From IMG/VR virus record IMGVR_UViG_3300025151_000113, positions 1 to 38,647 of that record: DNA of 38,647 nt; one strand, 5' to 3'. A program made the translations under genes and the position numbers. Each line of letters begins with the position of its first letter. The first letter of the stretch is position 1. Below the pieces are notes generated by a model, which was not told where the DNA came from, searched no databases, and was given only the letters and a program-made list of their open reading frames with translations. This document shows positions 1-38,647 of the stretch, piece after piece. This stretch comes from a virus.

Positions 1-2
1 AA

Positions 3-44
3 AAACGAGGAGCCTGGGACGCTAAAACAAAAAAGAAAAAATAG
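3..44 (+). CDS. C-terminal end of an upstream gene (partial, tentative)
   Basis: The third reading frame is open from the window edge to a TAG at 42-44 and would end a protein in RGAWDAKTKKKK. The lysine-rich end and the right orientation suit the tail of a preceding phage gene. Frame 1 is also open, to a TAA at 70-72, so the choice of frame is not certain. No function can be read from 13 residues. Confidence 0.35.
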   Translation, partial: KRGAWDAKTKKKK

Positions 45-57
45 GGAAAGACCCTAT
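41..57 (-). terminator. hairpin with a T-tract on the minus strand
   Basis: ATAGGG at 41-46 pairs with CCCTAT at 52-57 around a 5-base loop. On the + strand no T-run follows. On the - strand the stem is followed directly by a long T-rich run (complement of 24-40), which is the intrinsic-terminator layout. No minus-strand gene is seen in this window, so it may stop antisense transcription, or simply be a hairpin near the end of the upstream gene. Confidence 0.35.
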
Positions 58-88
58 ACCAATAAGTATTAACCAAAAATAAACCAAA

Positions 89-385
89 ATGACTTATTTA
101 TACTACAAGACCAGTACGTTAACTACTGGCAACCAAAAACCGAGTAAAGAAACTATTGAGCAGTGGGAACATCTAGCTACTAAAAGTAACTGGAGAATAA
201 CTCAACTGCCTAATGGATTTTACCAAACTGAATGTTTACAACTAAACTCAGACGATGTTTGGGTAGATGTAACACGAAGAGAGACCATTGATGGTGCTGA
301 GGCTGCCATTGACGGCAGCATCGACCATTTCTCTAAAAAATTAGAGGCAGCAAGTGGTCCTAAGGTTATTAAAACCTTTAAATAA
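89..385 (+). CDS. small protein of unknown function
   Basis: A 98-residue soluble protein with no signal peptide or membrane segment. The middle is rich in aromatic and polar residues (WRITQLPNGFYQTEC), with a DVWVDVTRRET stretch and a charged helix-like end (IDHFSKKLEAASG). I do not recognise the family. The start is the first ATG of the frame, preceded by an A-rich tract (AACCAAAA) without a Shine-Dalgarno sequence, like its neighbours. It lies 32 bases upstream of groEL and may be cotranscribed with it. Confidence 0.6.
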   Translation: MTYLYYKTSTLTTGNQKPSKETIEQWEHLATKSNWRITQLPNGFYQTECLQLNSDDVWVDVTRRETIDGAEAAIDGSIDHFSKKLEAASGPKVIKTFK

Positions 386-417
386 TCAAAGTTCAATTAA
401 ATTAAATTAAATATAAT

Positions 418-1983
418 ATGGAGTACAATTTGCCTAGCGTACTCGTCAAAGAACTTAACTTTGGTGAGGAAGCTAAAAACAAAATTAAAGCCGGAGTAGA
501 CAAGCTAGCGTCAGCAGTTAAGTCTACTCTTGGCGCCTCTGGTAAATGCGTTATATATGAAGACGCAAGAGGCAACCCGGTCATAACAAAAGACGGAGTA
601 ACAGTAGCAGAATCTGTTGTCTTACTTGACCCGGTTGAAAACTTAGGAGCTACACTAATTAAAGAAGCAGCTAAAAACACAGTAGACCAAGCTGGAGACG
701 GTACTACAACTGCTACAGTACTAGCTCAAGCCTTATTAACTGAAGTTTACAATGTTGATAAAAAATATTCTATTAGAAAAATAAAAGACGGATTTGATAA
801 GGGTGTTGAAAAAATAATAAAATATTTAGATAAGTCTGCTGTCAAGATTGAGGGCGATATGCTGAGATCTGTAAGCTCAATAAGTTGTAACAATGATAAA
901 GAGCTTGGAAAAATTATAGCAGAGGCTTATGAAACTGTTGGTAAAGATGGTGTTGTTTTAATGGAAACATCTGAAACTGACGAAACTTATGTTGATGTTG
1001 TTGAGGGAGTACAAATGGAGTGTAAACTAACATCTCCTCATTTTGTTACAGACAAAGACAAACATAAGTGTGAGCTTGATAACCCACTAGTACTGATTGT
1101 AACAAGTGAAATACCGAATGTAAGAAAAATACAAGGTATACTTGAGTACGTTATCAAACAAAACAGAGCTTTATTAATTGTGGCTGAGGTAGCTAGCCAA
1201 GTTAAACAAGCTTTAATGATGAATAAAATAAAAGGTAATATAAAAGTAAATATTATCGACTTACCAGGCTTTGGTCCTACTAAAAATGACACTTGTGAAG
1301 ATTTAGCAATATTAACAGGTGCCACTATAATAAACGAAGAGCTTGGAGATGACTTAGACTTAATAACAACTGAACACCTTGGAGAAGCTGCTTATGCGGT
1401 TACTGATGATAGGCATACAGTTATAACAACACTAGACGATGTTCAAGAACATTTACCGGAAAGAATCGAACAAGTGCGAAAACTCGTATCTGACGAAAAA
1501 AATTCTTACATTAAGAAAAAACTGGAACAAAGACTGTCTATGTTATCGGGTCGCGTTGGAGTCATCAAAGTGGGTGCTAATTCTAAGGTAGAGTTAAAAG
1601 AAAAGCGTGATAGAGTAGAAGATGCTATATACGCTACCAAAGCAGCTTTACAAGAAGGTATTGTAGCTGGAGGTGGTGTAGCATTAATAAACGCTAGTAA
1701 TTCATACAACACCAAAGAAGTTGGTGAAAACTTATTACTTAAGGCTATAAAATCACCTTACTATACTATATTAGCAAATGCTGGTATAGATACAAAAGAA
1801 ACTAAAGAAGAAGGCGTAGGTGTAAACGCTGTTACTGGTGAAAAAGTTAATATGATTGAAGTTGGAATTATTGATCCAGTATTAGTTACTAAAACAGCTC
1901 TTAAAAATGCAGTAAGCGTTGTGTCAACAATTATATCTGCAGATTGTGTAATTTCAAATATACGAGCAGATGAGGGCAGTTAA
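418..1983 (+). CDS. groEL: GroEL-type chaperonin (60 kDa)
   Basis: ATP-driven chaperonin ring subunit. The 521 residues align along all of bacterial GroEL: TKDGVTVA with D59 (E. coli D52), the GDGTTTATV phosphate loop with D94 (D87), the PGFG segment of the apical domain, RVEDAIYAT with D402 (D398, ATP hydrolysis) and AGGGVAL in the C-terminal equatorial domain. Differences from E. coli are informative. The GGM-repeat tail is absent and the protein ends ISNIRADEGS. In the apical substrate/GroES-binding strand, the equivalents of Y199 and Y203 appear to be L204 and H208, while F209 is kept. The N-terminus is about seven residues longer. The frame overlaps groES by 14 bases, so the two are surely cotranscribed. 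Phage chaperonins usually fold phage structural proteins; here the client is not known. Confidence 0.97.
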   Translation: MEYNLPSVLVKELNFGEEAKNKIKAGVDKLASAVKSTLGASGKCVIYEDARGNPVITKDGVTVAESVVLLDPVENLGATLIKEAAKNTVDQAGDGTTTATVLAQALLTEVYNVDKKYSIRKIKDGFDKGVEKIIKYLDKSAVKIEGDMLRSVSSISCNNDKELGKIIAEAYETVGKDGVVLMETSETDETYVDVVEGVQMECKLTSPHFVTDKDKHKCELDNPLVLIVTSEIPNVRKIQGILEYVIKQNRALLIVAEVASQVKQALMMNKIKGNIKVNIIDLPGFGPTKNDTCEDLAILTGATIINEELGDDLDLITTEHLGEAAYAVTDDRHTVITTLDDVQEHLPERIEQVRKLVSDEKNSYIKKKLEQRLSMLSGRVGVIKVGANSKVELKEKRDRVEDAIYATKAALQEGIVAGGGVALINASNSYNTKEVGENLLLKAIKSPYYTILANAGIDTKETKEEGVGVNAVTGEKVNMIEVGIIDPVLVTKTALKNAVSVVSTIISADCVISNIRADEGS

Positions 1984-2227
1984 CGATTACATATTAATAG
2001 AAAAAATAAAACAAGCTGAAAGAAAAGTAAACGGCTTGTTACTAACTGAAGATCTTGACAAAGAAGTTAGATATGCTAGGGCTAAAGTTATATCAATTGG
2101 TAGTTTAGTTCAAGGTATAAAAGAAGAAGAAGTGGTTTGTTATGACAAGCATGCTGGAGCAGGTATTGAGTGGAACGATAAATTATACCACGTTATACGT
2201 ATGAGAGATGTTGTGTTTGTTGAATGA
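1970..2227 (+). CDS. groES: GroES-type co-chaperonin
   Basis: Single-domain lid for the GroEL ring, 85 residues against about 97 in E. coli. Visible features are an N-terminal strand (NDYILIEKIKQ), a mobile-loop region with NGLLLTED in place of the usual GGIVL motif, a core strand RAKVISIGS, and a C-terminal MRDVVFVE that corresponds to the usual DILAIVE end. The dome region is short. The start ATG lies inside the end of groEL (14-base overlap) and the stop overlaps the next start as ATGA. The order EL then ES is the reverse of the usual bacterial groES-groEL operon, which points to a phage arrangement rather than a recent transfer of a host operon. Confidence 0.9.
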   Translation: MRAVNDYILIEKIKQAERKVNGLLLTEDLDKEVRYARAKVISIGSLVQGIKEEEVVCYDKHAGAGIEWNDKLYHVIRMRDVVFVE

Positions 2228-2664
2228 AATTAACAGCTCAAGTTTTAAGAGAAATTAACCTTTTTAAATACTACAGATTAGCAAGAAAATGGGCTTGTAA
2301 AACTTACAACATAACCGACGCTGATCTGGAGTTGTTAATATATTTAGACTGTAAAGGAAGATTTACTAGAAATGATTTTATAAACGGCGCATATACTTAC
2401 TCTTGGGATAAAAACAGATGGGAAAGATTAAAAAGAGAAGGTTGGATAGAAACTTGGAGACATAGAAACAGAACAACTATTAAGTATTCAGTATTTAAAA
2501 CTTCATTTAAGTGTAGTCAAGTAATAAGTAGAATATATAGAATACTTCTAGGTGAAGAAGATTTACCAACATCAGAAAGAAGTAAATTTTTTAATAACAA
2601 ATCATATACAGATAAAGTTTATAATAAAGCTATAGATGATATGATAAAAGACAAAGATAGATAA
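2224..2664 (+). CDS. winged-helix-like protein, possible DNA-binding regulator
   Basis: A 146-residue basic protein. After an N-terminal helix (residues 1-28), ITDADLELLIYLDCKGRFTR looks like the first helices of a MarR-like winged-helix domain. WDKNRWERLKREGWI (about 61-75) fits a recognition helix leading into a wing with ETWRHRNRTTIKYSV. A second basic helical part and a charged tail follow. Assignment is from the pattern only; it could instead be a structural or morphogenesis protein. The start overlaps the groES stop (ATGA) and the stop overlaps the next start by one base (TAATG), so it is translationally coupled on both sides. Confidence 0.5.
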   Translation: MKLTAQVLREINLFKYYRLARKWACKTYNITDADLELLIYLDCKGRFTRNDFINGAYTYSWDKNRWERLKREGWIETWRHRNRTTIKYSVFKTSFKCSQVISRIYRILLGEEDLPTSERSKFFNNKSYTDKVYNKAIDDMIKDKDR

Positions 2665-3017
2665 TGGCGTTTAAACTAGGAAGAGAAAAAAGAAAAACAA
2701 GAACACCAGATAATAGCGTACCTATTTATAGAAAAAACCTTGACCAAGGTGTTTTAGGTGAGGCTAATATGGACGGTACTATATTTGTTGATAAAAGTTT
2801 AAAGCCAGGTAGCGCTAAATTTAAAGAAGTTGTTAGTCATGAAATGGTACATGCGAAAGAAATGAAAGAAGGTAAATTATCATATGGTGACGACTGGATA
2901 AAGTACAATGGTAAAACTTATCCTAGAAAAGACGGTAAAATAAAGTATAACGGAAAGTGGACAGAAGAAGGAAGTAAATCTTTTCCTTGGGAAAAATCTG
3001 CTTATAAAAATCAATAA
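2664..3017 (+). CDS. small HExxH putative zinc metallopeptidase
   Basis: A 117-residue protein with a clear HExxH zincin motif, H59-E-M-V-H63, in the expected helical context (VVSHEMVHAKEMKEG). A possible third ligand is E110 in the PWEKSAY end. The segment between is short and repeats a KYNGK motif (twice, around residues 81-95). There is no signal peptide and the N-terminus is very basic (GREKRKTRTP). Similar small HExxH proteins are a recurring type in marine phages, with untested function. It lies two genes before the holin, so a role in lysis is possible. Maturation of a virion protein is an alternative. Confidence 0.55.
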   Translation: MAFKLGREKRKTRTPDNSVPIYRKNLDQGVLGEANMDGTIFVDKSLKPGSAKFKEVVSHEMVHAKEMKEGKLSYGDDWIKYNGKTYPRKDGKIKYNGKWTEEGSKSFPWEKSAYKNQ

Positions 3018-3018
3018 C

Positions 3019-3324
3019 ATGAGTAATTTTAAAATGAAAGGTAGTCAGTTTTACGGAACTAAATGCATGTGTAATTCAGATTCACCTTTAAAATCGGATA
3101 AAACTGTCACGGTCGGTGAAAATACTAGTGAGTTAAATACAGATAAAAAAGGTAATAAGTACGCTTTAATTTTAGAAGACAGCAAGAACTTTGCAAAAAA
3201 TGATACTATAAGACCTGGTAATGCGCGTATAAAAAACAACTATATAATAGGAGGTGATTATAAAACTAAAAAAACAGGTAATAAAAATTATGTAATAACA
3301 GGAGATGTTCCTCCAAAAAAATAA
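3019..3324 (+). CDS. small protein of unknown function, possibly virion-associated
   Basis: A 101-residue lysine- and asparagine-rich protein with no membrane segment. It opens with FKMKGSQFYGTKCMC, giving a Cys-Met-Cys pair at residues 16-18, and ends in two Gly/Lys/Thr-rich stretches (IGGDYKTKKTGNKNYVITGD). Openings of the FKMKG type occur in small phage structural proteins, but I cannot name the family. It starts two bases after the preceding stop (TAACATG) and lies five bases before the holin gene, so it belongs to the same transcript. Confidence 0.5.
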   Translation: MSNFKMKGSQFYGTKCMCNSDSPLKSDKTVTVGENTSELNTDKKGNKYALILEDSKNFAKNDTIRPGNARIKNNYIIGGDYKTKKTGNKNYVITGDVPPKK

Positions 3325-3329
3325 CCAGT

Positions 3330-3716
3330 ATGCTAAGTAAAATATTTTCAGCTGGAGCTGGTGAGTTAATTAAAAATGTTGGCGGTGTTATAGACAATTT
3401 ACATACATCAGCTGAAGAAAAAGCCGCTGCAGAAAAAGCAATAAAAGACATGATCTTAGGTTACGAAGCTGAGATGCAAAAACAAGTAACTGAAAGATGG
3501 AAATTAGACATGAACTCAGACTCGTGGCTAAGTAAAAATATAAGACCACTAGTATTAGTATTTTTAGTAATAGCAACTGTATTACTAATATTTATTGATG
3601 CTGGTGTTTTAAGTTTTCAAGTGCAAGACAAATGGACTGATTTATTACAATTAGTGTTAATAACAGTTATTGGTGCATATTTTGGTGGAAGATCATTAGA
3701 AAAAGTAAAAAAATAA
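3330..3716 (+). CDS. holin, 3TM-type phage holin family
   Basis: Membrane protein expected to permeabilise the inner membrane at lysis. It has an N-terminal amphipathic/hydrophobic stretch (SKIFSAGAGELIKNVGGVI), a charged helix, then DSWLSKNIRPL, which resembles the lead-in of the GTA/3TM holin family. Transmembrane segments follow at about 73-95 and 104-120, and the protein ends in a basic KVKK tail. Length 128 is normal for the family. It sits directly before the adhesion genes with no gap (stop 3716, next start 3717). No muramidase or amidase is recognisable beside it. Confidence 0.8.
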   Translation: MLSKIFSAGAGELIKNVGGVIDNLHTSAEEKAAAEKAIKDMILGYEAEMQKQVTERWKLDMNSDSWLSKNIRPLVLVFLVIATVLLIFIDAGVLSFQVQDKWTDLLQLVLITVIGAYFGGRSLEKVKK

Positions 3717-4529
3717 ATGGCTAGAATCTCGACTTATTCCATAGATCCAGTTTTAAATAATTTGGATAAGCTTCATGGCTCTGACGAACTTGATGTTACA
3801 AGAAACTTTCGTTTAGGAGGTACGGGTGGTGGTACAGGTGGAGGTGGTACTAGTAATACTTTTATAACTAATAATACTTTTACAACAAAAAATAATTCTA
3901 TAACAAATTATATAACAGAGTGCGATCCTAGAGCGCTAGCATTTTTATTTAACAATAATGGTTTACATGCTAGTGGAACTGATTATAAAGGAGGTACAAT
4001 AAACATATCAACAAACTTAGGTAATTTTCCTTTTGCAAACGTTACAACGTTAAAGTTTAGTAAATTTCCTTACGCAACTCATCTTAACAATCCTTCACCA
4101 AACACTGCGCAAAACATTCTGGCAGAACATTTAAACTTAAAAGTTATAATATATTATATTGAAAATCCTAATATATACGGGATATTTAAAGTTACTAGTT
4201 TTGTACAAGACTCTAGTAACACAAACTTCTACGATATGGGTTTAACGCACATATCTAGCAATGGCAACCTATGTTGCACACCATTGGCTGATTTATACAT
4301 AATAGAGCCTTGGGCTCAAGATGGTGACTTACACTATACCCATGTTCAAAACACGGCTTCTAGCACTTGGACAGTAAACCATAACCTAGGAAAAAGACCT
4401 GCTATTCAGGCTTTTACCGGCAACATACCAAGCGGCCAACAATTTGAAGCCGATGTAGAACACGTAAATAATAATCAATGTAAGATATACCTGAGTGCCG
4501 ATAACTCTGGATATGTATACTGTAACTAA
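3717..4529 (+). CDS. tail fibre or adhesion protein
   Basis: A 270-residue virion protein. The N-terminus (ISTYSIDPVLNNLDKLHGSD) resembles the start of many phage fibre proteins that dock on the tail. A Gly/Thr-rich linker follows (about 33-45), then an Asn/Thr-rich beta region. The C-terminal part contains YTHVQNTASSTWTVNHNLGK, a signature often found in phage fibre tips, followed by a beta-rich end closing in SGYVYCN. It is the first of four consecutive adhesion-type genes. Residues about 75-200, with a CC pair near NGNLCCTPL, resemble nothing I can name. Confidence 0.7.
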   Translation: MARISTYSIDPVLNNLDKLHGSDELDVTRNFRLGGTGGGTGGGGTSNTFITNNTFTTKNNSITNYITECDPRALAFLFNNNGLHASGTDYKGGTINISTNLGNFPFANVTTLKFSKFPYATHLNNPSPNTAQNILAEHLNLKVIIYYIENPNIYGIFKVTSFVQDSSNTNFYDMGLTHISSNGNLCCTPLADLYIIEPWAQDGDLHYTHVQNTASSTWTVNHNLGKRPAIQAFTGNIPSGQQFEADVEHVNNNQCKIYLSADNSGYVYCN

Positions 4530-4546
4530 AAAATAAAAAACAAATC

Positions 4547-6472
4547 ATGAAATTTTTAAATCATTTAAACATTAATGAGCATGAGTTGAGAGCTGCAAAA
4601 ATGTACAGAGCTTCCTCAGGCACATACACACCGGCTGTAAGCACTGCTGGTAACATTATATTAGACACCTCAGCTAACATACCTAAATGGTGGGACGGTT
4701 CTGCTTGGAGAGACTTTTCTTTTGGCACTACTGGCACCATGAACTGGAATATTCAGTCTGATGGTGGTAGTAATATACAAGTTGATAACGGAGATACTTT
4801 AGATCTAACTGGTGGAACTTTAATAACTACAGCAACTTCTGGAAGTGGTTCAGCACCTGTTGTAACTATTAGTCACGATAATGTATCAAGAAGTAATACT
4901 TCAGCAACTAAAACTTTTAACTCTGGAGCTACAGACACTCTTGCTGTTATATCTAGTATTACAACAAGCTCTCAAGGTCACGTGACTGCTGTTGAAACAA
5001 CTACTATGAGTAATCCAAGAGATCTATACAACATAGGAGCCGCAGACAGCACAACCTCGCCAACAGGTGAAGCTATGATTGTATTGCAAAAAACAATTGA
5101 CGGTACTACAACTACTGCTGACCAAGTAAGAATGAGAGACGGTACTTATGTAGAAGCAACTGTGATTAACGCTGGAACAATAGACTTTGACTTAAGCGCT
5201 GTAGATGGTACTGCTGACACAACTGATAGATTTTTAACAAAAGATAATAAATGGGCTGTTCCTTCTTATACTGCGGCAAGTAGTGATACAACATACACGC
5301 TACCTGTAAGTTCTGGAGGTTCTAACACAGCTGTTGCAACGTTAACACCAAGTTCTGGTACAAGCAGCACTTTAACTTTTGCGGGTACAGCTAATGAAAT
5401 AGCAATTACAGAATCTACTGGTAACAATGGTACAATTACTATAGGTATGCCAGACGATGTTGTTATTACTGGTAATTTAACTGTTAATGGTACAACAACT
5501 ACTGTAAACTCAAACACTGTTAATATTGGTGATAATACTATAGTGCTAAACTCTGATGAAACAGGTACACCATCTCAAAACGGTGGTATTGAAATTGAAA
5601 GAGGTACTTCAACAAACGTTAACTTACTATGGAATGAAGGTACAGATAAATGGACTGTTAGTGATGGTTCAAACTCTTATAATATAATACAAGATCTTTA
5701 TAAGAACTTTGCTACTGATAGTGGTACTGCTACTGCAAACAGTGTTACAGATACATTAACTTTAACAGGTTCTGGTGGAATATCAACATCTAGATCTGGT
5801 GATACTATAACAATAACTGCAGCTGGTAGTCTTGGTCAGCAAAACTTATATGCAACTTTTACAGGTGATTCTGGTTCAACAACAGCTAACTCTGCTACAG
5901 ATACTTTAGATATTGAAGGTGGTACTGGTATTTCAACTACTGCTACTACAGATAAAGTTACAGTTGCGTTTGATGCTGACAATTGTGGATTAAATATATT
6001 TAAAACAGTAAGACCTAGAAACACTAACAACGCTGGTACTGTTACTAACGGAACATCTGCTGTAGCTGATGCTATTACAGATACATTAGATATAAAATCA
6101 GCTGATGAATCTATAGTTCTTAGTGGTGGTGATGACTTTATAGGGATTAAAGGTGCTGTTAAAACAGTTGCTGTAGACATTGATGTTAGTTCTTTAACTA
6201 CAAACAAAAAGGTTCATATTAACCACGGTTTTGGTACTAAAGATTTAATAGTACAATTATGGCAAAAAACTGCTAGTGGTAAAAACGAAAACGTTATGGC
6301 TGGTATAACAACAGTTGACGGTAATGGTGACGCTAGTACAAACCACATTACAATACAGTTTGATTATGTTGGTACAGACTCTGATGTTTCAGATGGTGAT
6401 GCTGATGTAAGATGTGTTATAATGGCTAGTAACCACATAACTGCCGCTGGAGCAGCAGTAACGTACTCATAG
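4547..6472 (+). CDS. repeat-containing tail fibre protein
   Basis: A 641-residue Thr/Ser/Gly-rich beta-structured fibre. After a short N-terminal segment (FLNHLNINEHELRAAKMY), the stretch around PKWWDGSAWRDF is a typical phage-fibre motif. Low-complexity Thr-rich strands follow. NLTVNGTTTTVNSNTVNIGDN at about 308-328 is a recurrent fibre element of marine phages. From 5711 to 6151 there are three diverged copies of a module with TDTL near its centre. The C-terminal domain after about residue 535 (VDIDVSSL...VHINHGFGTKDLIVQLW) looks like a globular tip. A hairpin with a UUCG loop follows the gene. Confidence 0.75.
   Translation: MKFLNHLNINEHELRAAKMYRASSGTYTPAVSTAGNIILDTSANIPKWWDGSAWRDFSFGTTGTMNWNIQSDGGSNIQVDNGDTLDLTGGTLITTATSGSGSAPVVTISHDNVSRSNTSATKTFNSGATDTLAVISSITTSSQGHVTAVETTTMSNPRDLYNIGAADSTTSPTGEAMIVLQKTIDGTTTTADQVRMRDGTYVEATVINAGTIDFDLSAVDGTADTTDRFLTKDNKWAVPSYTAASSDTTYTLPVSSGGSNTAVATLTPSSGTSSTLTFAGTANEIAITESTGNNGTITIGMPDDVVITGNLTVNGTTTTVNSNTVNIGDNTIVLNSDETGTPSQNGGIEIERGTSTNVNLLWNEGTDKWTVSDGSNSYNIIQDLYKNFATDSGTATANSVTDTLTLTGSGGISTSRSGDTITITAAGSLGQQNLYATFTGDSGSTTANSATDTLDIEGGTGISTTATTDKVTVAFDADNCGLNIFKTVRPRNTNNAGTVTNGTSAVADAITDTLDIKSADESIVLSGGDDFIGIKGAVKTVAVDIDVSSLTTNKKVHINHGFGTKDLIVQLWQKTASGKNENVMAGITTVDGNGDASTNHITIQFDYVGTDSDVSDGDADVRCVIMASNHITAAGAAVTYS
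5711..6151 (+). repeat. three diverged protein-level repeats inside the fibre gene
   Basis: Three modules of about 37-40 codons at roughly 5711-5821, 5861-5971 and 6032-6151. Each runs from a Gly/Thr stretch, through an invariant TDTL and a hydrophobic strand, to a GGI-type turn and a closing beta strand. The third copy is the most diverged (ITDTLDIKSADESIVLSGG). The DNA copies have drifted at third positions, so the duplication is old rather than a recent recombination. Confidence 0.6.
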
Positions 6473-6488
6473 TAGTAATTCAAATTAA

Positions 6489-6510
6489 AAGGGTGGTTTC
6501 GGCCACCCTT
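6489..6510. terminator. GC-rich hairpin with UUCG loop after the fibre gene
   Basis: AAGGGTGG (6489-6496) pairs fully with CCACCCTT (6503-6510), closed by a T-G wobble around a TTCG tetraloop. It stands out in A/T-rich sequence, 16 bases after the fibre stop and 24 bases before the next start. There is no T-run on the + side; the - side has TTTTAATTT. It may be a weak terminator, a processing site or a 3'-end stabiliser. Confidence 0.6.
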
Positions 6511-6534
6511 AAATAACAAATTAAATAAATGTAA

Positions 6535-9500
6535 ATGGGACAAAAGTTTTTAAGCGATATAAAAATTCAAGGTAAACGTCAAAAACACACAATTGCTAGT
6601 GATCCTTGTGATATATCTACTTGGCAAATCTCTGAAAAAGAGTTAAGCGTTGGTTCTCAAGAGGCAAATGCCGAGGCTATATTCTTTAAACCTGATGGTA
6701 CTAAAATGTATATTGCGGGTAGATCAGGAGATGATGTAAATGAATATGCTTTATCAACAGCTTGGGATATTACAACAGCTTCTTTTACCGATACATTAGA
6801 TGGGTTAGAATCTTCACCTGCTAGTGAGTCAAATCCATATGGTATGTACATATCACCAAATGGTATATACTTTTATTTAGTTGGCCACAGTACAGACCAA
6901 GTAATACAGTATACAATGAGTACTGCTTGGGATATTTCAACAGCGTCTTACACTAGAGAACAGGCGCTTACAATAGCAAATGGAAATTCTTTTGCTGATC
7001 CTATTGGTATAAACTTTAAGTCTGATGGAACTATGTTCTGGGTTGTTTCACAGAACTCTGACGCAATCCAACAATACACTCTTTCTACTGCTTGGGACGT
7101 TTCTACATTATCTGTAGGGCATTTTAAAAGCTTAACCGGTGGTTTTTTCACCCTTCACCCTCTTGATGAAAACGAAAACAATTACAACCTTGGTAGTATA
7201 GAAGATATTTGGGTAAGTGAAGATGGTACTAAGGTTTGGATGCCAGACTCTTCATATGACACGGTACATCAGTTAAAATTATCAACAGCTTTCGATGTAA
7301 CAACAGCTACGTACGATGGTTGCACTATTAGAACTTCAGCATATCAAGGTGATTTTGGTGGTCTATATGTAAACGAAACAGTTGGTAAAGCTTTTACAGT
7401 TGCTCCTTCTGGTGATTGGGTTAGGTATTGGGATTTTGGTGGTATTGTTTTTGATAATGATAGTGAAGGCGGTATTGGTTTTAAAAAAGGCGTTAGTATT
7501 AAAGGAGATCTTGTTAATAATGGGTTGTTTAACCAGCAAGGTAGAGCTTCTTTATATGCTGCCGATTTTCACTCTACACTTACCGCTTATGGCACGGTGA
7601 GCTTAACACATAGTAATGGTGGTACTGTAAACATTTTAGACAACACAACTTACAGTGGAGTTGGACTTGTTGACATGCTTACTAATGTCCGTTGGGGTAG
7701 AAACTCTGGTGATCAAAATCCTTACACAAACGGTCTTGTTCACAATATAAATTTTGGTGCACCTAGAGAAGGTTCTATTATAAATCTTAACATTGGTAGA
7801 AGACAAAATGGTAACACTGTTACTAGAGATAACACTGGTATAATGAATATTGTGTCAAAGGCGCAAACGTTTACTCACGACGGTTATTTAACTATTGGTC
7901 AAAAACTACAAGTTACTGGTAACGCAGATTTACAAGCTTTTGATTTAGGCGGTACAGTTATATTTAGCGATACGTTTACAGAAACTAACACAACAGCTTT
8001 AGAATCTCACACACCTGATACGGGTGCTGGTTGGACAAAAGTTCTTGACACTGGATCAACTTCAACGTGGAACGTTATAGGTGGTACAGGTGTTGCCCAG
8101 GTTGATGCTAGTGTTAGTAGCGCCGGTATGATATACCTATGTGATACTTTGCCTACAGCTGTTGATTATGAAATTAAAGTTGATTTCCTTAGAAGAGATA
8201 GTAGTGACGATACTTTTTATATAATATTTAAATATAAAGACGCAGATAACTTTTTCTTTTTATCTTGGTCTGCAAGTTATGGTACCTACTGTAAGTTAAG
8301 AAAAAAAGAAGGTGGAAGCTTTAGCGATATTGCTACTTTTGACTATGGAGTGTTTAATTCTACAGCTGACAACACAGCAACCTCGTTAAAGGTTAGGTTT
8401 ATTGATAACAAGATAATGGTTTGGGATATAGACCAAAATGGTTACCAAGCTTACAGAGGTTCTTTTGATGTAACTGATTTTACAAACGATGGTAGTGGTG
8501 GTACGTTCCATAAGTTTGGTATGGGTATTGGTGGTATAGATGTTAGTGGTTATGACCAAACAAATGTTTGGAAAGTAGATAAGTTTGAAGTTAAACAATT
8601 AAGTTCAGCCGCTACGCTAAAAACATCTACAAAACATTACATAGAAAGCGGTGATGTGGGTATAGGTACTAGTAGCCCGACTGCTAAATTACATTTGTAT
8701 GACTCTGAATGTAACATAAAGCTTGAAAGCAGTCATGGTAGACTTTCCACAATAAATCAAGGTGGTGGTCATCTTCATGTAAATGCTAATCACGCTAATG
8801 GTGTAGCTTTAAATTATGGTAACACAACCAATAAAGGTTTATTAGCTTTATATGATAATGAAACAGCTGCAATTACATTACAAGCAAGTGATGGAAGTGG
8901 AACATTTAGCGGTGATCTTAAAATAGCTTCGCTAAAAAAATTATATTTTGATGGTGGTGGCGATACTTTTATAACAGAAAACGCTGCTAATAATTTACAA
9001 TTTAAAGTTGGTGGTAATCAAAAACTTGTTTTAGGTAATTCTGGTGCTACTATTGATTCACATTTAAAGTGGGGTGACAATTATCAAATACAACTTGGTA
9101 GTGATGCCGACTTACAATGGCTGCACACAGGTACTCATATGTATATGGATAATAGTACTGGTGATATGAATTTCCGACAAAAAAAGGAGAATGCTGATAT
9201 AATTTTTCAAGGAAATGATAATAACGGTACTAGTGGAGTTAATATAACAGCTCTTTCTTTAGACATGAGTGACGCTGGCGCTGCTTACTTTAATTCTTGG
9301 ATATATACTTCTGGTGGTGGTATAGGTAGAGACGCACATAACACTATAGATTTTAGCACTGATAATCAAATTACTTTTAAAACAGATAATACAACTGCTT
9401 TAACAATAAATTCAACTGGTAACGCAACTTTTGCAAGCACTATAACGCTTCCTAACTCAAATACTTTAACAGGTTCTAGTGGTAAAGTTGCTTTTAGCGG

Positions 9501-12500
9501 TAGAGTATCAGGTTCAACACCAACAGGTACAACTGATTTTACTACAAAAGCATATGTTGATCAGCAAATATCAAATTTATCAGACTCAGCACCTGATACA
9601 TTAAACACGTTAAATGAATTAGCTGCAGCGTTAGGTGACGATGCAAACTTTAGTACAACTGTTACAAATAGTATAGCTACTAAACTACCTTTAGCTGGTG
9701 GCACTATGAGCGGTGACATTGCAATGGGTAATAACGATATTACTGGTGTAAAGTATATACAATATAATGGAGATGTAGATATTAGGACTAGTACTGGAGA
9801 ATACTCTATATACGGAGCTGCAGACGGACAAACCGCTTTGTACACTAACGGTGTAAAAAAGTTTGAAACAACAACTGTTGGTATAGATGTTACTGGTAAG
9901 GTTCAAGCTGATAGTTTAGATATAGATGGTGATGGTGATATAGCTGGTAATCTTCAAGTAACGAAAAACGCCGCTACTTTAAATTTAGTTGGTACTGATC
10001 ATTCTTACATACAATGGTACCCTGACGGCATTAGCGATGGTAGAAAGGCATACACAGGTTTTGGAGGTGCAACAGATAATAATTTTTCTATTGTAAATGA
10101 AATATCAGGTGCAAACGTTAAAATTGATACCAACGGAGGTACTATTCAACTTCAAGACAATACAGTTGTAAGTGGTGAGTTAGAAGCCACAAGTTTAGAT
10201 ATTAACGGTAACGCTGATATATCTGGTAATTTAGATGTTCATGGTCATCTTAGTTTACAAGATAATGATAAGCTATATATTGGCGCTGGTAACGATCTTG
10301 AAATATACCACAGTGGTAGTAACAGTTATATAAAAGATACTGGATCAGGAAATTTAATTGTTGATACAAATGGCTTTTACTTAAAAAACGCTGCTGACAA
10401 TGAATTTATGATTACAGCTGTTGAAAATTCTGCTGTAAATCTATATTATGATAACTCTGCTAAACTTGCAACAAAATCTGATGGTGTTGATATAACAGGT
10501 GAATTGCAATGTGATACTTTAGATGTAGATGGTAACGCTGATATATCAGGCGAATTAACAATAAATAAATTAGATCATTATAAATTTACAACTTCTACTA
10601 ATGATTCTTTAAGCTTTACTTATAGTTCAAGAAATATGGCAATGCCAGTTAACAGTTATTTATGGCATGACTTACTAGGATTTGATTATAACTACACAAG
10701 AACTCAAGAAATATCAACTGATGGAACTAATTTTTCTTCTCACACCCTAGACAAATCACTTTTTTCTCAAAAACAAGATCAATCTGTTACCGTAATTGAT
10801 ACCAATGAACAAGCTGTAAGATGGACATTTCAAGGCGTTGCTTGGTCTTTACCAGACTGGATTAACTTAGCGTTTACATACGTATCTAGTGATATTTCAA
10901 AAGATGTTTTAGTAGAGAGCTCTACTGATGGATCATCATGGACTACAAGACATACGTCTACAGTGTCAGCTGGAACTGCTACTAAAACATTATTTATTTC
11001 AAGCTTTGGAGGTGACAGTTATTTAAGACTTACTATTACAAAAAATCCTACTTCAAGCACTAACGTAGTAAGATTGTCATCTATTAGATTAATGACAGCA
11101 AGAGCAGGAGATCAAGGTCAAGGAATGGAGCATCAATTTCCATACACTTGGGATTATGATAGAAGAATAGCAATTGGACATAATCCTACCACAAGCACTT
11201 ATGAGGCTAGTTTAGCTATAAAAGGTTTAACTGCTGATACCACTGCGAATTCTTTAGTAATAAGAAATTCAAGTAACTCAAGTCTTTTAAGCGTAAGAAA
11301 TGACGGTAGAGTTGATATTCCAGCTGGTAATTTAGTAGTAACTAATGACTTAGATATAAACGGCACTGCTGATATAGCAGGAGCATTAACTACACATAGT
11401 ACGGTTACTATAGGCGCTACACAAAAACTTTATTTAGACGGGGGTAGCAATACGTACATAACTGAAAGCTCTGCTGACGTAATAAGTTTTTATAGAGGAG
11501 GTAGTCATATGGCTTATATAGATAGCGCAGGTGTATTTAGTATGGGTAATCTTTACACAGGGAATACTGGTCAATTTAGAAACTACGGCGGTACTTGGAA
11601 AGCTAGTACCGGTTTAACTGGTAATGGGTTTGAATTTTTAAACTCTGTTGACGGCACGGCAATGACGCTATCTTCTACTGGTAGTGCAACTTTTGCAGGA
11701 GGTGTTGTTGTAAATGGCGGTGCTTTACAAGTTAACAACGCTGGGGTTGATAAAAAAATGTCATTTGATAGAACTGGAGGTAAAGGTATTTCAATAGAGC
11801 ATGATGCTTCTAGTATTTACTTTTACAACGAAACTGACTCTGCACCTATATTTAAAATGTTTAACGGAGGTGATGTGCGAGCTTACGGTGAGGTAGAAGC
11901 TACATCACTAGATATAAACGGTAATGCTGATATATCAGGTAATATTACTGTAGGTGGTACAGTAGATGGTGTTGATATAGCTGCTTTTAAAACTGCTTTT
12001 GACAATCAAACTGATAATAATACTTTTAGAACTATAGAAGTTGATTCTAATGGTAACGACTCTGCTGATAGCACTTTAACTGCAACTGAAGCTTTAAGGT
12101 TTAAAAAAGGTAGTAACGTAAGTATAGACGAAGCTGATGGTGTTATTACAATATCTTCAACTGATACTAATACAACTTATAGTGTTGGTGACGGTGGTTT
12201 AACACAAAAGAACTTTACAACTACTTTAAAAAATAAATTAGACGGTATTACAGCTAGTGCAGATGTTACTCCGTCGTGGGTACCAAGTTCAGACCCTAGT
12301 TATTTAACAGGTATAACTTCTAGTCAAGTAACTACAGCTTTAGGTTTTACACCTATGAATGCTACTACAACTACAATATCAAGCGCTCAAGCAACTAAAC
12401 TAAGCAATATAACCGTAACGTCTGGTGTAGATTTAGACGAAGTGTCATCAAACGCAGAAGGCGCTGTTCAAGCATCAACTACCTCAACAATAAGTGGTAC

Positions 12501-12939
12501 TAAAACATTTAGTGCAGCAACAGGCTTTACAAATACAACAAACTCAACAAGTAAAACTACAGGTGCTATAAAGTTAAGTGGTGGTATGGGTATTGCTAAA
12601 ACACTTAACGTTGGTGAAGATGTAGTTGCTTACGCATCTTCTGATGAAAGATATAAAGATAATTTACAAGCGATAACAAATCCTATTGACAAAGTAAAAA
12701 GTTTAACTGGTTATACATTTACATGGAACGATAAACACGAACAATTTAATGGTAACAATGATATTGGTGTGGTTGCTCAAGAAGTTGAAAAAATACTTCC
12801 TGAAATAGTTGATACAAGAGATAATGGTTACAAAGCTGTTAAATATGAAAAGATGGTTGCGTTATTAATTGAAGCTGTTAAAGATCAACAAGAACAAATT
12901 GATGAATTAAAACAAAGGTTAGATGGCTGTTCCTGCTAG
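6535..12939 (+). CDS. giant tail fibre with beta-propeller-like repeats and S74 self-cleaving chaperone
   Basis: A 2134-residue host-adhesion fibre. Residues about 45-305 hold four or five propeller-like repeats (PDGTKMYIAG type strands followed by LSTAWDITTAS). Residues about 477-687 form a beta-rich, LamG/concanavalin-like domain (FSDTFTETNT to VWKVDKFEVKQ). A long Thr/Gly/Asp-rich shaft follows, with five DINGNADISG-type modules and a TKAYVDQQI/PLAGGTMSGDI region near 1002-1065. The C-terminus is an intramolecular chaperone of endosialidase (peptidase S74): SSDERYKDN with S2036 and K2041 at the family's Ser-to-Lys spacing, IGVVAQEVEKILPEIV and a final coiled coil. Family knowledge predicts trimerisation and self-cleavage before S2036, removing about 99 residues. 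The end overlaps the next gene by 17 bases. Confidence 0.9.
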   Translation: MGQKFLSDIKIQGKRQKHTIASDPCDISTWQISEKELSVGSQEANAEAIFFKPDGTKMYIAGRSGDDVNEYALSTAWDITTASFTDTLDGLESSPASESNPYGMYISPNGIYFYLVGHSTDQVIQYTMSTAWDISTASYTREQALTIANGNSFADPIGINFKSDGTMFWVVSQNSDAIQQYTLSTAWDVSTLSVGHFKSLTGGFFTLHPLDENENNYNLGSIEDIWVSEDGTKVWMPDSSYDTVHQLKLSTAFDVTTATYDGCTIRTSAYQGDFGGLYVNETVGKAFTVAPSGDWVRYWDFGGIVFDNDSEGGIGFKKGVSIKGDLVNNGLFNQQGRASLYAADFHSTLTAYGTVSLTHSNGGTVNILDNTTYSGVGLVDMLTNVRWGRNSGDQNPYTNGLVHNINFGAPREGSIINLNIGRRQNGNTVTRDNTGIMNIVSKAQTFTHDGYLTIGQKLQVTGNADLQAFDLGGTVIFSDTFTETNTTALESHTPDTGAGWTKVLDTGSTSTWNVIGGTGVAQVDASVSSAGMIYLCDTLPTAVDYEIKVDFLRRDSSDDTFYIIFKYKDADNFFFLSWSASYGTYCKLRKKEGGSFSDIATFDYGVFNSTADNTATSLKVRFIDNKIMVWDIDQNGYQAYRGSFDVTDFTNDGSGGTFHKFGMGIGGIDVSGYDQTNVWKVDKFEVKQLSSAATLKTSTKHYIESGDVGIGTSSPTAKLHLYDSECNIKLESSHGRLSTINQGGGHLHVNANHANGVALNYGNTTNKGLLALYDNETAAITLQASDGSGTFSGDLKIASLKKLYFDGGGDTFITENAANNLQFKVGGNQKLVLGNSGATIDSHLKWGDNYQIQLGSDADLQWLHTGTHMYMDNSTGDMNFRQKKENADIIFQGNDNNGTSGVNITALSLDMSDAGAAYFNSWIYTSGGGIGRDAHNTIDFSTDNQITFKTDNTTALTINSTGNATFASTITLPNSNTLTGSSGKVAFSGRVSGSTPTGTTDFTTKAYVDQQISNLSDSAPDTLNTLNELAAALGDDANFSTTVTNSIATKLPLAGGTMSGDIAMGNNDITGVKYIQYNGDVDIRTSTGEYSIYGAADGQTALYTNGVKKFETTTVGIDVTGKVQADSLDIDGDGDIAGNLQVTKNAATLNLVGTDHSYIQWYPDGISDGRKAYTGFGGATDNNFSIVNEISGANVKIDTNGGTIQLQDNTVVSGELEATSLDINGNADISGNLDVHGHLSLQDNDKLYIGAGNDLEIYHSGSNSYIKDTGSGNLIVDTNGFYLKNAADNEFMITAVENSAVNLYYDNSAKLATKSDGVDITGELQCDTLDVDGNADISGELTINKLDHYKFTTSTNDSLSFTYSSRNMAMPVNSYLWHDLLGFDYNYTRTQEISTDGTNFSSHTLDKSLFSQKQDQSVTVIDTNEQAVRWTFQGVAWSLPDWINLAFTYVSSDISKDVLVESSTDGSSWTTRHTSTVSAGTATKTLFISSFGGDSYLRLTITKNPTSSTNVVRLSSIRLMTARAGDQGQGMEHQFPYTWDYDRRIAIGHNPTTSTYEASLAIKGLTADTTANSLVIRNSSNSSLLSVRNDGRVDIPAGNLVVTNDLDINGTADIAGALTTHSTVTIGATQKLYLDGGSNTYITESSADVISFYRGGSHMAYIDSAGVFSMGNLYTGNTGQFRNYGGTWKASTGLTGNGFEFLNSVDGTAMTLSSTGSATFAGGVVVNGGALQVNNAGVDKKMSFDRTGGKGISIEHDASSIYFYNETDSAPIFKMFNGGDVRAYGEVEATSLDINGNADISGNITVGGTVDGVDIAAFKTAFDNQTDNNTFRTIEVDSNGNDSADSTLTATEALRFKKGSNVSIDEADGVITISSTDTNTTYSVGDGGLTQKNFTTTLKNKLDGITASADVTPSWVPSSDPSYLTGITSSQVTTALGFTPMNATTTTISSAQATKLSNITVTSGVDLDEVSSNAEGAVQASTTSTISGTKTFSAATGFTNTTNSTSKTTGAIKLSGGMGIAKTLNVGEDVVAYASSDERYKDNLQAITNPIDKVKSLTGYTFTWNDKHEQFNGNNDIGVVAQEVEKILPEIVDTRDNGYKAVKYEKMVALLIEAVKDQQEQIDELKQRLDGCSC
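9913..11943 (+). repeat. five dispersed copies of a 13-codon shaft module
   Basis: The module, of the form SLDINGNADISGN, recurs at 9913-9951, 10192-10230, 10516-10554, 11347-11385 and 11905-11943. Spacing is uneven (about 280-830 bases). In two copies (10192 and 11905) the preceding residues, EAT, are also shared. Codons differ between copies, as in old duplications kept for structure. The modules probably mark equivalent turns in the trimeric fibre shaft. Confidence 0.7.
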
Positions 12940-14008
12940 TGGTAACTCATTAAGTCTTTTAGGTATTAAAAAAGAAGTTGAAGTTAACAACTACAATGAC
13001 ACTGACAATACCTATACTAATGTTAGTTTAACTGAATTAGCTGTAAATACTGAAATAAATACTTTTGGTTTAAATGCTAATGAAGAGCCAAATGACACAA
13101 CACCGCATGCAATGTCTGAGTGGTATGCTTACGATCACGACGCTACTGCTCCTTTTAGCAATACGAAAGCTGTTTATAAAGATTTGTCTACTGGTACTGC
13201 TAACGCCATTTCATTTACTGATACTGACGATACGTTTAATTTTACAGGTACCACAGCGTGGACAATATCATTTTGGGTTAAAGCAGGTTGGAGCTCTAGT
13301 TTAAACGATAATATACATTTTATTATTGGACAAAAATCAGGTGCTACCAAGCAGATTGAAGATATGATTAAAATTATCTACAACGAATCAACTAATAGAA
13401 TAGAGTGTAGATATGGTAACGTTGCTGGTAGTGGTCAATGGTACAATCAAGGTGGTTGGTTGTTCCACGCTAACTCAGGTGCTTACGCAGCTGGTTATGC
13501 TGCTGCTGGTTTAGGAACAACATATTGGAGTTCAAGTAATAGAGGTTATGTAAATAGTGATAACTATACAATGATTACTATTACTAAATCAACAACAAAT
13601 ACCGCTGCTTCAATGACTTTATATTGGAACGCTAATGACGCTGGTGCAGCTCCAGTACAAACAAATAGTAACTCTGGTAGTAGATCTAGTTATCCATTAA
13701 GCACCACTAACGATAGAATATGGAGTTTAGGTAGTAATGGTATTCACTCAGGTCAGTCAGGTTCTGGTTTACAAAGAAAAACTGGTAACAACACTGCCAC
13801 AGCGTATAATGATCTTACTATATGGAATAAGGAGCTTAGTGATAGCGAAGTAACTGAGTTATATAATAGTGGATCTGTAATGAACGCAACAACACACAGC
13901 GCATCACAAAATTTAGTAGGATATTGGAAGTGGGAAGGTAATGGTAATGCTACAAGATCAAACGATAACTTTACAATATCTGGTAATTCTGAAATAGCAA
14001 ATTTATAA
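12923..14008 (+). CDS. LamG/concanavalin-like lectin domain virion protein
   Basis: A 361-residue protein probably on the virion surface. The N-terminal segment (MAVPASGNSLSLLGIKKE) is of the kind that starts many phage structural proteins. Residues about 90-345 read as a LamG-like jelly roll: AWTISFWVKAGW, a central RIECRYG strand, NDLTIWNKELSDSEVTELYNSG and LVGYWKWEGNGN are typical strands and turns of that fold. LamG folds bind glycans, so capsule or polysaccharide binding is a reasonable inference. The start lies within the S74 gene (17-base overlap), coupling it to the fibre. The domain boundary near residue 90 is approximate. Confidence 0.75.
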   Translation: MAVPASGNSLSLLGIKKEVEVNNYNDTDNTYTNVSLTELAVNTEINTFGLNANEEPNDTTPHAMSEWYAYDHDATAPFSNTKAVYKDLSTGTANAISFTDTDDTFNFTGTTAWTISFWVKAGWSSSLNDNIHFIIGQKSGATKQIEDMIKIIYNESTNRIECRYGNVAGSGQWYNQGGWLFHANSGAYAAGYAAAGLGTTYWSSSNRGYVNSDNYTMITITKSTTNTAASMTLYWNANDAGAAPVQTNSNSGSRSSYPLSTTNDRIWSLGSNGIHSGQSGSGLQRKTGNNTATAYNDLTIWNKELSDSEVTELYNSGSVMNATTHSASQNLVGYWKWEGNGNATRSNDNFTISGNSEIANL

Positions 14009-14009
14009 A

Positions 14010-14270
14010 ATGAATTATTATATAGTAACAAAAGAAGTATTTAATACACTTAATAAAGAAAACATAACATTTATGCGTAAAAGCAATAACGATGCGCATA
14101 GGCTAATAGTGACAACGGACACTGTTAGCGACCGTGTTCGTAAATTTAACAATATAAACACGTGTTCAAATTATACTTTTACAAATCATGGCGATTGGAC
14201 AGGTTCTGGAGATGGAATTGATGTAGATGATTTAGAAACAAATACCTATATATCAGAAGTAGACGACTAG
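14010..14270 (+). CDS. small protein of unknown function after the fibre genes
   Basis: An 86-residue acidic-tailed protein. It starts MNYYIVTKEVFNTLNKENITFMRKS, has a central LIVTTDTVSDRVRKFNN and ends in an Asp-rich stretch (DGIDVDDLETNTYISEVDD). It has no signal peptide, membrane segment or recognised domain. It begins one base after the lectin-gene stop and is the last gene of the adhesion module, so an accessory or chaperone role for the fibres is possible but unproven. Confidence 0.55.
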   Translation: MNYYIVTKEVFNTLNKENITFMRKSNNDAHRLIVTTDTVSDRVRKFNNINTCSNYTFTNHGDWTGSGDGIDVDDLETNTYISEVDD

Positions 14271-14342
14271 TGTAATTACTCGCTATTTTGTGTGATAGTA
14301 TAAATAGATAAATAACAATAAATTAACTTAAATAAAATAAAA
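14271..14342 (+). other. noncoding gap between adhesion and packaging modules
   Basis: The longest gap in the window (72 bases), very A/T-rich, with GTAATTAC at its start and ATAGTATAAATAGATAAATAAC in the middle. It is a plausible place for a promoter of the packaging module. I could not find a convincing TAnnTTTG -7 element (only a one-base-short TATTTTG) or a terminator hairpin. Confidence 0.3.
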
Positions 14343-14624
14343 ATGGCAAAAAGAAAAACAGCTAAGGTTGACTTAAAACCTAAAAATCTTACAGAAGATG
14401 AATTAAAATCATTACAAGAGCTTGTTACTAAAATAGAAATGCTTCAAAGAGAAGCTGGAGTTTTAGAACAAAGAAAACATGGAGTAATGCATGCTTTAAC
14501 TACATTGCAAGATCAAGTAAATGAAATGCAAGTAGAATTAGAAAAAATATATGGAAAAGCTGATGTTGATGTAAGAACCGGAGAGCTTAAATACCATGAA
14601 GACAATGGAAAAGCTGATTCGTAA
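14343..14624 (+). CDS. small coiled-coil protein of unknown function
   Basis: A 93-residue protein with a basic N-terminus (MAKRKTAKVDLKPK). A long amphipathic helix runs from about residue 17 to 72 (heptad-like LQELVTKIEMLQREAGVLEQ, then LTTLQDQVNEMQVELEKIYG), ending in a charged tail. It is probably a parallel or trimeric coiled coil. The first gene of the pre-terminase cluster, it overlaps the next gene by 29 bases. I do not recognise a named family; an assembly or scaffolding accessory role is only a guess from position. Confidence 0.6.
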   Translation: MAKRKTAKVDLKPKNLTEDELKSLQELVTKIEMLQREAGVLEQRKHGVMHALTTLQDQVNEMQVELEKIYGKADVDVRTGELKYHEDNGKADS

Positions 14625-14826
14625 AATTAGTATAGGTAAAGATTATAAAAACGATGCAATGCATTACGCAGTTGGTCAAGAGGTTTATGGTGGTCATACT
14701 ATATGTAATATATTAGAAGAAACTGATAAATACTCAATTTATATTAAAAAGAAAAAAGAGGTTATACCTTGGAAAGATTTTAATAAAAATATGGCTATAT
14801 CTGTAGAGTATAATTTAGAGTACTAA
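14596..14826 (+). CDS. small protein of unknown function, IRKISIG family type
   Basis: Up to 76 residues from the first ATG; a second ATG at 14605 (MEKLIRKISIG) gives 73 residues and may be the true start. IRKISIGKDYKNDAMHYAVGQ followed by GGHTI and an ICNILEETDKYSIYIKKK strand gives a small alpha/beta or all-beta fold. Similar short proteins recur near packaging genes of Bacteroidetes phages, in my recollection, without a known role. It overlaps the previous gene by 29 bases and the next start by one base (TAATG), so it is translationally coupled. Confidence 0.55.
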   Translation: MKTMEKLIRKISIGKDYKNDAMHYAVGQEVYGGHTICNILEETDKYSIYIKKKKEVIPWKDFNKNMAISVEYNLEY

Positions 14827-15419
14827 TGAGAAGTATCTACAATTTTGTTGTAGAACCTATTGGGAATAGATATAATAACGCAAAGAAACTAGGTGATAAA
14901 GAATTAATTCTAAACACAGACATATTCAATCACAAATTTATAAACAGAAAAGCTCGTGTTATATCTACCCCTATAATAGGTAACAACACAGGAATAAATG
15001 TTGGTGATGAAATAATAGTTCATCATAATATATTTAGACGTTGGCATGACGTAAGAGGTAACGAAAGAAACAGCTCAAGCTGGATAAATGAAAACACTTA
15101 TAGTATATACCACGATCAAATATACGCTGTTAAAACAGAAAACAGTTGGAAACCATTAAATGGTTATATATTTTTACAACCATTAAAAGAAGATAATAAG
15201 TTTTCTACTGAAAAAGAAAAGTTTATAGGCAAAGTTGTTTATGGCAACGATGAATATAAAAAAGGAGATATACTTGGCTTTGCTAGAGTTGGTGCTAGAT
15301 TTGAGTTTGTTATAGATGGTCAAAGACTTTACAAAGTTAATTTAAATTTAATTACAATAAAATATGAATGTAAAGGAAACGAAGAGACGTATAATCCAAG
15401 CTGGGCACAGGGCAGTTGA
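14826..15419 (+). CDS. tandem GroES-like (co-chaperonin-like) protein, putative
   Basis: A 197-residue protein that looks like two GroES-type beta-barrels in a row. The first (1-105) has YNFVVEPI, then RKARVISTPIIG, INVGDEIIVHHN and YSIYHDQIYAVK, matching in order the strands of the GroES at 1970 (RAKVISIGS, then EEEVVCYDKH). The second (about 112-182) has GYIFLQPLKE, FIGKVVYGN, YKKGDILGF, LYKVNLNLITIKYE, again the GroES strand order with a final VLIVE-like strand. Tandem Cpn10 domains are known in chloroplast Cpn20. No clear mobile-loop GGIVL motif is seen, so GroEL binding is unproven. It overlaps the next gene by 56 bases and sits just before the terminase genes. Confidence 0.55.
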   Translation: MRSIYNFVVEPIGNRYNNAKKLGDKELILNTDIFNHKFINRKARVISTPIIGNNTGINVGDEIIVHHNIFRRWHDVRGNERNSSSWINENTYSIYHDQIYAVKTENSWKPLNGYIFLQPLKEDNKFSTEKEKFIGKVVYGNDEYKKGDILGFARVGARFEFVIDGQRLYKVNLNLITIKYECKGNEETYNPSWAQGS

Positions 15420-15639
15420 AGAGTTGATTAAAGTAGCAAAAGAAGATATTGTTGATTCTGATGACGATATATCAGCTGATAGACTTAAAAATGCCGCAGC
15501 TACTAAAAAACTAGCTATATTTGACGCATTTGAGATACTTAACAGAATACAGGAAGAAGAAAACATACTTGAGGGGAAAGATACCGAAGAAAAAAAAGAG
15601 AGAGTATTTAAAGGCTTTGCAGAAGGAAGATCAAAATGA
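15364..15639 (+). CDS. small terminase subunit candidate
   Basis: A 91-residue, almost entirely helical protein directly upstream of TerL. A basic N-terminus (KETKRRIIQAGHRAVEELIKVAKE) is followed by DSDDDISADRLKNAAATKKLAIFDAFEILNRIQEEE and a charged tail. Position and helical make-up fit the DNA-recognising small subunit that oligomerises on the packaging site, but no classic helix-turn-helix is obvious. It overlaps the preceding gene by 56 bases and the TerL start by four (ATGA). It could alternatively be another packaging accessory. Confidence 0.5.
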   Translation: MNVKETKRRIIQAGHRAVEELIKVAKEDIVDSDDDISADRLKNAAATKKLAIFDAFEILNRIQEEENILEGKDTEEKKERVFKGFAEGRSK

Positions 15640-17852
15640 GTTACGAACAAACACTATACAAGATAGTAGAGCCTATTAAGAACACTACAATAACTAGACT
15701 TAATAGAACTAAAAAATGGAAATATGGATATAATAAAGAGCACGATATTGTTGTTATATCAAGAAATGGTACTATTGGCCAAATCTATGAAATACAAGGT
15801 TTGCAAATTGCTTTACCAATGCAACCAAAAAATGTGTATGTGCATGAAAAAAGAAAGTGGCAACAAATAGCATATCCCAAAGAACTATCTAGATTAAAAA
15901 ATATATTTGACTGGAGATCATACCCTGAAGAATCAAAAGAACAGTGGTTTGATTATATAGATGAAGAGTTTAAAAGAAGAGAAGAAGGTTTTTGGTTTTT
16001 AAACGGAAAAGAACCAACATATTTAACAGGAACACACTACATGTATTTACAATGGAGCAAAATAGATGTAGGTGCACCTGATTTTAGAGAAGCTAATAGA
16101 TTATTTTATATATTCTGGGAAGCTTGTAAAGCAGATAAAAGATGTTATGGCATGTGTTATCTTAAAAACAGACGATCTGGCTTTTCTTTTATGTCTTCAG
16201 CTGAAGCAGTTAACCAAGCCACAATATCTAGCGATGCAAGGTTTGGTATATTATCAAAAACTGGAGCTGATGCTAAAAAAATGTTTACAGACAAGGTTGT
16301 ACCAATATCGGTTAATTACCCGTTCTTTTTCAAACCGATTCAAGACGGTATGGATAGACCTAAGTCTGAACTTGCTTATAGGGTTCCTGCAAGTAAGTTC
16401 ACGCGTAAAAAAATTACTGCTAACGAGAAGCAGGAAGACTTGGTTGGACTTGATACTACTATTGATTGGAAAAATACAGGTGACAACAGTTATGACGGGG
16501 AAAAACTTCAACTGTTAGTACATGACGAAAGTGGTAAGTGGGAAAGACCAGATAACATATTAAACAACTGGCGAGTAACAAAAACTTGTTTAAGATTAGG
16601 TAGTAGAATTATTGGTAAGTGTATGATGGGGTCAACATCAAACGCGTTAGATAAAGGAGGTGATAACTTTAAAAAACTATACAATGCATCAGACGTTACT
16701 CAAAGAAATAGGAATGGACAAACAAAGTCTGGCTTGTATTCTCTCTTTATCCCAATGGAATGGAACTACGAAGGCTTTATTGACGAATACGGACGTCCTG
16801 TTTTTGATACGCCTAGTGATGATGTCCTCGCCCCAGACGGAGAGTTAATAGATATAGGTGTAATTGATCATTGGCAAAATGAAGCTGATGGTTTAAAAAA
16901 TGACCAAGACGCATTAAACGAGTTTTATAGACAGTTTCCAAGAACTACAGAGCATGCGTTTAGAGATGAGGCACAAAACAGTATATTTAATCTTATTAAA
17001 ATATACGAGCAAATAGACTACAACGAAGAAATGTCAAGAACATTAGGTATTTCAACAGGTAGTTTTCAATGGGTTAACGGAGTAAAAGACACTAAAGTTA
17101 TATTTTATCCAGATCCAAAAGGTAGATTTAAAGTAAGCTGGGTACCACCAGTACACTTGCAAAACAATATAATAATAAAAAATGGAATCAAATATCCTGG
17201 CAACGATCATATGGGCGCTTTTGGCTGCGACAGCTACGATATTAGCGGTACTGTAGACGGTAAAGGCTCAAAAGGTGCTTTACATGGGTTAACTAAGTTT
17301 AGCATGGAAGACGCACCACCAAGCCAGTTTTTCTTAGAATATATAGCAAGACCACAAACAGCTGAGATATTCTTTGAAGACGTTTTAATGGCTTTAATTT
17401 ATTACGGGATGCCAATGCTCGCTGAGAACAATAAGCCTCGTCTATTGTATCATTTAAGAAGGCGTGGTTATAGAGGTTTTAGTATGAACCGTCCTGATAA
17501 AGTTTGGAATAAACTTTCAACAACTGAAAAAGAAATAGGTGGAATACCAAATACAAGTGAGGACATAAAACAAGCTCATGCTGCTGCAATAGAGATGTAT
17601 ATACAAGAAAAAGTTGGACAAACAAAAGAAGGCATTGGTAATATGTATTTTAATACAACTTTAAATGATTGGAGTAGATTTGATATTACTAAAAGAACAA
17701 AATACGATGCTACAATTAGTAGTGGGTTAGCAATAATGGCTTGTAATAGACATTTGTATAAGCCAAACCCTGCAATGAAAAAAGCACCGATAAATATACA
17801 AATTGCTAAGTATAGCAATAAAGGAACAAATTCAAAAATAATTAAACAATAA
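15636..17852 (+). CDS. terL: terminase large subunit (packaging ATPase-nuclease)
   Basis: Motor that cuts and translocates DNA into the prohead; 738 residues. The Walker A position reads K177-N-R-R-S-G-F-S184, lacking the usual GK[ST] lysine but matching the deviant lambda gpA form with the lysine moved to the front. Walker B is LLVHDE (293-298), with E298 as the likely catalytic glutamate. MGSTSN (331-336) fits the coupling motif. The nuclease domain starts at GCDSYDISGT with D532 and D535; D691 in RTKYDATISSG fits a later metal ligand. The N-terminal 130 residues contain a fibre-unlike helical lead-in typical of this family. The start overlaps the stop of the small-subunit candidate (ATGA) and the portal gene follows after one base. 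Confidence 0.93.
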   Translation: MSYEQTLYKIVEPIKNTTITRLNRTKKWKYGYNKEHDIVVISRNGTIGQIYEIQGLQIALPMQPKNVYVHEKRKWQQIAYPKELSRLKNIFDWRSYPEESKEQWFDYIDEEFKRREEGFWFLNGKEPTYLTGTHYMYLQWSKIDVGAPDFREANRLFYIFWEACKADKRCYGMCYLKNRRSGFSFMSSAEAVNQATISSDARFGILSKTGADAKKMFTDKVVPISVNYPFFFKPIQDGMDRPKSELAYRVPASKFTRKKITANEKQEDLVGLDTTIDWKNTGDNSYDGEKLQLLVHDESGKWERPDNILNNWRVTKTCLRLGSRIIGKCMMGSTSNALDKGGDNFKKLYNASDVTQRNRNGQTKSGLYSLFIPMEWNYEGFIDEYGRPVFDTPSDDVLAPDGELIDIGVIDHWQNEADGLKNDQDALNEFYRQFPRTTEHAFRDEAQNSIFNLIKIYEQIDYNEEMSRTLGISTGSFQWVNGVKDTKVIFYPDPKGRFKVSWVPPVHLQNNIIIKNGIKYPGNDHMGAFGCDSYDISGTVDGKGSKGALHGLTKFSMEDAPPSQFFLEYIARPQTAEIFFEDVLMALIYYGMPMLAENNKPRLLYHLRRRGYRGFSMNRPDKVWNKLSTTEKEIGGIPNTSEDIKQAHAAAIEMYIQEKVGQTKEGIGNMYFNTTLNDWSRFDITKRTKYDATISSGLAIMACNRHLYKPNPAMKKAPINIQIAKYSNKGTNSKIIKQ

Positions 17853-17853
17853 C

Positions 17854-20196
17854 ATGGCAGATTCTCTACATAAAGAATTTCCTTCTCAAGTTGTTAGTGA
17901 CTTAGAAAAAGTCTCTGACAAGTATGGGTTAAAAGTAGCTAGAGCTATTGAACTAGAGTGGTTTGATGGTCCTGCTTCTAACCGATATTCTCAAACACAG
18001 AGAAAGTTTCATAATCTTAGGTTATACGCGAGAGGTGAACAATCAATACAAAAATATAAAGATGAGTTATCTATAAACGGTGATTTGTCTTATTTAAATT
18101 TAGACTGGACACCAGTACCTATTATACCTAAGTTTGTAGATATAGTTGTAAATGGTATGGCAAATAGATCTTTTGATATTAAAGCTTATTCGCAAGATCA
18201 ATACGGTGTAGCTAAAAGAACTGACTACATGGAAGGTATATTAAAGGATATGAGAACAAAAGACTTTAATAAACAAGCCAAGCAGCAATTTAATATGGAT
18301 CTTTCTAAAAACGATCCTGAACAATTACCAGAAACATTAGAGGAACTAAGACTTCACATGCAGTTGACTTACAAACAAGAAGTTGAATTAGCAAATGAAC
18401 AAGCTATAAATGTTTTATTAGAAGGTAGTAAATACGATTTGACTAGAAGAAGATGTTTAGAAGACTTAACAGTATTAGGTATAGGTTGTGTAAAAACTAC
18501 TTTTGACTGGTCTGAAGGAGCTCAAGTACAATATGTTGATCCTGCTAATATAGTTTACTCTCATAGTGACTCGCCATATTTTGAAGATATATATTATATA
18601 GGTGAGGTAAAATACATACCAATAAACGAACTTGTAAAAGAGTTTCCACAGTTAACAGAAGTTGATCTTGAAATGATAGACAAGAGATATACTAGAATGG
18701 CTGACAACAGAATGCAAAGCTATAATAGAGATAGAAATAAAGTATCTGTATTATATTTTAATTATAAGACATACATGAACAATGTGTATAAAATTAAAAA
18801 GACTAGTACTGGTGGTGAAAGAGCTATTAAAAAAGATGATAGGTTTAATCCTCCTGCAGAAAAACAAATTGATTTTACAAGATTAGAAAAAGCACAAGAG
18901 GTATTATTTGAAGGAGCAAAAATATTAGGAACAGATATTATGTTAAAGTGGCAAAAAGCTGATAACATGATGAGAGATAAGAGTAATTTTAACAAAGTTA
19001 AAATGAATTATTCGTTAGTTGCTCCTAAAATGTATAGAGGTAAAATAGAGTCTGTTGTTAGTAGAATAACTGGTTTTGCTGATATGATACAGCTAACACA
19101 TTTAAAAATACAACAAGTATTATCTCGTATGGTGCCTGATGGTGTTTATTTAGATATTGATGGTTTAGCAGAAGTTGATTTAGGTAATGGTACTAATTAC
19201 AACCCACAAGAAGCATTAAATATGTTCTTTCAAACTGGTTCGGTAATTGGTAGATCTTTTACTCAAGATGGTGATGGTAATCCTGGTAAAGTACCAATAC
19301 AAGAAATATCAAATGGCGCTGGTGCTGGTGGTAAACTACAATCACTTATAGGTAATTATAATTATTACTTGCAAATGATTAGAGATGTAACCGGTTTAAA
19401 CGAAGCCAGAGACGCTTCAACACCAGATTCTAGATCGTTAGTAGGTATACAAAAGCTAGCCGCTGCTAATTCAAATGTAGCAACTAGACATATATTAGAT
19501 GCTAGTTTGTTTTTAACTGTTGAGGCTGCAGAGCAATTATCATTAAGAATATCTGACATTGTAGAGTATTCACCAACAAAAGATGCTTTTATACAAGCTA
19601 TAGGTGCTCATAACGTTGCAACACTAGAAGAGTTAAAAGAACTTCATCTTTATGACTTTGGTATATTTATAAACTTACAACCAGACGAAGAAGAAAAACA
19701 AGTATTAGAAAACAACATACAAATGGCTTTACAGCAAAAATTAATAGACCTAGACGATGCTATTGATTTACGTGAAGTTAAAAATATAAAAATGGCTAAT
19801 CAGCTTTTAAAAATACGTAGAAAAAAGAAAGCTGAAAAAGACCAACAAGCTGCTGAGAGAAATATGCAAATGCAGTCACAAACAAATCAACAGGCTGCAC
19901 AAGCTGCATCGCAAGCTAAAATGCAAGAAGAACAAGCAAAGCAAGAAGCTGCAATGAACATGGAAAAAACTAAAAACGAATTACAGTTACAATACATGAG
20001 AGAAGAAGCTAAGCTTAAAAAAGAGTTGATGGATCACGAGTTTGAAATAAATAGAAAACTCAAAGGTATGGAGGCAGATGCTAAAGTACAACAAGACAGT
20101 ATGAAAGAAGATCGTAAAGATCGAAGAGAAAGTCCAGAAAAGTTTGAATCATCAGGTAATGACGTGATGGGTCAAGGCTTGGATATGGACGTTTAA
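17854..20196 (+). CDS. portal protein
   Basis: Ring at the unique head vertex through which DNA passes; 780 residues, similar in size to portals of crAss-like phages. The N-terminal part has RKFHNLRLYARGEQSIQKYK and DWTPVPIIPKFVDIVVNGM, typical of portal wing/clip regions. The central part includes QVQYVDPANIVYSHSDSPYFED and a stem-like VTGLNEARDASTPDSRSLVG. From about residue 640 the chain is a long Gln/Lys/Ala-rich coiled coil (QMQSQTNQQAAQAASQAKMQ), ending acidic. Assignment rests on these motifs and on position between TerL and the scaffold/capsid genes. Confidence 0.88.
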   Translation: MADSLHKEFPSQVVSDLEKVSDKYGLKVARAIELEWFDGPASNRYSQTQRKFHNLRLYARGEQSIQKYKDELSINGDLSYLNLDWTPVPIIPKFVDIVVNGMANRSFDIKAYSQDQYGVAKRTDYMEGILKDMRTKDFNKQAKQQFNMDLSKNDPEQLPETLEELRLHMQLTYKQEVELANEQAINVLLEGSKYDLTRRRCLEDLTVLGIGCVKTTFDWSEGAQVQYVDPANIVYSHSDSPYFEDIYYIGEVKYIPINELVKEFPQLTEVDLEMIDKRYTRMADNRMQSYNRDRNKVSVLYFNYKTYMNNVYKIKKTSTGGERAIKKDDRFNPPAEKQIDFTRLEKAQEVLFEGAKILGTDIMLKWQKADNMMRDKSNFNKVKMNYSLVAPKMYRGKIESVVSRITGFADMIQLTHLKIQQVLSRMVPDGVYLDIDGLAEVDLGNGTNYNPQEALNMFFQTGSVIGRSFTQDGDGNPGKVPIQEISNGAGAGGKLQSLIGNYNYYLQMIRDVTGLNEARDASTPDSRSLVGIQKLAAANSNVATRHILDASLFLTVEAAEQLSLRISDIVEYSPTKDAFIQAIGAHNVATLEELKELHLYDFGIFINLQPDEEEKQVLENNIQMALQQKLIDLDDAIDLREVKNIKMANQLLKIRRKKKAEKDQQAAERNMQMQSQTNQQAAQAASQAKMQEEQAKQEAAMNMEKTKNELQLQYMREEAKLKKELMDHEFEINRKLKGMEADAKVQQDSMKEDRKDRRESPEKFESSGNDVMGQGLDMDV

Positions 20197-20220
20197 TTAA
20201 TTATTTAATATTATTATATC

Positions 20221-21324
20221 ATGGAAGAAAACAAAGAAGTAGTTGAAGAAACTACACAACAACCTGTGGAAGAAACCACAGAACAAGAATCACCGGTATC
20301 AATAAATGAAGATGGTGATTATAAAATAGATTTAACAAAAATACCAGAAGAACCAAAACCAGAAGAAAATGAAACCACAACAGAAGTTACAGAAGATAAT
20401 ACTGACGAAGGAGGAGTCGTTGAGAATGTTCAACCCGAGGACACCGGGGCCACACAAGAACAAGAAGAAGTACAGCCGGAAGTTGAAGCACAAGAAGAGG
20501 TAACGCAAGATGACCTAGCAAAGCTAAGACAATTTATGGAAGAAACTGGCGGTAGCTTAAGCGACTACGTAAAACTTAACACAGATGTTAATGAGTTAGA
20601 TGACTCAGAGGTTTTGCACGACTATTATAAAAGAACAAAACCACATCTTAACAACGAAGAAATTAATTTCATGTTAGAAGATCAGTTTTCATACGATGAA
20701 GACGAAGCTGATGACAAAGAAATAAGAAGAAAAAAACTAGCCTTAAAAGAGCAAGTTGCTGAGGCTAAAGCCTACTTAGACGGGCAAAAGTCTAAATACT
20801 ATGAAGAGATTAAAGGTAATTCTGCACAGCTTACGAGTGAGCAAGCAGAAGCAATTGATTTCTATAATAACTACACGCAGGAAGAAGAGCAACAAGCTAA
20901 AATTGTACAGATGCAAGCTGATGTATTCTTAGATAAAACCGAAAAGGTTTTTAACAACGATTTCAAAGGTTTTGAATTTAAAGTTGGTGACAAGCAGGTA
21001 ACATACAATGTTAGTAATATAGACAAAGTGAAGCAGCAACAAAGTGACATAAACAACTTTATCGAAAAGTTTTTGAATAAAGATAGTGTTATGGAGGACG
21101 CTGCAGGTTATCACAAAGGTTTATTTACAGCAATGAATCCTGACGCGGTTGCAAGTCATTTTTACGAGCAAGGAAGAGCTGACGCTATAAAAGAGTCAGT
21201 ATCTGAAGCTAAAAATGTTAATACTGCTAGACAATCACATTCAGTGACAAAAGACGGTATAACAGTTAGAGTTTTAGGTGATAGCTCAGATGACATGAAA
21301 CTGCGTATTAAAACACGAAACTAA
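20221..21324 (+). CDS. scaffold-like acidic protein before the capsid gene
   Basis: A 367-residue protein with an extremely acidic, Glu/Thr/Gln-rich disordered N-terminal third (residues 1-95). Helical segments follow (DDLAKLRQFMEETGGSL, EIRRKKLALKEQVAEAKAYL, QAKIVQMQADVFLDKTEKVF) and then a basic end (LRIKTRN). Acidic helical proteins located just upstream of the major capsid gene are commonly internal scaffolds. The basic C-terminus would suit capsid binding, as in P22-type scaffolds (inference). No protease motif is seen. It lies 24 bases after the portal and 27 before the capsid gene. Confidence 0.65.
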   Translation: MEENKEVVEETTQQPVEETTEQESPVSINEDGDYKIDLTKIPEEPKPEENETTTEVTEDNTDEGGVVENVQPEDTGATQEQEEVQPEVEAQEEVTQDDLAKLRQFMEETGGSLSDYVKLNTDVNELDDSEVLHDYYKRTKPHLNNEEINFMLEDQFSYDEDEADDKEIRRKKLALKEQVAEAKAYLDGQKSKYYEEIKGNSAQLTSEQAEAIDFYNNYTQEEEQQAKIVQMQADVFLDKTEKVFNNDFKGFEFKVGDKQVTYNVSNIDKVKQQQSDINNFIEKFLNKDSVMEDAAGYHKGLFTAMNPDAVASHFYEQGRADAIKESVSEAKNVNTARQSHSVTKDGITVRVLGDSSDDMKLRIKTRN

Positions 21325-21351
21325 TTATTAATTTAAAAACAATTTTAAAAA

Positions 21352-22809
21352 ATGGCAGTAACATTTCAAGGAACTGGTAAAATGACACCAGCTCCTATAA
21401 AACAAACACTGGCAACAAACTATATTGATTTTACTTCAGCTGATGAAAAAGGTTGGGCGCAACAATATTTGCCAGATTTAATTGAAAAAGAAGCTGAGAT
21501 ATTTGGTAACAGAACTATCTCTGGTTTCTTATCTAAAGTAGGTGCAGAAGAGTCTATGTCTTCTGATCAAGTTATTTGGTCAGAGCAGGGTAGATTACAC
21601 CTAACTTATACTAACTGTACGCTTGCTAACCAAGGTTCTGGTTCGCTTGATGGTGATGTAACAATTACTATGACAGCAGCTAAAGACGTTGATGGTGTTA
21701 CAATAGGTAACAACCACGGTGTAAGACCTGGTGACATGCTTTTAGTTAGAAAAACTACAGTTGTTAAGAAGTTTTTTGTAAACGCAGTAGCTTCAGGTGT
21801 AATAACTGCATTTGCTTATGACACTAACGCAGCTGATATGTCAACTGGTTTAACAGGTTCTGAAGCATGTACTATTATGGTATTTGGTTCTGAGTATGTT
21901 AAAGGATCTGTTGGTAGAGAAGGTGCTAACAAGCCACAATTCCAAACTAGAACTAACAAGCCAATCATATTAAAAGACAAGTATGAGATCTCTGGATCTG
22001 ATGCTGCTCAAATCGGTTGGGTTGAAATTTCTGGTGAAGACGGACAAAATGGTTACTACTGGTACTTAAAAGCTTCTGGTGATACTAAAGCTCGTTTCAA
22101 CGATTACTTAGAAATGGCTATGCTTGAGTCAGAAAAATCAACTGCTAACGCAGGTTCAAACCCAATGGTACCTTCAACTATTACTGGTGCAGCTGGTAAA
22201 ATTACTGGTACTGAAGGTTTATTTGCAGCTATCAACGATAGAGGTCACGTAACATCTGACTTCCAAAATGGTGTTGTAACTGCTGAGGTTGATGACTTAT
22301 TATCTAAGTTAGATGAGCAAGGTGCTATTGAAGAGAACATGATGTTCTTAAATAGAACTGTAACTCTTAACTTTGATGACTGGTTAGCTTCTTTAAATGC
22401 TTACCACTCAAGTGGTACTTCTTGGGGAGTATTTAACAACTCAGAAGAAATGGCATTAAACTTAGGGTTTACTGGTTGGAGAAGAGGTTCTTATGACTTC
22501 TATAAGTCTGACTTTAAATATCTAAATGATAAAGGTACAAGAGCATCTATCGGTAACATTACTGGTGTTATGATACCAGCAGGTGTATCTACTGTATATG
22601 ATGAGGTGTTAGGTAAAAACCTAAAAAGACCTTTCTTACACGTAAGATTCAGAGCTTCTAATATGGAAAGCAGAAAGTACAAAACTTGGACTACTGGTTC
22701 AGTTGGTGCTACTACTTCTGATTTAGATGCGATGGAAATGCACTTCTTATCAGAAAGATGTTTAGTAGTTCAAGGAGCGAACAACTTCTTACTAATGACT
22801 GCTGCATAA
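21352..22809 (+). CDS. major capsid protein, HK97-like
   Basis: Main shell protein, 485 residues. Position after a scaffold candidate, length close to that of crAss-like capsid proteins, and motifs such as WAQQYLPDLIEKEAEIFGNR, SSDQVIWSEQGRLH, an E-loop/P-domain region, and NFDDWLASLNAYHSSG support it. The C-terminal part (MHFLSERCLVVQGANNFLLM) fits the A-domain. No N-terminal delta domain is evident, which fits a separate scaffold. Codon use differs from the neighbours: about half the Phe codons are TTC by eye, while most other genes use mainly TTT. This is expected of a very highly expressed protein. A strong terminator-like hairpin follows. Confidence 0.85.
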   Translation: MAVTFQGTGKMTPAPIKQTLATNYIDFTSADEKGWAQQYLPDLIEKEAEIFGNRTISGFLSKVGAEESMSSDQVIWSEQGRLHLTYTNCTLANQGSGSLDGDVTITMTAAKDVDGVTIGNNHGVRPGDMLLVRKTTVVKKFFVNAVASGVITAFAYDTNAADMSTGLTGSEACTIMVFGSEYVKGSVGREGANKPQFQTRTNKPIILKDKYEISGSDAAQIGWVEISGEDGQNGYYWYLKASGDTKARFNDYLEMAMLESEKSTANAGSNPMVPSTITGAAGKITGTEGLFAAINDRGHVTSDFQNGVVTAEVDDLLSKLDEQGAIEENMMFLNRTVTLNFDDWLASLNAYHSSGTSWGVFNNSEEMALNLGFTGWRRGSYDFYKSDFKYLNDKGTRASIGNITGVMIPAGVSTVYDEVLGKNLKRPFLHVRFRASNMESRKYKTWTTGSVGATTSDLDAMEMHFLSERCLVVQGANNFLLMTAA

Positions 22810-22823
22810 GCATTATTTATATT

Positions 22824-22851
22824 AAGGATCGAGGCTTCGGCCTCGACCCTT
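22824..22851 (+). terminator. strong intrinsic terminator after the capsid gene
   Basis: The stem is AAGG, A, TCGAGGC at 22824-22835 against GCCTCGA, C, CCTT at 22840-22851, with one A-C mismatch and a TTCG tetraloop (22836-22839). A TATTTTATT tract follows at 22852. It is by far the most GC-rich element of its surroundings, 14 bases after the stop. Partial read-through could set high capsid versus lower downstream expression. Confidence 0.85.
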
Positions 22852-22880
22852 TATTTTATTAACTTATATTATATTATATT

Positions 22881-23702
22881 ATGGCAAAAAAAATAGAAAA
22901 GGCAGAGGTGCCGGTTGTTGAAACAGTTGTTGAAACACCAAAACCAAAAAGACAAGAGCCTAGCGTGCAAAAATCAAAAGACGGTTGGGTAATAAAAGAC
23001 AGAGTATACAGATTAGCTGGAGACAAATCACCTTTAACTTTTACAGTAAGAGCTAGAGGATTATATTGGTTTGACGAAGAAGCTGGATACGAAAGAGAAA
23101 TAAAATACTGTAGAAATCAAAAAACAGTATTTGTTGATGAAATGAAAGGAGATCAATTGCTTGGGTCTATAGTTTTTAGAAATGGTATTTTAGCTGTGCC
23201 TAAAAATGAAGTTATATTACAAAAGTATTTGTCGATATATCACCCACACAATGGTACTCATTATTTTGAAATAAAACCTCAAGAAAGAGCTATTAACGAG
23301 TTAGCTGATATAGAATTAGAAGTTGATGCGTTAGTTGCTGCGAGAACACTAGATATAGACATGACTGAAGCAATTATGCGTGTAGAGTTGGGTTCTAGCG
23401 TATCTAGAATGACATCTAAGGAACTTAAACGTGATTTACTTGTATTTGCTAAAAGAAATCCTAAATTGTTCTTAGATTTAATGGAAGACGATAACATACA
23501 TTTAAGAAATTTAGGTATAAAAGCTACAGAAAATGGATTGTTAACACTTTCACCAGATCAAAGAATTTTTACCTGGAGTTCTAACAACAGAAAACTACTA
23601 AACGTTCCTTTTGATGAACACCCATATTCAGCTCTAGCCGCTTGGTTTAAGACTGATGAAGGTATGGAGGTTTTAACTTCAATTGAAAAACAATTAAAGT
23701 AA
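22881..23702 (+). CDS. head-associated protein of unknown function
   Basis: A 273-residue protein between the capsid gene and the ring/connector genes. It has a low-complexity N-terminus (VPVVETVVETPKPKRQEPS), a beta-rich middle (DGWVIKDRVYRLAGDKSPLTFTVRAR, HNGTHYFEIKP) and a helical C-terminal half (ADIELEVDALVAARTLDIDM, SKELKRDLLVFAKRNPKLFL) ending AAWFKTDEGMEVLTSIEKQLK. Genes at this position in related phages encode auxiliary capsid or head-completion proteins, but no family signature is recognised. It is framed by hairpins, so it probably has its own transcript dosage. Confidence 0.55.
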   Translation: MAKKIEKAEVPVVETVVETPKPKRQEPSVQKSKDGWVIKDRVYRLAGDKSPLTFTVRARGLYWFDEEAGYEREIKYCRNQKTVFVDEMKGDQLLGSIVFRNGILAVPKNEVILQKYLSIYHPHNGTHYFEIKPQERAINELADIELEVDALVAARTLDIDMTEAIMRVELGSSVSRMTSKELKRDLLVFAKRNPKLFLDLMEDDNIHLRNLGIKATENGLLTLSPDQRIFTWSSNNRKLLNVPFDEHPYSALAAWFKTDEGMEVLTSIEKQLK

Positions 23703-23713
23703 AACAATAATAT

Positions 23714-23740
23714 GTAATCACCCTTATATAGGGTGGTTAC
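23714..23740 (+). terminator. intrinsic terminator before the connector genes
   Basis: GTAATCACCC (23714-23723) pairs with GGGTGGTTAC (23731-23740), ten pairs including one T-G wobble, around a seven-base A/T loop. ATTATTTT follows at 23741. It lies 11 bases after the preceding stop and 20 bases before the next start, a typical rho-independent terminator in the + direction. Confidence 0.8.
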
Positions 23741-23760
23741 ATTATTTTAAAAAAATATAT

Positions 23761-24582
23761 ATGGCATTAATAATAGCTGGTCAAACGACCATAAGTATAG
23801 ATACAGTTTACCAAAGAGTGTTAGCTCTGGCTAACAAAGAGCAAAGAGGCTATATTACGCCACAAGAATTTAACTTACATGCTAACCAAGCGCAGTTAGA
23901 TATATTTGAACAGTATTTCTATGACTTAGCTGCAATGGTAAACATGAATAAAAGAGCAGAAGCACCTCAAACAAACCCTGGAGCTAACAACCCATTAGAA
24001 CCAGATTTTGGTGACGCTGTAAACATACTAAGAGAAAAAATATCTATATACAAAGGAACAGACGTTGCTTTGACATACACTGCTGCTAATGGTAGTTTTA
24101 GTTTACCACCATTATCATCATCTATATATAGAACTGGTAGAATGTACTATTCTGGTACAGGAGGTTCTAGTATTCCATTACAACTTGTTGACTATTACGA
24201 TTTAGATCATATAAAAGAATTATATGACGCTAAAACTAATTCAAGATGGCACACTAACAATCAAGAAAACTTTTATTACACAGAAAACACAGACGGTACT
24301 TTTTCTTTATATAGAGAAAGCACAGGTAAAACTCCTTTAACAACAGGTTTAAAAATAGAAGTTGTAGCTGAAGTACCTAGAGAAGTTAACTGGGGATATG
24401 TTGTTGTAAACGAACAAGCATTATATAACGCTTCAACTTCAGTAGATTTTAACTTACACAGATCAGAAGAAACTAATTTAGTTATAAAAATATTAGAATT
24501 AGCTGGTATAACTATAAACAAAGCAGGTTTAGTGCAAATAGCAAGTAACGAAGAAGCACAAAACGATAAACAAACAAAATAA
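23761..24582 (+). CDS. head-tail ring/connector protein (structural)
   Basis: A 273-residue virion protein. Its N-terminal VYQRVLALANKEQRGYITPQEFNLHANQAQLDIFEQ-like region (residues about 17-52) is the hallmark of a ring or collar protein family seen in crAss-like and marine Bacteroidetes phages. The middle is beta-rich (TAANGSFSLPPL, YRTGRMYYSGTGG, LVDYYDLDHIKELYD). The C-terminal helix (ETNLVIKILELAGITINKAGLVQI) is followed by a polar tail. It probably stacks below the portal. Translation seems coupled to the next gene, six bases downstream. Confidence 0.65.
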   Translation: MALIIAGQTTISIDTVYQRVLALANKEQRGYITPQEFNLHANQAQLDIFEQYFYDLAAMVNMNKRAEAPQTNPGANNPLEPDFGDAVNILREKISIYKGTDVALTYTAANGSFSLPPLSSSIYRTGRMYYSGTGGSSIPLQLVDYYDLDHIKELYDAKTNSRWHTNNQENFYYTENTDGTFSLYRESTGKTPLTTGLKIEVVAEVPREVNWGYVVVNEQALYNASTSVDFNLHRSEETNLVIKILELAGITINKAGLVQIASNEEAQNDKQTK

Positions 24583-24588
24583 TATAAC

Positions 24589-25584
24589 ATGCCAAACAAC
24601 TTAATAACATTAACAGAAAAACAATATTTTGAAGGTAAAGACACGCAACAGTTAACTGGTGATGATAGACAATATGGTAATTATCAGTTTATGAAAATTG
24701 ATGACGTTATTAATGATGTTCTAGCAACTTATTGTCAAGAAGGTCAAATATTAGAAGGCGTTAGAAAATCAGATGTATCTTACCACGCTTATAGATCAAT
24801 GCAAGAATTAAGCTTTGACACTTTTAGATCTGTAAAGTCTATGGAAATAGAAATACCACCTTCATTAGTTATGGCCTTACCAATAGATTTTGTTGGTTAT
24901 ACAAAAGTTACTTATAAAGGTGATGATGGTATTGAGCGAACTTTAATGCCTGCTATTGTTACTAGCAACCCTACTCCTTACCAACAAGATAATGATTATT
25001 ACTTAGAGTTTGATAGCGATGGAGCTGCTACTCATGCTAGTGATTCTAACACTTGGTTTGATTATCATGGTAACACTGTAAACACTGGTGTGTTGAGTGG
25101 TAACACAGGTGTGGCAACACCTCATCAAACTGATGCTGATCAATATGATATATACGACTTACAAGAAGGTCAAAGATTTGGATCTGAACCAAGACACATG
25201 AACGCTCATGGATCTTTTTACATAGATTATTTAAAAGGCAGACTGCATTTGTCTGGTAATTTAACAGGAAGAGTTATAACACTAAAATATATAAGCGACG
25301 GCGTTGGTACTTTACAAAGTGGTGTAGGTACTGGTTCTCCTTGGTCTACAGAAATACATACAGAGCAAGATATGATTGTTCATAAGTTTGCGCAAGAGGC
25401 TATGATAAAGCATGTATTATACGGATGTATGCAGGCTAGAATGCAACAACCGCCAGGTATGTTAGCATTACTTAAAAAAGAAAAGTTTGCAGAAACTAGA
25501 AAAGCAAAAATAAGATTATCAAATATAAAAATTGAAGAGATAGCTCAAATAATGAGAGGTAAATCTAAATGGATTAAACACTAA
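24589..25584 (+). CDS. tail connector/adaptor protein (structural)
   Basis: A 331-residue protein in the head-tail joining region. The N-terminal half has DDVINDVLATYCQEGQILEG, DVSYHAYRSMQELSFDTFRS and IPPSLVMALPIDFVGYTKVTY, features of phage connector proteins with a T7 gp11-like or ring fold. The middle has YLEFDSDGAAT and FYIDYLKGRLHLSGNL. The C-terminal helices (KFAQEAMIKHVLYGCMQARM, ETRKAKIRLSNIKIEEIAQI, RGKSKWIKH) are typical of the family. It lies between the ring protein and the giant tail protein, as expected for an adaptor. Confidence 0.65.
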   Translation: MPNNLITLTEKQYFEGKDTQQLTGDDRQYGNYQFMKIDDVINDVLATYCQEGQILEGVRKSDVSYHAYRSMQELSFDTFRSVKSMEIEIPPSLVMALPIDFVGYTKVTYKGDDGIERTLMPAIVTSNPTPYQQDNDYYLEFDSDGAATHASDSNTWFDYHGNTVNTGVLSGNTGVATPHQTDADQYDIYDLQEGQRFGSEPRHMNAHGSFYIDYLKGRLHLSGNLTGRVITLKYISDGVGTLQSGVGTGSPWSTEIHTEQDMIVHKFAQEAMIKHVLYGCMQARMQQPPGMLALLKKEKFAETRKAKIRLSNIKIEEIAQIMRGKSKWIKH

Positions 25585-25587
25585 TTA

Positions 25588-28500
25588 ATGGCAGAACTAA
25601 AAAGAAATTTTGGGCAAGCAAAAATGAACAAAGACCGCGATGAAAGACTCGTGGAACCTGGTCAATATCGTGATGCTAACAATGTACAAATAGTAAGTTC
25701 TGACGGATCAGATATGGGATCTGTACAGACAGTAATGGGTAACACTGAGGTAACTTCAAATATAGTGTTAGCAGATTATTCTACTTGTGTTGGTGTTTAC
25801 GAGTTGCCTGAAAAAGATGTTATATATTACTTTGTTGCTGGTGGTGGTCACCCTAAACTACAAGGTTTTCAACCTTTAATATTTAAAGATTATATTATAG
25901 AGTATGACACTATAACACAAACTTCTAAATATGTTTTTGTTGATATATATAAAGTAAAAGAAACGCTTAACCAAGCACTTAACAGTAATAAAGTTAGAGT
26001 AGCATCTGGATTAAGTACAGCTTATAATTATACCGGTATAAGAAGAGGTATGAAAATAGTAGGTACTTTTACAAATGGTAGTGGTGGTAATATAACAGCG
26101 CCTAATGGTAATACAGTTGCTAATGGTAACACATATTACATAAGTGAAAATGACAATGTTACTGTTGAAGATGTTATTAGAGATGGTACAAACGGTTGGC
26201 ATATAGTATTATCAGAAGCTGTTGCTAGTTCAGTTGGTGACAAACCAACTTTTATAATAGACAGAGTGTTACAGTTTGATCCTTTTGTAAAAATAACTTC
26301 AATAGACCATATTGATGGTTTATTGTTTTTTACAGACGGTAACAATGAACCTAAAAAAGTAAATATAAAAAGAAGTATACAAGGTACTGGTGGTAATGCT
26401 AGAGTAAAAGACTGGGATAACACGGTTGCTAGATCTGCAGCTACAAATTTAGCTTCAGGTAACTCAAACCGTAAACAAGTATTTTTAGGAGATAACGCTC
26501 ATTTTCATACAAGAATATCTTTAGATAATCAGCTAGCTATGTCTAGAGCTGATAATGAACCTATATTTTCAAGACTTAAGGATGTAACAGTAATAAAACC
26601 AAACCCAAAGTTTCCATTAAGACTTGAAATGTCTGATACAGTTATGAAGCGAATACCTGTTTTATCAAGTGGTAATTTAGGTGATGCTAACGCTACAAGT
26701 GGTGTTTTATCAGCACAAACAAAATTTAGAGATAATAATGGTGATGTATTTGAGCCAGGTGATATTGTTAGTAATATTAACTTTATAAACCCTATAGATT
26801 TACGTGTTGGTGATATAGTTATATTAACTGATGATATGACTGCCAACATTGATGATTTAGATAGTACCGACGCTTTAGTTAGAGCGGTTATATCAGACGC
26901 TCCTGGTGGTATGCCAAACAATGGCGGTTCAACAGGTCCTTATGAGTTAACGATAAACTCTGTAAGTGAAGACGTTCAAAACGTAGACACTGACTTTGCT
27001 TTAAAACTAGAAAGTGATGTTAACCTTTTCGAATTTAAATTTCCTAGATTTTCTTATAGATATAAATACGTAGATGGTGAATACTCAGCGTATGCTCCTT
27101 GGTCACAAGTTGCCTTTATACCTGGTGATTTTGATTATGTAGCTAAAAAAGGTTTTAATATAGGTATGACAAACAGATTAAAGTTTGTTACTTTAAAAGA
27201 TTATTTCCACGAGTTTAGTTTAGTACCTGCTGAAGTTGTTGCTATAGATTTATTATACAAAGAAGAGTCTAGCCCAAACATTTATACTGTAAAAACGTTA
27301 ACACCAAAAAATGATAATCCTGAATGGCCAGATAGAACTAACAATAGAAACAGAGGTTCTTATACTATAACTTCTGAAATGATACACGCTGTTGTTGAAG
27401 CAAATCAATTGCTAAGGCCTTATGACAACGTACCTAAAAGTGCAAAAACTTTAGCTATAACTGGCAACAGATTAGTGTTTGGTAACTACAAGCAAAATTA
27501 TGATTTAGCTGGTGATATAGACTTAAATGTTTCTTTTGCTCATAATTACGGTGAAAACTATAAACAACCAGGTGGAACTGGTTTTCCTTCAGTAAAAACT
27601 CTTAGAACATATCAACTAGGTGTTGTATTTAGCGATGATTTTGGTAGAGAAACACCAGTGCTTGTTCCAAAGAAAAGTAGTAGTGTAACGTTAGATAAAA
27701 AATGGTCTATTAATTTAAACCAAATAAAAGCTAGATTAGATTATGCTGGAACTAGTGTTCCTAGTTGGGCAAAATATTTAAAGTATTATATAAAAGAAAC
27801 TTCTAACGAATATTATAACTTAGCAATGGATCGTTGGTACGATGCTGAAGATGGTAATGTTTGGATTAGTTTTCCTTCCGCAGAAAGAAACAAAGTAGAT
27901 ATAGACACGTATTTAATACTTAAAAAACAACACGATTCAGATGTACCTGTGTTAGAAAAAGCTAGATATAAAATTATAGCTATTGAAAATGACGCACCTG
28001 ACTATATAAAAACTAAAAAAGTTAGTCATGGTACAGCTGTTTTAAACTCACAAAACGCAACAGTAAATAAAGATGCTGTTAGTTTTATATTTTCAGAAAC
28101 TAATTTTGAAACTGGTTTTGGCGATAGAGAAAAATTTTTAACAGATACATGGTCAAAAGTAGCTAGTGGTTATGGTTATGCTAGAATAATTGGTGAGTCA
28201 GGTGGTAACACAGCAACTACAGACTGGATTCAAGTTGTTAGTATAAAAAAGCTTAGTGGTACCGACACTAGTATAAGAACTGCAACTAAGTTTGGAGACG
28301 ATGCGGATATGTCATCTATATTGTCTGGTACTATTAGCTATTCTTTAGAATTAAGAGAAGATGTTGTTACTAACAGACCAGAGTTTAATGGTAGATTTTT
28401 TGTAAAAGTTTATAAAGATTTATTACTACAAAATGCTGTAATGGTAGACCAAGACCCTTCAACAGCATTAAGTATATTTGATTCTTTTAATATGAGACTT

Positions 28501-31500
28501 TTAATAGGTCCAAGAAACAGAGGTAGTCAATATTTTAATGCACATCCAACCTCTTCAGCGACTAGTAGCTTAGGTCACACGCACACTTATCACTCTGGTA
28601 ATTACACTGATTTTAACGAAAATGCTTTTGGTAGTGGTATAAATTCTTTTAGCGCTAGCAACGAAGAGTTTGGTCATTGTAATACTTCTCATGGTAGAAC
28701 AAAAGATTGGTGGGAAGCGTTTTCATCTGCTGATGCTAACTCTGATTTACTTTACATGGAAGGAATAAAAGTTATGGAAACTTCTAACTGGAATTCTACG
28801 GGGCTTGCTAGACACGCTAATAAAAATGGTGTTCATGATTCTCACCTTGGCGGCTATGGAAGTGGTGGTGGTAGTAATGCTGGTGTTTTAAGACACTACA
28901 GTAGTTATAGTAGAATATTTTTTGGTTTTTTAGGTTGGTTTGCAGATCACAGAGACGCACAGTCAAGAGTACATCAGTTTTACACTTTTATGGAAACTCC
29001 TGGAACTATATTTAGATTTAGAGATGATCCAACTCAAACAGCTTATAAAGTTATAAAAAGAGGTGGGGCAGCGCAAGTTTATAACTTTGGTAGAAACTTA
29101 AACCATTGCTCTAGATGTGATAAAGATGATACTGGTTGTAAGAGTAGCATGTTTAATATTATGTTTGAAAGACTTGATGGCGGCGGTCCAATGGATCCAA
29201 ACGAGTTTGACGTTTTAAGTTTAATGAAGCATGACGCTTCAAGCGTAACTGGTATAGACATATTAAAACAAGATTTTGTTTCAGAAAGTGGAGGATCAGA
29301 GTTATCTACAGAAAAACCTGCTATATGGGAAACAGAACCTAAAGAAGATGTTGGATTAGATATATATTACGAAGCTACAGGTTATTTACCTCTTAATGTT
29401 GATGCTGATAATAATGAGTTGTTATTACCTCTTGGTTCTACTTTTAAAGTTAGAAACGCATCTGGCAACTTTCATCTAGCGGCAGATGGTATAACAGAAG
29501 TTATATATGAGATAACAGCTGTAAACTCTACAGGCAATAAAGACATTACAAACGTAACAGTTAGAAATACTATTGATAACAATATGGGTCTAACTGATGC
29601 AATTAATCACAATCAAGTAGTGGCAATTGAAAGATATGACGGATCGTGTATATCTTTATATGTTGTTAAAGAAGCTGGTAACTACGCTGCTGGTGATACA
29701 GCTGTAGGTATATTAACTGGTAAAGCACCAACAGATCCACAAGGTGGTCCAGTGCCTTGGAGAGCTCCACACTTTAATCCTATAAAGCTAGGTTGGAGTA
29801 ATTGCTTTTCATTTGGTAATGGTATAGAGTCTGATAGAGTTAGAGATGGTTTTAATTTAACACAACTAACTAACGGTGTAAAAGCTTCTACTGTAGCTGC
29901 TACTACTTATGCTGAAGAACATAGAAGTAGTGGTTTTATATGGTCTGGTATATTTAACTCTATTAGCGGTGTTAATAGGTTAAACCAATTTATACAAGCT
30001 GAGCCAATAACAAAAGATTTGAACCCAAGCCACGGTAGCATACAAAAAATAGTAGCTAGAAATACTAATACTATAACTTTTTGTGAAGATAAAATATTAA
30101 GTATATTAACAAATAAAGATGCGTTATTCAACGCTGATGGCGGTTCAAATGTTGCTGCTAGTAACAAAGTATTAGGTAGTGCAACTCCAATACCTGGCGA
30201 GTATGGTATATCTACAAACCCAGAATCTGTAGCTGTTACAGCCGATGCTATATACTGGTGTGATCAAATGAGAAGTCAAGTATTAAAACTTCAAGGAAAT
30301 AGCATAGCAGTAATATCTGATGTTGGTATGAAAGATTATTTTAACGATAACTTAAAAAATATATCTTTTGCTATAGGTAGTTATGATGATAAAAAATCAG
30401 AGTACAACTTAACACTTGCTACTATGAACGGTCGTTATCAATACAGACCTACAACAACAACTATAAGTTGGAATGACAATGCTAAAGGTTGGACTAGTTT
30501 TAGAGATTTTGCAGGTTTAGAGTTTGGTGTTAGTTTAAATAACGAGTATTACACATTAAGACAAGGTTCTATGTGGAAACACCATACAAACGCTGTTGCA
30601 AATAATTTTTATGGCACTCAATTTTACTCTGATATTACAATGATATTTAACGAAATGCCTAGTTCTGTAAAAAGTTTTAACTTAATAAACTACGAAGGTA
30701 CTCAAGCTAGAATAACAGAGTTTTCAACTGTAGCACAAGGTGGTGTTAATTATACAGATGGTGAGTATTACAATTTAAATGCTAAAGCTGGTTGGTATTT
30801 AGATACTCTTGTTACAGATTTACAAGATGCTGAAAACATAGAGTTTAAAAACAAAGAGGGTAAATGGTTTGCTACATTAAAAGGTGTTACATCAACAGAG
30901 ACAAACTTAGATCAAAGAGAGTTTTCTGTTCAAGGTTTAGGAGTTGCTTCTGTAAATGCTAGTGGTAATACATCTAAGTCATACAAAATATTTGTTAGAG
31001 TTAATAATACATCGTCTAGCGGTACAAATTGGGACTCTAGTGGTGCTGACTCTGGCTTTAGAGTTTTAGATGGTCCAACCATAACGCAAACAGAAGGTGC
31101 TAGCACTGGTACAGGTAATGTTTACGCTCAGCTAACTAATCAAGTTTTAAATTCATCAGGCCAAACGGTTTATTCTGGTATAGATTTAGACGCGGCAGAC
31201 TTTTCAGTTCCAGGTGGAACAGCTACAACAAGCGGCTCTGGTAATTCAACAGTTTATATTTATACAGCTGCCGGAGGTTGGAACGCCGATCCTGAAGTTT
31301 CTAAAGTAGAGTTTAGAAATAACGGTATAGCTGGAGATCCTGGTAACACAGTACAGGCTTTAATATTTTATAACTCATTTACAATGCCTAGTGCAAATAA
31401 GAATATCTATGTAGATGTTGATCATAATGCTTCTACAAGTTCTAATTCAACTAATAGAAGTTCTGTTGTTAGAGTTAGTTATACGCCTCAAGCAAACTCT

Positions 31501-32880
31501 ACAGTTAACAATACAACTATATCTGGTATAACAAAAACAAACGCTAATGGTTATGCTAGCACAACAGTAACAGATAAACATACCGGTGTTGTTGCAAACA
31601 ATCAAACTACAACTGTAGCTAAGTACACTATTGCTGCTACAGGTGATCGTCATCTAAACCCTTTACCTGGTAGTAATAAAGGTGTTAACGTATTTTGGAA
31701 CCCATTAAGTGCAAACGCTGGTTATGAAAACTACTACACGTTTAACCAAGTAGACACAATGCACACTGCCACTGGTCAAACAACAAGAATACAAAACTCT
31801 GTAATAGAGATAAATTATCAACCACCTATTGGCGTTTCTGGTTTAGACCCAGACCCTGCAGACTTTGATAGTTTACTACACGATGTTAGATTTACTTACC
31901 AAGTTCAAGACTTACCAACAGTTAGTAGTAGAGTAACAACTGTTTCAACACCACCTACTGCTAGAATAAATAGTAGTCAAGGTATAACAATAAGATCAAA
32001 CGCAACTGGTAACTTTGGATTAAAAATTGCTAAGTTAAATGCTGCTGGAAATGCTATTGAATCAACTTACAACTTTACAAACCAAACTTTTGAAGCTCTT
32101 GGCGAAGGAAGTGGCAATGTATCAACAGAAACTTTTGCTGCTTCAGATGAAAGTAGTGTTGTAGGTATATTTGAAAAAGAATTTGCCATAGCTATACCTA
32201 GCAATGGCGCTGGTACTTATAGCGTAATATGTTCTGCTGGAACTCTACCTATTGGTAGCACAGCACCTGATGCTATTAACGAATTAAACTTTACAGTTTT
32301 AGATGAAACGGGTAATCAAACATTTACTCCTGGAACTAAAACAGCTTTAGCTTCTTCTGGTAGCACGACTATACATAGTAACATAGAGCTAACAGAAATG
32401 GGTGAGAAGTCAGGTTTAAAAACATTTACGTTTACATATACAAAACAGTCTGGCACAATGACGCTTGACAGACAACCTAACTCAAGAGACTTTGTAGGTT
32501 CTTTAACAAAAGCTTATGTTGATAACGATCAAAGCTCTGGTGTTACAACTTTACCTATATCAAATACAACAGGTATAAAAGTTGGTATGATAGCAACTAA
32601 TTCTAGCATACCAGCAGGTACAAAAGTAGCAACTGTAAACACTAACACAAGCGTTGTTTTAGCTGTTGCAACTAACGCTGTGCTGCCTCAAGATTCTACA
32701 ATAGAATTTACTAGTGATTATATTTATGATTTAGAAACAGCTACAGCAACTATAAATGAAGGCGCTACAGTTGTAACAGTAACTGGTACATTTAGAATTA
32801 AAAAGTACGGTAGAAAATCAACATCACTAATACCTGATGGTAACATTATATTACAACCTAATTTTATAACAATAACATAA
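25588..32880 (+). CDS. giant tail (stump-type) protein
   Basis: A 2430-residue virion protein. The N-terminus (MAELKRNFGQAKMNKDRDER, then GQYRDANNVQIVSSDGSDMG and VQTVMGN) is the signature of the large tail or stump proteins of crAss-like and marine Bacteroidetes phages. Much of the first 1600 residues is beta-rich, with propeller-like segments (YRYKYVDGEYSAYAPWSQVA, SIKKLSGTDTS, ADAIYWCDQMRSQVLKLQ). Residues about 985-1187 are rich in His with an HCxxC...C cluster. The last 700 residues are Ser/Thr-rich Ig-like beta strands (YTKQSGTMTLDRQPNSRDF near the end). It probably forms the tail nozzle; no protease or hydrolase motif is visible. Confidence 0.75.
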   Translation: MAELKRNFGQAKMNKDRDERLVEPGQYRDANNVQIVSSDGSDMGSVQTVMGNTEVTSNIVLADYSTCVGVYELPEKDVIYYFVAGGGHPKLQGFQPLIFKDYIIEYDTITQTSKYVFVDIYKVKETLNQALNSNKVRVASGLSTAYNYTGIRRGMKIVGTFTNGSGGNITAPNGNTVANGNTYYISENDNVTVEDVIRDGTNGWHIVLSEAVASSVGDKPTFIIDRVLQFDPFVKITSIDHIDGLLFFTDGNNEPKKVNIKRSIQGTGGNARVKDWDNTVARSAATNLASGNSNRKQVFLGDNAHFHTRISLDNQLAMSRADNEPIFSRLKDVTVIKPNPKFPLRLEMSDTVMKRIPVLSSGNLGDANATSGVLSAQTKFRDNNGDVFEPGDIVSNINFINPIDLRVGDIVILTDDMTANIDDLDSTDALVRAVISDAPGGMPNNGGSTGPYELTINSVSEDVQNVDTDFALKLESDVNLFEFKFPRFSYRYKYVDGEYSAYAPWSQVAFIPGDFDYVAKKGFNIGMTNRLKFVTLKDYFHEFSLVPAEVVAIDLLYKEESSPNIYTVKTLTPKNDNPEWPDRTNNRNRGSYTITSEMIHAVVEANQLLRPYDNVPKSAKTLAITGNRLVFGNYKQNYDLAGDIDLNVSFAHNYGENYKQPGGTGFPSVKTLRTYQLGVVFSDDFGRETPVLVPKKSSSVTLDKKWSINLNQIKARLDYAGTSVPSWAKYLKYYIKETSNEYYNLAMDRWYDAEDGNVWISFPSAERNKVDIDTYLILKKQHDSDVPVLEKARYKIIAIENDAPDYIKTKKVSHGTAVLNSQNATVNKDAVSFIFSETNFETGFGDREKFLTDTWSKVASGYGYARIIGESGGNTATTDWIQVVSIKKLSGTDTSIRTATKFGDDADMSSILSGTISYSLELREDVVTNRPEFNGRFFVKVYKDLLLQNAVMVDQDPSTALSIFDSFNMRLLIGPRNRGSQYFNAHPTSSATSSLGHTHTYHSGNYTDFNENAFGSGINSFSASNEEFGHCNTSHGRTKDWWEAFSSADANSDLLYMEGIKVMETSNWNSTGLARHANKNGVHDSHLGGYGSGGGSNAGVLRHYSSYSRIFFGFLGWFADHRDAQSRVHQFYTFMETPGTIFRFRDDPTQTAYKVIKRGGAAQVYNFGRNLNHCSRCDKDDTGCKSSMFNIMFERLDGGGPMDPNEFDVLSLMKHDASSVTGIDILKQDFVSESGGSELSTEKPAIWETEPKEDVGLDIYYEATGYLPLNVDADNNELLLPLGSTFKVRNASGNFHLAADGITEVIYEITAVNSTGNKDITNVTVRNTIDNNMGLTDAINHNQVVAIERYDGSCISLYVVKEAGNYAAGDTAVGILTGKAPTDPQGGPVPWRAPHFNPIKLGWSNCFSFGNGIESDRVRDGFNLTQLTNGVKASTVAATTYAEEHRSSGFIWSGIFNSISGVNRLNQFIQAEPITKDLNPSHGSIQKIVARNTNTITFCEDKILSILTNKDALFNADGGSNVAASNKVLGSATPIPGEYGISTNPESVAVTADAIYWCDQMRSQVLKLQGNSIAVISDVGMKDYFNDNLKNISFAIGSYDDKKSEYNLTLATMNGRYQYRPTTTTISWNDNAKGWTSFRDFAGLEFGVSLNNEYYTLRQGSMWKHHTNAVANNFYGTQFYSDITMIFNEMPSSVKSFNLINYEGTQARITEFSTVAQGGVNYTDGEYYNLNAKAGWYLDTLVTDLQDAENIEFKNKEGKWFATLKGVTSTETNLDQREFSVQGLGVASVNASGNTSKSYKIFVRVNNTSSSGTNWDSSGADSGFRVLDGPTITQTEGASTGTGNVYAQLTNQVLNSSGQTVYSGIDLDAADFSVPGGTATTSGSGNSTVYIYTAAGGWNADPEVSKVEFRNNGIAGDPGNTVQALIFYNSFTMPSANKNIYVDVDHNASTSSNSTNRSSVVRVSYTPQANSTVNNTTISGITKTNANGYASTTVTDKHTGVVANNQTTTVAKYTIAATGDRHLNPLPGSNKGVNVFWNPLSANAGYENYYTFNQVDTMHTATGQTTRIQNSVIEINYQPPIGVSGLDPDPADFDSLLHDVRFTYQVQDLPTVSSRVTTVSTPPTARINSSQGITIRSNATGNFGLKIAKLNAAGNAIESTYNFTNQTFEALGEGSGNVSTETFAASDESSVVGIFEKEFAIAIPSNGAGTYSVICSAGTLPIGSTAPDAINELNFTVLDETGNQTFTPGTKTALASSGSTTIHSNIELTEMGEKSGLKTFTFTYTKQSGTMTLDRQPNSRDFVGSLTKAYVDNDQSSGVTTLPISNTTGIKVGMIATNSSIPAGTKVATVNTNTSVVLAVATNAVLPQDSTIEFTSDYIYDLETATATINEGATVVTVTGTFRIKKYGRKSTSLIPDGNIILQPNFITIT

Positions 32881-32881
32881 T

Positions 32882-33223
32882 ATGCCAGTAACATTAACAT
32901 TTAGTCAACCATTAAACGTATCTTGCCAAGTAGGTGACTTTGCATACTATGTGCCTACATCATCTTCTGGTAGTTTTTCTGTAGCAACACAATCAAACAT
33001 TGTTGGTATTGGAACAATAACCGCTGTGAGTGGTAACACTATAACAATACAAAACCATTTAGCAACACCACCAAACAACTCTTATATATTTTTTATGAAA
33101 GATAATAAAGCAAATTTAAGTAGTGTTTTAGGCTACTATGCTGAGATTAAAATGAAAAATAGTAGTACAATAACATCAGAATTGTTTGGAGTTGCTGTAG
33201 ATATATTTGAAAGTAGTAAATAA
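32882..33223 (+). CDS. small tail-associated structural protein
   Basis: A 113-residue mostly beta protein. Motifs are NVSCQVGDFAYYVPTSSSG, GIGTITAVSGNTITIQN and SYIFFMKDNKANLSSVLGYY, ending in SELFGVAVDIFESSK. Small proteins of this pattern follow the giant tail protein in related phages, in my recollection, and are annotated only as structural. The start is one base after the giant-gene stop, so it belongs to the same operon. Role as a tail decoration or nozzle part is inference. Confidence 0.55.
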   Translation: MPVTLTFSQPLNVSCQVGDFAYYVPTSSSGSFSVATQSNIVGIGTITAVSGNTITIQNHLATPPNNSYIFFMKDNKANLSSVLGYYAEIKMKNSSTITSELFGVAVDIFESSK

Positions 33224-33264
33224 CGTAAAAAAAGTGTGATTATTTAATTATAATTAAATTAAAT

Positions 33265-33717
33265 ATGAATAAAGATATAAAATTATCTAGTCGTAAGAAA
33301 ATCTTAGATTTTCAAGAGGCTTTGATAACTAAAGCTGATGAGGTTAATATTGTTACTCATCAGGATTCTAAACACTTTCCTTTAAAACACACTTTTGCAG
33401 ATGGTATATATGTAAGACAAATGTCTATGACACGGGGTTCAATTGTTGTAGGAGCTATACATAAACACTTACATGTTTGGTTTTTATTATCGGGCGGTAT
33501 ATCTGTAGCTACAGAAAATGGTATTGAAGATTATATTTCACCTTGCTATGTTGTTGCTAAGCCAGGAACTAAAAGAGTTATATATGCTAATGAAGATAGT
33601 ATATTTGTAAACATACATAAAAACCCAACAAACACAAAAGATATACAACAATTAGAAAAAGACATTGTTGCAAAAGATATAAAAGAATATGAAGAATACA
33701 TTAATCAAAATAAATAA
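33265..33717 (+). CDS. cupin-fold protein in the virion operon
   Basis: A 150-residue protein that reads as one cupin barrel: VRQMSMTRGSIVVGAIHKHLHV, a WFLLSGGISVATENG strand pair, ISPCYVVAKPGTKRVIYANEDS and IFVNIHKNP. Likely metal ligands are H66, H68 or H70 in HKHLH and H118 in NIHKN, the normal cupin spacing. Cupin motif 2 GxxxxPxGxxH is reduced. A helical, Lys/Glu-rich tail follows. It may be an enzyme, a sugar-binding protein or a purely structural barrel; the setting among virion genes favours a virion-linked role. An ATTAAATTAAATAT leader resembles the one upstream of groEL. Confidence 0.65.
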   Translation: MNKDIKLSSRKKILDFQEALITKADEVNIVTHQDSKHFPLKHTFADGIYVRQMSMTRGSIVVGAIHKHLHVWFLLSGGISVATENGIEDYISPCYVVAKPGTKRVIYANEDSIFVNIHKNPTNTKDIQQLEKDIVAKDIKEYEEYINQNK

Positions 33718-33720
33718 ACT

Positions 33721-34380
33721 ATGAGTTTTTTACTAGTCGGTGCTGCTGCTGTAACAGTAGGTGCTGGTGTAGCTAAAGCTATTGGTGCTAACAAAAGAGA
33801 AAAGGCTGCTGCTGCTGAAGCTGCCGCGGCTAAAGCAGAGATGAACAAAAGAAAAGCCGAGTTTGCAGCTTTAGACACTAGTAATCCTTACATGAACATG
33901 GAAAACAAAATGGAAGATCTAACAGTCAACCAACAAGAAGCAGAGTTCATGAGAGAGCAACAGCAACAAAACCAAGCAAACATATTAAGTCAAATGAAGC
34001 AATCAGCAGGTAGCTCTGGTATAGCAGCGTTAGCACAAACACTAGCTAACCAAGGTGCTATGGATGCTAAGACTGCTTCTGTGTCTATTGGTAAACAAGA
34101 AGCTCAAAATCAACAATTAGAAAGAGCTGAGGCTAGTAGAATACAAGATGCTCAAATAGAAGGTGAAGTTCAAAAAAGAAAAGACGAAGAAAATAAAATA
34201 GCTACACTTATGGGTATGGATGCTGCAGACATGCAAGCCGCAAACATGAAAGAACAAATGGCTAATCAACAAAAGTGGGACGGAATAACAAGCGCTGCAG
34301 GTGGAGTAACTAATGCATTAACAGGTGGTGTAGGAGGTAAAATGGATTTCCAAAACCCTTTCTGGAAACAACAACAATAA
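33721..34380 (+). CDS. internal virion (ejection) protein candidate, small
   Basis: A 219-residue protein with a hydrophobic Ala/Val/Gly N-terminus (LLVGAAAVTVGAGVAKAIGA, residues 4-23) that could insert into a membrane. A long Ala/Glu/Gln-rich coiled coil follows (AAAEAAAAKAEMNKRKAEF, EFMREQQQQNQANILSQMKQ), then Gly-rich stretches and a C-terminal FQNPFWKQQQ. This resembles the short member of podovirus ejection sets such as T7 gp14, in layout rather than sequence. It starts four bases after the cupin gene and is followed by two longer internal-protein genes. Confidence 0.6.
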   Translation: MSFLLVGAAAVTVGAGVAKAIGANKREKAAAAEAAAAKAEMNKRKAEFAALDTSNPYMNMENKMEDLTVNQQEAEFMREQQQQNQANILSQMKQSAGSSGIAALAQTLANQGAMDAKTASVSIGKQEAQNQQLERAEASRIQDAQIEGEVQKRKDEENKIATLMGMDAADMQAANMKEQMANQQKWDGITSAAGGVTNALTGGVGGKMDFQNPFWKQQQ

Positions 34381-34384
34381 AGAT

Positions 34385-35551
34385 ATGAATGTAAATTTAG
34401 TAAACGCATATAGACAAGGTGTAATGTCAGAAGCCCGCAAAGAAATGAGCAAGGGTAGAGTTACTGATGTTTTAGGTAAAGTTGGTAAAGATCTTAATAA
34501 ATTAGGTACTGATTTAGCTAATAAAAGAGAAGCTGATGCTAAAACAGAAGCTCAAAGAATATCTGATGGTAAAAAAACAGGGCAAGATCTTGCTACCGAA
34601 GTATTAAATAGAAGCGGTGGATTAAATGAAAATTATTTAAACGCTTATAGACCTGAAGTAGAAAGATTACAAAATGAATACGATAATGCTGTTCAAAGCG
34701 GTGACAAAGATTTAGAGCAAAAAATATTAGGACAGTTAAACGACTTGAGCGCAACAACTGCAACGTGGGTTGATTTTAGAAAAGACGTTGCACAAACTAT
34801 AGATACTAAAAGTGTTGATGGTAAAGCTATGCCAAACTTAATAAAAGGATTAGACGCAGACACTCAAGATTTATTAAACTCTGTATTAGATTCTAATACT
34901 GAAGTTGTATTTGAAGACGGTGTGTCTAAAATAAAAGGTCCTGACGGTAAGTTGTATAGCAAGGGTGATCTTGAAAAAATACTAGACAACGCTAAAAGAG
35001 ATGTTGCAACTCATAATGATTTGCTAGGTATAAACGAGGTTTTAATGCAAGAAGCTGCTGTAAATGAAGGTTTAAGTACAGACAGCGATAAATACAAACC
35101 TTTTAACAAAGAAGTTACAAATAGAAAAGTAATGCAAATTTTAGAAACAGCAAACATACAATCTATATTAAATGATAATGTGTTTACTGGTGAAGAAACT
35201 ATGTCTAAAAATATTAAGCAATACATTGCTGGTTTAGACTATGGTTCTCTTGGTATTGATACACTTCACAGCGCTGATGGTACAGAAAATAAAAAATCAA
35301 AGTTTGATTTAGATGGAGATGGTACAATAGATCCAGAAGAAATAAAGTTGTTGTCAGAAGAAGATGTTGAAAAAATACATGATGCATTAACTAATCCTAA
35401 AAACGATTTTTATAAAGAAGACAATACTAAAAAAGCTGTTGGTAGTTACTACACAGCTATATTAGAAAAGAACTACGGCGGTATGAGACAAGATGTAGCT
35501 CAATCTTATAAAAAAGAATCTGATCAACTAAACACTTACGGTTTAATTTAA
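34385..35551 (+). CDS. internal virion protein candidate with an EF-hand
   Basis: A 388-residue mainly helical, acidic protein. The notable feature is a canonical EF-hand loop at residues 308-319 (DLDGDGTIDPEE), with ligands D308, D310, D312, T314, D316 and E319 and helices on both sides (LLSEEDVEKIHDAL after it). Family knowledge says such a loop binds Ca2+. The rest has helical segments like ENYLNAYRPEVERLQNEYDN and a beta hairpin with DGVSKIKGPDGKLYSKG. It is the middle gene of three internal-protein genes, placed like T7 gp15. Calcium might control stability or release on ejection (inference). No second EF-hand is evident. Confidence 0.6.
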   Translation: MNVNLVNAYRQGVMSEARKEMSKGRVTDVLGKVGKDLNKLGTDLANKREADAKTEAQRISDGKKTGQDLATEVLNRSGGLNENYLNAYRPEVERLQNEYDNAVQSGDKDLEQKILGQLNDLSATTATWVDFRKDVAQTIDTKSVDGKAMPNLIKGLDADTQDLLNSVLDSNTEVVFEDGVSKIKGPDGKLYSKGDLEKILDNAKRDVATHNDLLGINEVLMQEAAVNEGLSTDSDKYKPFNKEVTNRKVMQILETANIQSILNDNVFTGEETMSKNIKQYIAGLDYGSLGIDTLHSADGTENKKSKFDLDGDGTIDPEEIKLLSEEDVEKIHDALTNPKNDFYKEDNTKKAVGSYYTAILEKNYGGMRQDVAQSYKKESDQLNTYGLI

Positions 35552-35552
35552 T

Positions 35553-38474
35553 ATGTATTTAAATCCTCAAGATAAACAAAAACTTAAAGACGCGGTAGCT
35601 CAAATGAAGGCTGATAGGGTTCCTGTGCAGCGAGCTCAAGCTTTAATTGATACATTTATAAAAAATAGACAAGCTGTATATGCTCAGCAACGAGCTCAGG
35701 AAATAGAAAACCAAAAAATAGCTAATCAAAAAATTGCTAACGATAAAAAACAATCGGAGCAAGACGAAAAAGATAGAAAAGCAGCAGAGGCAAAAGAGGT
35801 TGCTGCAATGACTAAAAACAGTGATTTTGATTGGCGTAACTCTGTAACTTGGGCTTCAAAAAATAATGACGACATTGTAGGTAAATTTAGAGATGAATAT
35901 GCTTCTGTAAACTTTGGTATTGAGTCAACAACAGGTAATAATGTTGTTGTTAGAAGACCTGATGGAAAAGAAGAGACTATAAAGCTTGATGGTAGTGAAG
36001 AATCTATAGCTAAACTAAATATATTAAAAGTAGATTTAGATAGAGCAAAAGAAAATGTTATTAAAGAAGGTGTTGGTTACAACGTTTTAGTTGGTGCTGA
36101 TACACGCGCTAGAGGTACTGGCACAAAAAGATTTGAAAATGATGACTTACAAAGAGCTAATTTAGCCTATAAAAATATAGGTTTAGAAATTGTAGAGCGT
36201 AGTAATAGAAAAACAACCGTTAGCGAAAGTGGCCGCGCTTCAAGCGGAATGACATATGAAATAAGAAAAAACGGTGAAGTTGTATATGGAGGTGATGAAA
36301 TGAAAGGCGCTAGTGTTGCAGAAATACAAGAGTATTTATCAAACAGAGAAAACTTTAGTTTAGAAGATAGAGAACAATTAGAGAAAGACGGTTTAAAAGC
36401 AGCTGAGCAACAGCAAGAAATATATAAGCAAATACAAAATTCGACTGGTTATACAATACCAAAAGAAACATCTGAAAATAATTATCACAATAGTAAACAA
36501 GCTTTTCGTGATGCTCAAATATTATTTAAAGGAGTTTCTGACGATGGTATGAAAATGATCGAGTCGTTTTTAAATTTACCTATAGAGGGTGATGAAAACT
36601 ATAAATCAACTAGGTTTAAAAATTTATTTTCAGATGAAGTTAAAAACAGGCTTAGTGAAGAAGATCAAAAAATATTTGAACAAGCTTTAATTAAAAGCGA
36701 AGAAAAAGATGAAGATGGTAAAACTATATTTGACAGATCATTAGATAGACAAATAAATAATGATAATCAAAAAATATGGAACGCTAAGTATACAGAAAGA
36801 TTAAACAATGGAGATGCTAAACTACTAGTTCAATATGGTACTAAAGTAAAAGCTAGACAGTTGCAAATTAACTTAGCAGAAGAAGAAAAAGAAATACAAG
36901 CTAATGTTGAGGAAATAAAATCAGATTATAAGAAAAACTCTGAACAAAATATTCAAAACATTAGATCTGTAATAAAAGAAGCTCAAAGCGATGGTGTAAC
37001 AATTACATCTAAAAAAGATTCTAATGGAAAGACTTTATATGTAGCAAAAGGTGATTTAGCTAGCAAATACCAACCGCTACTAAACACTTATACTCAAAAA
37101 CAAAACAGTCTTGACAAACAGTATAACACACAGCTAACAATAGAGTCTAACAGATACAAAAACTGGTTTACAAACAATCAGGATAACGAAAGAATATCTA
37201 CATTTGCAAATCAAGAAAATGATCTTTCTGATATTATGCTTGATCAATTTGGCGATGCCGTTAGAGGTATAGGCGCTACTATACCTATTTTATTTGGTAG
37301 TGAAGAAGCTATAGCAATGCACAAAAGTAGACAAGAAGGTGCAGCGGCTTATACAGAGGCTTTAGATTTTAAAACAGCTAGAGCAACTGGTCAAGGTGGT
37401 AGATATTCTCTTATAACTTTAGCTCAACAAGCACCAAACATAATGCTGGCCGTCGCTACCCAGGGTGTTGGTACCGCTTTTGGTGCTAGCGCTACTGTGG
37501 CCAGCGCTTTAACATCTACTGCTTTTGGTTTAAACTCTGGTACATCTAAATACGCTGACTTAACAATACAGCACAATGCTGCTATAGCTGCTGATGAAAA
37601 GTTAAAAGAGCTAGAAGAAAATAAAGACTTTATGTCTTATGAAGATTATATAAATCAAAGAGCCGCGCTAGAAGAACAGTCAGCTTTAAAAGACATGTCT
37701 AGAGAACAAATAGTTGGACAATCTATAGTTACAGGTTTAATTGAAGGTGGTGTTGCGTTTACTCTTGGTACAATACCTAATGCTAGTAAATTAGTTAAAG
37801 GTGTTATAAAAGGTCCTGGTGATGATATAATAAACGCTATAACGCAAAAGAACTTACAGTATTATGCTGGCGCTGGTCTTGAGTTTGGTAAAAGAACAAT
37901 GGGCGAAGTGTTAGAAGAAAGTATAATACACTTTGGTGACGTAGCCTCAGAATCTGTAATACTAGGTAAAGATGCTGACTTTGATGGTTGGGAAGATGTT
38001 GTTGCTAGTTCAATTATAACTGGTGGTGCAATGAACGGTCCTGGTATAGCTTATACTTCTATAATGAACAGAATGCACACTAAGTCTGATAGAGGTAGGT
38101 TTAATGATATAAAAAACCAAATTAATTCATACAAGCAAGAATTAGCTTTACTTCCTAACGATGGTAGTAATGATACTCAAATACAAAGAGAGTCTTTAAT
38201 AACGGGCATACAACAAGAGTATCAAAAATCTGTTGGTATACAAAATGAAATGGAAGTTGGTGCTATGCTGCTTGGTGGTGAAGGTACTAGAAAATTATTA
38301 AGAAATGGTATTGTATTAGATAATATATACAACGAGGCTAAAGTTATACCTGGTGATTCTCAAAATGTAATTGATGAAAAGCTAGAAAAACATAGAGAAA
38401 CACTAAGCAAAAGCGAGTTAAAATCGTTTAACAACAGATTAAAAATATTATCTATAGGTAGTGGTGTACAATAA
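35553..38474 (+). CDS. large internal virion (ejection) protein candidate
   Basis: A 973-residue protein, the third of the internal set, comparable to T7 gp16 or crAss cargo proteins in position. The N-terminus is helical with a repeat-like NQKIANQKIANDKK coiled coil (about 40-75). Long charged helices run to residue 600. From about 617 to 661 there is a strongly hydrophobic, Ala/Gly-rich region (ITLAQQAPNIMLAVATQGVG), and a second near 719-745 (QSIVTGLIEGGVAFTLGTIP), separated by charged helices. These look membrane-active. No lytic transglycosylase motif is seen. It is not a tape measure in the usual sense, since no tube protein genes are present. Confidence 0.6.
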   Translation: MYLNPQDKQKLKDAVAQMKADRVPVQRAQALIDTFIKNRQAVYAQQRAQEIENQKIANQKIANDKKQSEQDEKDRKAAEAKEVAAMTKNSDFDWRNSVTWASKNNDDIVGKFRDEYASVNFGIESTTGNNVVVRRPDGKEETIKLDGSEESIAKLNILKVDLDRAKENVIKEGVGYNVLVGADTRARGTGTKRFENDDLQRANLAYKNIGLEIVERSNRKTTVSESGRASSGMTYEIRKNGEVVYGGDEMKGASVAEIQEYLSNRENFSLEDREQLEKDGLKAAEQQQEIYKQIQNSTGYTIPKETSENNYHNSKQAFRDAQILFKGVSDDGMKMIESFLNLPIEGDENYKSTRFKNLFSDEVKNRLSEEDQKIFEQALIKSEEKDEDGKTIFDRSLDRQINNDNQKIWNAKYTERLNNGDAKLLVQYGTKVKARQLQINLAEEEKEIQANVEEIKSDYKKNSEQNIQNIRSVIKEAQSDGVTITSKKDSNGKTLYVAKGDLASKYQPLLNTYTQKQNSLDKQYNTQLTIESNRYKNWFTNNQDNERISTFANQENDLSDIMLDQFGDAVRGIGATIPILFGSEEAIAMHKSRQEGAAAYTEALDFKTARATGQGGRYSLITLAQQAPNIMLAVATQGVGTAFGASATVASALTSTAFGLNSGTSKYADLTIQHNAAIAADEKLKELEENKDFMSYEDYINQRAALEEQSALKDMSREQIVGQSIVTGLIEGGVAFTLGTIPNASKLVKGVIKGPGDDIINAITQKNLQYYAGAGLEFGKRTMGEVLEESIIHFGDVASESVILGKDADFDGWEDVVASSIITGGAMNGPGIAYTSIMNRMHTKSDRGRFNDIKNQINSYKQELALLPNDGSNDTQIQRESLITGIQQEYQKSVGIQNEMEVGAMLLGGEGTRKLLRNGIVLDNIYNEAKVIPGDSQNVIDEKLEKHRETLSKSELKSFNNRLKILSIGSGVQ

Positions 38475-38486
38475 TAAAAAATAAAA

Positions 38487-38647
38487 ATGAGTAGATATCA
38501 AAATACTGAACAACCAATTATACTTCCAGGAGAAGATTCAACTAACTACATCCCAAGATATTTAAATGTTAAATATCCTGAAATACCTAGAGACTCTTCT
38601 GATATTTATATTTATTCAACTCAAGGAGATAGATATGATTTATTAGC
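38487..38647 (+). CDS. tail or baseplate-like structural protein, N-terminal part
   Basis: The frame opens at ATG 38487 after an A-rich leader (TAAAAAATAAAA) and runs off the window. The 53 complete codons give MSRYQNTEQPIILPGEDSTN, then YIPRYLNVKYPEIPRDSSDI and YIYSTQGDRYDLLA. YPEIPRDSSDIYIYSTQGDRYDLLA-like text recalls the N-terminal part of gp53-like wedge or LysM-containing tail proteins, but too little is present for a firm call. It is probably cotranscribed with the preceding internal-protein gene, 12 bases upstream. Confidence 0.5.
   Translation, partial: MSRYQNTEQPIILPGEDSTNYIPRYLNVKYPEIPRDSSDIYIYSTQGDRYDLL

Follow-up and report, generated by a model that had tools for sequence, protein, structure and literature searches.

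Several chaperonin systems described previously resemble that of the virus analysed here. Bacteriophage T4 encodes gp31, a Cpn10-fold protein that substitutes for host GroES on the GroEL of the host. It has no roof, a feature believed to aid the folding of gp23, the large capsid protein (PMC6318259). The phages EL, OBP and AR9 encode GroEL homologues with an altered ring-ring interface or single rings, that of phage EL forming double rings through other contacts and single rings with ATP (PMC7185714), and these chaperonins, which are the phage GroELs studied biochemically, are reported to act independently of a co-chaperonin (PMC9598537, PMC7185714). Among 78 environmental genomes resembling phi38:1, 36 encode GroEL (Nishimura et al. 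2017, PMC5332604), and the core genes of the Pervagoviridae include a chaperonin cpn10 (Bartlau et al., PMC8776804). The phi38:1 GroEL protein has been detected in infected cells and also, possibly through carry-over, in a free-virion sample (PMC13288928). Outside phages, the chloroplast system combines Cpn60 with a single (Cpn10) and a tandem (Cpn20) co-chaperonin, which form mixed lids (PMC5780408).

The window analysed here, a linear virus record, spans 38,647 bases and encodes terminase, portal, baseplate and tail genes. It has in common with the phi38:1 or ‘group 2’ phages (Pervagoviridae) a GroEL, a single Cpn10, a terminase homologue and, beside the terminase, a tandem Cpn10, and the GroELs of that group branch with those of the window's lineage; however, they are only approximately 38-40% identical to the GroEL of the window, and in that group ES comes first, separated from EL by one gene. 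Elemovirus (Flavobacterium phage elemo), like the window, has groEL ahead of groES; there the two overlap by 1 base and a tandem cpn10 directly precedes the terminase. Its GroEL, however, has approximately 36% identity to that of the window and its tandem protein lacks the C-terminal tail described below. The window phage, unlike T4, supplies the GroEL as well as a roofless GroES and, unlike EL, OBP and AR9, encodes two co-chaperonin genes alongside a GroEL whose ring-ring interface appears from sequence to be altered. As in chloroplasts, one chaperonin is accompanied by a single and a tandem Cpn10, although the tandem protein has no close sequence kinship to Cpn20 and its second domain lacks a recognisable hydrophobic triplet. 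Given the 2017 report on phi38:1-like genomes and the EL-ES order in cultured Elemovirus phages, a phage GroEL/GroES pair is not in itself new. Within the open-licence literature, no report was found of the tandem nature of the second cpn10, of the roofless single lid or of the lost ring contacts. We consider it likely that the GroEL, the roofless GroES and the tandem lid (Table 1) make up a phage-owned chaperonin kit of three genes, probably single-ring, that folds virion proteins.

Table 1. Chaperonin genes of the window and features relevant to their interpretation.
Feature	Coordinates	Strand	Basis
groEL, 521 aa, group I-type chaperonin subunit	418..1983	+	ORF reading, Pfam, PHROGs
groES, 85-aa single-domain co-chaperonin without roof hairpin	1970..2227	+	ORF reading, Pfam, model, fold matches
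Bases shared by the end of groEL and the start of groES (14, two frames)	1970..1983	+	ORF coordinates
Tandem co-chaperonin, 197 aa, two Cpn10-like domains (approximately 1-104 and 107-181)	14826..15419	+	PHROGs, fold match, homologues
Terminase large subunit, just downstream of the tandem gene	15636-17852		
Virion structural protein, 485 aa, probable major capsid protein	21352..22809	+	phrog_13704, gene position

An earlier note on this DNA had described the chaperonin genes as running EL then ES with a 14-base overlap, in the opposite order to the bacterial operon, and on both counts it was exact. All 159 distinct related loci have the EL-ES order, against ES-EL in 56 of 56 bacterial loci, most of which have a short gap between the genes; the order is thus a fixed trait of the lineage and not a chance arrangement. 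An overlap of 14 bases is the commonest within the lineage (96 of the 159 loci), followed by one of 17 bases (31 loci), whilst 25 loci have other overlaps of 1-35 bases and seven carry an insert of 254-427 bases. Sharing these bases probably links the translation of the two genes, keeping the EL-to-ES ratio constant. In ten further phage loci that encode the pair, the order was EL-ES in four (Elemovirus, Manatee Spring podovirus, Maribacter phage Panino and the locus L006) and ES-EL in six. Mapped onto the GroEL tree, EL-ES requires one change, or two if we count L006, which is 28% identical and has no assignable position on that tree. As a distinguishing feature, the order therefore stands insofar as it is fixed in the lineage, but is less special than the note had suggested, given that cultured Elemovirus phages also have it.

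The loci with inserts were of two kinds. In the relatives L020 (1912-2319), L022, L048 and L081, an insert of 408-427 bases between groEL and groES contains an ORF with HxD...H motifs which, read by eye, resembles a 2OG-Fe(II) oxygenase or prolyl hydroxylase, and in L115, L128 and L153 a different insert of 254 bases encodes a basic protein of approximately 80 residues. Directly 5' of groEL, the window has an ORF of 98 aa (89-385) that belongs to no known family and is kept in L002, L003 and L004.

A scan of viral contigs retrieved GroEL relatives from at least 572 IMG/VR stretches and GroES relatives from at least 558 viral contig stretches; the lineage is widespread and abundant in public viromes. 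The earlier statement that complete GroEL/GroES systems are uncommon in phages accordingly holds for isolates, with a GroEL match in approximately 260 of 50,697 phage records, part of which are bacterial contamination, but not for this lineage. In the GroEL tree, the lineage formed a single clade (100/99) that joined the GroELs of other flavobacterial phages (99/90) and was nested in no sampled bacterial phylum. It remained one clade after removal of the long-branched phages Manatee, Panino, Elemo and Calle, whose mutual placement in the tree is not trusted. The highest identity to any bacterial GroEL compared was 44%. Capture of a host groEL was rejected, there being no close relative among the bacteria compared; the phylogeny placed the gene beside no single host groEL, the ATPase residues are intact in related copies, and the long phage history that the note had proposed is upheld.

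Matches of 52-73% identity in genome collections (L170-L179) were not treated as hosts, as they are mostly short contigs of metagenome-assembled genomes (MAGs) with phage gene order. Labelled Maricaulis, Euryarchaeota, Aliivibrio, Chloroflexi and Flavobacteriaceae, these contigs are most likely misbinned DNA of this phage lineage. The nearest terminases to that of the window were from a spring-water podovirus (62.7%) and from Flavobacterium and Cellulophaga phages, and the hosts, as judged from such sequence relationships, are probably marine Bacteroidetes.

The GroEL of the window matched the Pfam family PF00118 (Cpn60) over the full-length domain, with 172.5 bits (cut-off 34.3), and NCBIfam NF000592, with a score of 476 (cut-off 397), but fell below the cut-off of the canonical bacterial equivalog TIGR02348 (473.9 against 582.1 bits); PHROGs assigned it to chaperonin groEL (1.7e-136). 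Residues were compared between 140 distinct GroELs of the lineage and 68 bacterial sequences, using E. coli numbering with the initiating Met counted as 1. The catalytic residues D52, D87 and D398 are all kept in the window (D59, D94 and D402), and T30, D52, D87, T89-T91, D398 and D495, along with the GDGTTT ATPase motif, are invariant in all 140 lineage members. Pairwise dN/dS among eight members, in which synonymous changes are near saturation, was approximately 0.09-0.23 for GroEL and 0.1-0.45 for GroES, indicating that both are under purifying selection.

Other regions of the protein have changed consistently. The C-terminus ends in ISNIRADEGS, and the GGM tail, reported by the note to be missing, is found in none of the 140 lineage GroELs as opposed to 58 of the 68 from bacteria. 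Alignment also confirmed L204 and H208 at the positions of E. coli Y199 and Y203: the former position is L in 125 of the 140 lineage GroELs and Y in 66 of the 68 bacterial ones, the latter H in 133 of 140 and Y in 68 of 68. Further changes of the groove across the lineage include L234Q (140/140), L259K (115/140) and V264M (124/140); elsewhere, P33A is likewise found in 140/140. The apical positions among these contact both substrate and GroES in E. coli, as Fenton et al. reportedly observed in 1994. On this alignment, the lid and substrate groove is altered in a lineage-fixed manner. With the groove changed and two lids encoded, the note's suggestion of a client or lid specificity peculiar to this phage is plausible.

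The GroES of the window scored 39.9 bits against Pfam Cpn10 (cut-off 21.1), was assigned by PHROGs to co-chaperonin GroES and aligned to bacterial GroES in hhalign with a probability of 98.2% (E 5.5e-14). The best Foldseek matches of its predicted structure were all Cpn10 proteins, T4 gp31 (1g31) included. The mobile loop reads NGLLL, where E. coli has GGIVL and other members of the lineage mostly GGLIL, AGLIM or GGLLL, and the gene, adjoining and overlapping groEL, presumably encodes the cognate Cpn10 of the phage chaperonin. Between E. coli positions 42 and 64, 152 of 152 lineage members have 14 residues instead of 23, hence the roof hairpin is gone; in the model (pLDDT 86.9), confidence was low in the mobile loop and no strands were placed in the roof stretch. 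Rooflessness is not a hallmark of phages or a phage-only adaptation, as an equally short, roofless GroES was found in 16 of 56 bacteria. For T4 gp31, the absence of the roof is taken from the publication cited above rather than from a sequence alignment.

The tandem gene was absent from the note's description of the chaperonin genes. Its product matched phrog_13932 (co-chaperonin GroES) and, in tblastn searches, a ‘chaperonin cpn10’ of Elemovirus with 33% identity. In the predicted structure (pLDDT 74.7), the best PDB fold match covering both halves was Chlamydomonas Cpn20 (7ekq_R; Foldseek E 8e-5), with a VIA Z of 10.2 over 153 residues. The first half matched Thermus Cpn10 (Z 7.9) and the second E. 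coli GroES (Z 7.2), whilst dehydrogenases reached a Z of at most 5.2. The protein itself had no match in Pfam or NCBIfam and no Cpn10 match in a PDB sequence search, so it is assigned on the strength of its PHROGs match, of the fold similarity and of a series of linked homologues: those in Calle_1 and the Pachyviridae exceed the Pfam Cpn10 cut-off, and a profile of the window's tandem family reaches the Pachyviridae proteins with an E of about 1e-6. The model thus points to two Cpn10-fold domains placed head to tail. Matches to an acyltransferase (E 0.086) and to a protein of Enterobacter phage ST22 (E 0.4) were dismissed as chance.

The two domains of the tandem protein differ, in that the first retains, where GroES has its mobile loop, a long loop containing a hydrophobic triplet (x-L-I-L-N), whereas the corresponding loop of the second is shorter and polar, with no recognisable GroEL-binding triplet. 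The protein ends in a YNPSWA tail, of which YNP is present in 77 of 79 distinct complete lineage members; this tail is missing from the homologues in Elemovirus, Calle, Manatee and the Pachyviridae. Each of the ten large lineage records with GroEL/GroES (10/10) also carries the tandem gene, and in the Pachyviridae, Pervagoviridae, Elemovirus and this lineage it lies at or beside the terminase. The Pachyviridae phages phi18:3, phi13:2, phi46:3 and phi19:3 (L262-L265) encode the single Cpn10 together with the tandem one, but no GroEL; Gundel_1, which is related to these four, has none of the three genes. At least in these four phages, therefore, the lids must act on a different chaperonin or in another role, which suggests that they work with the GroEL of the host or in another capacity, and the two lids may predate the phage chaperonin in this group.

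These observations bear on a different reading of the tandem protein, namely that it is a packaging or head-assembly factor with a Cpn10 fold, acting with the adjoining terminase rather than as a lid for GroEL. Its constant terminase neighbour, also in phages without GroEL, its near-invariant tail and the state of its second domain would all fit such a role. On the other hand, the first domain retains the long loop and hydrophobic triplet expected of a lid, and those Pachyviridae that encode the tandem protein could rely on host GroEL in the manner of T4 gp31. We regard a packaging role as a serious possibility, though one we would bet against.

With respect to the rings, mutation of R452, E461, S463 and V464 turns E. 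coli GroEL into a single-ring form, and such mutants trap GroES and work only when GroES binding is weakened (PMC5575113). These positions hold R/K, E/D, S/A/G and V/I/L, respectively, in 68 of 68 bacteria but are unconstrained in the lineage (125 members with a usable anchor), in which the loop between G459 and GxN has 11-13 residues as opposed to 17-18 in bacteria. As the gap placed by MAFFT at E461-V464 depends on the alignment, the loop was read from a fixed anchor, free of any alignment. The sequences suggest that a double ring of the E. coli type is absent; the loss of these contacts is no proof of a single ring, given that the double rings of phage EL use other contacts, but the phage GroEL probably forms mainly single heptameric rings.

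The same comparisons weigh on the proposal that the genes encode an ordinary double-ring GroEL/GroES of bacterial origin, a general supplement for stress or dosage with no special client or lid specificity. Such a supplement would account for the retention of the core fold, the ATPase residues and a cognate GroES, and the roofless GroES is found in some bacteria too. However, the clade is old and separate, the inter-ring residues and apical groove have diverged in all or almost all members, and all of the large records have a linked tandem lid, rendering this explanation improbable. That the chaperonin acts without encapsulation, as do those of EL, OBP and AR9, with the lids only modulating it, seems to us equally unlikely, since a groES with a mobile loop lies directly 3' of groEL and overlaps it in nearly all members, groES is under purifying selection, two co-chaperonin genes are encoded, and the GroEL, which matches Cpn60 in full, is close to that of bacteria.

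In the phage-owned chaperonin that we favour, the single rings formed during infection would bind phage proteins by means of the altered groove in the apical domain, and lids encoded by the phage, not those of the host, would close them. The cap may be a mixed ring of single and tandem subunits, a natural proposal in light of the mixed lids of chloroplasts. Binding of the lids is expected to be weaker, owing to the altered groove and to a tandem subunit with one loop per two domains, and such weak capping would permit lid release without a second ring. A lid with no roof would give space to a bulky client, for which the capsid protein or some other large protein of the virion is the likeliest candidate. 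The state of the rings, the stoichiometry of the lids and the identity of the client are all features that we infer. The 485-aa structural protein is encoded after the terminase, the portal and one further gene, as is the annotated major capsid protein of Calle_1, and we name it, as a guess, as a candidate client.

A narrower form of this scheme, which we put forward tentatively and with some doubt, is a natural single ring closed by a seven-domain lid of single and tandem subunits with reduced affinity, an independent counterpart of chloroplast Cpn60/10/20. Such a lid would make fewer than seven contacts, and hence bind less tightly, because the second domain of the tandem lacks a GroEL-binding loop; if so, its reduced affinity would be just what engineered single-ring GroEL needs to cycle. 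More generally, a GroEL without the inter-ring residues and with two kinds of lid would offer a natural test of single-ring cycling, as well as of the way in which tandem lids are accommodated on a seven-fold ring, an issue already raised for chloroplasts. The system is testable through its cultured relatives phi38:1, Calle and elemo.

Among the other genes of the window, a small protein (2664-3017) contains SHEMVHAKE, a zinc-peptidase-like HExxH motif, with a Pfam M91 match below the cut-off (E 0.0095), and 3330-3716 encodes a probable holin (phrog_3427, E 4e-31) that also weakly matches GTA_holin_3TM. A protein of 388 aa (34385-35551) has one EF-hand-like calcium-binding stretch, the match likewise falling below the cut-off.
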